DNA of 64,000 nt from Acidocella aquatica. Its GTDB lineage: Bacteria > Pseudomonadota > Alphaproteobacteria > Acetobacterales > Acetobacteraceae. The stretch is from NCBI RefSeq assembly GCF_030160635.1, contig NZ_BSOS01000065.1:62001-126000 (forward strand), written 5' to 3'. Positions 1 to 64,000 of this stretch are shown here, piece after piece. Every line of letters begins with the position of its first letter. Position 1 is the stretch's first letter. Under the pieces are notes generated by a model, which ran no database searches, had not been told where the DNA came from, and saw only the letters and a list, made by a program, of their open reading frames with translations. The translations under genes and the position numbers were made by a program.

Positions 1-501
1 ACGCTGGCGCAGATCGCGGCCCGCGGGGGTGTCTCGGCGCCGCTGATCTCGCATTATTTTCAGGACAAAAACGGCCTGATGGAGGCTGTGTTTCGCAAGC
101 TGGTGCAGCGCGTGGCGCGTGGTGTGGTGGTGCGCCAGGGGCGGGCGCAAACGCCGCGCGCGCGGATTCAGGCGGTGATTGACGCCAATCTGGCGCCGGA
201 GGAGTTTGACAGCCGCACCGGCATTGCCTGGCTGGCTTTTTGGGGGCAGGTGATACATGTGCCGCAATTCCGCCGGGTGCAGGTGGTGTATCAGAGCCGG
301 ATTCTCAGCAATCTGCGCCATGCGCTGCGTCCGCTCGTGCCGGCGCATGAGGTGGCTGAAACGGCGGCGATGATCGCGGCGATGATCGATGGGGTGTGGC
401 TGCGGGCGACCTTGTCGGACTGGAGCGAGACGAACAGCGATTCGGCCCGGCTGATGGTGAGCCATCTGGTGGATATGGCGCTCGCCGCCGCGCAGGGAAA
501 A
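1..501 (+). other. betI: BetI (TetR-family choline-sensing repressor) portion of the fused frame, start missing
   Basis: Codons 1-167 read as the bulk of BetI. The recognition helix of the TetR helix-turn-helix ([12 protein letters not shown], then [14 protein letters not shown]) lies at the very edge of the window. The ligand-binding core with the BetI-like [13 protein letters not shown] and [12 protein letters not shown] segments follows. In the BetI family this protein represses the bet genes and is released by choline. Only about 30 N-terminal residues should be missing. The family ends about where [11 protein letters not shown] is seen here, but the frame runs on into BetB. Identity as BetI is strong from motifs and from the adjoining BetB and BetA; whether it is made as a free repressor is unknown. 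Confidence 0.85.
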
Positions 502-1983
502 ATGCAGATTTTGCAGCGCGCCACGGGGCAGGTGCAAAAAAACTTCATCAATGGCGGGTTCGTCAATGCGGCCGGAGGGGAGACTTTCGAGACGCGCAAC
601 CCGGCGACCGGGGCGGTGCTGAGCACGGTGGAAATTGCCGGCGCGCCTGAGATTGAGCAGGCGGTGGCGGCGGCGCGGGCGGGCCAGCGCATTTGGGCGC
701 GGATGACCGGCGCGCAGCGCGGGCGCGTGTTGAACGAGGCGGCGCGGCTGCTGCGGGCGAAGAACGGCGAACTCGCCCTGCTCGAGACGCTCGACACCGG
801 CAAGCCGATTCAGGAGACCAGCGTTGTCGATGTTGCCTCCGGCGCTGACTGCCTGGAATATTTCGCAGGCATCGCCAGCGGCCTTGCCGGCGAGCAGGTG
901 GACCTCGGTCCCGCCGCCTTTGGCTATACAAGGCGTGAGCCGCTGGGGATTGTGGCTGGCATCGGCGCATGGAACTACCCGCTGCAGATCGCCTGCTGGA
1001 AGGCCGCCCCCGCGCTGGCCTGCGGCAACGCGATGATCTTCAAACCCGCCGAGATGACGCCGCTCACCGCGCTCAGGCTGGCGGAAATTTTCAAGGAGGC
1101 AGGCCTGCCCGATGGGGTTTTCAACGTGGTGCAAGGTTTCGCGGCCACCGGGCGGATGCTGACGCAGCATCCCGGCATCCATAAAATCTCCCTCACCGGC
1201 GAGGTTGGCACCGGCCGCGCGGTGATGGCCGACGCTGCCGCGTCACTCAAGCATGTGACCTTGGAACTGGGGGGCAAGTCGCCGCTGCTGGTGTTTGAGG
1301 ACGCCGATCTCGACAATGCGGTCTCCGGCGCGCTGCTGGCGAATTTTTATTCCGCTGGTGAAGTCTGCTCAAACGGAACGCGCGTGTTCGTGCATGAGCA
1401 GGTGCGCGATGAATTCCTGCGGCGCCTCAAGCTGCGCACCGAGGCGATGCGCGTGGGCGATCCGCTGGACCCGGCGACGCAAGTGGGCGCGCTGATCTCA
1501 CCGGCGCATATGAACAAGGTGCTCTCCTATATCGAGGCCGGAAAGGCCGAAGGCGCGACACTGGTGACCGGCGGCGCTCGCGCCCTGGCCGGGGCGCTGG
1601 CGCAGGGCTGCTTCGTGGAGCCAACGATCTTCGCTGATTGCCACGATGAGATGAAGATCGTGCGCGAGGAGATTTTCGGCCCCGTGATGTGCGTGTTGAG
1701 CTTCCGCGACGAGGACGAGGCCGTGGCCCGGGCGAATGCGACACGCTTTGGCCTCTCGGCCGGGGTGTTCACGCAGGATCTGACGCGCGCGCACCGGGTG
1801 ATTGCGAATCTCGAGGCGGGCACCTGCTGGATCAATCATTTCAACGTCACGCCGATCGAGCTTCCCTTCGGCGGCGTCAAGCAGTCCGGCCTGGGCCGGG
1901 AGAACGGCAAGGCCGCGATCGAGCATTATACGCAGATCAAGAGCGTCTACGTGGCGCTCGAAAAAATCGACGCCCCTTACTGA
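1..1983 (+). CDS. betB: BetI-BetB fused reading frame: betaine aldehyde dehydrogenase with N-terminal TetR repressor (5' truncated)
   Basis: The frame is open from base 1 to the TGA at 1981-1983. The first ~165 codons are a BetI-type TetR repressor and the rest is an NAD(P)+ betaine aldehyde dehydrogenase, which oxidises betaine aldehyde to glycine betaine in the cytoplasm. The dehydrogenase part (from about base 502, 493 residues, normal BetB length) shows the aldehyde dehydrogenase landmarks: the Rossmann stretch with GIGAWNYP, the general-base Glu in LELGGKSP, the nucleophilic Cys in GEVCSNGT (about base 1366) and the EEIFGPV motif. No stop codon separates the two parts, whereas betI and betB are usually separate adjacent genes. 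betA follows after 16 bases. Translation may also begin at the internal ATG at 502, giving free BetB. Confidence 0.9.
494..504 (+). promoter_or_regulatory. Possible internal ribosome binding site and start for free BetB
   Basis: An AGGGA at about 494-498 stands three bases before an in-frame ATG at 502, exactly where BetB homology begins a few residues later. The spacing is short for a Shine-Dalgarno site, so initiation here may be weak. If used, it would yield separate BetB in addition to, or instead of, the fused polypeptide. Confidence 0.4.
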
Positions 1984-2002
1984 GCATTTTTAGGATCTTG
2001 TG

Positions 2003-3664
2003 ATGCCTTCTGAACAATTCGACTATATCATCGTCGGCGCGGGTTCCGCCGGTTGCGTGCTGGCCAACCGCCTCTCGGCGGAGGCGGGCGTTTCGGTGCT
2101 GTTGCTGGAATACGGCGGATCAGACCGCTCGATCTTCATCCAGATGCCGAGCGCCTTGTCGATTCCAATGAACATGCCGAAATACAACTGGTTCTACGAG
2201 ACCGAACCCGAACCGCATCTCAACAACCGGCGGATGCACACGCCGCGCGGCAAGGTTATCGGCGGGTCGTCCTCGATCAACGGCCTGGTCTATATCCGCG
2301 GCAATCCGCTCGATTTTGACGCCTGGGAAGAGCTGGGCGCGAAAGGCTGGGCCTATCGCGACGTGCTGCCCTATTTCAAACGCGCCGAGACGCGCGCCGA
2401 GGGCGGGGATGCGTATCGCGGCGGCGATGGCCCGCTGCACACGCAATATGGTCCGTTGAAAAATCCCCTTCATAAAGCCTGGCTCGATGCCAGCGCCCAG
2501 GCGGGTTATCCGATGACCAGCGATGTCAACGGCTTCCAGCAGGAAGGCATGGGGCGGATGGATATGACCGTGTATAAAGGCACGCGCTGGAGTGCGGCGA
2601 ATGCCTATCTGCGGCCGATCCGCCACCGCAAAAATCTGGAGATTCGCGCCCAGGCGCTGGCCACGCGGGTGCTGTTCACCGGCGGGCGCGCCAGCGGGGT
2701 TGCCTACCGGCAGGGTGATTTGCACAAAACCGCCACGGCCCGGCGCGAGGTGATCCTGGCCGGCGGGCCGATCAACTCGCCGCAGCTGCTGAAGCTCTCC
2801 GGCATTGGCCCGGCGGCGGAGCTGCGCGCGCATGGCATAGAGGTGCTGGCGGACCGCCCCGGCGTGGGTGAAAACCTGCAGGACCATCTGGAGTTCTACT
2901 TTCAGGTGGCGTGCAAACAGCCGGTGACGCTGTATTCCTCGATGAATCCACTGGCCAAGGCGATGATCGGCCTGCGCTGGCTGCTGCGCCATGACGGCCT
3001 TGGCGCCACCAACCACTTTGAGAGCTGCGGCTTCATTCGCTCGCGCAGCGGGATTCGCTACCCGAATATCCAGTATCATTTCCTGCCGCTGGCCGTGACA
3101 TACGATGGCAAATCCCTCGCCACCTGTCACGGATTCCAACTGCATGTGGGGCCGATGCGCTCGAAAAGCCGTGGCCATGTCAGGTTGAAATCAAACAACC
3201 CGCTGGAGAAGCCGGAAATTTTGTTCAACTATATGAGCCAGCCGGAAGATTGGGAGGAGATGCGCGCCTGCGTGCGGCTGACGCGCGAGATCGTGGCGCA
3301 GAAGGCGTTCGATCCGTATCGCGGCGAGGAGATGCAGCCCGGCGCTGGCGTGGTCAGCGACGAGGCGATCGACGATTTCATCCGCGCCAAGGTGGAGAGC
3401 GCCTACCACCCCTCCTGCACCTGCAAGATGGGCAGTCCCGGCGACCCGATGGCGGTGGTGGACCCGCAAACCAGGGTAATCGGGGTCGAGGGGCTGCGGA
3501 TCGTGGATTCCTCGATCATGCCGCGCGTGACAACGGGAAATCTCAACGCCCCGACCATCATGATCGGCGAGAAGGGCGCGGATTTCATTCTCGGCAAGCC
3601 GCAGCTGGCGGCTTCCAACGCACCCTATTTCGTGGCGCCGGACTGGGAGCGCGCGCAACGCTGA
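2003..3664 (+). CDS. betA: Choline dehydrogenase BetA
   Basis: A 553-residue FAD enzyme of the GMC oxidoreductase family that oxidises choline to betaine aldehyde, usually passing electrons to the respiratory chain. The N terminus has the dinucleotide fold (DYIIVGAGSAGCVLANRLS, ~6-24). GMC signature 1 (GSSSINGLVYIRG) and signature 2 (GGPINSPQLLKLSGIGP) follow. The C-terminal region carries the active-site His in YHPSCTCKMG. AGGA at about 1992-1995 suits the ATG at 2003; a GTG at 2000 is also in frame. It lies 16-19 bases after betB, so the genes should be co-transcribed. A clear terminator follows at 3692-3726. Confidence 0.95.
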   Translation: MPSEQFDYIIVGAGSAGCVLANRLSAEAGVSVLLLEYGGSDRSIFIQMPSALSIPMNMPKYNWFYETEPEPHLNNRRMHTPRGKVIGGSSSINGLVYIRGNPLDFDAWEELGAKGWAYRDVLPYFKRAETRAEGGDAYRGGDGPLHTQYGPLKNPLHKAWLDASAQAGYPMTSDVNGFQQEGMGRMDMTVYKGTRWSAANAYLRPIRHRKNLEIRAQALATRVLFTGGRASGVAYRQGDLHKTATARREVILAGGPINSPQLLKLSGIGPAAELRAHGIEVLADRPGVGENLQDHLEFYFQVACKQPVTLYSSMNPLAKAMIGLRWLLRHDGLGATNHFESCGFIRSRSGIRYPNIQYHFLPLAVTYDGKSLATCHGFQLHVGPMRSKSRGHVRLKSNNPLEKPEILFNYMSQPEDWEEMRACVRLTREIVAQKAFDPYRGEEMQPGAGVVSDEAIDDFIRAKVESAYHPSCTCKMGSPGDPMAVVDPQTRVIGVEGLRIVDSSIMPRVTTGNLNAPTIMIGEKGADFILGKPQLAASNAPYFVAPDWERAQR

Positions 3665-3691
3665 AATCGCGGATAAATCCGCCAGACCATC

Positions 3692-3726
3692 AAAGCCGCC
3701 CGGTTTGCCGACCGGGCAGCTTTTTT
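3692..3726 (+). terminator. Rho-independent terminator after betA
   Basis: A 7-bp GC stem (GCCCGGT / ACCGGGC) with loop TTGCCG is flanked by AAAGC and GCTTTTTT, which extend the pairing and supply the T-tract. It separates the bet transcript from the sox operon. Confidence 0.85.
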
Positions 3727-3847
3727 ATGTCCGCGCCATGCCGCGCGGTGGGGGAATGTCGCATTTATTCAACCCCTGCGCCGAGTTTGTGCGCGCTGGG
3801 GGCCGGGCTTGCGGGCACGCTTCAGCTCCAACAAGAGGCAATTATAA

Positions 3848-5101
3848 ATGCAGCGTTTTTCCGCCTTCGCTTTGGTCAAACACGCGCTCTCCGGGCATCA
3901 GCGCTGGCAGCCGCAATGGCGCGACGCCACGCCGAAGCCAGCCTATGACGCGGTGATTGTCGGCGGCGGCGGGCATGGCCTGGGGGCGGCCTATTACCTG
4001 GCCAAGGAACATGGGCTGCGCAATATCGCGGTGCTGGAAAAAGGCTGGATCGGCGGCGGCAACACCGGGCGCAACACGACCATCATCCGCTCGAACTATC
4101 TTTTTGATGAAAGCGCCGCACTTTACGACCATGCGCTGAAGCTCTGGGAGGGGCTGTCGCAGGACATCAACTACAACGTGATGTTCTCGCAGCGCGGCGT
4201 GCTGATGCTGGCGCATAACGTGCACGATGAGCAGTCGTTCAAGCGCCACATTCACGCCAACCGGCTGAACGGCGTGGACAATGAATGGCTGACCCCTGCA
4301 CAGGCCAAGGAATTTTGCCCGCCCTTGAATATTTCCGGCAATATGCGCCATCCGGTTCTGGGGGCCGCGCTGCAGCGGCGCGCGGGCACCGCGCGGCACG
4401 ATGCCGTGGCCTGGGGCTATGCGCGCGCGGCGGATGCGCTGGGTGTCGACATTATCCAAAACTGCGAGGTCACCGCCATCCATCGCGATGCGTTCGGCCA
4501 TGTCACCGGCGTTGCGACCAGCCGTGGCGAGATCGCGACCCGCAAGATCGGCGTGTCCGCCGCCGGCAACAGCTCGGTGGTGATGGGCATGGCCGGGCTG
4601 CGTATGCCGCTTGAGAGCTTTCCGCTGCAGGCGCTGGTCTCCGAGCCGATCAAGCCGATTTTCCCTTGCGTGGTGATGTCCAACACCATCCACGCCTATA
4701 TGAGCCAGTCCGACAAGGGCGAGCTGGTGATCGGCGCGGGAACGGATGCCTACACCTCCTACACCCAGCGCGGCGCGCTGCATATTTCCGCACACACGCT
4801 GGAGGCGATCTGCGAATTATTCCCTGATTTCCGGCGTATGCGGATGCTGCGCAACTGGGGCGGTATTGTCGATGTCACGCCTGACCGCTCCCCGATCATC
4901 GCCAAAACCCCGGTGCCGGGCCTGTATGTAAACTGCGGCTGGGGCACGGGCGGCTTCAAGGCGACGCCAGGGGCCGCGCATCTGTTCGCCTGGACCATCG
5001 CCCGCGACGAGCCGCACACGATCAACGCGCCGTTCAACCTCGAACGCTTCGCCCGGGGCATGCTGATTGACGAAGCCGCCGCCGCCGCCGTGGCGCATTA
5101 G
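3848..5101 (+). CDS. soxB: Sarcosine oxidase beta subunit SoxB
   Basis: The 417-residue beta subunit of heterotetrameric sarcosine oxidase, which demethylates sarcosine to glycine, with the methyl carbon transferred to tetrahydrofolate and H2O2 formed. The FAD-binding Rossmann motif ([20 protein letters not shown]) is at ~35-54, preceded by the N-terminal basic extension typical of SoxB. The C-terminal [19 protein letters not shown] segment is the second flavin-binding signature of this DAO-type family. AGAGG upstream fits the ATG at 3848. It is the first gene of soxBDAG-sdaA, and the subunit order matches known sox operons. Confidence 0.95.
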
Positions 5102-5129
5102 TTTTAATTTTTCCATAAAGGCCGTAAAC

Positions 5130-5423
5130 ATGCTGCTGATCACTTGTCCTTTCTGTGGACCGCGCCCCGAGCTGGAATTCGGCTATGCCGGCGAGGCGCA
5201 TGTGGTGCGCGCGCAGGACCCGCGCGATGTTTCTGATTCGCAATGGACCGAATATCTCTACCAGCGCAGCAATGTGCGCGGGGTACATGCCGAGCGCTGG
5301 CGCCATGCGCATGGCTGCGCGCAGTTCTTCAATGCCCTGCGTGACACAACGACCGATCATTTTGTCGCGACCTACCGGATCGGCGAGAGCAGACCGGATG
5401 CGGCGGTGGAGGCGGGCCGATGA
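5130..5423 (+). CDS. soxD: Sarcosine oxidase delta subunit SoxD
   Basis: The 97-residue small zinc-binding subunit of sarcosine oxidase. The predicted zinc ligands Cys6, Cys9, His59 and Cys63 are all present (MLLITCPFCG and RHAHGC), at the positions known for this family. The ATG at 5130 is preferred over an upstream in-frame start inside the end of soxB because it gives the normal length and puts CPFC near the N terminus. It overlaps soxA by four bases (ATGA), implying translational coupling. Confidence 0.95.
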   Translation: MLLITCPFCGPRPELEFGYAGEAHVVRAQDPRDVSDSQWTEYLYQRSNVRGVHAERWRHAHGCAQFFNALRDTTTDHFVATYRIGESRPDAAVEAGR

Positions 5424-8400
5424 GCCAGAATTTCCGTCTCCCTACCGGCGGGCGCGTCAACCGCGGCAAAAAAATCAGCTTCACGTTTGATGGCAGGCGC
5501 ATGAGCGGGCTGGAAGGCGATACGCTCGCCTCGGCGTTGCTGGCCAATGGCGAGCATCTTGCCGGGCGGTCGTTCAAATATCATCGCCCGCGCGGCATTT
5601 TATCGGCGGGCCCCGAGGAGCCGAATGCGCTGGTCGGCGTGGGCGCGGATGAGGGGCATTACAGCCCCAACCTGCGCGCCACGCAGGTGGAGCTGTTCGA
5701 GGGGCTGGTGGCGGAAAGCCAGAACCGCTCGCCATCGCTGCGATATGACTGGGCAGGTGTGAACAACCTGATCTGGCGCTTCATTCCCGCTGGTTTTTAC
5801 TACAAAACCTTCATGTGGCCGCGCGGCGCGTGGACCAAATTTTTCGAGCCGCGCATCCGCGCGATGGCCGGGCTGGGCCGCGCGCCGCGGGCGCCTGATG
5901 CCACGACCTACGCGCAGCGCTACGCGCATTGCGATGTGCTGGTTGTCGGCGCTGGCCCCGCTGGGCTGGCGGCGGCGCTGGCGGCGGTGCAGGGCGGGCA
6001 ACGGGTGATCCTCTGCGATGAACAGAACGAACTTGGCGGCTCCCTGCTCAGTGAGACGGACGCCACGATTGACGGCGCCCCGGCGGCGCGTTGGCTGAGC
6101 GAGACCATCGCGCAGCTACGGGCGGCGGGCTCGTTGCAGATATTGGCCCGCACCACCGCCTTCGGCTATTTCCCGCATAATATGCTGGGGCTGGTGGAGC
6201 GCCTCACCGACCATCTGCCCGGCGTCGCCGGCCAGCCGCGCGAGCGGCTCTGGCAGGTGCGCGCCAAGCAGGTGGTGCTGGCGGCAGGCGAGATCGAACG
6301 TCCGCTCGTGTTCCCCGATAACGACCGCCCCGGCATCATGCTGGCCGGCGCGGCGCGCATATATGCCAGCCGCTATGGCGTGAAGCCCGGCCAGCGGGCC
6401 GTCATCGTCACCGCGCATGACAGCGCCTACCGCGCCGCGCTGGCGCTCTATCAGGCCGGGGTTGGCATCGCCGCCATCGCCGATGTGCGGGCTAATCCGC
6501 AGGGCGGCTGGGTGGATCTGGCGCGCAAGGCCGGTCTGCCGGTGCGCGCGGGTTGCACCATCACCGGCACCAGCGGGCGGCTGCGCGTCAGCGGGGCAGA
6601 CCTCGCGCCGCTCGCGGCGGATGGCACGGTTGGCGCGTCCGAGCGGGTGAGCTGCGATCTGCTGCTGATGTCGGGCGGGTTTACGCCCAGCGTGCATCTG
6701 TTCTCGCAGAGCCGGGGCAAGCTGGTTTATGACGATGCCCTGGGCGCCTTTGTGCCCGGCACTCCGGCGGAGGATTGCTGGGTGGCGGGTGCGTGCCGTG
6801 GCGTGTCGCTGCTCAGCGAGGTTCTGGCCGATGGTTTCGCCAAGGGCGCCAGCGCGGCCCGGGCGGCGGGCGGCGCGCTGGTGCCCGCGCGCGGCTTTGC
6901 CACCACCCATGCCCCCGCGACCGGCGGCGGCTTTGCGGGTGCGTTGCCGCACGGCAAAAATCCTGCCTCGGTGCGCGCCTTCGTCGATTTCCAGAATGAT
7001 TCGACCGCCAAGGACATCAAGCTCGCCATCAGCGAGGGGTTGCGCTCGATCGAGCACATCAAGCGCTACACCACCACCGGCATGGCGACCGACCAGGGCA
7101 AGATCTCGAACATGAACGCGCTTGGCATCGCGACCGATGTTCTCGCCCGCCCGATCGCGCAGATCGGCACCACCACCTTCCGCATGCCCTACACCCCCAC
7201 CACCTTCGGCGTGTTCGCGGGCTATGCGCGCGGCGACCTGTTCGACACCGTGCGCCGCACCCCCGTGCATCATTGGGCGGAGGCGCAGGGCGCGGTGTTT
7301 GAGGATGTGAGCCTGTGGAAGCGCGCCCGTTATTTTCCGCTGGCGGGTGAGGACATGCACCAGGCCGTGGCGCGCGAGTGCCGCGCGGTGCGTGCCGCCG
7401 CGGGGATTTTCGACGCCTCGACGCTGGGCAAAATCGAAGTGGCGGGCCCCGATGCGGCGGAGTTTCTCAACCGCATGTATGTGAACGCCTGGAGCAAGCT
7501 CAAGCCCGGGCGGCTGCGCTACGGCCTGCTGCTGCGCGAGGATGGCTTCATCCTCGATGACGGGGTGATCGGCCGGATGAGCGATGAGTGCTTTCATGTC
7601 ACCACCACCACCGGCGGCGCCGCGCGGGTGCTCACCATGATGGAGGATTACCGCCAGACCGAATTCCCCGAGCTGAAGGTTTGGCTGACCTCGACCACCG
7701 AGCAATGGGCGGTGATCGCCTTGCAGGGGCCCAAGGCGCGCGAAATTCTCGCCCCCTTCGTGGAAGGCGCGGATATTTCACACGCGGCGATGCCGCATAT
7801 GAGCGTGGTGGAATGCCGCGTCGCCGGGGTGCCCGCGCGGTTGTTCCGTGTCAGCTTCACCGGCGAGCTGGGTTTTGAGATCAACGTCCCCGCTGATTAC
7901 GGCCGCGCCGTATGGGAGGCGATCTTCGCCGCCGGCCAGCCGGCCGGGCTGGTGGCCTACGGCACGGAGACCATGCATGTGCTACGCGCTGAGAAGGGCT
8001 ACATCATCGTCGGCCAGGAGACCGACGGCACAGTAACCCCCGACGATGCCGGGTTGAGCTGGGCCATTGGCAAGGCGAAGCCTGATTTTGTCGGCAAGCG
8101 CGCCCTGGCCCGCGCGGGAATGGGCGAGGGCGTGCAGCGCAAGCAGCTGGTCGGCCTGCTCACCGACGACCCGCAGGTTGTGTTGGAGGAAGGCGCGCAG
8201 CTGGTCGCCGATCCGGCGCAGCCGCCGCCGATGACGATGCTGGGCCATGTCACCTCCTCCTATTGGAGCGCCACGCTCAACCGCTCCATGGCGCTCGCCC
8301 TGGTTAAAAACGGCCGCGCCCGCATTGGCGAAACGCTCCATGTGCCCATGCCTGGCCGGGTCATCCGTGTAACCATCACCGGACCGGTTTTCTACGATGC

Positions 8401-8425
8401 TGAAGGGATTAAGCTAGATGGCTGA
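5420..8425 (+). CDS. soxA: Sarcosine oxidase alpha subunit SoxA
   Basis: The 1001-residue catalytic-scaffold subunit. Domains in order are: an N-terminal ferredoxin-like fold (~20-105) without iron-sulfur cysteines, as normal in SoxA; an FAD/NAD-binding domain beginning at CDVLVVGAGPAGLAAA (~172); and a C-terminal GcvT-like tetrahydrofolate-binding domain (~600-1000) resembling glycine-cleavage T-protein (for example LLREDGFILDDGVIGR and VSFTGELGFEINVP). The GcvT part is expected to make 5,10-methylene-tetrahydrofolate from the sarcosine methyl group. It overlaps soxD by four and soxG by eight bases, so all four subunits come from one message. Confidence 0.95.
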   Translation: MSQNFRLPTGGRVNRGKKISFTFDGRRMSGLEGDTLASALLANGEHLAGRSFKYHRPRGILSAGPEEPNALVGVGADEGHYSPNLRATQVELFEGLVAESQNRSPSLRYDWAGVNNLIWRFIPAGFYYKTFMWPRGAWTKFFEPRIRAMAGLGRAPRAPDATTYAQRYAHCDVLVVGAGPAGLAAALAAVQGGQRVILCDEQNELGGSLLSETDATIDGAPAARWLSETIAQLRAAGSLQILARTTAFGYFPHNMLGLVERLTDHLPGVAGQPRERLWQVRAKQVVLAAGEIERPLVFPDNDRPGIMLAGAARIYASRYGVKPGQRAVIVTAHDSAYRAALALYQAGVGIAAIADVRANPQGGWVDLARKAGLPVRAGCTITGTSGRLRVSGADLAPLAADGTVGASERVSCDLLLMSGGFTPSVHLFSQSRGKLVYDDALGAFVPGTPAEDCWVAGACRGVSLLSEVLADGFAKGASAARAAGGALVPARGFATTHAPATGGGFAGALPHGKNPASVRAFVDFQNDSTAKDIKLAISEGLRSIEHIKRYTTTGMATDQGKISNMNALGIATDVLARPIAQIGTTTFRMPYTPTTFGVFAGYARGDLFDTVRRTPVHHWAEAQGAVFEDVSLWKRARYFPLAGEDMHQAVARECRAVRAAAGIFDASTLGKIEVAGPDAAEFLNRMYVNAWSKLKPGRLRYGLLLREDGFILDDGVIGRMSDECFHVTTTTGGAARVLTMMEDYRQTEFPELKVWLTSTTEQWAVIALQGPKAREILAPFVEGADISHAAMPHMSVVECRVAGVPARLFRVSFTGELGFEINVPADYGRAVWEAIFAAGQPAGLVAYGTETMHVLRAEKGYIIVGQETDGTVTPDDAGLSWAIGKAKPDFVGKRALARAGMGEGVQRKQLVGLLTDDPQVVLEEGAQLVADPAQPPPMTMLGHVTSSYWSATLNRSMALALVKNGRARIGETLHVPMPGRVIRVTITGPVFYDAEGIKLDG

Positions 8426-8972
8426 AACAATGGCGCGCCTGCACCCGCTGGCTGCGGTTAAAACCGTGGCGGACCCGCATTTGGTGGCGCAGGGGCCGAT
8501 GGGCCGGTTCTCCTTGCGCCTGTCTCCCACGGCCGCGCCGCCGCCGCTCGGCGCGCTGGGGCTGAGCCTGCCGCTGGCGCCTTGCCGCGCTGCCCAGTCT
8601 GAGACCGCCGCCGCCCTTTGGCTGGGGCCAGGCGAGTGGCTGCTGCTCACCGCGCCGGAACGCGCCCCGGCGGTTGAAGCCGCGCTGCGTGCCGAGCTTG
8701 CGGGGCAGGCGTTCTCCCTGGTCGAGATCAGCCATCGCCAGACCGGCTTCAGCCTCTCCGGCCCGCGCGCGGCGCAACGCCTCAACGCCGGTTGCCCGCT
8801 GGACCTTGATCTCGCAAGCTTCCCCGTTGGCATGTGCACCCGCACCGTGTTCGCCAAGGCCGAGATCGTGCTCTGGCGCACCGGGGCAGAGCAGTTCCAC
8901 ATCGAGGTCTGGCGTTCCTTCGTGCCGTATCTGTGGGAGTTGCTCGTGATCGTGGGAGCTGAGACCTCATGA
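8418..8972 (+). CDS. soxG: Sarcosine oxidase gamma subunit SoxG
   Basis: The 184-residue gamma subunit of sarcosine oxidase, structurally a small GcvT-like fold. The segments LGPGEWLLL, ISHRQTGFSLSGPRAAQRLNAGCPLDLD and the C-terminal FHIEVWRSFVPYLWELL are characteristic of the family. Its start lies inside the end of soxA, and its end overlaps sdaA (ATGA), keeping the set in one operon. Confidence 0.93.
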   Translation: MAETMARLHPLAAVKTVADPHLVAQGPMGRFSLRLSPTAAPPPLGALGLSLPLAPCRAAQSETAAALWLGPGEWLLLTAPERAPAVEAALRAELAGQAFSLVEISHRQTGFSLSGPRAAQRLNAGCPLDLDLASFPVGMCTRTVFAKAEIVLWRTGAEQFHIEVWRSFVPYLWELLVIVGAETS

Positions 8973-10339
8973 TCAGCGTTTTCGAGCTTTTCAAGATCGG
9001 CATTGGCCCCTCCTCGTCGCACACGATGGGGCCGATGCGCGCGGCGCGCAATTTCACCGAGGCATTGCGTGAGAGCGGCCTGCTCGATGTCACGGCGCGC
9101 GTGCGGACCGAGCTGCTCGGCTCCCTGGCCTGGACGGGTGAGGGCCACGGCAGCGGCAAGGCGGTTATCCTGGGGCTGGCGGGTGAAATCCCGGAAGAGA
9201 TCGACCCGGCGCACGGCGAGGCGTTGATCCTCTCGGCCACCACCGCGGGCCGGCTGCGCCTCGGCGGCACACATGATCTTGCTTTTGTTCCTGCACAAGA
9301 CATCATCTTTGACCGCCATTCCCCCACGCCGCGCCACCCCAACACGCTCAGCTTCAGCGCCTATGCCGCTGATGGCGCCTTGTTGCTGGCGCAGCGCTGG
9401 TGCTCCGTGGGCGGCGGTTTCGTGCTCCCCGAGGATGCCCCGGATGCCCCCGCGCAAGGGGCGCAGGCGGTGCCTTACCCTTTCAACTCCGGCGCGGCGC
9501 TGCTGCGGCTGGGAAAGTCGAGCGGCCTGCCGATTGCCGACATGGTTCTCGCGAACGAAACCGCCCTGCGCCCGCATGCGGAGGTGATAAATTATCTTGA
9601 TCGCATCATCGATGTGATGATGGAGACGATTGACCGCGGGATGCACGGGCAGGGGATATTGCCCGGCTCGCTCAAGGTGCGCCGCCGCGCCGCCGGGCTG
9701 CGGGAAAAGCTGGAGGCAGACGCCGGGCTTAACAACCTCGCGCCGCATGCGACCATGGATTGGGTCAGCCTGTTCGCCATGGCGGTGAATGAGGAGAACG
9801 CCGCCGGCGGGCGCGTGGTAACGGCGCCAACCAACGGCGCGGCCGGCGTGGTGCCCGCGGTGCTGCGCTATTACCGCGAATTTTGTCCAGGTGCGACACG
9901 CGATACCATGCGCCGCTTCCTGCTGGTGGCCACCGCCATCGGCGGCCTGTTCAAAACCAACGCCTCCATCTCCGGCGCCGAGGTGGGCTGCCAGGGCGAG
10001 GTCGGCGTCGCCGCTTCCATGGCCGCCGCCGGGCTCGCGGAAGCTCTGGGCAGCAGCAACGAACAGATTGAAAACGCTGCGGAAATCGCCATGGAACATC
10101 ACCTCGGCATGACCTGCGACCCGATCGGCGGCCTGGTGCAGATTCCCTGCATCGAGCGCAATGCGTTCGGCGCCGGCAAGGCGATCAGCGCCGCCTCGCT
10201 GGCCCGGCGCGGCGATGGCACGCACCGTGTTTCCCTCGACCATGTGGTTGACACTATGCGACAGACGGGCCAAGATATGATGACAAAATATAAAGAAACA
10301 TCGCAAGGCGGGCTTGCCCTGAACTTTGTAGAATGTTGA
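8969..10339 (+). CDS. sdaA: L-serine ammonia-lyase (iron-sulfur L-serine dehydratase)
   Basis: A 456-residue single-chain L-serine deaminase converting serine to pyruvate and ammonia. The N-terminal domain starts with the family hallmark [15 protein letters not shown] (~12-26). The alpha domain holds the [4Fe-4S]-ligand cysteines around GCQGEVG, MTCDP and IPCIERN. Pyruvate formation is the logical exit for carbon from the sox pathway after glycine is turned into serine. The serine hydroxymethyltransferase needed for that step is not in this window. It is translationally coupled to soxG. Confidence 0.93.
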
Positions 10340-10381
10340 TGGGGTGGAACACACCGGCACTTCAAAATATGGAGAAAAGCC

Positions 10382-11524
10382 GTGTTATATACAAGAGACT
10401 ACGTAAACGACGCCGCGCCGCAGAAGGACGCTGAAACCGATTTCGGCCAGCAAAGACAGAAATATGAGCCCGCGAGGCGCAAGCCGCTTTCGATCGGCAT
10501 TATTCTCGCACCCAACTTCACGCTCTCGGCGCTATCGCTGTTCGTGGACACGCTGCGCCTGAGCGCCGACGAGGCCGATCGCTCGCGCCCGATCGGTTGC
10601 AACTGGGCGGTGTTGGCCAGCCGCTCCGAGACGATCCGCTCCAGCTGCGGCGTGCAGGTGAACCGCACCAGCGCGTTCAGGAATCCCAAGGAGTTTGACT
10701 ATATCGCGGTGATCGGCGGCACGCTGCACAATGGGCAGGAGACCGACGAGGAAACGGTGGCCTATCTGCATCAGGCGGCAAAGCTGAATGTGAACCTGAT
10801 CGGCATCTGCACGGGAAGTTTCATTCTGAGCCGCATCGGGCTCATGAAAAACCGGAGCAGCTGCGTAAGCTGGCTGCATTATCAGGATTTTTGCGAGGAG
10901 TTTCCAGACCAGAAGGTCTCCGCGGACCGGCTGTTCGAGGTTGACGGCAACCGGATCACCTGCGCCGGCGGCGCGGCGGCGGCTGATCTCGCGGCATGGT
11001 TGATCGAGCGTCATCTCGGCCAGAGCACCGCGCAGAAGCCGCATCATGTGCTGTTGCTTGACCGGGTGCGCACGATCAGCTCCGTGCAGCCGCACCCGCC
11101 GATTGCTGAGGCCACGGTGAATGTGCGCATCCGCCGCGCGCTGCTGCTCATGGAGCAGCATCTCTCAAATCCGCTGCAGATCAGCAGCATCGCCGCCACG
11201 CTCTCGCTCTCCACGCGCCAGCTTGAGCGCTTGTTCCAGACCGAACTCTCAACCCGTCCCTCGACTTTCTACCGCGTGTTGCGGCTGCGCTATGCGCGCT
11301 GGCTGCTCACCAACACCAGCCGCTCGGTCACTGAAATCGCGCTGGATTCCGGCTTTTCGGATGGCGCGCATTTTTCCCGGCAGTTCAAGGCGGCGCACGG
11401 CTGCCCGCCTTCAAACATTCGCGCCAGCGCGGGACCTTTGCCAAATTCCGACAAAATTCCGCCAGTGCCGCCAGGGCTGTTGGACCAGCAATTGGTCGGG
11501 TGCGCCGGGTCGCGGGTTTTTTAA
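10382..11524 (+). CDS. GATase1-like AraC-family transcriptional regulator (first of two)
   Basis: A 380-residue regulator with an N-terminal DJ-1/PfpI (class I glutamine amidotransferase-like) ligand-sensing domain (~35-215) and two C-terminal AraC helix-turn-helices (~250-350; ISSIAATLSLSTRQLERLFQ and VTEIALDSGFSDGAHFSRQFK). The elbow Cys lies in LIGICTGSFILS. GTG at 10382 has GGAG about seven bases upstream. In pseudomonads this architecture is used by GbdR (betaine/dimethylglycine), SouR (sarcosine), CdhR (carnitine) and ArgR. Directly after sox-sdaA and before gbcA, a betaine- or sarcosine-responsive role is likely, but the ligand cannot be assigned from sequence. Confidence 0.85.
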   Translation: MLYTRDYVNDAAPQKDAETDFGQQRQKYEPARRKPLSIGIILAPNFTLSALSLFVDTLRLSADEADRSRPIGCNWAVLASRSETIRSSCGVQVNRTSAFRNPKEFDYIAVIGGTLHNGQETDEETVAYLHQAAKLNVNLIGICTGSFILSRIGLMKNRSSCVSWLHYQDFCEEFPDQKVSADRLFEVDGNRITCAGGAAAADLAAWLIERHLGQSTAQKPHHVLLLDRVRTISSVQPHPPIAEATVNVRIRRALLLMEQHLSNPLQISSIAATLSLSTRQLERLFQTELSTRPSTFYRVLRLRYARWLLTNTSRSVTEIALDSGFSDGAHFSRQFKAAHGCPPSNIRASAGPLPNSDKIPPVPPGLLDQQLVGCAGSRVF

Positions 11525-11553
11525 CTGATTTTCCGTCAATTTTGTCGGAAAAT
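11446..11553. promoter_or_regulatory. Inverted repeats in the gbcA upstream region, candidate activator or operator site
   Basis: TTCCGACAAAATT at about 11446-11458, inside the end of the regulator gene, recurs as its exact reverse complement at about 11538-11550. The second copy is itself part of an imperfect palindrome, ATTTTCCG...CGGAAAAT (about 11528-11553). The AT-rich stretch that follows lies about 85 bases upstream of the gbcA start. The symmetry and position suit a binding site for one of the AraC-type regulators. There is no T-tract in the plus direction, so a simple terminator is less likely. Confidence 0.45.
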
Positions 11554-11641
11554 AGAAAATATTTGGCCCAAAATCTAAAGACGAGCATGGCCGGGCGTTG
11601 CATGCTGCCAGTCATAAACACTCAAGCAGAAGGCCAATAAA

Positions 11642-12901
11642 ATGTCCGACGCCGCGATGACGAAGCTCAAGCATCTGGTACAAAACCGCCGCCCCTACCA
11701 CATGCTTGAGGCGCCGTTCTATACCGACCCTGATATTTTTAAGGCGGATATGGATCTGATTTTCAGGCGGCATTGGATTTTCGTGGGGCTGGAGCCGGAT
11801 GTGCCCGAGCCGGGCGATGTTATGAACGTCAAGATCGGCGATGCGTCCATTCTGATCGTGCGTGATGATGACAACAACATTCACGCGATGCACAATATCT
11901 GCCGGCACCGCGGCGCGGCTCTGGTGGTCGATGAAAAAACCAGCGTGGGGCGCCTGGTCTGCCCTTATCATTCCTGGACCTACGGGCTCGATGGCGCGTT
12001 GCTGCACGCGCAATATATGCCGGAGGATTTCGACGCCAGCTGCAGCGGGTTGCGCAAGGTTCACCTGCGTTCGGTCGAGGGCTTGCTGTTCATCTGCCTG
12101 GCGGAAAACCCGCCGGAGGATTTTGAGGAATTCGCAAAAACCGCCGGCCCCTACGTGGCGCCGCACGACATCGCCAATTGCAAGGTGGTGCATGAGAGCG
12201 ATCTGATCGAGCCGGGCAACTGGAAGCTTGCCGTGGAGAACAACCGCGAGTGCTACCATTGCTCGGCCAATCATCCCGAGTTGACGCAATCGATCTATGA
12301 GTTCGGCTTCGGCTTCGATGCAACCGAACATGACCCCTCCCGCCAGGCGCTGCGGCGCCATTATGAGGATATGGTTGAGAAAGATCTGGCGGCGTGGGAG
12401 GCGGCGGGCCTGCCCTCAGTTGAGAACAACCAGCGCCTGGAAGCGGTTTCGGGCTTTCGCGTCGGGCGTATGACGATGGATAAGGCGGGCGAATCTCAAA
12501 CGCTGGATACCAAGATCGCCTCCAAAAAACTGCTCGGAAATTTCACCGAGGCGCGGCTTGGCGATCTCTCGATCCACACCCAGCCCAACTCCTGGCATCA
12601 TCTGATGAGCGATCATATCGTCTCCTTCGCGGTGTTTCCGCTGAGCGCCAACCAGACCCTGGTGAAAACCAAATGGCTGGTGCACAAGGATGCGGTGGAA
12701 GGTGTTGATTACGACATGGAGAATCTCACGCGCGTGTGGAGCGAAACCAACGTGCAGGATAGCCGCCTGGTCGGGCTGAGCCAGCTCGGCGCGCAGAGTC
12801 CCGGCTATGTGCAGGGGCCGTATTCTAAACAGACGGAAGGGCAGGTGGAGCAGTTCGCCGCCTGGTACATCGCGCGGCTCAAGGCGCATCTCTGCGCATG
12901 A
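11642..12901 (+). CDS. gbcA: Glycine betaine monooxygenase, Rieske oxygenase subunit GbcA
   Basis: A 419-residue Rieske non-heme iron oxygenase that demethylates glycine betaine to dimethylglycine plus formaldehyde. The Rieske [2Fe-2S] ligands are CRHRGA (~89) and CPYHSWTYG (~109). The mononuclear iron site is in NNRECYHCSANHPEL (~200, His-x4-His). AGAAGG lies at good spacing before the ATG. It overlaps gbcB (ATGA). The pairing with an FNR-type reductase, the adjacent GATase1-AraC gene and the downstream dgc genes all match the betaine-demethylation islands of Pseudomonas. Confidence 0.93.
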   Translation: MSDAAMTKLKHLVQNRRPYHMLEAPFYTDPDIFKADMDLIFRRHWIFVGLEPDVPEPGDVMNVKIGDASILIVRDDDNNIHAMHNICRHRGAALVVDEKTSVGRLVCPYHSWTYGLDGALLHAQYMPEDFDASCSGLRKVHLRSVEGLLFICLAENPPEDFEEFAKTAGPYVAPHDIANCKVVHESDLIEPGNWKLAVENNRECYHCSANHPELTQSIYEFGFGFDATEHDPSRQALRRHYEDMVEKDLAAWEAAGLPSVENNQRLEAVSGFRVGRMTMDKAGESQTLDTKIASKKLLGNFTEARLGDLSIHTQPNSWHHLMSDHIVSFAVFPLSANQTLVKTKWLVHKDAVEGVDYDMENLTRVWSETNVQDSRLVGLSQLGAQSPGYVQGPYSKQTEGQVEQFAAWYIARLKAHLCA

Positions 12902-13989
12902 GAGCCGAGCATATCTTCAAGGACGATGCGGGCGGTACCTCGTCATTCTGGAGCGGCGAGGACGACAATACGCTGGTCTGCATCGGCACGCGCGAGGAGA
13001 CGCATGATGTTAAAACCTTCATCTTTGCGCCCAAGCGCCCAGCATTGTTTCATTTTCAACCCGGACAGTTCATCACGTTTGATTTCGTCATAGGCGATGC
13101 GGTGGTCAACCGCTGTTACACCATCGCCTCCTCGCCCACGCGCCCGCATGTGCTCAGCATCACGGTCAAGCGCGTGCCGGGCGGCCCGGTTTCCAACTGG
13201 CTGCATGAGACTATGTCCCCCGGCCAGGAGGTGAACGCCACAGGCGCATTGGGCAGTTTCAGCTACGCGCGCAATCCGGCTGAAAAATACCTGCTGCTTT
13301 CCGGCGGCTCGGGCATTACGCCGATGATGTCGATGGCGCGCGCGCAGTTTGACCTCGCCAGCGAGAGCGACATCGTCTTCATGCACCACGCGCGCACCCC
13401 GGCGGACATCATCTTCCGCCGTGAGTTGGAGTTGATGGAGGTTCATTCACGGAACTTCAAATTCATCCCGGTCTGCGAGGCCGACGCCAAATTCCACAGC
13501 TGGGGTGGACTGCGCGGGCGCATCAGCGCCGGAATGCTGAGCCTGGCCGTGCCCGATTGCGCCGAACGCGAGGTCTTTGTCTGCGGCCCGCCGGCCTATA
13601 TGCGCGCGGCCAAGGCGCTGCTGGAACAGCTCGATTTCAACATGGCGCACTATCACGAGGAGAGTTTTGATTTCGCCACGCTGGCGCAGGAGCCAGCGCC
13701 GGTGGCGCCGGTGCTGGCCGGCGGGGGTTCATATGAGGTCATGTTTGCCAAAAGCCAGCGCGCGGTTATCTGCCCCGCGCAAAGCACGGTGCTCGATGCG
13801 GCCCGCGCCGAGGGGATGCGCCTGCCGTCATCCTGCGCTAAGGGGCTGTGCGGCACATGCAAATCCCGGCTGCTTTCGGGCAAGGTGGAAATGTCGCATC
13901 AGGGCGGCATCCGCCAGCGCGAGATCGACCAGGGAATGATCTTGCTCTGCTGTTCCAAACCGCTGAGCGATCTGGTGATCGAACGATAA
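12898..13989 (+). CDS. gbcB: Glycine betaine monooxygenase, reductase subunit GbcB
   Basis: A 363-residue electron-transfer partner of GbcA. It has an FNR-like FAD-binding barrel (RCYTIASSP, ~77), an NAD(P)H domain (LLLSGGSGITPMMSMA, ~128) and a C-terminal plant-type [2Fe-2S] ferredoxin domain with CAKGLCGTCKSR (~310) and a final LLCCSKP Cys. It passes electrons from NAD(P)H to the Rieske cluster. It is translationally coupled to gbcA and is followed by a regulator gene after only three bases. Confidence 0.93.
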   Translation: MRAEHIFKDDAGGTSSFWSGEDDNTLVCIGTREETHDVKTFIFAPKRPALFHFQPGQFITFDFVIGDAVVNRCYTIASSPTRPHVLSITVKRVPGGPVSNWLHETMSPGQEVNATGALGSFSYARNPAEKYLLLSGGSGITPMMSMARAQFDLASESDIVFMHHARTPADIIFRRELELMEVHSRNFKFIPVCEADAKFHSWGGLRGRISAGMLSLAVPDCAEREVFVCGPPAYMRAAKALLEQLDFNMAHYHEESFDFATLAQEPAPVAPVLAGGGSYEVMFAKSQRAVICPAQSTVLDAARAEGMRLPSSCAKGLCGTCKSRLLSGKVEMSHQGGIRQREIDQGMILLCCSKPLSDLVIER

Positions 13990-13992
13990 GAC

Positions 13993-14961
13993 ATGGATCT
14001 GGCGTCACTTTCCCGGTTTGGATTTTTCACACTGCCTGACTATTCGATGATCGCGGTCACCAACGCCATCGAGGCGTGCCGCATGGCAAACCGCGTCGCC
14101 GGGCGCGAGGTTTATTCGTGGCAATTGCTGACGATGGATGGCGTGCCCTCAACCGCCAGCAACGGTCTTGCTCTGTCGCCGTGCATGCGGCTTGGTGCCG
14201 CGCCGCCGCCTGATGTTCTGTTCGTCTGCGGCGGCGTGCATGTGCGCGCGGCGGTGAAAAAACCAATGCTCGATATGTTGCGCCGCCAGGCCCGCCACGG
14301 CCTGCCGCTCGGCGCCCTCTGCACCGGCGCCTTCGCCCTTGCCGAGGCGGGGCTGCTCGAGGGCTACCGATGCGCCATCCATTGGGAAAATCTCCCCGCC
14401 AGCCGTGAAGAATTTTCAAAGACAGAGTTTGTTCCCGACCTTTTCGTGGTCGACCGTGACCGGATCACCTGCACCGGCGGCATCGCCCCGCTTGATATGA
14501 TGCTAAGCCTGATCCATGCCCGGCTGGGCCGCTCCTTCGCCGAGGAAGTTTCCGCCGCGTTCATTCACGAGCGCATGCGCATGAGCGGCGAGCGCCAGCC
14601 GCTGGCCGCGCATGACCGCGCCAGCTCCAGCCATCCGCTCCTGGCGCAGGCGGTGGCGCTGATCGAGGCAAATCTCGCCAACGATCTCCCGGCCTCTGAA
14701 ATCGCCGAACGGCTGAATGTCTCGCCCCGCCAGTTGCAGCGCTTCTTCAAGCGCCACATGGGCACCACGCTGGCGCATTTCGCACAGGAATTGCGCCTCA
14801 AGCGCGCCCAGCACCTGTTGCAGCAGACCGATTTGCGCATTACCGACGTCGCCTCGCTGTGCGGTTTTTCATCCGCCGCCTATTTTTCCTCCGCCTATGC
14901 GCGCTGTTTCGGTTACGCGCCCAGCCGCGAGAGCCATAAATCCTCCATCACCGGAGCATGA
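13993..14961 (+). CDS. GATase1-like AraC-family regulator, GbdR-like (second of two)
   Basis: A 322-residue regulator with an N-terminal DJ-1/PfpI sensor domain (~6-190; elbow Cys in LGALCTGAFALAEAG) and C-terminal AraC DNA-binding helices (SEIAERLNVSPRQLQRFFKRH and ITDVASLCGFSSAAYFSSAY). It lies three bases after gbcB, in the same operon, which makes it the stronger GbdR candidate: GbdR activates gbc, dgc and sox genes in response to glycine betaine and dimethylglycine. The N-terminal FFTLPDYSMIAVTNAIEACRMANR segment resembles the sensor domain of GbdR/CdhR-type proteins. The ligand is inferred from context. Confidence 0.85.
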   Translation: MDLASLSRFGFFTLPDYSMIAVTNAIEACRMANRVAGREVYSWQLLTMDGVPSTASNGLALSPCMRLGAAPPPDVLFVCGGVHVRAAVKKPMLDMLRRQARHGLPLGALCTGAFALAEAGLLEGYRCAIHWENLPASREEFSKTEFVPDLFVVDRDRITCTGGIAPLDMMLSLIHARLGRSFAEEVSAAFIHERMRMSGERQPLAAHDRASSSHPLLAQAVALIEANLANDLPASEIAERLNVSPRQLQRFFKRHMGTTLAHFAQELRLKRAQHLLQQTDLRITDVASLCGFSSAAYFSSAYARCFGYAPSRESHKSSITGA

Positions 14962-15066
14962 AATGCCATGCGTCGTGAATTCCCCTGGAAATGTCGCTTT
15001 CAGTAAAGTTACGCGTGACGAAAACGGACAGATTAGCCAACAACCAATATTCGATAAGAGATAAAT

Positions 15067-16038
15067 ATGACCTCCTTGCATCAAGACTCCATTGTCATCG
15101 ACGGTTTGATCATCGCCAAATGGGGGCGTGACGTTTTTGAGGATATGCGCAAAGGCGGGCTGACGGCCGCCAACTGCACCGTCTCGGTGTGGGAAGGCTT
15201 CCAGGCGACGGTTCAGAACATCGCTGGGATGAAGAAAATGATCCGCGAGAATGCTGATCTGCTGACCCTGGTGCGCAGCACCGCCGACATCACGCGCGCC
15301 AAGGCGGAGGGCAAGACCGGCATCATCCTGGGATTCCAGAATGCCCACGCGATCGAGGATCATCTCGGCTACATCGAGGCCTTCGCCGATATGGGCGTGC
15401 GGGTAATCCAGCTTTGTTATAACACGCAAAACCTCGTCGGCACCGGCTGTTACGAACGCGACGGCGGCCTCTCCGACTTTGGCCGCGAGGCGGTGGCCGA
15501 GTTGAACCGCACCGGCATCATGATTGACCTGTCGCATGTCGGCGCGAAAACCTCGGAGGAGACGATCCTCGAATCCAAGAAGCCGGTTTGCTATTCACAC
15601 TGCCTGCCCTCAGGGCTGAAGCAGCATCCTCGCAACAAATCCGACGAGCAGTTGCGCTTCATCGCCGATCATGGCGGCTTCGTTGGCGTCACGATGTTCG
15701 CGCCGTTTCTCAAGCGCGGGATCGAGGCAACGGTGGACGACTACATCGAGGCGATTGATTACGTCATCAACATTGTTGGTGAGGACACCGTCGGCATCGG
15801 CACGGATTTCACCCAGGGCTACGGGCATGATTTCTTCGAGTGGCTGACGCATGATAAAGGGCGCCACCGCCGCCTCACCAATTTTGGCAAAATCGTCAAC
15901 CCTGAAGGCATCCGCACAATCGGCGAATTCCCCAACCTGACCGAGGCGATGGCCCGCGCGGGCTGGGGCGAGGCGCGTATCCGCAAGATCATGGGTGGCA
16001 ACTGGCAGCGCGTCTTCGGGCAGGTCTGGGGCGCTTAA
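15067..16038 (+). CDS. Membrane-dipeptidase-like protein (peptidase M19 fold) of the betaine cluster
   Basis: A 323-residue protein of the renal/membrane dipeptidase (M19) superfamily. DLSHVG (~157) and CYSHC (~176) keep the two histidines of one metal site. However, the N-terminal His-x-Asp metal motif of true dipeptidases is replaced by VIDGLIIAKWG, and the bridging Glu region reads GFQNAH instead of a Glu-Gly-Gly pattern. Classical dipeptidase activity is therefore doubtful. A dipeptidase-annotated gene also precedes dgcAB in Pseudomonas aeruginosa (PA5396), so a role in dimethylglycine metabolism is plausible but unknown. There is no signal peptide. Confidence 0.85.
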   Translation: MTSLHQDSIVIDGLIIAKWGRDVFEDMRKGGLTAANCTVSVWEGFQATVQNIAGMKKMIRENADLLTLVRSTADITRAKAEGKTGIILGFQNAHAIEDHLGYIEAFADMGVRVIQLCYNTQNLVGTGCYERDGGLSDFGREAVAELNRTGIMIDLSHVGAKTSEETILESKKPVCYSHCLPSGLKQHPRNKSDEQLRFIADHGGFVGVTMFAPFLKRGIEATVDDYIEAIDYVINIVGEDTVGIGTDFTQGYGHDFFEWLTHDKGRHRRLTNFGKIVNPEGIRTIGEFPNLTEAMARAGWGEARIRKIMGGNWQRVFGQVWGA

Positions 16039-16065
16039 GCTTTTTCATTCATCCGGGAGCCATTT

Positions 16066-16596
16066 ATGAATCCGCTTTTGCCAATTGATGTCGACGAGAA
16101 CACCGGCGTTTGGACCACCGACGGTCTGCCGATGCTCTATGTGCCGCGGCATTTTTTTACCAATAACCATCTCGCGGTGGAGGAAGCTCTCGGCCGCGCG
16201 CGTTACAGCGAAATTCTCTACCCCGCGGGCCACCGTTCAGCCTATTTCTGGTGCGAAAAAGAGGCGCAGACGCACGGGCTCTCTGGCCTCGCGGTGTTTG
16301 AACATTATCTCAAGCGTCTCTCCCAGCGCGGCTGGGGCCTGTTTGAATTCATCTCCGCCGATGCCGCCACCGGCCAGGCGCAGATTTCGCTGCGCAACTC
16401 TTCTTTCGTGTTGCAACAGCCCCAGGCGCACGGGCGGCTTTGTTACATGTTCGAGGGCTGGTTCGCCGGCGCCATGGATTTTGTCTCACAGCAGACGAAC
16501 CCGGCGTCGCCGGTCAAAACAAAAAGCATAGAGAGCCAGTGCGCGGCCGAAGGGCATGAATACTGCATCTTCACCGTCTCGCCGGTCACGCCCTGA
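16066..16596 (+). CDS. Small V4R/DUF5943-like protein of betaine demethylation islands
   Basis: A 176-residue soluble protein without signal peptide or membrane segment. The C-terminal half (SIESQCAAEGHEYCIFTVSP, ~152-171) resembles the Cys-containing end of V4R (4-vinyl-reductase) small-molecule-binding domains. The gene position, between the dipeptidase-like gene and dgcA, matches the conserved hypothetical PA5397 of Pseudomonas. Good RBS (GGGAG) before ATG 16066. Its conservation of position suggests an accessory role in dimethylglycine demethylation, for example ligand or corrinoid/flavin handling, but no activity can be assigned. Confidence 0.75.
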   Translation: MNPLLPIDVDENTGVWTTDGLPMLYVPRHFFTNNHLAVEEALGRARYSEILYPAGHRSAYFWCEKEAQTHGLSGLAVFEHYLKRLSQRGWGLFEFISADAATGQAQISLRNSSFVLQQPQAHGRLCYMFEGWFAGAMDFVSQQTNPASPVKTKSIESQCAAEGHEYCIFTVSPVTP

Positions 16597-16661
16597 TACA
16601 TTGCTGCAGGGCGCCCCGCGCGGGCGGATTGCCTTGCCCTGATATTTTCTGAGGATTTTTC

Positions 16662-18725
16662 ATGCGCTACCCAAACCTTCTTTCGCCTTTTGTGTTGAAC
16701 AAACTGACCCTGCGCAATCGCATCGTCAGCACGGCGCATGCTGAGGTTTATGCCGAACCGGGCGGCCTGCCCGGCGATCGCTACATCCGTTATTATGAGG
16801 AGAAGGCCAAGGGCGGTCTCGGTCTGGCCATCTGCGGCGGGTCCAGCCCGGTGTCGATCGACAGTCCCCAAGGCTGGTGGAAATCAGTCAACCTCTCCAA
16901 CGACCAGATCATCGAGCCCCTGGCCCGCCTGGCCGGCGCCATGCACCAGCACGGCGCGAAGATCATGATCCAGGCGACGCATATGGGCCGCCGCTCGGCT
17001 TTTCATGGGGAGCATTGGCCGCATCTGATGACGCCTTCCGGCGTGCGCGAGCCGGTGCATCGCGGCAACGCGAAAATCATCGAGGTTGAAGAAATCAACC
17101 GCATCATCAAGGATTTTGCCGCCGCCGCCCGGCGGGTGAAGGCCGCGGGCATGGATGGAATTGAAATCTCCGCCGCCCATCAACATCTGATCGATCAGTT
17201 CTGGAGCCCGCGCACCAATTTCCGCACCGATGATTTCGGCGGCAGCCTGCAAAACCGCATGCGCTTTGGCCGCGAGGTGCTGAGCGCGGTCCGCGCCGAG
17301 GTGGGGGCAGATTTCGCCGTGGGCCTGCGCATGTGTGGCGACGAGTTCCACCCCGATGGCCTCGATCATGAAACATTGAAGGAAATCGCCCATGAAATGG
17401 TATCGAGCGGGCTGATCGATTTCCTCAGCGTGGTCGGCTCCGGGGCTGATACGCACAACACCCTGGCCAACTGCATGCCGCCGATGGCGCTGCCCCCTGA
17501 GCCTTTCGTGCATCTGGCGGCTGGCATCAAGGCGGTGGTGAACATTCCGGTGATGCACGCGCAGAGCATACGCGACGCCGGCCAGGCCGAGCGCCTGCTG
17601 GAGAGCGGCATGATCGACCTCGTCGGCATGACCCGCGCGCAGATCGCCGATCCGCACATGGCGATGAAAATCCGTGATGGGCGCGAGGATGAAATCAAGC
17701 AATGCGTCGGTGCGAATTACTGCATCGACCGGCAATATAACGGGCTGGACGTGCTATGCGTGCAAAACGCCGCCACCTCGCGCGAAGCCACAATGCCGCA
17801 TGTCATCGCCAAATCCGGCGGGCCGAAGCGCAAGGTCGTGGTGGTGGGCGGCGGCCCCGGCGGGCTGGAGGCGGCGCGGGTCGCGCGGCTGCGCGGGCAT
17901 GATGTGGTGCTCTTCGAGCGCGAATCCACTGTCGGCGGGCAGGTCAATCTCGCCGCGAAAGCGCCGCAGCGCGAGCAGATGGCGGGCATCATCCGCTGGT
18001 TTGACATGGAAACAACCCGCCTCGGCGTGGAGCGCCGCCTGGGCGTGGAAGCCACGGACGCGATGATCCTGGCGGAAAATCCCGACATCGTGGTCCTGGC
18101 CACGGGCGGTGCCAGCCATATGGGCCAGGTCGCGGGCTGGGGCGCTGCCTCCGGCCTATCTGTCAGCGCGTGGGATATTCTCTCAGGCCGCGCCGCCCCG
18201 GCGCAAAACGTGCTGGTGTATGATTCAATGAGCACCCACGCCGGCGCCGGCGTCGCTGACTTCCTGGCCACGCGCGGCAGCCGCGTCGAGATCGCGACGC
18301 CGGACGTGAAAATCGCCGATGATGTCGGCGGCACCACTTTCCCCATCTTCTACCGCCGCCTTTACGCGCTGGATGTGGTGATGACGCCAAACGTCTGGTT
18401 AGACGAGGTCTATCGCGAGGATGGCAGGCTGGTCGCCGTGTTGCGCAATGAATATACCGAGGTGCAGGAGGAGCGCGTGGTCGATCAGGTGGTGATCGAG
18501 AACGGCATCCTGCCCAACGACCAGCTCTATTGGGCGCTGAAGGAAAAATCCCTCAACCACGGCCAGACGGATATGGAAACGCTGTTCGCCGCGGCGCCGC
18601 AGCCCTCCTTGTCGCAGCCGCTGGGCGGCGGGCGCTTCCTGCTTTTCCGTGTGGGCGACTGCATCTCCCAGCATAACATCCATGGCGCGATCTATGATGC
18701 GCTGCGGCTGTGCAAGGATTTCTGA
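16662..18725 (+). CDS. dgcA: Dimethylglycine demethylase subunit DgcA (flavin/iron-sulfur oxidoreductase)
   Basis: A 687-residue protein of the trimethylamine-dehydrogenase/2,4-dienoyl-CoA-reductase family. An FMN-binding TIM barrel (~1-340) is followed by an iron-sulfur loop and two nucleotide-binding domains (RKVVVVGGGPGGLEAARVARLRG, ~388; a second at ~515). It oxidatively demethylates dimethylglycine to sarcosine together with DgcB. The cluster-binding loop reads CVGANYC...LCVQNA (~347), so the second Cys of the usual CxxC is Ala. GAGGA precedes the ATG at 16662. Gene order with dgcB and etfAB matches the Pseudomonas dgc locus. Confidence 0.9.
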   Translation: MRYPNLLSPFVLNKLTLRNRIVSTAHAEVYAEPGGLPGDRYIRYYEEKAKGGLGLAICGGSSPVSIDSPQGWWKSVNLSNDQIIEPLARLAGAMHQHGAKIMIQATHMGRRSAFHGEHWPHLMTPSGVREPVHRGNAKIIEVEEINRIIKDFAAAARRVKAAGMDGIEISAAHQHLIDQFWSPRTNFRTDDFGGSLQNRMRFGREVLSAVRAEVGADFAVGLRMCGDEFHPDGLDHETLKEIAHEMVSSGLIDFLSVVGSGADTHNTLANCMPPMALPPEPFVHLAAGIKAVVNIPVMHAQSIRDAGQAERLLESGMIDLVGMTRAQIADPHMAMKIRDGREDEIKQCVGANYCIDRQYNGLDVLCVQNAATSREATMPHVIAKSGGPKRKVVVVGGGPGGLEAARVARLRGHDVVLFERESTVGGQVNLAAKAPQREQMAGIIRWFDMETTRLGVERRLGVEATDAMILAENPDIVVLATGGASHMGQVAGWGAASGLSVSAWDILSGRAAPAQNVLVYDSMSTHAGAGVADFLATRGSRVEIATPDVKIADDVGGTTFPIFYRRLYALDVVMTPNVWLDEVYREDGRLVAVLRNEYTEVQEERVVDQVVIENGILPNDQLYWALKEKSLNHGQTDMETLFAAAPQPSLSQPLGGGRFLLFRVGDCISQHNIHGAIYDALRLCKDF

Positions 18726-18727
18726 GC

Positions 18728-20629
18728 ATGCACAGCCTGGATCATCTGGTGACGCTTTTCTTCTGGCTGGCCGTGGCGGCGCTGGCTTTCGGCACAATGC
18801 GGCGCGCGCGGCTGTGGCGGGCGGGGGCGGCGGCGCCGTTTAATTGGGCGCAGCTGCTCACCGTGCCCCGGCGTTATCTGGTCGATGTGCACCATGTGGT
18901 GGCGCGCGACCCGTATATCGCGCGCACGCACATGCTGGTGGCCGGTGGCGCCGTGGCGGCCATGGCGCTGGTGGCCCTCAATTACGGGCTGATGCTCTAT
19001 CGGCCGCTGCTGAACGGCGCGCTCGTGCTGGCGGCTGCGGTGATGCTTGGCGGCAGCTATCTGGTCTGGCAGCGCCGCCGCGCCCCGCTGCCGCGCCTCT
19101 CGGCCGGGCCCTGGAACCGTTTGCCCTACACGCTGGCGGCCTTCGCGTTCGGGCTGCTGGCCCTGGCGCTGCTGCCCTCCGCTTTGCTTTCAGGTTTTTT
19201 CGCGGCGCTCATCATGCTGGCGCTGCTGGCCGGCACGGCGGAGCTGGTGCTGGGTATCGGCACCGGCGGACCGATGAAACATGCGGTGGCGGGCGTGCTG
19301 CATCTGGCCTTCCATCCCCGCGCGGAGCGTTTCGCCCCCCGCGCGGAGCGTTTCGCCATGCGCTCCACCGCGCTGCGCCCGCTGGACCTCGCCGCCCCGG
19401 TGCTGGGCGTGGAAAAGCCAACGGATTTCCGCTGGAACCAGCTTCTCGGCTTCGATGCCTGCGTGCAATGCGGCAAATGCGAGGCCGCCTGCCCGGCCTT
19501 CGCCGCCGGTCAGCCGCTGAACCCGAAAAAATTCATTCAGGACATGGTGCTGGGCCTCTCTGGTGGCAGCGACGCGGCGTTTGCCGGCAGCCCCTATCCC
19601 GGCATCACCCTGGGCGGCCATTCCGGCGGCCCGGAGGAGCCGATACTCCCCGCGCTGCTCGCGCCGGAAACCCTCTGGTCCTGCACCACCTGCCGCGCCT
19701 GCGTGGAGGAGTGCCCGATGCAGATCGAACATGTCGACGCGATCATTGATCTGCGCCGCTTCCAGACCCTCGCGCGCGGCGCGCTGCCGGGCAAGGGGCC
19801 GGAGATGCTGGGCAACCTGCGCGAAACCGCAACGCAGGGCGGATATGACAATGCCGCCCGCTACCATTGGGCGGTGGATCTCAACGTCCGCCAGATCAGG
19901 CCGGGTGAATCGGTTGATGTGCTGCTGGTGGCGGGTGAGGGGGCGTTTGACATGCGCTACCAGCGCAGCCTGCGCGCCCTGGTGAAGCTCCTGCAGGCCG
20001 CCTCGGTGGATTTCGCGATCCTCGGCGCGCTGGAAGTAGACACCGGCGACACCGCGCGCCGCCTGGGCGATGAGGCAACCTTCCAGGCGCAGGCCGTGCG
20101 GTTGATCGCCACTTTGTCGACCCTGACCTTCGGGCGGATTCTCACCGCTGATCCGCATGTGTTCCACAGCCTCAAGAACGAATATCCGGCCCTGGGCGGG
20201 CACTTTACCGTGCTGCATCACACCGTCTTTCTGGCCGGGCTGGCCAGCAGCGGGCAGCTGAAGCTGGGCGCAACAAGCGAGACGCGCACCATTACCTATC
20301 ACGACCCCTGCTATCTCGGCCGCTACAATGGCGAGACCGAAGCACCCCGCGCCCTGCTGCGCCAGATCGGCGTGCGCCTGACCGAGATGGAACGCTCGGG
20401 CCTGCGCGGCCGCTGTTGCGGCGGCGGTGGCGGCGCGCCGTTGACTGACATCCCCGGCACTCAACGCATCCCCGATATCCGCATCGCCGACGCCCGGGCC
20501 ACCGGCGCCGGGCTGGTGGCGGTGGCCTGCCCCGGATGCACCGCGATGCTGGAAGGCGTCGTCGGCCCCAGGCCGGAAGTTATCGATGTGGCGGAGCTGC
20601 TCGCCGCCGCGCTGGAGGGCCAGGCATGA
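18728..20629 (+). CDS. dgcB: Dimethylglycine demethylase subunit DgcB (membrane Fe-S oxidoreductase)
   Basis: A 633-residue protein. The N-terminal third has several hydrophobic segments (~6-25, ~75-95, ~100-117, ~140-175). Two 4Fe-4S motifs follow, CVQCGKCEAACPAF (~245) and CTTCRACVEECPMQ (~325), and then CCG-type heterodisulfide-reductase-like motifs (HDPCYLGRYN, RCCGGGGG, ACPGC). It should carry electrons between DgcA, EtfAB and the membrane quinone pool. ATG 18728 has AAGGA upstream; an in-frame GTG at 18710 would add six residues and overlap dgcA. The end overlaps etfA by four bases. Confidence 0.9.
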   Translation: MHSLDHLVTLFFWLAVAALAFGTMRRARLWRAGAAAPFNWAQLLTVPRRYLVDVHHVVARDPYIARTHMLVAGGAVAAMALVALNYGLMLYRPLLNGALVLAAAVMLGGSYLVWQRRRAPLPRLSAGPWNRLPYTLAAFAFGLLALALLPSALLSGFFAALIMLALLAGTAELVLGIGTGGPMKHAVAGVLHLAFHPRAERFAPRAERFAMRSTALRPLDLAAPVLGVEKPTDFRWNQLLGFDACVQCGKCEAACPAFAAGQPLNPKKFIQDMVLGLSGGSDAAFAGSPYPGITLGGHSGGPEEPILPALLAPETLWSCTTCRACVEECPMQIEHVDAIIDLRRFQTLARGALPGKGPEMLGNLRETATQGGYDNAARYHWAVDLNVRQIRPGESVDVLLVAGEGAFDMRYQRSLRALVKLLQAASVDFAILGALEVDTGDTARRLGDEATFQAQAVRLIATLSTLTFGRILTADPHVFHSLKNEYPALGGHFTVLHHTVFLAGLASSGQLKLGATSETRTITYHDPCYLGRYNGETEAPRALLRQIGVRLTEMERSGLRGRCCGGGGGAPLTDIPGTQRIPDIRIADARATGAGLVAVACPGCTAMLEGVVGPRPEVIDVAELLAAALEGQA

Positions 20630-21747
20630 ACCAGGAGCGTAAACGTCTCGACCCCCGCCGCCCCTTCGTGCTGAGCCCGGCCGGCCTGCGCCGGATCATC
20701 CTTGGCGCCACCGGCGGGTTTGATGCCTCGCTGCTGGCCGCGCCCGCGCACACGCCCGCGGCCAAACCGCTGCGCCTGAAGGGGGATCCTGCCGGGTATC
20801 TGCTGGTCGCGGCGCACAGCCAGCGCGGCATGCTCGATGCGCACGCCCACCAGGCCATCGCCGCCGCCGCATTGCTGGCAAGCCCGCAACAGGCGGTCGC
20901 CGTGCTGGTGTTCGGCGGTTTGAATGAAGATCTGCGCGCGTATGGCGCTGATCTGGTGGCGGTGCTGCCCGGCGCCGATGAGCAGGGCTTCGCGCCGGAG
21001 CAGGAGCTAGCCTCGCTGTGCGAATTTGTCACCCGCTATGCGCCCGCGCATGTGTTCATGCCTGATAACGATATCGGTGATGGCGATCTCGGCCGCCGCC
21101 TCGCCGTCCACCTGGAGGCGGAGGTTGCCACCCATGTGGTGGAGCTCAAACCCGGCGCGGTGGCGATGTACTGGCAGGGCGGCGCCGCGCTGGCGCGCGG
21201 ACCTATGCCCCTGGTGGTGCTGATCGCCCCTGATGTGGTGGAAACCGGCCTGCCGTTTTCCGGCGCGGGTGAAACCGTGGCGCCACCCGCCGCTCAGGCG
21301 CCGCCGGGCCGCTATCAGAACCGCGGCCTGCGCGAAATCGCCGCCTCCGCCTTGGCGCTGGAGGAGGCGGATTTCATCGTCGCCGCCGGCAACGGCGTGG
21401 CCGATATTCCAACGCTGGAGGCCGTGGCCGCCGCCTTCGGTGCCGCCGTGGGAGCCAGCCGCGTGGCGGTGGACGAAGGCAAATTCACCCGCGACAAGCA
21501 GATCGGCGCCACCGGCAAGACCGTGAGCGCCAGCACCTACCTTGCCGTCGGCATCTCCGGCGCGGTGCAACATCTGCAGGGGATCAAAGCCTGCCGCCAC
21601 GTCATCGCCATCAACAGCGACGCCAGCGCGCCAATCACCAAACGCGCGGATCTGAGCGTCGTCGGCGATGCCCAGGAGGTGATGACGGCGCTGCTGGCCG
21701 AGCTGGCGCAGCGCAACTGGCCTGATACCGCGCGGGAGAGCGTATGA
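20626..21747 (+). CDS. etfA: Electron transfer flavoprotein alpha subunit, dgc-linked
   Basis: A 373-residue EtfA-like protein. The C-terminal FAD-binding signature is clear (~245-340: NGVADIPTLEAVAAAFG, VDEGKFTRDKQIGATGKTVS, AVGISGAVQHLQGIK). The ATG at 20626 overlaps the end of dgcB (ATGA); a longer frame upstream would run far into dgcB. The N-terminal extension (~80 residues) is longer than in housekeeping EtfA, as in the dgc-associated ETF of Pseudomonas. It accepts electrons from dimethylglycine or sarcosine demethylation and is coupled to etfB by ATGATG. Confidence 0.88.
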   Translation: MNQERKRLDPRRPFVLSPAGLRRIILGATGGFDASLLAAPAHTPAAKPLRLKGDPAGYLLVAAHSQRGMLDAHAHQAIAAAALLASPQQAVAVLVFGGLNEDLRAYGADLVAVLPGADEQGFAPEQELASLCEFVTRYAPAHVFMPDNDIGDGDLGRRLAVHLEAEVATHVVELKPGAVAMYWQGGAALARGPMPLVVLIAPDVVETGLPFSGAGETVAPPAAQAPPGRYQNRGLREIAASALALEEADFIVAAGNGVADIPTLEAVAAAFGAAVGASRVAVDEGKFTRDKQIGATGKTVSASTYLAVGISGAVQHLQGIKACRHVIAINSDASAPITKRADLSVVGDAQEVMTALLAELAQRNWPDTARESV

Positions 21748-22508
21748 TGCCCCCTCAACTCAAAATCGCGGCCCTGGTCTCCGTGGGGCGCAACCCGGCC
21801 AGCGGCGCGCCGCGCGCCGCGCGCAACGATGTGCTGGCGCTCGATGCCGCCCTGGCCCTCGCGCCGGAGGTCAGCGTGCTGCATGCGGGCGATGCCGCCC
21901 CCGCGCTGTATGATTACCTGGCCTACGGCGCCGCCAATGTGGAGGTGCTGCCCCTGCCGGCCGGGGCTGATGCGCTGGCGCCGCTGGCGGCGCGTGTTGC
22001 CGGGTATGATCTCATCCTGTGCGGCCAGCGCGCCGAGGCGGGGCAGGGCAGCGGCACGCTCCCCTACCGGCTGGCGAAGGCCCTGAACATGCCAGTGGTG
22101 AGCGCGGCGTTGGAGATCACCCTGCTGGGAGACGAGGCGGAGATTGTGCAGTTTCTGCCCAAGGGCCAGCGCCGGGTCGTGCGCGTCAGCCTCCCGGCTG
22201 TCATCGCGCTGCACCCGCTGGCCCCGCGCGCCCCGCGCTATGTGTATGCAAGCCTGCGCGCCGGGCGCCTGCTGAGCGCGCCGGCGCTGGTTGCGGCGCC
22301 CTTGCCGGCCAGCCCCTGGCAGAGCGAACCCGCGGTCAAAAAACCCCAGAGGCTCAAGCCGCTTGAAACCCGCCAAGGCCATGCAAGGCTGCTGGGCGCC
22401 ATCGCCACCGAGAGCAAGGGTGGCGCGCTCGTGCGCGAGGGCAGCGCGGCCGAAAAAGCGCGCGCGATACTGGATTATCTGCGCACCAACCGGCTGATCG
22501 AATTCTAG
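21744..22508 (+). CDS. etfB: Electron transfer flavoprotein beta subunit, dgc-linked
   Basis: A 254-residue EtfB-like protein. It shows the N-terminal KIAALVSVGRNPASGAPRAARNDVLALDAAL region and the nucleotide-binding GYDLILCGQRAEAGQGSGTLPYRLAKAL segment (~90-115), and lies directly after etfA. The pair forms an FAD heterodimer linking DgcAB (or the second dehydrogenase at 26617) to the respiratory chain. It ends the tightly packed dgc operon; a 62-base gap follows. Confidence 0.88.
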   Translation: MMPPQLKIAALVSVGRNPASGAPRAARNDVLALDAALALAPEVSVLHAGDAAPALYDYLAYGAANVEVLPLPAGADALAPLAARVAGYDLILCGQRAEAGQGSGTLPYRLAKALNMPVVSAALEITLLGDEAEIVQFLPKGQRRVVRVSLPAVIALHPLAPRAPRYVYASLRAGRLLSAPALVAAPLPASPWQSEPAVKKPQRLKPLETRQGHARLLGAIATESKGGALVREGSAAEKARAILDYLRTNRLIEF

Positions 22509-22570
22509 ATGGCACTCATCACTCCCGCATATGATATTGCCTCGCAACGATACGCGCATGGCTCGCCAGC

Positions 22571-22981
22571 ATGAACCAGACCAGCCCCATCAGAGACTCG
22601 CGGCTTTTTCGCCGCATGTTTGTCAGAGACCTGGTGCTCGATGCCTCGATCGGCGTTTACGCGCATGAGCATGAGACGCTCCAGCGCATCCGCATCAATC
22701 TGGATCTCTCCGTGGTTGACGATGGCGGCGCGCATCGCTCGCACTGCGTGGCCGGGCCTGACGATCTGGCCCGCGTGGTGGACTACGAAGCGATCGTGGT
22801 GCGCGCGCGTGAAATTGTGAAATCAGGGCATGTTCAGCTGGTTGAAACGCTTGCCGAGCGTTTGGCGCGAACATGTCTGGATGATGCCCGGGTGTTGAAC
22901 GTCCGGGTACGCGTGGAGAAGCTCGATGTATTCGTTGATGCGGCATCAACGGGTGTTGAGATCGAGCGCTGGAATTCCTGA
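22571..22981 (+). CDS. folB: Dihydroneopterin aldolase-like protein (FolB family)
   Basis: A 136-residue protein with the FolB/tunnelling fold pattern: FVRDLVLDASIGVYAHEHETLQRIRINLDL (~17-46), DYEAIV (~74), HVQLVETLAERLARTCL (~88-104) and RVRVEKLDVF at the end. FolB makes 6-hydroxymethyl-dihydropterin in folate synthesis. It sits at the end of a pathway that consumes tetrahydrofolate (SoxA), and other folate-synthesis genes are absent, so it may be a dedicated paralogue. No strong RBS is visible before ATG 22571. Confidence 0.8.
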   Translation: MNQTSPIRDSRLFRRMFVRDLVLDASIGVYAHEHETLQRIRINLDLSVVDDGGAHRSHCVAGPDDLARVVDYEAIVVRAREIVKSGHVQLVETLAERLARTCLDDARVLNVRVRVEKLDVFVDAASTGVEIERWNS

Positions 22982-23091
22982 CGACCCAAACTGCGAGACT
23001 GTGTCAGGAAAAAATAAATCAGATCGCAAACACGGCAATGCATCTGAGTTTAACAGGTAAGTTGAGACTTTAACGTTTATTGGAGAACAAA

Positions 23092-24321
23092 ATGAATATT
23101 CGGCAAAAGATTCTTTGCCTCACGGTGTCGGCCATCGCCATCGCGGCTTGTGCGCCCACGGCGAAGGCGATGAGCGGCCCGGCCGCCATCCAGATTGATG
23201 GTGGACCGCTGGGACCGCTGGAATTATCAGGTGCTGCCGATGGCATGGCCTATTTTTTTTCCGGAACGCAGCGCTACGCTGACACCGGCGGTATAGGCGC
23301 GCCCGCGACCAACAATGCGGGGCCTAAAGCGGTCGGAATGCAGTTTATGAACGGCGAAATCGAGCTGCAAAAGAACACCGGCGTGCTCCAGGCCACCATC
23401 GAGGTGGGCTCGACGAATTACATCTACCTGGGCCTGGGTCAGAACCCATCCTCAATCCAGAGCTTCTCCACCGGGCCGCTTTATGGCGCTTACGTCACCC
23501 TGGCGCCAACCGGTTCGCCGGTCACCATCTCGGTTGGCCAGGTCACCGGGCTGGAGGGATATGAAGCAGGGCAGGAGTTCAACAACGCGAATATCTTTCT
23601 CTCGCAGATCGCCTATGTGGAAAGCGGACAAGGCCGCGGCGTGATCGCGAACTACGCCTCGGGCCCGGTCAGCGCCTCCGTGTTCTTCGGCGATGGCTAC
23701 GACACCGGCGTGTTCAACTCGCTGCAGGCGGTGGCAGGCTACACCTTCAACAGCAACAACAGCGTTGATGTTTATTACGGCGGCAACCTGGGCAGAACCG
23801 GCGTGCACGCCAACACCTACGGCAACGGCTCGCTGGCCTATAGCAACAGCTATGTAGGCGCGGCGCCGGAATTCGAGAACTCGCAGATGGTCGGCGCCTT
23901 TTACAGCTACACGGTGGGCCATCTGAACCTGGTGCCTGAGCTGCAGTATGAATACGCCAAGGCCGATGCCACGCTTGGCATTCAGAAGGGCATGTCCAAC
24001 ATCGTAGGCGCGGTCTTCGCTGATTACAGCTTCGGCACCTCGCCCTATTCGGTCGGCGCCTGGGTTGAGTATTTTGACCAGCATGAGAGCGTGGCGGATG
24101 CCACAAACGGCACCTACTGGTTCTATGGCCCGAATGCGACGGGCGAGGCGATCTCCGTCACGCCGACCTGGCAGGAGAAGGATATCTTCCTGCGCGCCGA
24201 TGTTGGCGCGTTGCTGCTCAACCGCACCAGCGCTTACGGCCTGCCCAAATACGGCTATGGGAATCAGCATAATGATTCCTTCCAGCTGAGCGGGCTGCTT
24301 GAAACCGGCCTGGTGTTTTAA
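23092..24321 (+). CDS. Outer-membrane beta-barrel porin (BBP2/OmpL-like)
   Basis: A 409-residue secreted protein. The N terminus is a signal peptide (MNIRQKILCLTVSAIAIAACAPTAKA, cleavage near AKA). The mature part is rich in Gly, Tyr, Ser and Asn with alternating hydrophobic strands, and it ends in a terminal Phe (ETGLVF), the outer-membrane insertion signal. It resembles the putative beta-barrel porin-2 family. GGAG six bases before ATG 23092 favours that start over a TTG at 23080. Being downstream of the betaine genes, it may admit quaternary amines, which is inference. Confidence 0.8.
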   Translation: MNIRQKILCLTVSAIAIAACAPTAKAMSGPAAIQIDGGPLGPLELSGAADGMAYFFSGTQRYADTGGIGAPATNNAGPKAVGMQFMNGEIELQKNTGVLQATIEVGSTNYIYLGLGQNPSSIQSFSTGPLYGAYVTLAPTGSPVTISVGQVTGLEGYEAGQEFNNANIFLSQIAYVESGQGRGVIANYASGPVSASVFFGDGYDTGVFNSLQAVAGYTFNSNNSVDVYYGGNLGRTGVHANTYGNGSLAYSNSYVGAAPEFENSQMVGAFYSYTVGHLNLVPELQYEYAKADATLGIQKGMSNIVGAVFADYSFGTSPYSVGAWVEYFDQHESVADATNGTYWFYGPNATGEAISVTPTWQEKDIFLRADVGALLLNRTSAYGLPKYGYGNQHNDSFQLSGLLETGLVF

Positions 24322-24408
24322 TCCGCTCCGGCAGCCAGAGCGCGATCGTTTGAGGTTCGCTCAACCGAGCGAGCCGAAAGCGTGAATCGCCCTGAGAAAA
24401 ACGGCTTT

Positions 24409-24437
24409 AGCCTGATCGCACTTAAAGCGATCAGGCT
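24409..24437. repeat. Perfect 11-bp inverted repeat (REP-like palindrome)
   Basis: AGCCTGATCGC and its exact reverse complement flank the loop ACTTAAA in the 220-base gap between the porin and permease genes. There is no T-tract, so it is either a Rho-type or bidirectional terminator hairpin or a member of a dispersed intergenic palindrome family. Copy number cannot be seen from one window. Confidence 0.55.
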
Positions 24438-24541
24438 CTAGCCATCCTCGCGGGCTGCAGGCCCCCCTGCCGGCCGTACCCGGCTTCTGGCAATCATGCG
24501 CATGATGACAGATTTTAAACTGTGAAGCAGGAGTAAGGCGG

Positions 24542-25471
24542 GTGCGGGCTGCCCAGGTCATAGAACGGCTGCAGCAACTGGAAGGCGCGATGCCCAGTGC
24601 CGGTGCTGCCGTGGGCATGACTCTGGTCTCCGTCCTGCTTTGGGGCTTTTCGCCCATCGCCACACGCTACATGGTTGGAATCGGCGATGGCGGGCTCTCG
24701 CCGGTCGCCTTCATGGGTTTGTGCTACGGCATCGCCGCTGTTGTGTTGTCACCCGCTTTGCTCCTGACCCGTAACTGGACAAGCCGGGACTGGCTCGCGG
24801 GCGTGGTTTCCGGCGTTATCGGCATCACCGGCTATAATTTCCCAGCGGCGATTGGGCAGCAAACGGTCTCAGCCGGGCTCACCGGGCTGCTGGACGCGAC
24901 GGAGCCATTACTGATTTTGGTTTTTGCCTCCATCGCGCTGCGCAAGGCGCCAACGCTGCTGACGGTTTTCTCGGTTATCGCCGGCCTCTTCGGCGTCATG
25001 CTGCTGGCGCACGGCACGGGGCCTGCTTTTGGAACGCCGCGTGGCATCATCCTGGTGCTAACCGGCGCCGTGCTGTGGGCGCTATATTGCGTGCTGGTAA
25101 CCCCCCTTATCAACCGCCGCGGTGCTTTGCCCACAACCGCCGTCACGGTATTATCAGGCGCTTTGCCGATGGTCCTGTTTGGCGCGCCCAAAATTCCTGG
25201 CATCGTTGTGGGCATGAGCCTGGCGCAATGGCTGGTCACTTTCGCGTTTATCGGCGGCAACGCCGTGGCAGCCATTCTTTTCTGGAATGCGGGCAGCGCC
25301 GTTCTGGGGGCGCAGCGCGCCGGATGGTTCCTGTATCTCCTGCCACTGGTCAGCCTGCTCGGCGGGGCCGCGTTTTTGGCTGAGCCGCTGAGCTGGATTG
25401 AATTGCTTGGCGGCGCGCTGATCCTTCTCTCAGTATTCCTGGCGCATCTTGAGGCGAAGCCGCCCGGTTAG
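24542..25471 (+). CDS. EamA/DMT-superfamily permease
   Basis: A 309-residue inner-membrane protein with about ten hydrophobic helices arranged as two EamA repeats (~20-150 and ~165-300). The SVLLWGFSPIATRYM start and the LLGGALILLSVFLAH end are typical of drug/metabolite transporters. GTG at 24542 has AGGAG eight bases upstream; ATG codons at 24590 and 24617 are alternatives. Substrate unknown. Neighbours suggest it could move a metabolite of the dehydrogenase pair that follows, but it has its own upstream spacing and may be independent. Confidence 0.85.
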   Translation: MRAAQVIERLQQLEGAMPSAGAAVGMTLVSVLLWGFSPIATRYMVGIGDGGLSPVAFMGLCYGIAAVVLSPALLLTRNWTSRDWLAGVVSGVIGITGYNFPAAIGQQTVSAGLTGLLDATEPLLILVFASIALRKAPTLLTVFSVIAGLFGVMLLAHGTGPAFGTPRGIILVLTGAVLWALYCVLVTPLINRRGALPTTAVTVLSGALPMVLFGAPKIPGIVVGMSLAQWLVTFAFIGGNAVAAILFWNAGSAVLGAQRAGWFLYLLPLVSLLGGAAFLAEPLSWIELLGGALILLSVFLAHLEAKPPG

Positions 25472-25678
25472 CGCTTATGCTCAGCTGATAGATAATTGCT
25501 GGCAAAACTCGTTCCTGGCCTCTCGATGCCCACTCCCGGCACAAGCGCCCAACGCCCCATCAAACAAGTACACTACCTACCAATACGCTACTTGATATTT
25601 TTTCCGCCTTCCCACACTCTCCCCCCATCAGCCCCAAGCCTCACCGCCAGGGGACGCAAAACAAAACGGGAGCAGAGC

Positions 25679-26572
25679 ATGCAGCAAGTAGGTTTTATCG
25701 GCGTCGGCGCCATGGGCGGGGCAATTGCCGCCTGCCTGCTCAAAAAGGGCGTCCCCGTGCTGGCGTATGACCGCAACCCGGCGGTCCTGGCCGCCCTCCA
25801 GCAAAAAGGCGCCACCGCCGCCGCCTCGGTGCGCGAGGTTGTGGACCAGGCCGAAATCGTCTTCGCCTGCCTGCCCACGGTGGACATCTGCAAAACCGTC
25901 GCCTTTGGCCCCGGCGGCGTCGCCGAGGGTCAAAAGGTCAAAATCTACATCGAAACCTCCACCCTGGGCGGCGCGGCGGCTGTGGAAATCGCCGAGGGCC
26001 TGGCCAAACACGGCATCACCTTGCTCGATACCCCCGTCGTCGGCGGCACCATGGCGGCTGAGGCGGGCAACCTTGGCGTCCTCACCGCCGGCCCCGCCGA
26101 AGCCTTTGAGCGCGCCAAATTCGCCCTGGAAGCCTTCGCCGGCCGCCTCTTCTACCTTGGTCCCAACGCGGGCATGGGCCAGGCCGGCAAGGTGGTGAAC
26201 AACGCCGTCGCCTACGCCTGCGTGCTCTCTACCTGCGAGGCCGTCGCGCTGGGCCTGAAGGCCGGGCTGGACATGGAAACCGCCGTCGCCATCATCAACC
26301 AGGGCAGCGGCGCCAATTTCTTCTCCCAGCGCGTCTTCCCCGGCTACATCATGCAAAACAAGTTTGACGGCACCGGCGCCATCGAAATCGGCCTCAAAGA
26401 CGTCAAACTCTTCCTGGAGGAAGCAGGCCGCCTGCATATGCAAACCCCGATGGCCAGCGCCGTCTCCTCATTGCAGAAACAAATCATCGACTCCGGCGCT
26501 CCCGGCCGCGACACCCTCACGATATTTCACTATTTCACCGATCTGGCCGGTCTGCCCCGCTTTGGGTCGTAA
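25679..26572 (+). CDS. NAD(P)-dependent beta-hydroxyacid dehydrogenase (3-hydroxyisobutyrate dehydrogenase family)
   Basis: A 297-residue cytosolic dehydrogenase. The N-terminal GFIGVGAMGGAIAACLLKKG (~5-24) binds NAD(P). The substrate motif reads DTPVVGGTMAAEAGNLGVL (~119), and the catalytic Lys is in GQAGKVVNNAV (~170). The family includes 3-hydroxyisobutyrate, tartronate-semialdehyde and related dehydrogenases, and the exact substrate cannot be read off. ATG 25679 with GGGAG upstream is preferred to a far-upstream frame start. It lies 44 bases before the DMGDH-like gene, probably in one operon. Confidence 0.85.
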   Translation: MQQVGFIGVGAMGGAIAACLLKKGVPVLAYDRNPAVLAALQQKGATAAASVREVVDQAEIVFACLPTVDICKTVAFGPGGVAEGQKVKIYIETSTLGGAAAVEIAEGLAKHGITLLDTPVVGGTMAAEAGNLGVLTAGPAEAFERAKFALEAFAGRLFYLGPNAGMGQAGKVVNNAVAYACVLSTCEAVALGLKAGLDMETAVAIINQGSGANFFSQRVFPGYIMQNKFDGTGAIEIGLKDVKLFLEEAGRLHMQTPMASAVSSLQKQIIDSGAPGRDTLTIFHYFTDLAGLPRFGS

Positions 26573-26616
26573 CAATCCCTCTTGCCTGCCTCCGCGTTCA
26601 GTTCAATGATGCGGCC

Positions 26617-29055
26617 ATGACCCTCCCCACCCAATCGCGTGCCGTCATCATTGGCGGCGGTATCATCGGCTGTTCCACCGCCTACCATCTGGCCAGGCTC
26701 GGCTGGGAGGTCACGCTGCTGGAGCGCGCCAAACTCACCTCGGGCAGCACCTTCCATGCCGCCGGTCTGGTCGGCCAGCTTCGCTCCTCGGCCAGCATCA
26801 CCCAGTTGCTAGGTGAATCGGTTAAGCTCTACCGCTCGCTGGAAGCCGAAACCGGCCTCGCCACCGGCTGGAAGATGAACGGCGGCCTGCGCCTCGCCTG
26901 CAACCAGGAGCGCTGGACCGAGGTGAAGCGCCAGGCCACCACGGCGCGCTCCTTCGGGCTGGAGATGCATTTGCTCACGCCGAAGGAGGCGCAAGACCTC
27001 TGGCCGCTCATGCAGATCGACGATCTCATCGGCGCCGCCTTTTTGCCGACGGATGGCCAGGCCAACCCGTCGGACATCACCCAGTCGCTGGCCAAGGGCG
27101 CGCGCATGAACGGCGCGAAAATCTTCGAGGACACGCCGGTCACCTCCATCGAGGTCACCAACGGGCGCGCCACCGCGGTGCTCACCGCGCAGGGGCGCAT
27201 CGCCACCGATGCCGTCATCGTCTGCTGCGGCCAGTGGACCCGCACCCTCTGCGCCACCGTCGGCGTCAACGTGCCGCTGGTCTCGGTCGAGCACCAATAC
27301 ATGGTCACCGAGGCCATCCCCGGCACACCCAAAAACCTGCCCACTTTGCGCGACCCGGACCGCCTGACCTATTACAAGGAGGAAGTCGGCGGCCTCGTCA
27401 TGGGCGGCTACGAGCCCAACCCCATCCCCTGGGCCGTGCACGGCATCCCGGAAAACTTCTCCTACCAGTTGCTCAACTCCAACTGGGAGCATTTCGAGCC
27501 GATCATGGAGCTGGCCATCGGCCGCGTCCCGGCCCTTGCCACCGCGGGGGTTAAAACCCTCATCAACGGGCCGGAAAGCTTCACCCCCGACGGCAATTTC
27601 ATCCTCGGCGAAGCCCCGGAACTGCCCGGCCTCTTCGTCGGCGCCGGGTTCAACGCCTTCGGCATCGCCTCGGGCGGGGGCGCTGGCAAAATGCTGGCCG
27701 AATGGGTCGTGGGCGGCGAACCCTCGGCTGATCTCTGGCCGGTTGACATCCGCCGCTTCGGCCCCCCGCACCGCGACACCGGCTGGGTCCGCACCCGCAC
27801 GCTGGAAGCCTACGCCAAGCATTACACCATGGCCTGGCCATCGGAGGAGTATAAATCCGCCCGCCCGCTGCGCCGCTCGCCGCTTTATGCGCGCCTTGAG
27901 CAGGCCGGCGCCTGCTTTGGCGAAAAGCTCGGCTGGGAGCGCCCCAACTGGTTCGCCGGCCCGGGCGAAACCCCGGCTGACATTTACACCTTCGAGAAAC
28001 CCAACTGGTTCTCAGCCGTTGCGCGCGAGCACGGGAACACGCGGCGCAACGTCACCCTGTTTGACGAAACTTCCTTCGCCAAATTCCTCTTCACCGGCCG
28101 CGATGCCGAGGCCGCCCTCTCGTGGATCTGCGCCAACGACATCTCCGCCCCCCCCGGCAGCCTCACCTACACGCAAATGTGCAACACCCGCGGCGGTATC
28201 GAGGCTGATCTCACCATCGCCCGCCTGGAGGAGCGCAAATTCTACATCACCACCGGCACCGGCTTCGCCACGCATGATGCTGACTGGATCACCCGCAACA
28301 TCCCCAAGGGGATGGACGCGCAGCTGCTCGATGTCACCTCCGCCTACGCCACCCTGGCACTGATGGGGCCAAATGCCCGCGCGGTGTTGCAGCAGATCAC
28401 CACGGACGACCTCTCCAACGCCGCCTTCCCCTTCGGCACCGTGCGCACCATCACCGCCGCCGGAGCGCGCGTGATGGCCCTGCGCATCACCTATGTCGGC
28501 GAGCTCGGCTGGGAGCTGCATATCCCCACCGAATTTGCCCTCACCGTCTATGACGCCCTGATGGCGGCGGGCGCTGCCCATGGCATCGCGCCGGGCGGCT
28601 ACCGCGCCATCGAATCCCTGCGCCTGGAGAAATTCTACCGCGCCTGGGGCTCGGATATCGGCCCCGATCACACCCCGCTCGAAGCCGGGCTGCGCCCCTT
28701 CGTGAAACTGAAAAAGCCCATCCCCTTCCTCGGCCGCGCGGCCCTGGAGGCCCAGGCGGCCAGCCCGCTGAAGAAGCGGCTTGTAAGTTTCACCACCAAC
28801 GACCCGAACGTGATTCTTCTTGGCCGCGAGACCATTTATCGCGACAACATCCGCGCCGGCTGGCTCACCGGCGGCGGCTTTGGCCACACCATCGGCAAAC
28901 CCATCGGCTTTGGCTATGTCCGCAACCCGGAAGGTGTGAGCGACGAATTTCTCACCTCGGGCACTTACGAACTCGAGGTCGCCACCATCCGCGTCCCCGC
29001 CACGCTACACCTGGCGCCGCTCTACGACCCAAAAATGGAGAAAATCAAAGTTTGA
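26617..29055 (+). CDS. Dimethylglycine dehydrogenase-like flavoprotein with GcvT domain
   Basis: An 812-residue two-domain enzyme. The N-terminal FAD-dependent amine oxidase (GGGIIGCSTAYHLARLG, ~13-29) contains His47 in STFHAAGL, the position covalently flavinylated in mammalian dimethylglycine and sarcosine dehydrogenases. An FAO middle domain and a C-terminal GcvT domain (~430-800, e.g. ITYVGELGWELHIP) should bind tetrahydrofolate. It likely demethylates an N-methyl amino acid and transfers the carbon to tetrahydrofolate, with electrons going to an ETF. It is distinct from DgcAB and would be a second route or act on another substrate. Confidence 0.88.
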   Translation: MTLPTQSRAVIIGGGIIGCSTAYHLARLGWEVTLLERAKLTSGSTFHAAGLVGQLRSSASITQLLGESVKLYRSLEAETGLATGWKMNGGLRLACNQERWTEVKRQATTARSFGLEMHLLTPKEAQDLWPLMQIDDLIGAAFLPTDGQANPSDITQSLAKGARMNGAKIFEDTPVTSIEVTNGRATAVLTAQGRIATDAVIVCCGQWTRTLCATVGVNVPLVSVEHQYMVTEAIPGTPKNLPTLRDPDRLTYYKEEVGGLVMGGYEPNPIPWAVHGIPENFSYQLLNSNWEHFEPIMELAIGRVPALATAGVKTLINGPESFTPDGNFILGEAPELPGLFVGAGFNAFGIASGGGAGKMLAEWVVGGEPSADLWPVDIRRFGPPHRDTGWVRTRTLEAYAKHYTMAWPSEEYKSARPLRRSPLYARLEQAGACFGEKLGWERPNWFAGPGETPADIYTFEKPNWFSAVAREHGNTRRNVTLFDETSFAKFLFTGRDAEAALSWICANDISAPPGSLTYTQMCNTRGGIEADLTIARLEERKFYITTGTGFATHDADWITRNIPKGMDAQLLDVTSAYATLALMGPNARAVLQQITTDDLSNAAFPFGTVRTITAAGARVMALRITYVGELGWELHIPTEFALTVYDALMAAGAAHGIAPGGYRAIESLRLEKFYRAWGSDIGPDHTPLEAGLRPFVKLKKPIPFLGRAALEAQAASPLKKRLVSFTTNDPNVILLGRETIYRDNIRAGWLTGGGFGHTIGKPIGFGYVRNPEGVSDEFLTSGTYELEVATIRVPATLHLAPLYDPKMEKIKV

Positions 29056-29056
29056 T

Positions 29057-29075
29057 GGAATCGCCAAGCGATTCC
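29057..29075. repeat. Palindrome between convergent genes
   Basis: GGAATCGC-CAA-GCGATTCC is a perfect 8-bp inverted repeat sitting between the ends of the convergent DMGDH-like gene and hutD. It may act as a shared terminator hairpin or be an intergenic palindrome element. No long T-tract is present. Confidence 0.5.
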
Positions 29076-29079
29076 GGTT

Positions 29080-29658
29080 CTAAACTCTGTTAAGCTCTAT
29101 AAGGTAGATGGCCGTCCGGCCCTCTGGCGTCACGATGAGGGGCCGTGTCTGGCTTTCAAAAAAAGCGGCATCCCTGGCGGGTAGGCGGCCTGAATGGATA
29201 CCGTCATCAAGACCCAGAGCGCCGGAACAGCTCAGGACCACGGTGATCCCGGCTTGCAATTGCCACCGCACGGGCGCCTCCGTATCCAGCCTTAGCAGCC
29301 GGTGGGTGAAACGGTTGCGCCTTGTCATGACGTTGAGGTCGAGGATGGGTCCATCAACCAATTTTGCAAAGGCGGGGGCATCCGCGGCAAAGCTGTAGGG
29401 GATGGATGCCGGTGAAATCCTGACCGGCGGAGCCTCAGAGATTGAAAGAACGATGCCATTGCCTTCAAGAACCGCAAGCGTGCGATCAATCTGCGGAAAC
29501 TCCGAAAACCAGCCGTCGGCGCCGACCTGCGCCATGCTGATGCGCCAGTCGAAGTCATCCGTCGTGGCGCCGGGTGGCGCCACGGCGATTTCAGCCGTCG
29601 TACCGGCTCCGTTTTTCCAGGGCATCTGGCGGTAGCCGGCACTTTCGATGATTCGCAT
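29080..29658 (-). CDS. hutD: HutD family protein
   Basis: A 192-residue HutD/Ves-family bicupin. The start YRQMPWKNGAGTTAEIAVAP (~9-28) is the family signature, and FDWRISMAQVGADGWFSEFPQIDRTLAVLEGNG follows. In Pseudomonas HutD is not a pathway enzyme but is thought to bind a hut intermediate and limit hut expression. It is the last gene of the minus-strand hutIHGUD operon, eight bases after hutU. Confidence 0.88.
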   Translation of the reverse strand: MRIIESAGYRQMPWKNGAGTTAEIAVAPPGATTDDFDWRISMAQVGADGWFSEFPQIDRTLAVLEGNGIVLSISEAPPVRISPASIPYSFAADAPAFAKLVDGPILDLNVMTRRNRFTHRLLRLDTEAPVRWQLQAGITVVLSCSGALGLDDGIHSGRLPARDAAFFESQTRPLIVTPEGRTAIYLIELNRV

Positions 29659-29666
29659 TCAGGCGA

Positions 29667-31334
29667 TCAGCCCAGAATGCCAGGCAGGTCGAGGCCGAAC
29701 TGCCGCGCGCAATCCTTCGCAATGTCGTAGCCCGCGTCGGCATGGCGCATCACGCCCGTTGCCGGGTCGTTCCACAAAACATTGCCAAGGCGTTTCGCCG
29801 CTTCCGGCGTGCCGTCGGCGCAGATGACCATGCCGGAGTGTTGCGAGAACCCCATGCCGACACCGCCGCCATGATGCAGCGAAACCCAGGTGGCGCCTGA
29901 GGCGCAATTGAGCAGCGCATTCAACAAGGGCCAGTCGGAGACTGCATCCGATCCATCCATCATGGCCTCGGTCTCGCGGTTGGGCGAGGCAACGGAGCCG
30001 GAATCCAGATGGTCGCGCCCGATGACAACAGGTGCTGAGAGTTCACCGCTGGCGACCATCTCATTGAAGGCCAGGCCGAGGCGGTGCCGGTCACCCAGGC
30101 CAACCCAGCAGATACGCGCCGGCAGACCCTGGAAGGCGATGCGCTCACGCGCCATGTCGAGCCAGTTGTGCAGATGCTTGTCGTGCGGCAGAAGTTCTTT
30201 CACTTTGGCATCGGTCTTGTAGATGTCCTCAGGGTTTCCCGAGAGCGCCGCCCAGCGGAACGGGCCGACGCCGCGGCAGAACAGCGGGCGGATATAGGCT
30301 GGTACGAAGCCCGGGAAATCAAAGGCGTTCTCAACCCCTTCCTCCTTCGCCACCTGCCGGATGTTATTGCCATAATCAAAGGTAGGAACACCCATTTTTG
30401 AAAATGTCAGCATGTCGCGCACATGCCCGGCCATGGAGGCGCGGGCGGCCGCCTCTACGGCCTTCGGGTTGGTCTCGCGGCGCTCGATCCATTCGGCGAC
30501 TGTCCAGCCCTTGGGCAGATAACCGTTGATGGGATCATGCGCGGAGGTTTGGTCGGTGAGCGCGTCCGGGCGGATGCCACGGCGCAGAAGCTCGGGCAGA
30601 ACTTCGGCAATGTTGCCGAGCAGGCCGACGGAAATCGGTTTTTTCTCGGCAACCGAGCGGTTGATGATCTCCAGCGCCTCGTCCAGCGTGTCGGCGCGCA
30701 CATCGACATAACGTGTCTTCAGGCGCATCTCGATGCGGCTGGCCTGACATTCCACGGCCAGGCAGCTTGCGCCCGCCATGGTGGCGGCCAGCGGTTGCGC
30801 GCCGCCCATTCCGCCCAGGCCGGCGGTGAGAACCCATTTGCCAGCAAGCTCACCCTGATAATGCTGACGGCCCATTTCCACAAAGGTCTCGTAGGTGCCT
30901 TGCACAATCCCTTGGGTGCCGATGTAGATCCAGGAACCGGCGGTCATCTGGCCATACATCATCAAACCCTTGCGATCGAGCTCATGAAAATGCTTCCACG
31001 TCGCCCAATGCGGCACGAGATTTGAATTCGCCAGCAAAACACGCGGCGCATTTTCATGCGTGCGGAACACGCCGACCGGCTTGCCGGACTGGATCAGCAG
31101 GGTCTGGTCTCCTTCCAGCCGCCGCAACGTCTCAACGATTTTATCATACGAATTCCAGTCACGCGCGGCACGGCCGATGCCGCCGTATACCACCAGCTCC
31201 TCCGGGCGTTCGGCGACCATGGGGTCCAGATTGTTCATAAGCATGCGCAAGGGCGCTTCGGTCTGCCACGATTTGGCCGAAAGCTTATTGCCGTGCGGGG
31301 CGTGGATGATACGGGCATTGTCCAGACGGTTCAT
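29667..31334 (-). CDS. hutU: Urocanate hydratase HutU
   Basis: A 555-residue urocanase converting urocanate to 4-imidazolone-5-propionate with tightly bound NAD+. Family segments include [11 protein letters not shown] (~50), [36 protein letters not shown] (~170) and the active-site region near [10 protein letters not shown] (~350) and [13 protein letters not shown]. Length is normal. Its ATG overlaps the end of hutG by four bases. Confidence 0.97.
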
Positions 31335-32125
31335 GGGATAAAACTCTCCAGAATGGTTTTTAAAATTTGAAGGATAGGCGGGGCAGGATTGAAGGGGGAG
31401 GGCCAGTTCTCCGGTGTTGGCGCCGCTGGTTCCTCCATATAGCCGCGGCAGGCGAGTTCCATCTGAAGGGCGTTGATGCCCTCTTCCGGGTCGCCGTAAT
31501 GGCGCGTGATATATCCGCCCTTGAAGCGGCCGTTCACCACCCGCGAGAAACGCTCATCGGCCTCGCAGATTGCGGCAACGCGGTCTGTTATCGCCGCATC
31601 ACAGGCTTTATCATCATTGGTTCCAATGTTGAAATTTGGAAGAACTCCCTGAAACAGCCTGGGGATTTCACTGCGAATGGAATGGCAGTCATATAACACG
31701 ATGGCGTGGTGCAAGCGGCGGAGCCGTGTGATCTCCGCGGCCAGGGCCTCATGATACGGATCAAAATATTTAACCCGGCGCAGCAGAATTTCCGCCTCGT
31801 TCGGTGCGTGGCCGTCAACATATAACGGCTCGCCATCAAAAGTCTCGGTGGGGCAAAGCCCCGTGGTGGCCTGCCCGGGGTAGAGCGATACGCCCGAGGG
31901 GTCACGGTTTACGTCGATGACCGTGCGCGAAATGCGCGTGCGCACTACGGTCGCGTCCAGAGCCTCGGCAAAGGCATAAAGCTCTGGCAGCCACCAGTCG
32001 GCATCCTTGCGCGCGAGCCAGGGGGAAACCAAGGACGGCAGCAACGATTCCGGAATTTCCGTGCCAGCATGCGGGATGCTTAGAATCAGCGGGGCCGACC
32101 CCTGCCGGATGCTGATAAAGCTCAT
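31331..32125 (-). CDS. hutG: N-formylglutamate deformylase HutG
   Basis: A 264-residue N-formylglutamate amidohydrolase-family protein, releasing glutamate and formate from N-formylglutamate. Visible motifs are [13 protein letters not shown] (~12), [12 protein letters not shown] (~67), [13 protein letters not shown] (~143) and [12 protein letters not shown] (~208), which hold the metal-binding His/Asp/Glu residues. It acts directly after HutF. Overlaps with hutH upstream and hutU downstream are four bases each. Confidence 0.95.
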
Positions 32126-33630
32126 GCGACACCCGGCAGGTTTTGCACCGGCAGCGCAGCATGTTTCAACAGGGCGATGGTAGCTTCGATGTCCGGCGCG
32201 AAATAGCGGTCGTCATCCAACGCCGGTACTTTTTCGCGGAGCACGCCACGTGCGGATTCAAGAATATCGCTTGATGCCATCAGATGAAAATCGCAACCTT
32301 GCACGGCGGCCAGCAGTTCGATGGCGATAATGCCGCGCAAATTGTCCGTCATGGCCATTAACCGGCGCGCGCCGTGCGCAGCCATGGAGACGTGATCTTC
32401 CTGGTTGGCAGAAGTCGGGATGCTGTCAACCGAGGCGGGGAAAGCGCGGCCCTTGTTCTCGGAGACCAAAGCTGCGGCTGTGACCTGCGGAATCATGAAG
32501 CCTGAATTCAATCCCGGCTTGGGCGCCAGAAACGCCGGCAGGCCGGAGAGGGCAGGGTCCACCAGCATCGCCAACCGGCGCTCGGCGAGCGAGCCGATTT
32601 CGCAAACCGCCATCGCGATCATATCCGCCGCGAAGGCCACAGGCTCGGCGTGGAAATTACCGCCCGAGAGCGCTTCAGCAGGTTCCGTGAAGATCAACGG
32701 ATTATCGGTCACGCCATTGGCCTCGGTCTCCAGCGTCGCGGCGGCCTGGCGTAAAAGATCCAGTACCGCGCCCATGACTTGCGGTTGGCAGCGCAGGCAA
32801 TAGGGGTCCTGCACGCGCGCATCGCCGATTGCGTGCGAGGCGCGAATGGCGCTGCCCGCCATCAGCCCGCGCAATGCATCCGCAACCTCGGCCTGACCTT
32901 TGTGGCGTCGCAGTGCGTGAATGCGGGCATCGAAGGGTGCGTCTGAGCCTTTGGCGGCGTCAGTTGAAAGCGCGCCGGTGATCAGCGCCGCGCGGAACAG
33001 CGCCTCGGCCTCGAACAATCCAGCCAGGGCGTAGGAGGTTGAGAATTGTGTGCCGTTGAGCAGTGCCAGGCCCTCTTTGGGGCCAAGCACAAGCGGCGCC
33101 AGCCCGGCGCGCGCCAGACCTTCGGATGCGGAAAGACGCTGGCCGGAGAAGAAAACTTCGCCATGGCCAATCATCGCGGCGGTCATATGCGCGAGTGGTG
33201 CAAGGTCTCCCGAGGCGCCGACAGAGCCTTGCGCGGGCACAACCGGGATAAGGTTTTTGGCAAGCATCTGCTCCAGCATGAGCACTGTTTGCGGGCGCAC
33301 GCCAGAGGCCCCTTGCGAGAGCGATCCCATCTTCAGCGCCATCATCAGGCGCGCGACGGAAATGGGCATGGGCTCACCCACACCAGCGGCATGCGAGAGA
33401 ACGAGGTTACGCTGCAAGGTTTCAAGATCAGCTTCGGCAATGCGCACGCTGGCGAGTTTGCCAAAGCCGGTGTTGATGCCATAAACCGGCTCTCCCGCCG
33501 CGACGATCCGCGCCACGGCTTCGGCGGCGCGCTCGATAACGGGGATGGCCGAGGGCGCGAGGCTGACAGGCGCGCCGTTATATATATCACGCCATTGTGC
33601 TAGGCTGACGTTGCCGGGAATAAGATTCAT
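32122..33630 (-). CDS. hutH: Histidine ammonia-lyase HutH
   Basis: A 502-residue histidase forming urocanate and ammonia from L-histidine. The Ala-Ser-Gly triad that cyclises to the MIO electrophile is in [14 protein letters not shown] (~141-154). Further family landmarks are [11 protein letters not shown] (~49), [13 protein letters not shown] (~188) and [18 protein letters not shown] (~405). Normal length; translationally coupled to hutI and hutG. Confidence 0.97.
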
Positions 33631-34820
33631 GCGTGGCTCCAGATGCGGCGGTAAAGAGGGTTGAAACCGATATTGTAGACAAGTTCAGCCGGGTCTTTGA
33701 TGTCCCAGATGGCGAGATGGCATTTTGCACCCGGCTTGAGCGTGCCAACATCTGCTCTGCCCAGGGCGGCGGCGGCGTTACGGGTGACGCCAAGCAGACA
33801 CTCCTCCACCGTGAGGCGGAATTGCGTGGCGGCCATGTTCATCGCCAGCAACAGCGAGTTTAGCGGCGAGGTGCCGGGGTTTAGATCAGTGGAAACAGCG
33901 ATTTTCACGCCATGCGCCCGCAGCGCGGCAATTGGCGGCATCCTGGTTTCCCGCAATGAGTAGAAGGCGCCGGGGAGCAGCACGGCAACCGTGCCCGCCG
34001 CGGCCATGGCGGCGGCGCCGGCATCGTCGGTGTATTCCAGATGATCGGCGCTCAGCGCGCCAAAGCTGGCCGCGAGTGCCGCACCGTGGAGGTTGGAGAG
34101 CTGGTCGGCATGCAGCTTCACCCGCAGGCCATGCGCGGCGGCGGCTGTGAAGACGCGGGTGATCTCGTCCGGCAAAAAGGCGATTCCCTCACAAAAACCA
34201 TCGACGGAATCAGCTAATTTTTGCGTGGCGATTTGCGGAATGAGTGTATCGCAGAGTAAATCGAGATACCCCGCACGGTTATTGGCAAACTCCGGCGGCA
34301 GGCTGTGGGCACCCAGAAAACTGGAAGAAATATCAACCCCCGCTACCTCGCCCAGTGCGGCGATCACCCGCAAAAGCTTCAGCTCCGATTCCGCCGACAG
34401 CCCGTAGCCGGATTTTATTTCAACCGTGGTGACCCCTTCGGCAATCAGCGCGTTTAACCGCACGAGGCTTGCGGCGTGGAGATCAGCGTCGCTCGCGGCG
34501 CGCGTTGCCTGCACCGTGGAAGCGATGCCGCCGCCCGCGCGGGCGATGTCTTCATAGGTGGCGCCCTTTAGCCGTGCCGCGAATTCTCCTGCGCGGTTGC
34601 CGGCAAACACCAAATGCGTGTGGCAATCGATTAGGCCCGGCGTGATCCATCGCCCGCCGCAATCGGTTGTTTTGGCGGCATCGAAGGCGCGAACCGGGCC
34701 CGCATATATAATGCGTCCCGCCCTTTCGGCGACCACGCCATGTTCCACGGCACCCAGGCCGGGCAGGGCCGGATCCATGGTGGCGAGGCGGGCGTTGGTG
34801 AAAATATGGTCTGCTTGCAT
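33627..34820 (-). CDS. hutI: Imidazolonepropionase HutI
   Basis: A 397-residue amidohydrolase-fold enzyme opening imidazolonepropionate to N-formimino-L-glutamate. The metal-binding [14 protein letters not shown] (~66) and the [16 protein letters not shown] (~129), KLHADQLSN (~238) and [10 protein letters not shown] (~315) motifs are present. It is the first gene of the minus-strand hut operon. AAGGG lies about eight bases before its ATG, and the putative HutC operator lies about 30 bases upstream. Confidence 0.97.
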
Positions 34821-34848
34821 GAAATAACCCTTGGCCGGGCTGATTAAG

Positions 34849-34860
34849 TTGTATATACAA
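34849..34860. promoter_or_regulatory. Candidate HutC operator between hutI and hutF
   Basis: TTGTATATACAA is a perfect 12-bp palindrome in the 65-base divergent gap between hutI (minus) and hutF (plus). It closely matches the TTGTA-N2-TACAA type of site bound by the GntR regulator HutC in Pseudomonas. It is placed to repress both directions. An identical palindrome is at about 44536-44547. Confidence 0.82.
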
Positions 34861-34885
34861 TAGGGGCATCTGAGGGAGTTGTCCA

Positions 34886-36190
34886 GTGGTTCGTGATTTA
34901 TTTTTCAGGCATGCGTTGTTGCCCACCGGATGGGCGAAGAATGTGCGGCTCAGCATAAGAGACGGCATGATCTCAGGCGTTGAGGAAGATGCGCGCCCGC
35001 ATGACGAGGCTGGGGCGATTGCATTGCCTGGCATGCCGAACCTGCATAGCCACAGCTTTCAGCGCGCGCTGGCGGGGCTTACCGAACATAGAGGCGAGGG
35101 CAGGGAGAATTTCTGGACCTGGCGCGATTTGATGTATCACTTCGCATTGCGGATGAACCCGGACGATATAGAGGCGGTGGCGACGCAGGCCTTCGTGGAA
35201 ATGCTGGAGGGCGGGTTCTCCGCCGTGGCGGAATTCCATTATCTGCACCATGCGCCTGATGGAAAACCCTATGACGACATTGCCGAGATGGCCTCGCGGC
35301 TTGGCGCGGCGGCAGCGGCGGCGGGAATTGATTTAACATTGCTGCCCGTGTTCTATGCTCATGCAGGCTTCGGCGGCACGCCACCTGCGACGGCACAGCG
35401 GCGGTTTATTAACGATATCGGCTCCTACGCCAGATTGCATGAACGCTGCCAGCAAATCGCGAACACAGGCGTGGCCCCGCATTCATTGCGTGCGGTAACG
35501 CCGGAGGAGCTGCATGCGCTTGTCACGATTGCGGGCGCCGCACCGCTGCACATCCACATCGCGGAGCAGACGGCCGAAGTGGAAGATTGCGTCGCGTGGT
35601 CCGGCCTGCGGCCCGTGGACTGGCTGATGCGCCACGTGCCGGTGGCGGCGAACTGGTGCCTGGTGCATGCGACACATGTGACACCCGCCGAATGCACGGG
35701 CATGGCCGCCAGCGGCGCCGTTGTGGGGCTGTGCCCGGTCACCGAGGCCAATCTGGGCGACGGGATTTTTCCGATACGTGATTTTTCAGGAAAATACGGG
35801 ATCGGTTCGGATTCAAATGTATTGATCGGGGTGGCCGAGGAGTTGCGGATGCTGGAGTATTCGCAGCGGCTTGGCCTGCGCCAGCGCAATGTGATGGCGA
35901 CGGCGGCGGCGCGTTCAACAGCCACGGCGATGTTCCAAGGTGCGGTTACTGGCGGTGCGCAGGCGTTGGGCGCGATTGGCGGGCTGGCCGTGGGCGCACC
36001 GGCAAATATCGTGGCGCTGGCAGGAGATGATCCTGATATCGCGCTGGCGCAGTTTGTTTTTGCGACGCGCGCGCCGGTGGTAAAAGACGTGTGGGTACGC
36101 GGGAGGCATTGCGTGCGCGATGGAAGGCATGAGTTGGCGGAAAGCAGCCGCAAGCGGTTTGACGCCGTGGTGCGGAAGCTGTTGGCATGA
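34886..36190 (+). CDS. hutF: Formimidoylglutamate deiminase HutF
   Basis: A 434-residue amidohydrolase-superfamily enzyme removing ammonia from N-formimino-L-glutamate to give N-formylglutamate. Key features are [19 protein letters not shown] (~49-67), [15 protein letters not shown] (~220), [12 protein letters not shown] (~256) and the [10 protein letters not shown] metal-Asp motif (~308). The GTG start at 34886 has AGGGAG upstream. HutF with HutG defines the five-step pathway in place of the formiminoglutamase route. It overlaps hutC by four bases. Confidence 0.95.
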
Positions 36191-36936
36191 CCGGCACCGA
36201 GGCGCCAAAGCCGCAAAAACTCTACGAGCAGATCAAGCAATATTTGCTCGATGGCATTGCTTCAGGCCAATGGCCCGATGGAAGCCGCATACCTTCGGAA
36301 CATGAGTTGATGGAGGTTCTGGGCGCATCACGCATGACGGTAAACCGCGCAGTACGGGAATTGTCCGCTGATGGCTTGCTGAATCGCGTGCAGGGGCTTG
36401 GCACTTTTGTGCGTGCGCAGGCGCCGCGCTCAGCCTTGCTGGAAATCTATGATATATCGGAAGATATTCAGCGGCGCGGCAATGTGCATAAATCACGGGT
36501 CCTGCTGCTGGAGGCGGTCCGCGCGGACGAGGCTCTGGCGGCGGCATTCATCTTGCGGCGCGGCGCAAGGCTTTTTCATTCCGAAATCGTGCATTTCGAG
36601 AATGATCTGCCGGTGCAGTTTGAGGTGCGCTACGTCTCGCCGCGCTTTGCCCCGCAATATCTGGATCAGGATTTCACCCAGCAGACCAGCAACCGTTACT
36701 TGCAGAGCATCGCGCCGCCGAGCGAGGTGGAGCATATCGTGCATGCCGTGGCGCCCGATGAGCGGGCACAGGCATTGCTGGAAATCGGCCCGCATGAACC
36801 CTGTTTGCAGGTTGAGCGGCGAACCTGGACCGAGGCCGGCCCCGCCACGCGCTCGGTCCTCACGCATCCGGGCAGCCGCTACAGCCTGGGCAGCCGCTAC
36901 GCGGTGGCGGAGTGGAATGCCAAAAAAGGCGGGTAG
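36187..36936 (+). CDS. hutC: Histidine utilisation repressor HutC (GntR/HutC family)
   Basis: A 249-residue repressor. The N-terminal winged helix-turn-helix (YEQIKQYLLDGIASGQWPDG, then SEHELMEVLGASRMTVNRAVRELSADGLLNRVQGLGTFV) spans ~12-75. The UTRA effector domain follows (~95-235; VERRTWTEAGPATRSVLTHPG). It is expected to bind the palindromes at 34849 and 44536 and to be released by urocanate. It is co-transcribed with hutF and ends six bases from the convergent ctlX. Confidence 0.93.
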   Translation: MTGTEAPKPQKLYEQIKQYLLDGIASGQWPDGSRIPSEHELMEVLGASRMTVNRAVRELSADGLLNRVQGLGTFVRAQAPRSALLEIYDISEDIQRRGNVHKSRVLLLEAVRADEALAAAFILRRGARLFHSEIVHFENDLPVQFEVRYVSPRFAPQYLDQDFTQQTSNRYLQSIAPPSEVEHIVHAVAPDERAQALLEIGPHEPCLQVERRTWTEAGPATRSVLTHPGSRYSLGSRYAVAEWNAKKGG

Positions 36937-36942
36937 GGCAGG

Positions 36943-37872
36943 TTACGCCAGTTTGCGCGGCGAGAGGTGAACACCCGCGATCATGCAGCGTACGGAGCCG
37001 CCCGCCAGCTCGATCGTTGGCACCTCCAGCGGCAGCACCGTGACCGCTTGTTCAAGTTCATGCCGCTGCGCCGGGGTTAAAGCCCGCAAGGCCCGTGCCG
37101 AGATGGCCAGGATTTTCCCCGCACTTCCCTCAAGTTCTATTGCATTCCCAGCAAATTCCGCGATTTGCGCATGGGTGAGATCAACAATGCGCCGCCCGCC
37201 CGCCGCCAGGCGTTCCACGATTTCCGCGCGCCGGGCTTCATCTTTTATGGTTTGCAGGCCGATGAGACAAATCTCGCTGCCGATGCCCATCAGCACATTG
37301 GTATGGTAGATGGGCTGGCCATCCGCATCGAAGGCGTCGAACACAATCGGCTCGAAATTGAAATGCGTGCAGAAGCGCTCCAGCGCCACGGGGTTGCAGC
37401 GGTTTGAGCGCGCGGCATAGGCGACGCGCTCCACATGGTCCAAAACCATCGCGCCTGTGCCTTCGAGAAACACATTGTCATATTCAAGGCCGGAGTAGTC
37501 GATGACATCCTGCACGCGGTAGCGCTGTTTCAACAGCTCGATCACATCGCCCCGGCGTTCCTTGCGGCGGCTCGGCGCGAACATCGGGTAGAGCGCGATG
37601 TGCCCGCCGGTATGGGTGGAGAACCAGTTGTTGGGAAACACCGAATCCGGTGAATCCCGTGTCTCATCCTCAAACAGATGCACCGTGACCCCCGCCGCCA
37701 CAAGCTGCGTGGCGGCGCGGGTCACCTCCGCATAGGCCGCCCGCGAAATTTCTTCCGCCGTGCGCGAGGCATCCTTTGCCTGAAAGCTATTGTCCTGTGC
37801 GGTGTCCGCATTGGGGGAGAAATGATGCGGGCGGATCATCACGACGCTGCGCGGGGATTGGATGGAGAGCAT
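36943..37872 (-). CDS. ctlX: Amidinotransferase-fold hydrolase, CtlX type (citrulline utilisation)
   Basis: A 309-residue guanidine-modifying-superfamily protein. Motifs include DSVFPNNWFSTH (~85), LEGTGAMVLDH (~137), DGQPIYHTNVLMGIG (~186) and a terminal GGSVRCMIAGVHL with the nucleophilic Cys (~299). The same fold serves arginine deiminase and dimethylarginine hydrolase; the CtlX group is associated with citrulline use. It lies 21 bases after putA in the same minus-strand unit, linking citrulline or arginine derivatives to the proline/glutamate route. Substrate is by family resemblance only. Confidence 0.8.
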   Translation of the reverse strand: MLSIQSPRSVVMIRPHHFSPNADTAQDNSFQAKDASRTAEEISRAAYAEVTRAATQLVAAGVTVHLFEDETRDSPDSVFPNNWFSTHTGGHIALYPMFAPSRRKERRGDVIELLKQRYRVQDVIDYSGLEYDNVFLEGTGAMVLDHVERVAYAARSNRCNPVALERFCTHFNFEPIVFDAFDADGQPIYHTNVLMGIGSEICLIGLQTIKDEARRAEIVERLAAGGRRIVDLTHAQIAEFAGNAIELEGSAGKILAISARALRALTPAQRHELEQAVTVLPLEVPTIELAGGSVRCMIAGVHLSPRKLA

Positions 37873-37893
37873 GGCTTCGTCCCTTTTATAAAA

Positions 37894-40800
37894 TCAACCG
37901 ATGGTCATCAGGCTGGCGTTGCCACCCGCGGCCGCTGTGTTGACACTGATGGACTGCTCAGCGAGCAGGAATTCCAGCGGATACTCTCCGGCGCGCGCGC
38001 CCTCGCGCGGCAGGCTGTAAACAGCAGCAACCGCATGGGTCTGCGTGGCCAGTTCCTCCATCAGCGCACACAGCGCGTTAGCGTCGCCATCAAACAGCGC
38101 GGCATCGGGCGCCTTGTCCGCAGGTACGATATAACTTGCCAAAGCTGCAGGCAGGTCATGTAACACCTGGTAATCACCCAGGTTTTTCACGAGCGCGATG
38201 TTGCCGGTGGCGAGGCATGCGGCAATCTGGCGCAGCAGGCCATCTTGCGTTGCGGCCCGGCAAAGCACCTTGCCGCGCGGCAACAGCCGATACTGGTTGG
38301 CTTCCCCCACAGGCCCGGCAAAAGTTATTTCCGCACGGCTTGGCGCCTGCGCGCTGTAGTGCGAGAATCCGGCAGTCCCGGCCTTGCGTTCCTGCAATGT
38401 GGCGATGAACAATTGCAACGCCTCGGGCGCCGCACCTATCGGCAGGCCGTGCATAACCGGGCGCTCGGCCAGCAGGCGGCGCAGGTAGAGCGGCCCGCCG
38501 GCCTTTGGCCCGGTGCCCGAGAGGCCATGCCCGCCAAACGGCTGCACACCCACAACCGCGCCGATGATGTTTCGATTCACATAGATATTTCCAGCATTAA
38601 TCCGGTTCGTAACCTGCGTGATGCTCTCCTCGATCCGGCTGTGGATGCCAAAGGTGAGGCCGTAGCCCAGCGCGTTCACGGCGTTGATGGCGTTGTTCAA
38701 CTCCGTGCGCTTGTAGCGCAGCACATGCAGCACGGGGCCAAAAACCTCGCGGCCCAGCACATCGATTGAGGGAATCTCAATGACCGTTGGCGCCATGAAC
38801 CAGCCTTGGGCACAGGCTTTGTCCAGCTCCGGGGCAAATACCGGGTAGCCCCGCGCACGCATGGTCTCGACATGTTTGGCGATCCCCTGGCGGGCCTCGG
38901 CGCTGATCACCGGGCCGATATCCGTGGCCAGATGGTCCGGCTTGCCGATGGAAAGTTCCGCCATTGCGCCTTGCAACATGGTGAGCAGGCGCGGCGCGAT
39001 GTCGTCCTGCACCAGCAAAATCCGCAGAGCCGAACAGCGCTGGCCGGCGGAGTCGAAGGCGGAGGCGATGATATCCGCCACCGCCTGCTCGGGCAGCGCG
39101 GAGGAATCGACCACCATGGCATTCTGCCCGCCGGTTTCAGCAATCAGCGGAATGGGCAGGCCGCGCGCGTCCAGCCGGTTGGCCAGTTGCGCCTGGATCA
39201 TGCGGGCAACCTCGGTGGAGCCGGTGAACAGCACGCCGCGCACCCTTGTATCGGCAATCAGCGCCGCGCCGATCCGCCCGTCACCCGGCAACATTTGCAG
39301 CGCGCCGGGGGGGACTCCCGCCTCCAGCAGCAGATGCACGGCGGCGGCGGCGATCAGCGGTGTTTCTTCGGCCGGTTTGGCCAAAACGACATTTCCCGCC
39401 GCCAGGGCTGCGGCAATCTGCCCGGTGAAAATCGCCAGCGGAAAATTCCACGGGCTGATCGCCACAACCGGCCCCAGCGGGCGGTGTGTATCGTTGTCAA
39501 AACCATGGGTGATCTGGTGGGCATAATAGCGCAGAAAATCGACCGCTTCGCGGACTTCGCCGATGGCGGCGGGAATGGTTTTTCCGGCCTCACGCACAAT
39601 CAGCCCGACAAGCGTGGGCAGGCGCGCTTCCAGCAAATCCGCCGCGCGTTGCAGCGTGGCGGCGCGGTCCTGCGGCGGGGTGGATTGCCAGATGGGGGCG
39701 GCCTCCTGCGCCAAGGTGAAGGCCGTGCCTACGATTTCCGGCGTCGCCTCGCTCACCTGGCCAACCTTGTCGCGCGTATCAGCCGGGTTGAGCACCGCCC
39801 GCGCCTCGCCGGAAACGTCGCCGGTGGCGAGGATCGGCCCCGCCTGCCACTGCACCGCCAGCCCGGCCAATACGGCGGACGCGAGCGAGCCGAGGCGCTG
39901 CTCGTTGGAGAGATCCAGCCCGGCGGAGTTGGCGCGCTGCTCGCCAAATATCGCGCGCGGCAGGGCAATTTTCTCATGCGCCGCGCCCAGGGGCACAATC
40001 TTGCGCGCTTCGCCCACCGGGTCGGCGGTCAGTTCGTCAACGCTCACCTTGGCATCGGCGATTTTGTTGACAAATGAGGTGTTGGCGCCGTTTTCCAGCA
40101 GGCGGCGCACCAAATAAGCGAGCAGTGTCTCATGCGTGCCGACGGGTGCGTAAATCCGGCAGGGGCGGTTGAGATATTGCGGGCCGACGACATCCTCATA
40201 CAGCGGCTCGCCCATGCCGTGCAGGCACTGGAATTCATATTGCCCGCGGTAAAAATTCTCCCCCGCCATGGTGTGGATGCTCGCCACCGTATGCGCATTA
40301 TGCGTGGCGAATTGCGGGAAGATGGCATCTGGTGCGGCCAGCAGCTTCTTCGCGCAGGCGAGATAGGAGACATCAGTATGCACCTTGCGGGTGAACACCG
40401 GAAAACCTTCCAGCCCATCAAGCTGCGCGCGTTTGATCTCTGAGTCCCAGTATGCGCCCTTCACCAGCCGCACCATCAGGCGGTGCTTGCTGCGGTGGGC
40501 GAGGTCTATGAGATAATCCAGCACGAAGGGCGCGCGCTTCTGATACGCCTGCACCACGAAGCCGATGCCGTTCCAGCCTTCCAGCGCGGGGTCGAAGCAG
40601 AGGCTCTCCAGCAGGTCCAATGAGAGTTCCAGCCGGTCGGCTTCCTCGGCGTCGATGTTCAGCCCGATGTCATAAGAGCGGGCGAGCTTGGCCAGATCGG
40701 TGAGGCACGGCAGCAGTTCGCTCATCACCCGTTCGCGCTGGCCCCGCGCATAGCGCGGGTGCAAGGCGGAAAGCTTGATGGAAATACCAGGACCTTCATA

Positions 40801-41736
40801 AATCCCCTGGCGCCGCGCGGCCTTGCCGATGGCGTGGATCGCCTGCTCGTAATCGCGCAGATAGCGCGCGGCATCCTCGGCGGTCAGCGCCGCTTCGCCC
40901 AGCATATCGTAGGAATAACGGAAGCCCTTGGCCTCCCATTTGCGGCTGTTGGCGAGCGCCTCCGCAATGCTCTGCCCGACGACGAATTGTTCGCCCATGA
41001 GGCGCATTGCGATATGCACACCCCCGCGCACCACAGGCTCCCCGCTGCGCGCGACCAGCTTGGTGAGGGCGGAGGAGAGGCTGGCCTCACTGTTGGTGGC
41101 GGCGAGTTTTCCGGTGAGCAGCAACCCCCATGTGGCGGCGTTCACGAATAATGACTGGCTGCCACCCAAATGGCTCTGCCAGTTTCCGGCGCCGATCTTA
41201 TCGCGGATCAGCGCATCGCGGGTGGCGCTGTCAGGTATGCGCAGCAGCGCCTCGGCCAGGCACATCAGGGCCACGCCCTCCTGGCTTGAGAGCGCGTATT
41301 CCTGCAACAACGTCTCCACAATGCCGCGCGTGCGCTTGGCGCGCAATTTCACCACCAGGTTTTTCGCCGTCTCGCGCGCCGCCGCCGCCTGTTTTTCGGG
41401 CAGCGTGGCATGGGCGATGAGGGCAGGCACGCAATCCTCCTCCGGCCGGCGATAGGCGGCGGTGATCGCGGCGCGCAACACGGTCTGCGGTTGCACATCC
41501 TGCGCGAAATCCAGAAACGGCATGAACGTGGCGGCCTCTTCCTCCGGCGGCGCTCCCTCGGTGTCTGCGTCATCGGCGCCGCCATGCAGGCTCTCGCCAC
41601 GCTCCAGCCGCTCCAACCCGGCCAGGATCATCTGCTTGACCACCCAATGCGCGGTTCGCGCCTGCGCCTCCGCCGCGGCCTTCAGCCGCAGGCGAATATG
41701 CTCGTCCAGTTTTACGCCGATCGTGGTGGTTGCCAT
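37894..41736 (-). CDS. putA: PutA: proline dehydrogenase / glutamate-semialdehyde dehydrogenase / autorepressor
   Basis: A 1280-residue trifunctional PutA. The N-terminal ribbon-helix-helix (TTTIGVKLDEHIRLRLKAAAEAQ, ~3-25) binds DNA. The FAD proline dehydrogenase barrel (~200-510) includes VRLVKGAYWDSEIK and the RFATHNAH-type region. The aldehyde dehydrogenase (~590-1050) has the Glu in LIAETGGQNAMVVD and the Cys in AGQRCSALRIL, and a C-terminal domain follows. It converts proline to glutamate, shuttling between membrane and DNA with flavin redox state. GGAGG fits ATG 41736. Three PutA-like operators lie 58-102 bases upstream of the start, supporting autoregulation. Confidence 0.96.
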   Translation of the reverse strand: MATTTIGVKLDEHIRLRLKAAAEAQARTAHWVVKQMILAGLERLERGESLHGGADDADTEGAPPEEEAATFMPFLDFAQDVQPQTVLRAAITAAYRRPEEDCVPALIAHATLPEKQAAAARETAKNLVVKLRAKRTRGIVETLLQEYALSSQEGVALMCLAEALLRIPDSATRDALIRDKIGAGNWQSHLGGSQSLFVNAATWGLLLTGKLAATNSEASLSSALTKLVARSGEPVVRGGVHIAMRLMGEQFVVGQSIAEALANSRKWEAKGFRYSYDMLGEAALTAEDAARYLRDYEQAIHAIGKAARRQGIYEGPGISIKLSALHPRYARGQRERVMSELLPCLTDLAKLARSYDIGLNIDAEEADRLELSLDLLESLCFDPALEGWNGIGFVVQAYQKRAPFVLDYLIDLAHRSKHRLMVRLVKGAYWDSEIKRAQLDGLEGFPVFTRKVHTDVSYLACAKKLLAAPDAIFPQFATHNAHTVASIHTMAGENFYRGQYEFQCLHGMGEPLYEDVVGPQYLNRPCRIYAPVGTHETLLAYLVRRLLENGANTSFVNKIADAKVSVDELTADPVGEARKIVPLGAAHEKIALPRAIFGEQRANSAGLDLSNEQRLGSLASAVLAGLAVQWQAGPILATGDVSGEARAVLNPADTRDKVGQVSEATPEIVGTAFTLAQEAAPIWQSTPPQDRAATLQRAADLLEARLPTLVGLIVREAGKTIPAAIGEVREAVDFLRYYAHQITHGFDNDTHRPLGPVVAISPWNFPLAIFTGQIAAALAAGNVVLAKPAEETPLIAAAAVHLLLEAGVPPGALQMLPGDGRIGAALIADTRVRGVLFTGSTEVARMIQAQLANRLDARGLPIPLIAETGGQNAMVVDSSALPEQAVADIIASAFDSAGQRCSALRILLVQDDIAPRLLTMLQGAMAELSIGKPDHLATDIGPVISAEARQGIAKHVETMRARGYPVFAPELDKACAQGWFMAPTVIEIPSIDVLGREVFGPVLHVLRYKRTELNNAINAVNALGYGLTFGIHSRIEESITQVTNRINAGNIYVNRNIIGAVVGVQPFGGHGLSGTGPKAGGPLYLRRLLAERPVMHGLPIGAAPEALQLFIATLQERKAGTAGFSHYSAQAPSRAEITFAGPVGEANQYRLLPRGKVLCRAATQDGLLRQIAACLATGNIALVKNLGDYQVLHDLPAALASYIVPADKAPDAALFDGDANALCALMEELATQTHAVAAVYSLPREGARAGEYPLEFLLAEQSISVNTAAAGGNASLMTIG

Positions 41737-41793
41737 AACGCCCTCCAAAAGGTTTTTGCGAATTTTGGCGAGAGTTATACAAAACCGAAAAAA

Positions 41794-41838
41794 GGTGCAA
41801 CCTTTATTTTAGATAGGTTGCACCTTTTTGGTGCAACC
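41794..41838. promoter_or_regulatory. Three PutA-type operator sites upstream of putA
   Basis: The nonamer GGTTGCACC or its reverse complement GGTGCAACC occurs three times within 45 bases (about 41794-41802, 41816-41824, 41830-41838), with the first two forming a long inverted repeat. All contain the GTTGCA core known as the operator recognised by the ribbon-helix-helix domain of enterobacterial PutA. They lie in the gap between the lrp-type gene and putA. Confidence 0.85.
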
Positions 41839-41842
41839 AGCG

Positions 41843-42280
41843 CTACAGCCGCGCCTTGGTGGAACGCGGGGTCGCCAGCAGCAGGTTGGTCTCGCTGTTG
41901 ATGACCCCCTGGATAAGCCGGATGCGGCGTAATACCGCATCAAAGTCGGAGAGCGTTCCGGTGCCGAGCTCCACCACCAGGTCCCACCGGCCGTTGGTGG
42001 TGTGGATGGCTGAAATCTCCGGAAACCCAGAAAGACTACGGACCACGCGGTCAGTCGAATAACCCTCGATTTCGATCATCATGATCCCCCGGACCGGCAG
42101 CTCGGTCGCGTCGGATTTCAGGATGACGGTATAACCCAGAATCACCCCCGAGTTCTCCAAACGCTCCATCCGGGCGCGAACGGTTGCGCGTGATACCCCA
42201 AGCTGGGTTGCAAGGTCGGAAATGCTTTGCCGCCCGTTGTGGCGTAGCTGGGTTGTGAGTTTTGTGTCGAGTGCGTCCAT
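41843..42280 (-). CDS. Lrp/AsnC-family transcriptional regulator
   Basis: A 145-residue regulator with an N-terminal helix-turn-helix (LTTQLRHNGRQSISDLATQLGVSRATVRARMERLENSGVI split over ~7-47) and a RAM/AsnC effector domain (~60-140). ATG 42280 (MDALDTKL) is the usual family start; the longer frame to 42355 adds residues unlike the family. It is divergent from arginase-ornithine cyclodeaminase and upstream of putA on the same strand, so it probably controls arginine/ornithine catabolism in response to an amino acid. The effector is not known. Confidence 0.9.
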   Translation of the reverse strand: MDALDTKLTTQLRHNGRQSISDLATQLGVSRATVRARMERLENSGVILGYTVILKSDATELPVRGIMMIEIEGYSTDRVVRSLSGFPEISAIHTTNGRWDLVVELGTGTLSDFDAVLRRIRLIQGVINSETNLLLATPRSTKARL

Positions 42281-42418
42281 GATTAACCATTTTGAATAAA
42301 GTTTGTGCCAATTTGATAAATGAAAACGAGAAATATGCCAATTATGTTTGTTCACTTTGCCGGTAAAACCCGATTATTCTGGGAAATCGGGCGGCAATAA
42401 GCCCAAACTGGAGACGGT
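42281..42418. promoter_or_regulatory. Divergent AT-rich promoter region between lrp-type gene and arginase
   Basis: This 138-base gap is clearly more AT-rich than its surroundings near the regulator start, as is usual for Lrp-family binding regions. It also holds the inverted repeat CCCGATT / AATCGGG at about 42369-42391, about 30 bases before the arginase start. It is a likely site for autoregulation and arginase control; no exact operator consensus can be named. Confidence 0.5.
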
Positions 42419-43348
42419 ATGACTGTTAAACATTGCAAATTGATCGGGGTGCCCGTTCAGGAAGGCGCCGGGCGGCTGGGTTGCGAAATGGGCCCCAGCT
42501 CGCTGCGGACCGCCGGGTTGGCGGCAGCCATCACCGGGCTTGGGCACCGGTTGTCCGACCTGGGCAACCTGAGCGCGCCGCCTGCCAGTCAGGTGCATCA
42601 CCCCAATCCGGCGCTAAAAAACCTGCCGGAAATCTCCGCCTGGGTCGAGCTTTTAAGCCAGGCTGCCTATGATGCCAGCGCCGAGGGCATGCCGATTTTC
42701 ATGGGCGGGGACCACAGCATCGCCGCCGGCACGGTGGCCGGCATCGCCCGGCGGGCAGCGGAGACAGGCCGGCCCTTGTTCATGCTCTGGCTTGATGCGC
42801 ATCCTGATTTTCACAGTCTCGAATCGACCGTCAGCGGCAATATTCACGGCACCCCGGTGGCGTATCTCACCGGGCAGGCCGGCTTTGGCGGCGGTTTGCC
42901 GCCGTTGCGGGCCACGCTAGACCCTAAGCGGGTCGCCATGCTCGGCATCCGCAGTGTTGACCCCGCTGAGCGCCGGGCTCTGGGGCATTGCGGAGTCTCG
43001 GTGTTCGACATGCGCGCGATCGACGAGCATGGCATCGCCCCATTGCTTTCGCGGTTTCTGGACCGTGTGACAGCTGAAAACGGCCTGCTGCACGTCAGCT
43101 TCGATGTTGATTTCCTCGATCCCAGCATCGCCCCCGCCGTCGGCACCACCGTCCCCGGCGGCGCCACCTTCCGCGAGGCGCATCTGGTGATGGAAATGCT
43201 GCACGACAGCGGTTTGGTTTCCAGTCTCGATCTTGTTGAACTCAACCCTTTTCTTGACGAACGCGGACGCACCGCAACCCTTCTGGTCGATCTTGTGGCA
43301 AGCCTCCTGGGCCGCCGCGTGATGGACCGCCCAACCTGGAGCTTCTGA
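42419..43348 (+). CDS. rocF: Arginase
   Basis: A 309-residue ureohydrolase splitting arginine into ornithine and urea. The binuclear manganese motifs are present: GGDHSIAAGT (~96), DAHPDFH (~125) and SFDVDFLDPSIAPAVGTTVPGG (~226-247). Length and the TTV-PGG segment favour arginase over agmatinase, and the following ornithine cyclodeaminase supports this. GGAG precedes ATG 42419. The end overlaps the next start (TGATG). Confidence 0.93.
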   Translation: MTVKHCKLIGVPVQEGAGRLGCEMGPSSLRTAGLAAAITGLGHRLSDLGNLSAPPASQVHHPNPALKNLPEISAWVELLSQAAYDASAEGMPIFMGGDHSIAAGTVAGIARRAAETGRPLFMLWLDAHPDFHSLESTVSGNIHGTPVAYLTGQAGFGGGLPPLRATLDPKRVAMLGIRSVDPAERRALGHCGVSVFDMRAIDEHGIAPLLSRFLDRVTAENGLLHVSFDVDFLDPSIAPAVGTTVPGGATFREAHLVMEMLHDSGLVSSLDLVELNPFLDERGRTATLLVDLVASLLGRRVMDRPTWSF

Positions 43349-44391
43349 TGACGCCTATTCCCAATTTGAACATTGTGCCCTTCGTCAGTGTCGACAACAT
43401 GATGAAGCTGATCCTGAAAATCGGGATCGAGAAGTTCCTGACCGACCTTGCCGCTTATGTCGAGGATGATTTTCTGCGTTGGGAGAGCTTCGATAAAACC
43501 GCGCGGGTCGCGGCGCACTCGATCGACGGCGTGATCGAGCTGATGCCGGCGAGCGATCATTCGCTTTATGCCTTTAAATATGTCAACGGCCATCCAAAGA
43601 ACACGCGCGAGGGCCGCCAAACCGTCACCGCCTTCGGCCTGCTGGCCGATGTCAGCAACGGCTACCCGACGCTGCTGTCTGAGATGACCATCCTGACCGC
43701 CTTGCGTACCGCCGCAACCTCGGCCGTCGCCGCCAAATATCTGGCGCCGAAAAATGCTCACACCATGGCCATCATCGGCAACGGCGCGCAGTCGGAATTT
43801 CAGGCCATGGCCTTCAAGGCGATGCTGGGAATTAAAAACCTCCGGTTGTATGACGTCGACCCCGCCGCAACGAAAAAATGCACAGCCAACCTAAAGAAAT
43901 TTGGCTTCGACATCACACCTTGCGGCTCGGTCGAAGAAGCGATGCACGGTGTGCAGATTGTCACCACCGCCACGGCGGACAAGCAATGCGCCACCATTCT
44001 CAGCGATAATCTCGTGGGTGCCGGGCTGCACATCAACGCCATCGGCGGGGACTGCCCCGGAAAGACCGAACTGCACCGCGATATTCTGCTGCGCTCGGAT
44101 ATATTCGTTGAGTATCCACCGCAAACCAGAATTGAGGGCGAAATTCAGCAATTGCCCGAGGACCATCCGGTTCAGGAGTTGTGGCAGGTGATCGCCGGGC
44201 AGGCCCAGGGGCGCAAATCCGCCGGGCAGATTACCTTGTTCGATTCCGTCGGCTTCGCGATTGAGGATTTCTCGGCCCTTCGTTATGTGCGTGACCAGGT
44301 ACGCCAAACGCCGTTTTTCGAGGAGCTGGATATGCTGGCCGATCCTGATGACCCGCGTGACCTGTTCGGCATGATTTTGCGCGCTGCCTGA
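43348..44391 (+). CDS. ocd: Ornithine cyclodeaminase
   Basis: A 347-residue NAD-dependent enzyme of the ornithine cyclodeaminase/mu-crystallin family, converting ornithine directly to proline and ammonia. The substrate region is at ~48-80. The Rossmann turn AIIGNGAQSEFQAMAFKAM (~135-153) is characteristic, as is INAIGGDCPGKTELH (~229). With arginase upstream and PutA nearby it gives arginine to ornithine to proline to glutamate without ornithine aminotransferase. It is coupled to arginase by a one-base overlap. Confidence 0.93.
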   Translation: MTPIPNLNIVPFVSVDNMMKLILKIGIEKFLTDLAAYVEDDFLRWESFDKTARVAAHSIDGVIELMPASDHSLYAFKYVNGHPKNTREGRQTVTAFGLLADVSNGYPTLLSEMTILTALRTAATSAVAAKYLAPKNAHTMAIIGNGAQSEFQAMAFKAMLGIKNLRLYDVDPAATKKCTANLKKFGFDITPCGSVEEAMHGVQIVTTATADKQCATILSDNLVGAGLHINAIGGDCPGKTELHRDILLRSDIFVEYPPQTRIEGEIQQLPEDHPVQELWQVIAGQAQGRKSAGQITLFDSVGFAIEDFSALRYVRDQVRQTPFFEELDMLADPDDPRDLFGMILRAA

Positions 44392-44405
44392 GATCATCCT
44401 CAATG

Positions 44406-44441
44406 TCCGCAACGCCCGGTGGTTTCGCCAGGCGTTGCGGA
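44406..44441 (+). terminator. Hairpin after the arginase-ocd operon
   Basis: TCCGCAACGCC and GGCGTTGCGGA form a perfect 11-bp stem around a loop that can itself pair (GGTG/CGCC). It begins 15 bases after the ocd stop. No T-run follows, so it could be a Rho-assisted terminator or a transcript-end stabiliser. Confidence 0.6.
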
Positions 44442-44535
44442 ATCAAATCCCGGATATTCAAAAACTGACACTTCAGGCAGGCCGATCTGCCGGAAAAGCG
44501 AATTTCCCTCTATACAAGCCTTTTCTTTGCCGCTA

Positions 44536-44547
44536 TTGTATATACAA
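44536..44547. promoter_or_regulatory. Candidate HutC operator upstream of the amino-acid ABC transporter operon
   Basis: TTGTATATACAA, identical to the palindrome in the hutI-hutF gap, lies about 226 bases upstream of the ABC ATPase start. A 12-bp exact match at two functionally related promoters supports shared HutC control of uptake and histidine breakdown. Confidence 0.75.
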
Positions 44548-44773
44548 CTAATATAGCCGTTCAAGGGTTGTTTAATGTGCGCAGATCGTGTTGGTCACAA
44601 CATCCGCCTAAAGACTCCGGCGCCTGACCTTTCAGGTCAGATGGGGGTGGTGTCAGTAAGGTTTGCCTTGCGCCGCCGGGCGGATCGCGGAGGCGAATGT
44701 GTCTCCGCTTTATGTTACGCGCGCCGCTTACGGCCATAATAAAAAAAGCCCGGTGTCTTAAAGGAAACGACGT
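44548..44773 (+). other. Non-coding leader of the transporter/gdh operon with several hairpins
   Basis: Between the HutC-type palindrome and the ATPase start are about 225 bases without a credible gene. They can form CTGACCT/AGGTCAG (about 44624-44640), a short GCC-rich hairpin near 44671-44683 and GCGGAG/CTCCGC followed by TTTA (about 44687-44711). If transcription starts near the operator, this is a long structured 5' leader. No known riboswitch class is recognised. AAGGA lies just before the ATG at 44774. Confidence 0.4.
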
Positions 44774-45562
44774 ATGTTATTAGATCAGCAACCCACTTCC
44801 TCAGCGTTGGTCGTTGAGGATATTCATAAAAGCTTTGGCCCGGTCGAGGTGTTGAAAGGCGTCTCCGTCACCGCGCATAATGAAGATGTGATTGCGATTC
44901 TTGGCGCGTCAGGCTCGGGAAAAAGCACTTTTTTGCGCTGCATTAACCTGTTGGAAATGCCTGACAAAGGCCGTGTACGGATAAAAGGCGAGCTTATTGA
45001 AATGAAAGAGGGGCGGCGCTCGCGTGATGCGGCGAACCCCAAGCAGGTTGAGCGCCTGCGTTCGCGCCTGGCGATGGTATTCCAGCAGTTTAATCTCTGG
45101 GGTCACATGACCGTGCTGCAAAATGTTACCGAGGCGCCGATCCATGTGCTGGGTCTGGATAAAAAAACCGCGATGCTGCGCGCGGAGGCGATGCTGGAGA
45201 AGGTCGGCCTGTCCGCCAAGTTGCAAGCCTACCCCGCGCAACTCTCGGGCGGGCAGCAGCAGCGGGTTGCGATTGCCCGGGCTTTGGCAATGGAGCCCGA
45301 TGTGCTATTGTTCGACGAACCAACCTCGGCGCTGGACCCTGAAATGGTCGGTGAAGTGTTGAAGGTGATGCGCGACCTGGCGAAGGAAGGGCGGACGATG
45401 CTTGTTGTGACGCACGAGATGGGTTTTGCCCGTGAAGTGGCAAGCCGGGTGATGTTTCTGCACAAGGGACTCACCGAGGAAGAGGGCAAGCCGGAAGAGA
45501 TGTTTGCCAATCCGAATTCAGAACGGTTTAGGCAGTTTTTGTCGAGTACGCTGAAGCATTAG
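44774..45562 (+). CDS. Amino-acid ABC transporter ATP-binding protein (HisP/GlnQ type)
   Basis: A 262-residue ABC ATPase of the polar amino-acid importers. Walker A is GASGSGKST (~45), the Q-loop is in [12 protein letters not shown] (~100), the signature is LSGGQQQR (~158), Walker B is [12 protein letters not shown] (~178) and the switch His is in VVTHEMGF (~215). The 18-residue insert after Walker A ([18 protein letters not shown]) is as in HisP. It powers the permeases encoded at 51274-52685, although gdh and the binding-protein gene lie between. The HutC-type operator upstream suggests histidine among its substrates. Confidence 0.92.
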
Positions 45563-45613
45563 TGGTTTGGCTCATTTGAACGAATATTAAAAATAAGATC
45601 AGGTACAGGTGGA

Positions 45614-48600
45614 ATGACAAATATAAACATCACAGAACCTGCTCGTGCTGAATTGCTGCGGCAAGTGGCGGATTCCATGCGGCGCTACCTGAAGGGAAGC
45701 GATGCTGAAAAAGCCGTGGATTTTCTGGATGTTTATGCGGCCGGACTTTCCACGCCGAGCCTGGCGGGGCGTTCGGCGGAGGAGCTTGCCGGCGCTGTCA
45801 TGTCGGTGTGGTCGTTCATGCAGCACAGGCCTTCCAGCAACGCGAATATCCGGGTTTTTAACCCGCGCGGCAGTGAGCAAGGGTGGGGCACCTCATACGC
45901 GATTATCGAAATCGTCAATGACGATATGAGCTTTCTCGTGGACTCCGTTCTTGGAGTCCTGCAATCGTTTGACCAGCCAGTCCAGTGGCTGGTTCATCCG
46001 ATACTTTGCGTTACCCGTGACCAAAATGGCGTATTGGACAAAATCAATACAGGTTCAGCGGAATCTGTGATCCAGATTGCATTTGGCCCGGAAGTCGCGG
46101 TTGAAATCCTGAAACGCATCGAGGGAGCGATCAACGGCGCAATGCATGACGCGCGATCCGCGGTTGCGGATTTCGAGCTGATGCGCGGGCTGCTTGCGAA
46201 CACGGCCGCTGCTCTCCCTCTCGGCGCGGAGAGAAATTTTCTCGATTGGCTTGCCGACCAAAATTTTGTTCTGCTCGGCACAACCACGGTTGCGCTCGAC
46301 CATGCGCTCGATATCGTCATTCCCGAGAAACGCACGGCGCTGGGGGTGTTGAAAAGCCCCGACTGCCATTTGTTTGATGCGCTGCATGAACCCGCCATTT
46401 GGCGGGCGATATCAAAAGAGGCGCTGGAACGCTTTGAGACGGTGGCAATTGCCAAGGCCGACATCCGCTCGCGGGTGCATCGGCCGCAACTCTATGATGT
46501 GATTGTCGTTAAACAACGCGATTCAGAGGGCAGGGTTGCCGGACTTTCGTTCTTCGCCGGGCTGTTTGTCGCTGATGCCTACAATCGCAATCCGCGAAGC
46601 ATCCCGTTTTTGCGCGAAAAGGTCGAGCTTATCTTGCAAGCGGCCGGGGTTGATCCGGTTAGCCACGATGGCCGGATGCTCAGGCATATTCTTGATACCT
46701 GGCCGCGCGATGATCTGTTCCAGGGGAATGTTCACGATATTCTGGCGGCTGCGCAGCGCATTGTGCAGTTGCAGGTGCGCCCCGAACTGGCTTTGTTTCT
46801 GCGTCTGGATTTGTTCGGCCGGCATCTCTCGGCCATTATTTTCGCGCCGCGTGACCGGTTGGATAGCGCCTTGCGCAACAAACTGGCGGAAATGCTCAAG
46901 AGAGTCACCTCCGGCAGCATCGCGGGCTTTGCGCTGGCTCTAGGTGATGGACCGCTGGCGCGTGTAAATTATACCATCGCCGCAGACCCGGCCCAGGCCC
47001 GCGGGCTCGACGCGGCGACGCTGGAAGTCGCCATGAAGGAGGTGGCGCGCAGCTTCCGCGAGCGGCTTCATGAAGCCCTCATGGTCGCGCATGGCGAGAC
47101 GGCGGCTACTTTGATGATAAGCAAATGGGGCAGTGCATTCCCCGATGTTTACACAACCAAGACCCAGGCAATGACGGCGGTTGAAGACATTATCGCGGCA
47201 GAGTCGGCCCTTCAGGCGGGCGGCTTTCAAAGCACGTTGAGCAGGCCTTTCGGATTACCTGACCGGGTGATGGTCCTCAAGCTCTTCCATGCCGGTGAGC
47301 CGATCGCGTTATCCGACATTGTGCCGTTGATCGAGAGTCTGGGGCTTAGGGTGATTGAGGAAGTTCCATACCCGTTGGCTCCGCAAGGCGCCTTTGTTGT
47401 TCTGCATGAACTGACATTGGAAACGGCTGACGGCCATGCGCTTGATCTACCGGCACGCGGCGTGTTAATACAGGACGCCATTATGGCCGCGTGGGATGGC
47501 CGCTGCGAGGCAGACGGTTTCAACCGCCTGATTTTAACTGGCTTGAACTGGCGTGAAGCTTCGTTGCTGCGCGCCATGTTTAAATGGTGCCGGCAGGTGC
47601 GTGCCCCATTCAGCCAGAGCGCGGTTGAGGGGGCGCTGGCTGCGCACCCGGTGGCCGCGAATACGCTTATTTCAATGTTTCATTCCCGTTTTGATCCTGA
47701 ACGTACGCGGGATGCCGCGGCCGAAGATGAACTTTCCAAGCAGTTTTTCGCACAGCTTGATCTGATCTCAAGCCCTGATGAGGATCGCATTCTGCGCAGA
47801 TTATATCAGCTGACTGACGCTGTGTTGCGCACAAATTTTTATGATGCGAAAAGCCCTGTTATCGCTTTGAAAATTGACAGTGCCCGCGCGGGCGCCATGC
47901 CGTTGCCGCGGCCGATGGTGGAAATCTGGGTGCATGGCCCGCGTACCGAAGGTTGCCATTTGCGCGGCGGAAAAGTTGCACGTGGCGGCATTCGCTGGTC
48001 AGACCGCCGTGATGATTTCCGCACGGAGATACTTGGGCTGATGAAGGCTCAGATGGTCAAGAACGTGGTCATCGTGCCTGTGGGTGCGAAAGGTGGCTTT
48101 GTCATCAAACGCCCGCCCGTGCCAACAGGCAATGCGCGAGCTGACCGTGAAGCCCTGCTCGCGGAAGCGATCTCGTGCTATAAATTGCTGATCAATGCGA
48201 TGCTGGATGTGACTGACAATCTGCGCGCGGGCGAGATTGTTCCGCCTCCCTATGTGGTCAGGCGCGATGGAGACGATGCATATCTCGTGGTTGCCGCTGA
48301 TAAGGGCACGGCAACATTCAGTGATATCGCCAACGCGATTGCGATTGAACGCGGCTTCTGGCTCGGTGATGCATTCGCCTCGGGCGGTTCAGTTGGCTAT
48401 GACCACAAGGCAATGGGAATTACGGCCCGTGGCGCATGGGTGAACATTGCGCATCATTTTCATGAGCTTGAAATTGACATTCAATCGACCACCTTCACCT
48501 GCGCCGGCGTTGGCGATATGTCGGGAGATGTCTTCGGCAACGGTCTGCTGGTTAGTAGAAAAACCCTGCTGCGTGCTGCCTTTGATCACAGGCATATTTT

Positions 48601-50350
48601 TCTTGATCCTGAACCCGACGCAGAGTCGAGTTATGATGAACGTAAACGGCTGTTTGCGCTGCCGCGTTCTTCGTGGGCTGATTATGACGCCGCAAAACTA
48701 AGCCCCGGTGGCGGTGTTTATTCACGCCAGACGAAATCGATCCTACTTTCTGATGCGGCCATGGCAATGCTTGGTTTGTCTCAAAACCAGCAGGAACCTG
48801 ACGCCGTGATCAGGGCTATTCTAACCATGAAGGTGGATATGCTCTATTTCGGAGGCATCGGTACCTACGTAAAATCGAGCACAGAGAGCCAGGCCGATGC
48901 GGATGATCGGACTAACGATGCCGTGCGTGTTAATGCACGGGATGTGAGATCACGTGTGATAGGTGAGGGCGCCAATCTTGCGGTTACCCAGGCCGGACGG
49001 ATTGAAGCGGCGTTTTCGGGTGTCCGAATTAACACGGATGCTCTGGACAATTCAGCAGGCGTTTCAACCTCTGACCACGAGGTGAATATAAAAATTCTGC
49101 TTGCAGACCCGATGGAAGCCGGAAAACTTACGGCCGGCCAGCGAGTGGAACTTTTGGCAACAATGACCTCGGAAGTTGCGGAGTTGGTGCTTCGCGATAA
49201 CCACCAGCAATCATTGGCAATCTCGCTTGATCAAATCGGTGGTGCGAGCGATCTTCCGGCGCAAAATGCATTGATGTCATTGCTTGAAACGGCTGGTATA
49301 CTCGACAGAAACGTCGCGGGCCTGCCGGATGCCGCGGCGATGAAGACCCGCAGCGCCACGGGCCAGGGGTTAACCAGGCCCGAGTTGTGCGCTTTGATGG
49401 CGTATACGAAACTGCACCTTGCAGCAGTGTTGGATGCCTCCTCACTGGTTGATGATCCAGCTCTTTCCGGCCTTGTTTCCCTGTATTTTCCTAAGCCGTT
49501 GCGGGAGCGCTTTGCAATGGAGATCGGCCGGCACCGTCTGCGCCGCGAGCTGATCGGTACAACCGTCACCAATGAACTGGTTAACCGGATGGGGGTGGCT
49601 GCGTTTGGCCGGCTTGCCGCCGAGGGCGGAGCTGATTTGGTGGATGTGGCCCACGCGGCACTGGTTGCTGATTACGCGTTCGGCTTACCTGATGTTTACG
49701 CCGGCGTGGAAGCGTTGCAGCATGTTCCTGCATCTGCACGATATGCCGTGCTGCTGGCGGCAAGCCGGTTACAAGAGGCTACAGCCCGTGTTCTACTTGG
49801 CAATAAACGTCCTTTGCCTGAGATAGGAGAAGGAGTTGCTGCCTTACGCGCGGAACTGTCTGCTCTCACGAAAGCCGCATGTGCGCAGGTTGCGGAATCG
49901 TCACCCGTGCAGGAGCTGGTGAGGCAAGGTGTTCCTGAAATACTCGCGGCTTTTGCCGTTGCGGTTCCTAATCTGGTGGCTGGCCCCTTGATTGTCCAGA
50001 TTGCCAAGGCGCATACGATACCGGTTGTGGCAGCGCAACTTGCTTGGGCACAGGCGGGCGGCTGGAGTGCCATAGAGCCGTTGCGTGCAGCGGCCAGCAT
50101 GCTCAAAACAAATGGCGTTTGGGAAGCGCGTGCTGTTGCCGCGATCGGCGACGATCTTACTTACCTACAGGCGGCACTTGCTAACGCTGCGTTATCGGAA
50201 GATGCGGAATCAAGAATTCTTCCCCAAGATCATTCGGCGACAGTGAATGCAGCCATCGACCTCGCGCATGAAGCCGCGCGAAACCCTGAAATCGTTTCAT
50301 TGAGCGTTGCTGTCAGGAGCTTATCCAAAGCGCTGCTTATTGTTCGATAA
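45614..50350 (+). CDS. gdh: NAD-specific glutamate dehydrogenase, 180-kDa class
   Basis: A 1578-residue enzyme oxidising glutamate to 2-oxoglutarate and ammonia with NAD+. It is the large-subunit type (GDH-180) found in Streptomyces, Pseudomonas and alphaproteobacteria. A long N-terminal regulatory part (~1-690, with ACT-like segments) precedes the catalytic core (~760-1300), where GGKVARGGIRWSDRRDDFRTE (~782) and VPVGAKGGFVIKRP (~821) contain the active-site Lys residues and GDMSGDVFGNGLL (~962) is part of the nucleotide-binding region. It sits between the transporter ATPase and binding-protein genes, so uptake and glutamate oxidation are co-expressed. No strong RBS is visible. Confidence 0.94.
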   Translation: MTNINITEPARAELLRQVADSMRRYLKGSDAEKAVDFLDVYAAGLSTPSLAGRSAEELAGAVMSVWSFMQHRPSSNANIRVFNPRGSEQGWGTSYAIIEIVNDDMSFLVDSVLGVLQSFDQPVQWLVHPILCVTRDQNGVLDKINTGSAESVIQIAFGPEVAVEILKRIEGAINGAMHDARSAVADFELMRGLLANTAAALPLGAERNFLDWLADQNFVLLGTTTVALDHALDIVIPEKRTALGVLKSPDCHLFDALHEPAIWRAISKEALERFETVAIAKADIRSRVHRPQLYDVIVVKQRDSEGRVAGLSFFAGLFVADAYNRNPRSIPFLREKVELILQAAGVDPVSHDGRMLRHILDTWPRDDLFQGNVHDILAAAQRIVQLQVRPELALFLRLDLFGRHLSAIIFAPRDRLDSALRNKLAEMLKRVTSGSIAGFALALGDGPLARVNYTIAADPAQARGLDAATLEVAMKEVARSFRERLHEALMVAHGETAATLMISKWGSAFPDVYTTKTQAMTAVEDIIAAESALQAGGFQSTLSRPFGLPDRVMVLKLFHAGEPIALSDIVPLIESLGLRVIEEVPYPLAPQGAFVVLHELTLETADGHALDLPARGVLIQDAIMAAWDGRCEADGFNRLILTGLNWREASLLRAMFKWCRQVRAPFSQSAVEGALAAHPVAANTLISMFHSRFDPERTRDAAAEDELSKQFFAQLDLISSPDEDRILRRLYQLTDAVLRTNFYDAKSPVIALKIDSARAGAMPLPRPMVEIWVHGPRTEGCHLRGGKVARGGIRWSDRRDDFRTEILGLMKAQMVKNVVIVPVGAKGGFVIKRPPVPTGNARADREALLAEAISCYKLLINAMLDVTDNLRAGEIVPPPYVVRRDGDDAYLVVAADKGTATFSDIANAIAIERGFWLGDAFASGGSVGYDHKAMGITARGAWVNIAHHFHELEIDIQSTTFTCAGVGDMSGDVFGNGLLVSRKTLLRAAFDHRHIFLDPEPDAESSYDERKRLFALPRSSWADYDAAKLSPGGGVYSRQTKSILLSDAAMAMLGLSQNQQEPDAVIRAILTMKVDMLYFGGIGTYVKSSTESQADADDRTNDAVRVNARDVRSRVIGEGANLAVTQAGRIEAAFSGVRINTDALDNSAGVSTSDHEVNIKILLADPMEAGKLTAGQRVELLATMTSEVAELVLRDNHQQSLAISLDQIGGASDLPAQNALMSLLETAGILDRNVAGLPDAAAMKTRSATGQGLTRPELCALMAYTKLHLAAVLDASSLVDDPALSGLVSLYFPKPLRERFAMEIGRHRLRRELIGTTVTNELVNRMGVAAFGRLAAEGGADLVDVAHAALVADYAFGLPDVYAGVEALQHVPASARYAVLLAASRLQEATARVLLGNKRPLPEIGEGVAALRAELSALTKAACAQVAESSPVQELVRQGVPEILAAFAVAVPNLVAGPLIVQIAKAHTIPVVAAQLAWAQAGGWSAIEPLRAAASMLKTNGVWEARAVAAIGDDLTYLQAALANAALSEDAESRILPQDHSATVNAAIDLAHEAARNPEIVSLSVAVRSLSKALLIVR

Positions 50351-50411
50351 TCAGACTTTACCTCTACCCAGAATAACCTCGAAAATATAATCAACGACTT
50401 AGGAGATGTTC

Positions 50412-51218
50412 ATGAAAAGAAGATTTGCAACCGCGGCTTTGGTAATCACGGCCCTTGGCTTTACAGCGCATGTGCCGGCACAGGCCAAAACCATGACCGA
50501 GATCAAATTCGGGGTGGATGCGACGTATCCGCCGTTTGAGAGTCTTTCCCCCAGCGGAGAGTTTGTTGGTTTTGACATTGACCTTGGCCGCGCCATCTGC
50601 GCCGAGCTGAAGGTAAAGTGTGTGTTCGTGAGCCAGGGTTTTGACGGCATTATTCCGGCTTTGCAGGCGCGCAAGTTTGACGCGATTTTATCCTCGATGA
50701 CCGTGACGCCCGAGCGGGCCAAACAGATCGATTTTTCCTCCGAGATGTATAACGAGCCGACCAGCCTGATCACCAAGAAGGGTGCGGACCTGGAGCCGAC
50801 GGCTGCGAGCCTCAAGGGCAAGACCGTGGGCGTGGAGTCCGGCACCATTCAGGAGAGCTACGCCAAAACCTATTGGCAGCCCAATGGCGTGAACGTGATC
50901 TCCTATCCCGGCCAGGATCAGGTGTATGCGGATCTGCTCTCGGGCCGGCTGGATGCCTCGTTGCAGGATTCCGTGGAGGCTGATTATGGCTTCCTGAAGA
51001 CGCCAAAAGGCGCCGATTATGCCCTGGCCGCCAATGTGACATATGACCCGAAGGATGTGCTGGGCTCGTATATCGCCATCGGCGTGCGCAAGGATGAACC
51101 GGAACTGCTGAAGCAGATCGATACGGCGATTGCGGCAATTATCGCAAACGGCACCTATAAGAAGATCGAATCGCAGTATTTCAATTTCGACGTCTACGGC
51201 GCCAACCCGGCGAAGTGA
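50412..51218 (+). CDS. Periplasmic amino-acid-binding protein (family 3, Lys/Arg/Orn/His type)
   Basis: A 268-residue solute-binding protein with a signal peptide (basic MKRR, hydrophobic core, cleavage near AQA at ~24). The mature part has the cluster-3 pattern KFGVDATYPPFESLSPSGEFVGFDIDLGRAIC (~32-63) and SMTVTPERAKQIDFS (~95). AGGAG at 50401 favours ATG 50412 over ATG 50406. It is the binding component for the HisQ/HisM-like permeases downstream. Cationic amino acids or histidine are likely ligands from the operon's control site and neighbours. Confidence 0.92.
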   Translation: MKRRFATAALVITALGFTAHVPAQAKTMTEIKFGVDATYPPFESLSPSGEFVGFDIDLGRAICAELKVKCVFVSQGFDGIIPALQARKFDAILSSMTVTPERAKQIDFSSEMYNEPTSLITKKGADLEPTAASLKGKTVGVESGTIQESYAKTYWQPNGVNVISYPGQDQVYADLLSGRLDASLQDSVEADYGFLKTPKGADYALAANVTYDPKDVLGSYIAIGVRKDEPELLKQIDTAIAAIIANGTYKKIESQYFNFDVYGANPAK

Positions 51219-51226
51219 GGCCAAGG

Positions 51227-51259
51227 CCGGCCTCGCGTGCAGCGGGGCCGGTTTTTTTT
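51227..51259 (+). terminator. Intra-operon terminator/attenuator after the binding-protein gene
   Basis: CCGGCCTCG and CGGGGCCGG form a 9-bp stem with one G-T wobble, followed directly by eight T residues. It lies between the binding-protein gene and its permeases, so partial termination would make binding protein in excess over membrane parts, a common arrangement in ABC importer operons. Confidence 0.85.
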
Positions 51260-51273
51260 AATGAGGGATAGCG

Positions 51274-51984
51274 ATGCTCAACCTTGCAGGCTACGGACCG
51301 CAAATTTTCCAGGGAACCATTGTCACAGTCGAGCTTTCGCTGCTCTCGCTCGTGGTCTCGTTTATCATCGGTCTGCTTGGCGCTTCGGCGAAACTCTCCA
51401 AGAGCCGTTTTCTGCGTGGGCTGGCTACAGTCTACACCACGATCATCCGTGGCGTGCCTGACTTGGTGCTGATGCTGCTGATTTTCTATTCGCTGCAGAT
51501 ATGGCTGAACGATGCTACAGATTATCTGAATAGTATCCAGAACAGTATCGATTTTGAGGTGAGCCTCGACCCCTTTACCAGCGGTGTCATCACACTGGGC
51601 TTCATCTATGGGGCGTATTTCACCGAGACATTCCGTGGCGCCTTCATGGCGGTGCCGCGCGGCCAGTTGGAGGCGGCGCGAGCGTTCGGGATGAAGCCAC
51701 TTCTGGTATTCCGGCGGATTTTATTCCCGCAGATGATGCGCTACGCGCTTCCAGGCCTGGCGAACAACTGGCAGGTGATTCTTAAAGCCACTGCACTGGT
51801 CTCGCTGATCGGTCTGTCCGACATCATCAAGGCAGCGCAATATGCCGGTGAGGGGACGTTCCGTACGTTCTTTTTCATGAGCATCGCGGGGCTGGTGTAT
51901 CTATTTCTGACGACGATTTCCAACGGCGTGTTGCTGCTGCTGGAACGTAAATACGCGGTTGGCGTAAGGAAGGCTGTGCTGTGA
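51274..51984 (+). CDS. Amino-acid ABC transporter permease (HisQ-like)
   Basis: A 236-residue inner-membrane permease. The N-terminal GTIVTVELSLLSLVVSFIIGLLGA segment (~10-33) opens the family fold with about five helices. The EAA loop with the ATPase-docking motif is GQLEAARAFGMKPLLVFRRILFPQMMRYALP (~130-160). It overlaps the next permease by four bases. Confidence 0.92.
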   Translation: MLNLAGYGPQIFQGTIVTVELSLLSLVVSFIIGLLGASAKLSKSRFLRGLATVYTTIIRGVPDLVLMLLIFYSLQIWLNDATDYLNSIQNSIDFEVSLDPFTSGVITLGFIYGAYFTETFRGAFMAVPRGQLEAARAFGMKPLLVFRRILFPQMMRYALPGLANNWQVILKATALVSLIGLSDIIKAAQYAGEGTFRTFFFMSIAGLVYLFLTTISNGVLLLLERKYAVGVRKAVL

Positions 51985-52685
51985 TCTATATTTTACAGAA
52001 TTTCGGTCGGGAGTTTTTATACACCGATGGTTATCACATCACCGGCCTTGCGATGACGCTTTGGTTGCTGCTGATCTCGTGTTCAATCGGTTTTTGTATC
52101 GCATTGCCATTGGCGATTCTGCGCAACGCGCGCAATCCGCTGATCTGGGGCCCCGTGTGGGTTTATACTTTCGTGATCCGCGGAACGCCGCTGTATGTGC
52201 AATTGCTGATCATCTACACCGGCTTTTACGGCTTGGATTTCGTGCGAAATTCCGCACCGCTGGCGGCTTTTTTCAAACAGGGAATTGACTGTACGCTGCT
52301 CGCCTTCGCCCTGAATACTGGTGCTTACACCACGGAAATTTTCGCCGGCGCGATCCGTGATACCTCGTTTGGTGAAGTGGAGGCCGCTCGCTCGCTTGGC
52401 ATGTCGCAGTTCACACTATACCGGCGGATCATCATTCCCTCGGCGCTGCGCCGCGCGCTGCCGGTATACAGCAACGAGGTGATCCTGATGTTGCACGCCA
52501 CAACGCTGGCTTTCACCGCGACGGTGCCGGACCTCTTGAAAGTGGCCAACGATGCCTACGCCGCGACATATAATCCCTTCGCCTCGTTCGCGACGGTTGC
52601 GTTGATCTATTTGTGTATTTCCTTCACGCTGATCTTCGCCTTCCGCAAGGCCGAGGGCCATTTCCTGGCATTTTTGAAGCCGTAA
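51981..52685 (+). CDS. Amino-acid ABC transporter permease (HisM-like)
   Basis: A 234-residue second permease of the importer. The docking loop reads GEVEAARSLGMSQFTLYRRIIIPSALRRALPVYSNEV (~133-169). TYVFVIRGTPLYVQLLIIY-like segment at ~55-73 is typical of HisM/ArtM proteins, where RGTP is conserved. It is the last gene of the HutC-site operon unless the decarboxylase 70 bases downstream is co-transcribed. Confidence 0.92.
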   Translation: MIYILQNFGREFLYTDGYHITGLAMTLWLLLISCSIGFCIALPLAILRNARNPLIWGPVWVYTFVIRGTPLYVQLLIIYTGFYGLDFVRNSAPLAAFFKQGIDCTLLAFALNTGAYTTEIFAGAIRDTSFGEVEAARSLGMSQFTLYRRIIIPSALRRALPVYSNEVILMLHATTLAFTATVPDLLKVANDAYAATYNPFASFATVALIYLCISFTLIFAFRKAEGHFLAFLKP

Positions 52686-52755
52686 TCAATTTTCTTCAGT
52701 TCTTCCCAGGTGTACGCGCTCAACCGCGGCACCGCTCGGAGTTTATCCCCGCAAA

Positions 52756-54972
52756 ATGAGAGAGTTCATAGATTACCCAATCGCCGTCGTTGATGAAGCC
52801 TTTGGCGCGCCCACGACTGTTGGCCGTGTCGTCAGCGCGCTCGTGGCGGCGTTCGAGGCGCGAAACCACCGGGTGTTGACCGGGATCACCATCGCCGATG
52901 CCAGCGCGGGGCGGGTTCTCTACACTGGCCTCTCCGCCGTGCTTATCGCCATTGACGGTTTTGCAACGCGTGACGCATTGATCGAGACGCTGACCACTTT
53001 GTTGGATCTCGCACTTGCACGCGCGCCGGATTTGCCGATTTTTCTCTACGGCGAACAACGTATGCAGGAGGATTTGCCGACCCATCTGATGGGCCGGATC
53101 GACGGCTATCTCTATCTTCATGAGGACACGCCAGGCTTCATCGCCGGCTATGTGTCGAGCGCCATCCACCGTTATGTCGACGCGATGCTGCCGCCATTTT
53201 TCAAGGCGCTGGTCCGCTATACCGATGCCGCGAAATATTCCTGGCACACCCCAGGGCACGGCGGCGGCGTTGCGTTCATGCGCTCGCCGGTCGGGCAGGC
53301 GTTCCACCGGTTTTTCGGTGAAAACACGTTGCGCGCGGATCTTTCCGTTTCAGTTCCCGAATTAGGTTCGTTGCTCGATCATTCCGGCCCCGTGCGCGAG
53401 GCCGAGCGCGAGGCGGCTCAAAGCTTCGGCGCTGACACAAGCTTTTTTGTAACCAACGGAACCTCAAGCGCCAATAAAATCATCTGGTCCGGCCTCGTCG
53501 GCCCCGGGGATTATGTTCTGGTTGATCGCAATTGCCATAAGTCGCTGGTTCACGCGCTTATCATGACCGGCGCACAACCTATTTATCTGCGCCCCAGCCG
53601 TAATGCCTATGGCATCATCGGGCCGATTCCGCGCGCGCAATTTGATGCCGAAGCCCTGGCGGCGCGGCTGCCGCCGGGCGCGCGGTTGAGCGTCGCCACC
53701 ATCACAAACTCAACTTATGACGGACTCTGCGTAAATACCGACGTCGTAAAAGCCGCGCTTGCTCCCATCACAAATGCAATTCATTTTGATGAAGCCTGGC
53801 TGGCGCAGGCCAAGTTCCACGAGTTTTACAGCAGCTTTTACGCCATGAGCGACACCGCGGCGCCGGTTTCGTCTCTGGTTTTCTCCACCCAATCAACCCA
53901 CAAGGTTCTCGCGGCCTTCTCGCAGGCATCGATGATCCACATCAAGGAAGGCACTGAAGTCCGGCTTGATCCTGATCGCTTCAACGAGGCTTTCATGATG
54001 CATTCCAGCACCTCGCCTTGGTATGGCATCATTGCCTCCTGCGATGTTGCCGCCCGTATGATGCGTGGCGCCGCGGGCCGCAGCCTGGTTGATGAAACCC
54101 TGCATGAGGCTGCTGATTTCCGCGCCGGCATCGCGCGGCTTGGCGCTGAATCCACCAGGGCGGGCGATTGGTGGTTCCGCCTGTGGGAACCGGAAAATGC
54201 CGGGCTGGATCAGGATGACTGGACCCTGAAACCCGGCGATTCCTGGCATGGTTTCAGTGACATCACCGAGAATTTCACCTTGCTCGACCCGATCAAGGTG
54301 ACAATCCTTTGCCCTGGCCTCGGTGCGCAGGGTGAGGATGCGCCGGGCATCCCGGCTCCTATCGTCGCGAAATTCCTCTGGTCGCGCGGGATTGTTGTCG
54401 AGAAAATCGGCATCTATCATTTCCTGATTCTGTTCACGCTGGGCGTATCGCGGGGGAAATGGAGCAACCTGATCACCGAGCTTCTGGCCTTCCGCGCCCA
54501 TTATCAGGCCAACACCCCGCTTGCGGATGTTCTGCCCGATCTGGTGCGTTCAGCGCCCGAACATTATGAACGCATGGGGCTGGCCGAACTCTGCGCGGCG
54601 CAGCATGAGGCGTATCAGCAAGGCGATGTGTTGGCGCTGCAGAGCGCCATGTTCGATGATTTGCCCGAACCCGCGATGACCCCGCAAATGGCGCATGCGG
54701 CTCTGGTGGGTAACCGCGTTGAGCAGGTTGATCTGGACCATTTGGAGGGGCGCATTCTCGCGCGCATGGTGGTGCCTTACCCGCCGGGAATTCCGCTTAT
54801 TTTCCCCGGCGAGAGGGTCACACTGCCCGCCATTATCCAATATCTGCGGTTTGCCGAATCGTGGGACCGCCGCTTCCCCGGCTTTGAAACCGATATCCAC
54901 GGTGCGCGCAAAGCCAGCGATGGCACCTACAGGCTTGACTGCGTGATCCTGCCGGAAGGGGAGGGGCGCTGA
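52756..54972 (+). CDS. Orn/Lys/Arg decarboxylase (PLP, fold I)
   Basis: A 738-residue PLP-dependent basic amino-acid decarboxylase. An N-terminal wing domain (~1-125) precedes YSWHTPGHGGGVAF (~158). Further landmarks are FFVTNGTSSANKI (~232), HFDEAWLAQAKFH (~342) and the PLP-lysine motif STQSTHKVLAAFSQASMIH (~378). C-terminal domain is complete. The product would be agmatine, putrescine or cadaverine plus CO2; sequence alone does not decide. Location after the basic amino-acid importer fits. A weak RBS only is seen. Confidence 0.9.
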   Translation: MREFIDYPIAVVDEAFGAPTTVGRVVSALVAAFEARNHRVLTGITIADASAGRVLYTGLSAVLIAIDGFATRDALIETLTTLLDLALARAPDLPIFLYGEQRMQEDLPTHLMGRIDGYLYLHEDTPGFIAGYVSSAIHRYVDAMLPPFFKALVRYTDAAKYSWHTPGHGGGVAFMRSPVGQAFHRFFGENTLRADLSVSVPELGSLLDHSGPVREAEREAAQSFGADTSFFVTNGTSSANKIIWSGLVGPGDYVLVDRNCHKSLVHALIMTGAQPIYLRPSRNAYGIIGPIPRAQFDAEALAARLPPGARLSVATITNSTYDGLCVNTDVVKAALAPITNAIHFDEAWLAQAKFHEFYSSFYAMSDTAAPVSSLVFSTQSTHKVLAAFSQASMIHIKEGTEVRLDPDRFNEAFMMHSSTSPWYGIIASCDVAARMMRGAAGRSLVDETLHEAADFRAGIARLGAESTRAGDWWFRLWEPENAGLDQDDWTLKPGDSWHGFSDITENFTLLDPIKVTILCPGLGAQGEDAPGIPAPIVAKFLWSRGIVVEKIGIYHFLILFTLGVSRGKWSNLITELLAFRAHYQANTPLADVLPDLVRSAPEHYERMGLAELCAAQHEAYQQGDVLALQSAMFDDLPEPAMTPQMAHAALVGNRVEQVDLDHLEGRILARMVVPYPPGIPLIFPGERVTLPAIIQYLRFAESWDRRFPGFETDIHGARKASDGTYRLDCVILPEGEGR

Positions 54973-54994
54973 GTGGCGTGAGGCCCTTGGCGCC

Positions 54995-55336
54995 TTACAC
55001 CTTGCGCAGGTAGCAGGCTTTCAGCATGAAATTCCCAGCATCCATCTTGCAGTCGACCTCATGGTCGCCACCAGCGAGGCGGATGCTCTTCACCTTCGTG
55101 CCGACCTTCAGCGTGGTGGAGGAGCCTTTTACCTTCAGATCCTTAATGAGCACGACGGAATCGCCATCGGCCAGTACATTGCCGTTGGAATCCTTCACCA
55201 CATCGCCGTCATCGGCATCAGCCTTGGCGGCGTCCAGCATCGGCCATTCATAGCCGCAGTCGGCGCAAACGTAGTTCGCCCCGTCCGGGTAGGTGTTTTC
55301 CATGGAACATTGTGGGCAGGCGGGATTTTTTGACAT
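54995..55336 (-). CDS. yjdM: YjdM/PhnA-family zinc-ribbon protein
   Basis: A 113-residue small protein with an N-terminal zinc ribbon (CPQCSMENTYPDGANYVCADCGYEW, with CxxC pairs at ~8/11 and ~25/28) and the characteristic YjdM domain (VVKDSNGNVLADGDSVVLIKDLKVKGSS). The family was once called phosphonoacetate hydrolase PhnA but its function is unsettled; the zinc ribbon suggests nucleic-acid or protein binding. It stands alone, convergent with the decarboxylase. Confidence 0.9.
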   Translation of the reverse strand: MSKNPACPQCSMENTYPDGANYVCADCGYEWPMLDAAKADADDGDVVKDSNGNVLADGDSVVLIKDLKVKGSSTTLKVGTKVKSIRLAGGDHEVDCKMDAGNFMLKACYLRKV

Positions 55337-55384
55337 GCCGGCCTTATACCAAGTGCCGCCGGGAATGACACTTGGCGCCGGAGA

Positions 55385-56695
55385 TTATTTTTTCCTGATC
55401 TTTGCGGGTGCGGCCTTGCGCGTGGCTTTTTTCGGCGTGGCGGGCGCTGGCGCCAGCAGCTTCTTGCCCGTGATCTCCTCGATATAGGCGCGGTAGCGCG
55501 TGAGATAATCGTTGATGTCGAGGTATTTCTCCGCGAAGGCCCGCGCCCCGGCCCGCAGCCGCGCGGCGTGTTTGGTGTCCTGCAAAATATGCAGCACTGT
55601 TGCGGCCAGCGCGTTATGGTCGAGTGTGGGCACCACCAGCCCGTTTTCCTCGTGTTTCACGAATTCGGTCACCGTATCGGTGTCACCGCCAATCACCACG
55701 CAGCCCACCGCCAGCGCCTCGCGCAATGACCACGACGCCACGAACGGATATGAGAAATACACATGCGCGTCCGAGCGTTGCAGCAGGGTCAGATGGTCCT
55801 CGTAAGGCACCTTGCCCATGAAATGCACGCGGGTCAGGTCGATTTTATCACCCAATTCGCGCATCATCACCTCGCGCCAGGTGCCAGCCGCGGGTGGTGC
55901 GCCATAGCTGATCTCATCGCCGCCGACGATGGAAACCACCACATCCGGCCGCGCCGCCAATATAGCGGGCAGCGCGCGCATGAAAGTATGGAAACCGCGA
56001 TAGGGCTCCAGATTGCGCGCGACATAGGTGATGAGCTTCTGCTTCGGCGTCACGGTCAGCTTGCCCACCGTAACGGTTTTTTTGCGCAGCTCCGGGTTGG
56101 CCTTGCAGATGTCGAGGTTCACGCCTTCCTCGATCAGGCGGATCTGTTTGCGCGCCCATTCGGGATAGGTACTGAGCTGCCACTGGGTCGGCGCCTGGCC
56201 ATATTGCTCGAGCGCGAGTGCCAGCAGGTTCACGGCATTTTTGCCGCGCACCGCCGAAAACCGCGCCTCCGCCATCGGGAATTCAGGGTCGAAATTCACA
56301 TCCGTACCAAGGATACGATAGTAGAATTCGAAATAACCGAGGATCGGCACACCGGGGAACACGTCCACCAGATTGAGCATTTCACCCCAGCCGTGATGGC
56401 CGATGATGATATCCGGCTTGAAGCCGAGCGCCTTGATCTGCAACGCCCCATGGTAGGCGGCCTGCCCCCGGCGGGTCGCCATCTCGAATTCGCGCGCATC
56501 CAGATGCACGCTGGCTGAAATGGACGGGGGCGTTGAATAGGTGACCTTGCGCACCCCGGTCATATTGTTGTGATTCGGTTCGGTCATGAACAGAATCTGA
56601 TGCGTGCCTTCACACGCATCGTTATCGGCGATCAGGCTGCGCACAAGGTGCAGATACTGGCCGGGGAAGTTCTGGTGGACGAAGAGAAAGTTCAC
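55385..56695 (-). CDS. Glycosyltransferase, GT4 family
   Basis: A 436-residue GT-B fold glycosyltransferase. The N-terminal acceptor domain starts FLFVHQNFPGQYLHLVRSLI (~3-22). The donor domain contains LITYVARNLEPYRGFHTFMRALP (~222-244), VVSIVGGDEISYG and the retaining-GT E-x7-E motif within SLREALAVGCVVIGGDTDTVTEFV (~337-360). The C terminus is a lysine-rich low-complexity tail. It is the last gene of the minus-strand secretion/glycosylation cluster. Donor sugar and acceptor unknown. Confidence 0.88.
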   Translation of the reverse strand: MNFLFVHQNFPGQYLHLVRSLIADNDACEGTHQILFMTEPNHNNMTGVRKVTYSTPPSISASVHLDAREFEMATRRGQAAYHGALQIKALGFKPDIIIGHHGWGEMLNLVDVFPGVPILGYFEFYYRILGTDVNFDPEFPMAEARFSAVRGKNAVNLLALALEQYGQAPTQWQLSTYPEWARKQIRLIEEGVNLDICKANPELRKKTVTVGKLTVTPKQKLITYVARNLEPYRGFHTFMRALPAILAARPDVVVSIVGGDEISYGAPPAAGTWREVMMRELGDKIDLTRVHFMGKVPYEDHLTLLQRSDAHVYFSYPFVASWSLREALAVGCVVIGGDTDTVTEFVKHEENGLVVPTLDHNALAATVLHILQDTKHAARLRAGARAFAEKYLDINDYLTRYRAYIEEITGKKLLAPAPATPKKATRKAAPAKIRKK

Positions 56696-56702
56696 GGTGC
56701 GA

Positions 56703-57596
56703 TCAGCGTTTAGCCTTGCCTCCCCGGCGGGTGCGCGGGGTCAGGGTGATCTGGAAGGCTTCCAGCGGTGCCAGTGTATCAGCCTCGCAGGTCTCATCAT
56801 TACCGGCCGGCCCGGCGCTGGCGCCGCCAACGAAGCTGGCCGAGCAGCTCAGTTCATAATTTTCGGCAGCCTCTCCGGTCAGGCGGATGCGCAGGCCGAG
56901 CAAAGGCAGGGCCATGCCGCGCGAGCCGCAATACTGCCCGGCTTCCACCCAGGGGGAGAGCCAGCCACGGCCGAGCACGGCCTGATAGGACAGATCCGCC
57001 GGGTTGATCCCCTCCGGCGCGTTGAGGGCAAACCCCTCGATCCAGTTTTGGCTGCCGCGTTCGCCGAGCCAGACGCCGAACTTCGCGCCCACATCACCGC
57101 GGGTCTGTATATGCGCCATCATATCCATCACCTCGGGCGCCACCGGGGCGGGGGCCGGAGCGGGCGCGGGGGCATTGGCGGCAACCGCTGGCATATCGCC
57201 CGCGGTGAGCAACTGGCGCACCTGTAATTTGGGCGCCGCGTCGGGCATGTTTGGCAGTTGATAGATGGTGACAAGCACCTGCGCCGGCCCCTTGCGGATT
57301 CGCACGAGCGCCGCATCGCCATCGGCATTCATCCAACCATCGGCCCGGAAGCTCGAGATTTCGATATTCTGCCCACCGGCGGGGGGCGGCGAGATGCGCA
57401 CGCCGGGCATGCCGTTGTTCTGGCTGGCGGCCGGATTGGCTTCATTGACAAAACAAAACAAACCGGCCGGCAAGGTCATCAGATGTCCCGAGACCTTGAG
57501 CTCCTGAACAGATGTGTGGTTATCACCGGCGCTCGCTCCGGCATTCGGTTGCGGCGAAGATTCGGCGGGTTTTTGCGCTTGTTTTACCTGAGCCAT
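56703..57596 (-). CDS. Uncharacterised protein of the secretion/glycosylation cluster
   Basis: A 297-residue protein that I do not recognise. It has no signal peptide or membrane helix. The N-terminal ~30 residues are polar and disordered-looking (Gln/Ala/Ser/Pro). A beta-rich domain (~30-135) is followed by an Ala-Pro linker (PAPAPAPAPV, ~147) and a second domain (~155-280) with WLGERGSQNWIEGFALN and YELSCSASFVGG. It is eight bases upstream of the GT4 gene on the same strand and is likely co-expressed. A structural role or substrate for the glycosyltransferases is possible, but speculative. Confidence 0.75.
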   Translation of the reverse strand: MAQVKQAQKPAESSPQPNAGASAGDNHTSVQELKVSGHLMTLPAGLFCFVNEANPAASQNNGMPGVRISPPPAGGQNIEISSFRADGWMNADGDAALVRIRKGPAQVLVTIYQLPNMPDAAPKLQVRQLLTAGDMPAVAANAPAPAPAPAPVAPEVMDMMAHIQTRGDVGAKFGVWLGERGSQNWIEGFALNAPEGINPADLSYQAVLGRGWLSPWVEAGQYCGSRGMALPLLGLRIRLTGEAAENYELSCSASFVGGASAGPAGNDETCEADTLAPLEAFQITLTPRTRRGGKAKR

Positions 57597-57698
57597 CTAA
57601 AGTCCTTAAATCTGCAGCCGTTGTAATACGAGGTTAAATACCCGTCGTTCCTATCGCAGTATAGCCATTAGATGTCACTTTCGGTTTAAAAAAAAGCG

Positions 57699-60485
57699 TC
57701 ATTTTCCGTGGGTTGGCATCCAACTTCGCAAAATATCGTTGATCCGTGGCGCAGGCAGGCCAAGCGGCAAAGTCAGGCCCCGCCCGGTGGCGCGCAGGCG
57801 CTCGGCCTGGGCGCCAAGGTCGAATGTCACGGCGTAGAGTCCGGCGCGCCAGGCTTCGCCGAGCGCGAAGCACCAGGTTTCCGGCCAGATCGAGGGCAAA
57901 AACACGAGGTCCGGCGCAAATCTGGCGATCAGGCCTTGGGCCTCGCCCTCCTGGTAATGGCCGGTGACGAAAATACGCCCGGTGGCAAGCAGCTTGTCAT
58001 CATCGGCGCTGCTGCCCGCGACGATGAATTGCAGCCCCAGCCCGCGCGCCGCCGCATCCTCGGCGCACGCGGCTAACAGATCAAAACCCTTGGCCGGGCC
58101 TATGCCGCCTATCACCATGATGGTGCGCGCCCCGTTGCCTGGAGGGTGCCGTGGCACGGTGAGGGCATCGTCCTCCCAGGGGACAACCCGGGGCACAACT
58201 CCGGGAAAATGCCGTGCGATGCGTTTCGCGGCATCGGCGGAGGGGACCGTGATCCGCGCCGCCCCGGCGAACTCGGCGGCCGAGCGTTTGAGCAGGGCAG
58301 GGACGCCGAGCGCCTCGTAAATGCCGTTATGGTCGCGCGCGCAGCAGGCGATGCAGCCGCGCACACCGGGTTCGCCGCAATAACGCGGCGGGGCGTCCGG
58401 TTCCGGGCGGGTGAGCAGGTTCACGCGCGGGCAGAAGCTGGCGTAGTCATGAACCACGATCTCCTGCGGCACGCCCAGCGCCTTGGCCAGCGTGCGCACG
58501 CCCGGGTGGTGCCCAAGCGTGTGGTGCAGAATAACCCTTTGCACGCCTAAGGCTTTTAACAGGCGCCGCAGCGCCGGGCGCTCTCGCGGCAGGGTGTAGG
58601 CGAGGTTGGGCGTATCCTTTGGGCTACCCTCGCTCAGCAGCGCGGGCCAGGGATAGGGCGTGCTCAGCGGATCAGCGGGAAACTGCGTGAGCAACAGCAA
58701 CGGCCGCACGCCTTGCGCGCGCAGCGCCGCCATATCGGCCTCCACCTGCCGGGCGACGCCGCCGCCATGGCTGTGCGAGATCAGCAGCACGCGCTCTCGC
58801 GCCGCCTCCGCGCGCAGCCGGGCGGCATCCAGCTTTGCCCGCGCCGGGCGCAGCGGGTCTGCGGCGATGAAACCCGTCACCAGCTCATGATACCCCGGAT
58901 ACAGCCGCTCCAATATGCCAAGGTTGCGCAATGTCAGCCCATGCGCGGCGGCGCGGAAGGAAACCCCGCCCGCATGCGCCACATACGCCCCCAGCGCGGC
59001 CTGATGCCTGAACCCCTTGTGGCGCGCGCGCAGGCACCAGTCATTTTCCTCGCCGTAGCCCTGCGCGAAAATCCCGGGCCGCAACCCGCCCACGGCCCGC
59101 AGGCAGTCGTGCCGCAGATACATGCAGAACCCGACCCCGGTGGGAATTTCCAGGCTCCGGCGCCCGTTGCTCCGCCGCGCCAGCGCGTCCAGCGCCACCG
59201 CGTCCGCGAGGCTGGGCATCGGGTTGCCGCCGCGCGGGTCCGGGTAGCTTAAAATTGACGCCTCATTGGCAAAGGGTGTCACCGATCCGGTGGCGGCATC
59301 GGCATAGGCGACCGCGCGCATGGTTTTCACCGCACCCGGGGGGAGCAGAATGTCGCTGTTGAGCAGCAGCACATCATCCCCGGCGGCGGCGGCCAGCCCG
59401 GTGTTCACCGCCGCGGGAAAACCAAGGTTGGTTTCGTGGCGGCATAAAACAATGCGCCCCGCCGCCGCCAGCCCATCCAGCCAGGCGGCCAGCTCCGGCT
59501 CCGGCGTGGCGTCATCCACCACGATAACCCGCACCAGCCCAGCCACCGCGAACACACTCTCCAGACAGGCCTGGGTCTCCCCCAGCCCGCGATACACCGG
59601 GATCAACGCGCTGAGCGCCCGGCGCGCGGGCAGGCGCGCGCGCTCCCGGCCGCGCCGTGCCGCCGGGCGGGGGGCGAGGGTGGCGAGCACCGCCGGGTCC
59701 AGCGGGCTGCCGGCAATGTTGCTGCCATCAGGGCCGCTGAGCGTAAAGGGCGGGGTCAGCCCCGCCAGCGCGCGCGGCGCGATTTTGAAACCATGCCGGG
59801 GCAGCAGGGGCACATCGTCATCGGCGGGCAGAATTTTACCGAATTTTACCGCGCGGCGATGCCCGGCGGCGTCGCGCAAGGTGAGTTGCGGCGGCGTATG
59901 TGGCGCGGCCTGGCGGCAGGCCCAGCCGCTCAACCCTCCCTCACCACTCACCGCGACCAGCCCCTCGACCCGCATAAGCGCCGCCCGGTCCAGCGGCGCG
60001 CCGAGCAACCGGCCTCTGCCCTGGCCGCGCATTTCGCCCTCCGGGTCCAGGCCGCAAAAACCATCATACCCGGCGGCGGCGGCAACCTGCCCGGCAATGG
60101 CGGAAAAACCGGGCTCGTCAGGCAGGCAATGGCGCGCCAGCAGGGTATTCAGCGCCGCCGCCGCGCCGCTTGCGTCACCCTGCCTGAGCTTGGCCATGGC
60201 CAGCCCGAGCCAGGCCGTGGCATTGTCATAGCGTTGCGCGACCCGTTCAAAATCCCCGGCGGCAGCGGCAATATCCGTCTCGCCGCCGCTCAGGCGGAGC
60301 CGCGCAAGGTCAAGCGTGATCCGCGGGTCACCCGGCGCCAGCCGCGCCGCGCGTTCCAGCCAGGGGATGCTGGCCTCGTCCAGCCCGCGCTTCCAGGCGC
60401 CGGCCGCGTCACTCCGTTGTGGAGGTTTCAACTTCAGTTTCGGCTTCCGGTTCCGGCTCGGGTTCGGGCGGCACCAGTGCGTCAA
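57699..60485 (-). CDS. Large bifunctional glycosyltransferase (GT2 plus GT4 domains)
   Basis: A ~928-residue protein in four parts: a TPR-like helical N terminus (~30-135), a beta-rich module (~150-285), a GT-A domain of the GT2 family (~292-545; ALIPVYRG, VVDDATPE, LLNSDILLP as the DxD equivalent, GEENDWCLRA), and a GT-B domain of GT4 type (~560-925; LISHSHGGGVARQVEAD, MVIGGIGPAKGFDLL, PETWCFALGEAWRAG). It should add sugars to a polysaccharide or protein. The start is uncertain: the frame opens at TTG 60485 inside the Sel1 gene; TTG 60431 is an alternative with only 23 bases overlap. Confidence 0.85.
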   Translation of the reverse strand: MTHWCRPNPSRNRKPKLKLKPPQRSDAAGAWKRGLDEASIPWLERAARLAPGDPRITLDLARLRLSGGETDIAAAAGDFERVAQRYDNATAWLGLAMAKLRQGDASGAAAALNTLLARHCLPDEPGFSAIAGQVAAAAGYDGFCGLDPEGEMRGQGRGRLLGAPLDRAALMRVEGLVAVSGEGGLSGWACRQAAPHTPPQLTLRDAAGHRRAVKFGKILPADDDVPLLPRHGFKIAPRALAGLTPPFTLSGPDGSNIAGSPLDPAVLATLAPRPAARRGRERARLPARRALSALIPVYRGLGETQACLESVFAVAGLVRVIVVDDATPEPELAAWLDGLAAAGRIVLCRHETNLGFPAAVNTGLAAAAGDDVLLLNSDILLPPGAVKTMRAVAYADAATGSVTPFANEASILSYPDPRGGNPMPSLADAVALDALARRSNGRRSLEIPTGVGFCMYLRHDCLRAVGGLRPGIFAQGYGEENDWCLRARHKGFRHQAALGAYVAHAGGVSFRAAAHGLTLRNLGILERLYPGYHELVTGFIAADPLRPARAKLDAARLRAEAARERVLLISHSHGGGVARQVEADMAALRAQGVRPLLLLTQFPADPLSTPYPWPALLSEGSPKDTPNLAYTLPRERPALRRLLKALGVQRVILHHTLGHHPGVRTLAKALGVPQEIVVHDYASFCPRVNLLTRPEPDAPPRYCGEPGVRGCIACCARDHNGIYEALGVPALLKRSAAEFAGAARITVPSADAAKRIARHFPGVVPRVVPWEDDALTVPRHPPGNGARTIMVIGGIGPAKGFDLLAACAEDAAARGLGLQFIVAGSSADDDKLLATGRIFVTGHYQEGEAQGLIARFAPDLVFLPSIWPETWCFALGEAWRAGLYAVTFDLGAQAERLRATGRGLTLPLGLPAPRINDILRSWMPTHGK

Positions 60486-62226
60486 GGTCGTTCTGTGCCT
60501 CGGCGATGCCGCCGTTCAGCGCCTGGGTGAACCAGTGTTTGGCTTCGGCCAGATCAACCTCGGTGGCGATGCCGTGCGCCAGATAGCGGCCCAGCATGAG
60601 GCAGGCCAACGGATGCCCGCGCTCGGCGGCGGCGCGGTAACAGGCCAGCGAGCGCGCGCGGTCGGTGGGGATGTCATGCCCGCCGCCATACATGGCGCCC
60701 AGCGCGAACATGCCCCTGGGATCACCCCGGTTGGCGGCGCGTTCATATAATTGCCGCGCGGCCTCGTGGTCGCGCGGCCCGCCAGCACCCTTCAGGCACA
60801 AATCCGCCAGGGCGATCAGCCCGTCCGGCAACTCGACATCGGCGCATTTCTGCAGCCATACGCGCGCCTCTTCCGGGTTGGCGTCCACCCCGCGGCCTTC
60901 CGCAAGCATAACGCCGTACCAGTATTGCGCGTTCAGCACCCCCTCGGCGGCGCGGCGCATCCATTTCGCGGCGCGGATTTCATCGCGCTCCACCCCCACG
61001 CCCTGGGCCAGGCAAACCGCGTAGTTGAACGCGGCGATCAGATCGCCTGTTTCGGCCGCCTGCTCAAACCACTCATGCACCGGCGCCGGTTCGGTCAGCT
61101 TCGGGCTGGTCTGGCCGCTGAGCAGCAGCGAGGCAAGGTCGGCCTTCGCGGTCTCGTCTCCCGCCTCGGCGGCGCGGCGGAACCAGATGGCGGCTTCATC
61201 CGGGTTGCGCGGCACGCCGGTGCCCGTGAGGTAGAGCATCCCCAACGCCCTGGCGCTGTTCTTATGCCCCAATTCGGCAGCGGTGCGGAACCATGAGGCG
61301 GCTTCGGCATAGTTGGGCGGCAGCTTACCGTCGCCGCGCACATAAATCTCGGCGACCAGCGCCGCCGCCTCCGGGTCCCCCGCCAGACCGGCCCGGCGCA
61401 GCCAGGACTCCCCCTCGACCTGATTGGCCTTGATGCCGATGCCGTTGAACAGCATGAAGCCATATTTCGCCTGCGCGTTGGAGAGGTTGGCCTTGGCGGC
61501 AATGCCGTAATGCTTTGCCGCGCGTGCCGGGTCGGCCGGGAGATTAACCCCCATGTCATAGAGCAGGGCGAGGTAATAATGCGCGGTGGGCAGTTCCGCA
61601 TCGGCGGCCAGGCGGATATGCGCGATGGCTTCGTCCGGCGCCTCTCCGGCGGCCTGGCGCAGCAGCGTGATGCCAAGGCCCAGATGCCCTTGCGGCGCGC
61701 CGGCCTGCACGGCTTTCTCAAACCAGGGCAGGGCTTTGGCATCATCGCGCTGCGGCCATGTCGGGTTGGAATAGATGAACCCGGCCATCAGCTGCGCATC
61801 GGTGTCTCCAGCCTCCGCCGCCGGCAGCGCCCAGCGCAAGGCGGTGTCGTAGTCAGGCGGGGTGTTTTCGGCTTCCGCAGGTGCGCCTTGCGTGAATAAC
61901 GAAGCGCCGGTGTGCGAGACCGCATCCTCGCGCATGCCGAACATATACAGCCCCGCCAGATTGCGGCTGGCCACCATGTCGCCCTTTTCCGCCGCGCGCA
62001 TAAACCAGCGCGCGGCCTCCACGGCATTGCGCCGGACCCCTTCGCCCGTCAGGTAATGCCGGCCAACCTCGCGTTCGGCCTCCGCGATTCCAGCCTGCGC
62101 CGCGACGCTGAAAAGCTTGAGGGCGCGTTCATACTTCCCCTCCGCGTAAAGCTCTTTCGCGCGTGCCAGCGCCTTTGGCGGCTTGCGCGCTGCCACGCGG
62201 TCGGAAATATCCTGTTTGATACTCAT
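60409..62226 (-). CDS. Sel1-repeat (TPR-like) protein
   Basis: A 605-residue soluble solenoid made of about 14 Sel1-like repeats (~36-residue units such as AAKWMRRAAEGVLNAQYWYGVMLAEGRG and AASWFRTAAELGHKNSARALGMLYLTGTG) and a Glu/Pro-rich acidic C-terminal tail. No signal peptide is seen. Such repeats mediate protein-protein contacts. It lies six bases after the HlyD-like gene, inside the secretion/glycosylation operon, so it may scaffold the glycosyltransferases or the exporter. The tail-coding DNA overlaps the beginning of the next reading frame by up to 77 bases. Confidence 0.88.
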   Translation of the reverse strand: MSIKQDISDRVAARKPPKALARAKELYAEGKYERALKLFSVAAQAGIAEAEREVGRHYLTGEGVRRNAVEAARWFMRAAEKGDMVASRNLAGLYMFGMREDAVSHTGASLFTQGAPAEAENTPPDYDTALRWALPAAEAGDTDAQLMAGFIYSNPTWPQRDDAKALPWFEKAVQAGAPQGHLGLGITLLRQAAGEAPDEAIAHIRLAADAELPTAHYYLALLYDMGVNLPADPARAAKHYGIAAKANLSNAQAKYGFMLFNGIGIKANQVEGESWLRRAGLAGDPEAAALVAEIYVRGDGKLPPNYAEAASWFRTAAELGHKNSARALGMLYLTGTGVPRNPDEAAIWFRRAAEAGDETAKADLASLLLSGQTSPKLTEPAPVHEWFEQAAETGDLIAAFNYAVCLAQGVGVERDEIRAAKWMRRAAEGVLNAQYWYGVMLAEGRGVDANPEEARVWLQKCADVELPDGLIALADLCLKGAGGPRDHEAARQLYERAANRGDPRGMFALGAMYGGGHDIPTDRARSLACYRAAAERGHPLACLMLGRYLAHGIATEVDLAEAKHWFTQALNGGIAEAQNDLDALVPPEPEPEPEAETEVETSTTE

Positions 62227-62232
62227 GGAATT

Positions 62233-63660
62233 TTATGGCTCATGCATGCTCTGATAGGCGACGGGCAGGATCTGCCGCATGAAATAGGCCAGCATCGTGT
62301 GTTGGCCGACCTTCACATCCGCTTCAACCGGCATGCCGGGAACCAGATGGAAACCGGGCGGCAGGTTATGCAGGTTCAGCACATCGAGCGAAATCTGTGC
62401 CTTGTAGAATAAATCGCGCGGCGCATTGGGCAGGGGGACGCCATTGACCCCATAAGCCTGCTGGTCGAGCGGGTTGATGCTTTGCGGGCTGATGAAGGTC
62501 ACGGTGCCGGAAATTTGGCCATATTGCAGATAGGGAAGCGTGACGAGCTTGATGGCAACCGGGTCACCGACGGCGACATAGCCTGATTGCGAGCCGTCGA
62601 TGTCCACTTCCACGCTGAGCGGCGCGTTCACCGGGGTCAGGTCCATGAAGCTCTGCCCGCTTTGCAGCTGGCTGCCGACCGAGACCGATGCGATAGACTG
62701 CACGATGGAATCCTGCGGCGCGGTCAGCACCACCAGCGAGTTGTTCAGCCTGGCCTTGACCAGCGCCTGCTGCGCCTGCGCGAGGTTATTGAGCGCCGTC
62801 GCCAGCTGTTGCGAGATATTCGCCTTCCACTGCTGGTTTGCGCTGTCGCGCTGCGCCGTGATCGAGGCGATCTGCTTTTGCGCGGCCTTGGCCGAGGATA
62901 TCGCACTATCGAGCGAGGCCTGCATGCCCACCCGGTCATCCGTCGCGGCCAGCGTGTCCAGCCGGCTTCCCACCTGCAATTGCTGCAAATCCTTGCGCAT
63001 CGTCTCGACATTCGAGGCAATGCTCAAACGCTGGCGGTAATAGGCCGCCTGGTCGTTATACCCTTTAATCTGGGTTTGCAGCTGGCTGATCTGCTGGTCG
63101 TAATACTCAACAGTCGAGTTATACTGGCCGATCTGCTGATTATAGGTCTGCAGCGCCAGCGTGGCGGCCGGGTTGTTGGGGTCGCCGTAATAGGGTTTGC
63201 CGTCTTCCTGCGCCTGCAACTGCGCCACCTGCGCGGCGTAGCTTTGCTGCTGCTGGGTCAGTGATGTCAGGTCGGCCTCGGCGTAGGTCGGGTTCAGCGT
63301 GGCCAGAACCTGCCCCTTGGTGACGAACTCCCCCTCATGCACGTTGATGCTTTTGATGATCGACGCGGTCGAATCCGCGGCAAAGGCCTGCACCACGGTA
63401 TCGGGCACGGCGGAGACCAATGTGCCCGAGGAGGTGACAAGCTGGTCGATCGGCATCATTCCCGAGGCGGTGAGCCCCGACAAAACGAGCGCGCTGACAA
63501 ACCAGTTGATATACCGCCCCACGAACGGCACAGGCGTGGCGATGACAGCCGCGGTCGGTGACTGAAACTCCAGCACCGCCAGCGGCATTGTCTCGGCATT
63601 GGCCACAGCGTTGCGCGAACCGATCGCCTTAGGCAAGAGTTGGCTTAGGCGCAGCAGCAT
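62233..63660 (-). CDS. HlyD-family periplasmic adaptor of a type I secretion system
   Basis: A 475-residue membrane fusion protein. The N-terminal cytoplasmic part (~1-35) precedes one transmembrane helix (~48-66). A lipoyl-like half motif (IIKSINVHEGEFVTKGQVLATLNP, ~100-123) and a long Gln-rich coiled-coil hairpin (~125-340) follow, with the second lipoyl half (LNNSLVVLTAPQDSIVQSIAS) and a beta-barrel to the end (PGMPVEADVKVG). It bridges the inner-membrane ABC exporter to an outer-membrane TolC-like channel. ATG 63660 is chosen because the upstream extension overlaps the exporter gene and lacks homology. Confidence 0.92.
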   Translation of the reverse strand: MLLRLSQLLPKAIGSRNAVANAETMPLAVLEFQSPTAAVIATPVPFVGRYINWFVSALVLSGLTASGMMPIDQLVTSSGTLVSAVPDTVVQAFAADSTASIIKSINVHEGEFVTKGQVLATLNPTYAEADLTSLTQQQQSYAAQVAQLQAQEDGKPYYGDPNNPAATLALQTYNQQIGQYNSTVEYYDQQISQLQTQIKGYNDQAAYYRQRLSIASNVETMRKDLQQLQVGSRLDTLAATDDRVGMQASLDSAISSAKAAQKQIASITAQRDSANQQWKANISQQLATALNNLAQAQQALVKARLNNSLVVLTAPQDSIVQSIASVSVGSQLQSGQSFMDLTPVNAPLSVEVDIDGSQSGYVAVGDPVAIKLVTLPYLQYGQISGTVTFISPQSINPLDQQAYGVNGVPLPNAPRDLFYKAQISLDVLNLHNLPPGFHLVPGMPVEADVKVGQHTMLAYFMRQILPVAYQSMHEP

Positions 63661-64000
63661 GAGTTTTTCCTTGTGGGTCGAGATGGCGGTTTTGTTGCAG
63701 CCACAGATGGCGATAGATGGCGCAACGCTCCACGAGTTCGTGATGCGTGCCGATATCCATGGTGCGGCCGCGATCCAGGACCATGATGAGGTCGCAATCA
63801 ATCAGCGAGGACAGCCGGTGCGAGACGATCACCATGGTGCGCCCTTGCGCGATGCGCAGCAGGTTGGCGTTCACCAGCGCCTCGCTCTCGGGGTCGAGCG
63901 CGGAGGTCGCCTCATCGAGGATCAGCACTTTCGGGTCGGATATCACCGCGCGCGCAATGGCGAGGCGCTGCTTCTGCCCGCCGGAGAGGTTGGGCGAGCC
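63629..64000 (-). CDS. Type I secretion ABC exporter (HlyB/PrtD-like), C-terminal part only
   Basis: The frame enters from the window edge and ends at 63629, overlapping the HlyD-like start by 32 bases. The 123 visible residues are the end of an ABC ATPase: signature LSGGQKQRLAIARA, Walker B VLILDEATSALD, the D-loop and the switch His in VIVSHRLSSL. The bacteriocin/haemolysin-exporter type of signature and the adjoining HlyD gene identify it as the exporter of this system. Membrane and any N-terminal peptidase domains lie outside the window. Confidence 0.92.
   Translation of the reverse strand, partial: GSPNLSGGQKQRLAIARAVISDPKVLILDEATSALDPESEALVNANLLRIAQGRTMVIVSHRLSSLIDCDLIMVLDRGRTMDIGTHHELVERCAIYRHLWLQQNRHLDPQGKTHAAAPKPTLA

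Follow-up and report, generated by a model that had tools for sequence, protein, structure and literature searches.

What is done by the two genes that accompany dgcAB? As an osmolyte and a nutrient, glycine betaine is of major importance, and the pathway that demethylates it through GbcAB, DgcAB and SoxBDAG is regarded as complete; yet two extra genes with no assigned role turn up in nearly every dgcAB cluster that was examined. In Acidocella aquatica the first of them occupies positions 15067–16038 on the plus strand of the window, i.e., the whole 64,000-nucleotide stretch that was analysed (the features from gbcA to etfB given with coordinates below lie on the same strand). It encodes a 323-residue M19-fold protein devoid of the alpha-metal site, recognised by Pfam match, alignments, AF2 model and structure search, which we label M19L and which is an orthologue of PDB 2i5g. 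Where the literature mentions the gene (including PMC12093977 and PMC8079746), it is named solely dipeptidase or pepD. The data presented below indicate that M19L is no decaying dipeptidase but a catabolic protein that is intact and under selection, and that it very likely has an undescribed job among the enzymes demethylating the breakdown products of glycine betaine.

Gene Cluster in the Window

The genes are arranged in the order soxA-soxG-sdaB-regulator-gbcA-gbcB-regulator-M19L-DUF5943-dgcA-dgcB-etfA-etfB-folB, the names being given partly by synteny. The GbcA/GbcB-like betaine monooxygenase pair (11642–13989) scores below the NCBIfam equivalog cut-offs for GbcA and GbcB, and a GbdR-like AraC-family regulator (13993–14961) lies directly upstream of M19L. 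Beyond DUF5943 follow DgcA, the OYE-type subunit of dimethylglycine demethylase (16662–18725), recognised by Pfam and the orthologue pattern and named by synteny with published clusters, a DgcB-like Fe-S protein (18710–20629), assigned by comparison with related loci, and EtfA-like (20536–21747) and EtfB-like (21744–22508) proteins, both named by synteny; the etfA reading frame overlaps dgcB and its true start is probably later. DUF5943 is present in 77 and dgcA in 75 of 80 related loci. Two GbdR-like AraC regulators stand on either side of gbcAB (10382–14961), and a folB-like dihydroneopterin aldolase gene after etfB (22571–22981) is found, among the 80 related loci, only in the nearest two (L001, L002).

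The order M19L-DUF5943-dgcAB has also been reported in P. aeruginosa and Vibrio natriegens (PMC12093977), which bears out an earlier sequence-only reading of this DNA that placed a dipeptidase-annotated gene before dgcAB in Pseudomonas. In several Pseudomonas the M19L gene and its neighbour are induced together with the dgc genes (PMC8079746). Five genomes of the same family in our sample lack DUF5943, a close M19L and a close DgcA, and the best matches are mostly beta- and gammaproteobacterial; hence the cluster (11642–22981) may have been acquired horizontally.

Altered Metal Site of M19L

The Pfam profile Peptidase_M19 (PF01244) matches M19L with 315 bits against a cut-off of 26, which places the protein in the family by fold and sequence. 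The match begins only at profile position 36, leaving the segment that holds the first ligands unmatched. For the comparison of residues, M19L was aligned to fragments of human DPEP1 and Sco3058, to L081, which is the canonical M19 protein encoded in its own genome, and to a further 68 nonredundant M19 proteins; DPEP1 numbering and residue roles (alpha- and beta-site ligands, bridging Glu, substrate Arg, catalytic Asp) are used in what follows. The His-x-Asp of M19 enzymes (H20, D22) is L14-x-I16 here (codons 15106–15114), Q91 (15337–15339) replaces the bridging Glu (E125), and Y118 (15418–15420) replaces the substrate-binding His152. Both beta-site histidines are kept as H157 (15535–15537) and H178 (15598–15600), equivalents of H198 and H219, as are the substrate-carboxylate Arg, R189 (15631–15633; R230), and the catalytic Asp, D247 (15805–15807; D288). 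All these residues, L14, I16, Q91, Y118, H157, H178, R189 and D247, are invariant in 36 M19L orthologues that are 76%–98% identical.

The replacement of HxD and the bridging Glu with retention of the two later histidines, as described in the sequence-only reading, is thus confirmed by alignment with M19 enzymes and by the invariance among orthologues. Its summary that half of the metal site had been lost was right about the loss but slightly understated it: the ligand positions read L-x-I, Q, H, H, so that three of five ligands including the bridging Glu are replaced, and H152 in addition. From the binuclear set (His-x-Asp, bridging Glu, His, His) two histidines alone are left. The same reading held M19L to be probably not a peptidase. 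With these ligands replaced, an ordinary binuclear M19 dipeptidase is indeed unlikely, but the wider claim is an inference, and R189, D247 and the two later histidines are retained in 69/69 M19 proteins. Other residues conserved in the sequences, C37, C117, C128, C179, H187, H262 and D263, are candidate substitute ligands.

Chance or sequencing error was considered as the source of the substitutions and ruled out by their invariance over the 36 orthologues. The same invariance argues against recent decay, which is ruled out for this single gene by the conservation of M19L and by the clade-wide occurrence of the altered state.

The AF2 model of M19L is a TIM barrel (mean pLDDT 83.5, pTM 0.86). 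In the model, the altered and kept site residues are located at or beside the C-terminal ends of strands 11–17, 84–92, 111–117, 152–157, 174–179 and 242–250, which is where M19 enzymes keep their ligands. Loops 119–130 and 258–271 contain many invariant residues, yet are modelled with pLDDT below 50; perhaps they become ordered on binding a ligand or partner.

Altered Site across the M19 Family

The equivalents of His198, His219, Arg230 and Asp288 are kept in all 69 nonredundant M19 proteins; being common to the whole set, they may be ancestral rather than selected for the role of M19L. Gln takes the place of Glu125 in 58 of the 69, Tyr that of His152 in 55 of these 58, and an aligned His20 occurs in none of them (0/58), which indicates that the alpha site and the bridging Glu are lost together. 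L081 keeps His20, Glu125 and His152, its Asp22 falling in a gapped part of the alignment. In the tree, the altered state fills large M19 clades far past the dgc-linked group; long branches and midpoint rooting make the exact number of its origins uncertain. The altered site is therefore not peculiar to M19L or dgcAB but is the mark of a large M19 clade whose members occur in catabolic clusters of several kinds; for this whole clade the automatic names "dipeptidase" and "membrane dipeptidase" are probably wrong.

Two further variants were observed. Six M19 proteins (L160, L201, L204, L206, L207 and L213) have an apparent His-x-Cys (e.g., DAHACLP) and Tyr for His152, with His20 and the bridging Glu kept. 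A second M19 class devoid of HxD (IDGLQYxNWS), approximately 32%–37% identical to M19L (L144, L145, L146, L148, L154, L155, L161), is encoded near ALDH, BCCT or other transporter, MttB or DUF3726 genes, and these neighbours suggest the catabolism of other methylated compounds. Homarine catabolism was looked for as the home of the 36%-identity M19 class, and no support was found.

Co-Occurrence with DUF5943 and Sarcosine Metabolism

Among 398 Pseudomonadota genomes, with M19L counted at no less than 61% identity and DgcA at no less than 60%, DUF5943 was found in 31 and M19L in 30, all 30 lying inside the 31; each of the 27 genomes with DgcA at that threshold carries both. The Fisher tests of co-occurrence gave p values of ~1e-44 and ~1e-38 while ignoring the relatedness of the genomes. 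The association holds even in G350, in which M19L lies behind soxBDAG, around 460 kb from DUF5943-dgcA; the one genome with DUF5943 and no close M19L is G071. M19L is also highly conserved: its median identity to orthologues is 78%, against 81% for DgcA, 56% for GbcA, 55% for EtfA and 49% for SoxA from the same loci. Genome context thus links M19L tightly to DUF5943 and to dimethylglycine and sarcosine oxidation.

The presence of M19L in 27/27 genomes with a close DgcA and the usual order M19L-DUF5943-dgcAB would fit a dedicated accessory of the DgcAB dehydrogenase, engaged in its assembly or cofactor insertion. We consider this highly improbable, as the pair also occurs where DgcAB does not. 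GbcA and a close DgcA were looked for and not found in three genomes, G287 and G289 (two species) and Castellaniella (G398, L061), where M19L-DUF5943 is accompanied by soxBDAG and an ABC importer of the Liv type; a GbdR-like regulator belongs to that locus in G287 and Castellaniella and is absent from the stretch read of G289. Elsewhere M19L stands beside soxBDAG (G350, Vogesella, Pseudogulbenkiania, Azospirillum) or beside transporters (Salipiger, Paroceanicella, Paracoccus, Caballeronia), and a second M19L copy in G324 adjoins a predicted MFS transporter. In Methylobacterium an importer and M19L-DUF5943 are joined by a gene for a SolA-like (monomeric sarcosine-oxidase-like) oxidase, while Azospirillum has, besides soxBDAG-M19L, the arrangement TRAP-M19L-FAD oxidoreductase-eutBC (in Azospirillum brasilense). 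Some relatives have as neighbours oxidoreductases and importers that show no evident connection to sarcosine. The arrangement of importer and M19L suggests a catabolic enzyme.

DgcAB, SoxBDAG and the SolA-like oxidase, the neighbours of M19L across lineages, share a chemistry in which flavin oxidation could leave a by-product: the N-methylene iminium or 5-oxazolidinone of sarcosine or glycine, or another formaldehyde adduct. M19L might hydrolyse such a compound metal-free, in a lactonase-like manner, for which LigI, a metal-independent lactonase of COG3618, is a precedent in the superfamily. However, these adducts hydrolyse spontaneously in water, and neither the importer-only loci nor the eutBC locus of Azospirillum brasilense would be explained, so we regard a by-product hydrolase as unlikely.

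The sequence-only reading had suggested a role in N-methylglycine metabolism. The genome context upholds the tie to dimethylglycine and sarcosine catabolism but widens it, since the altered site occurs beyond M19L and dgcAB, and M19L is also found in genomes lacking DgcA and GbcA.

DUF5943, the Constant Partner of M19L

The second extra gene (16066–16596), overlooked in the sequence-only reading, is the constant partner of M19L. Its product matches Pfam PF19367 with 170.7 bits (cut-off 27) and is predicted, from its model, a fold search and motif alignment, to be a free-standing sensor fold of the MopR/DmpR/PoxR type. Fold comparison of the model (pLDDT 88.6) with the phenol-sensor domains of these proteins gave a Foldseek E value of 2e-9, TM 0.76 and Z 16–17; a profile search against PDB sequences returned nothing significant, so the relation comes from the fold search only. 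Of 34 DUF5943 sequences, 31 retain the V4R residues C126, E156, C159 and C167, and three gammaproteobacterial ones (L067, L076, L080) have lost this motif; the spacing of the four residues resembles that of the zinc site of MopR.

Of the 15 DUF5943 genes in the alphaproteobacterial genus of G071, 12 come immediately after an amidohydrolase gene and two adjoin M19L, hence the partner of DUF5943 is drawn from one or the other of two hydrolase families. This intact amidohydrolase has an HxH motif, and its closest solved relatives include Xaa-Pro dipeptidase and prolidase. At these loci (L152 6394–9115 in G071; L222–L233) the prolidase-like protein is 97%–100% identical between species and an FAA-hydrolase-family gene lies upstream.

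Since prolidases cut tertiary amides, this resemblance of the other DUF5943 partner, together with the M19 fold and the retained R189 and D247, could speak for M19L still being a dipeptidase, perhaps for sarcosine-containing dipeptides, with one metal at H157/H178/Q91. Such an activity seems rather improbable, as replacement of HxD is accompanied by that of the bridging Glu and H152, and the genome has a separate M19 protein, L081, with H, E and H in place. The sensor-type fold predicted for DUF5943 bears on the main rival to a hydrolase, a non-catalytic M19L that would serve as a sensor, scaffold or assembly factor, its barrel binding either some ligand or one of the possible partners DUF5943, DgcAB and SoxBDAG; CRMP/DPYSL proteins offer a parallel. 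The loss of three metal ligands is consistent with it, and low-confidence modelling of invariant loops is expected if ligand or partner orders them. We nevertheless find it doubtful: R189, D247 and both histidines are kept without exception, and an enzyme better fits both the copies that adjoin importers with no neighbouring oxidase and the alternation of DUF5943 partners between M19L and an intact hydrolase.

Proposed Function of M19L

Our preferred reading, held tentatively and at somewhat less than an even chance, is that M19L hydrolyses a small molecule in catabolism, with at most one metal, and thereby supplies N-methylglycine oxidation. In this inferred scheme, R189 would hold the carboxylate of the substrate, and D247 would activate water with the aid of H157 and H178, which would have one loosely bound metal or no metal at all. 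The substrate might be an N-methylglycine derivative, imported or intracellular, in the form of an amide, ester or cyclic compound, and its product would go on to DgcAB or to sarcosine oxidase. The DUF5943 protein may have this compound or a similar one as its ligand, and may assist or regulate M19L. We count in favour of the hydrolase the conservation close to that of DgcA, the co-occurrence, the soxBDAG and importer loci, the DUF5943-amidohydrolase pairing and the co-induction in Pseudomonas, although linkage to hydrolases and importers is no proof of hydrolysis. That a widespread M19-fold clade consists of metal-free or single-metal catalysts for N-methylated amino-acid derivatives, their dipeptidase site remodelled, which with a free-standing phenol-sensor-fold partner perform an unrecognised step of betaine and sarcosine catabolism, is possible but on balance questionable. 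With a structure already solved and hosts that are easy to handle, the function of M19L can be tested directly.

Comparison with Known Systems

The solved structure closest to the M19L model is PDB 2i5g, a P. aeruginosa "amidohydrolase" of 2006 (TM 0.95, Z 48.2), presumably PA5396. The two are 74%–77% identical over the full length, with nothing essential differing, and the aligned 2i5g sequence shows L-x-I, Q, Y, H, H, R and D at the site positions, just as M19L does. M19L thus belongs with 2i5g/PA5396 both by full-length identity with the same site residues and by its position before DUF5943-dgcAB; a literature search had no match for 2I5G and none for PA5396 with dipeptidase. The fold is known and already solved in 2i5g, and what is new is the variant site.

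Other solved M19 proteins follow at Z 33–37. The dipeptidases DPEP1 (1itq), Sco3058 (3id7) and GliJ (5lwz) share the fold (TM ~0.8, Z 36–37) and the H198, H219, R230 and D288 equivalents, but M19L differs in the replaced HxD, bridging Glu and H152 and in its catabolic gene cluster. Dihydroorotase, NagA and COG3618 are found near Z 17. NagA (N-acetylglucosamine-6-phosphate deacetylase) is a mononuclear beta-site amidohydrolase that lacks alpha-site ligands and keeps a Glu ligand; M19L retains both His but has Gln for Glu, and so departs from the NagA-type Glu/His/His site. The COG3618 members are structural neighbours with no sequence relation found. CRMP/DPYSL proteins, of amidohydrolase fold with no metal, and human DPEP3, an M19 protein, are also among the neighbours and are regarded as devoid of enzyme activity; they are eukaryotic, come from an unrelated context and have lost other residues. 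DUF5943, for its part, is predicted to share the fold of the aromatic-sensor domains of MopR, DmpR and PoxR and has the V4R Cys/Glu motif in 31 of 34 sequences, but is free-standing, carries no AAA+ or DNA-binding part and is 14%–20% identical to them.
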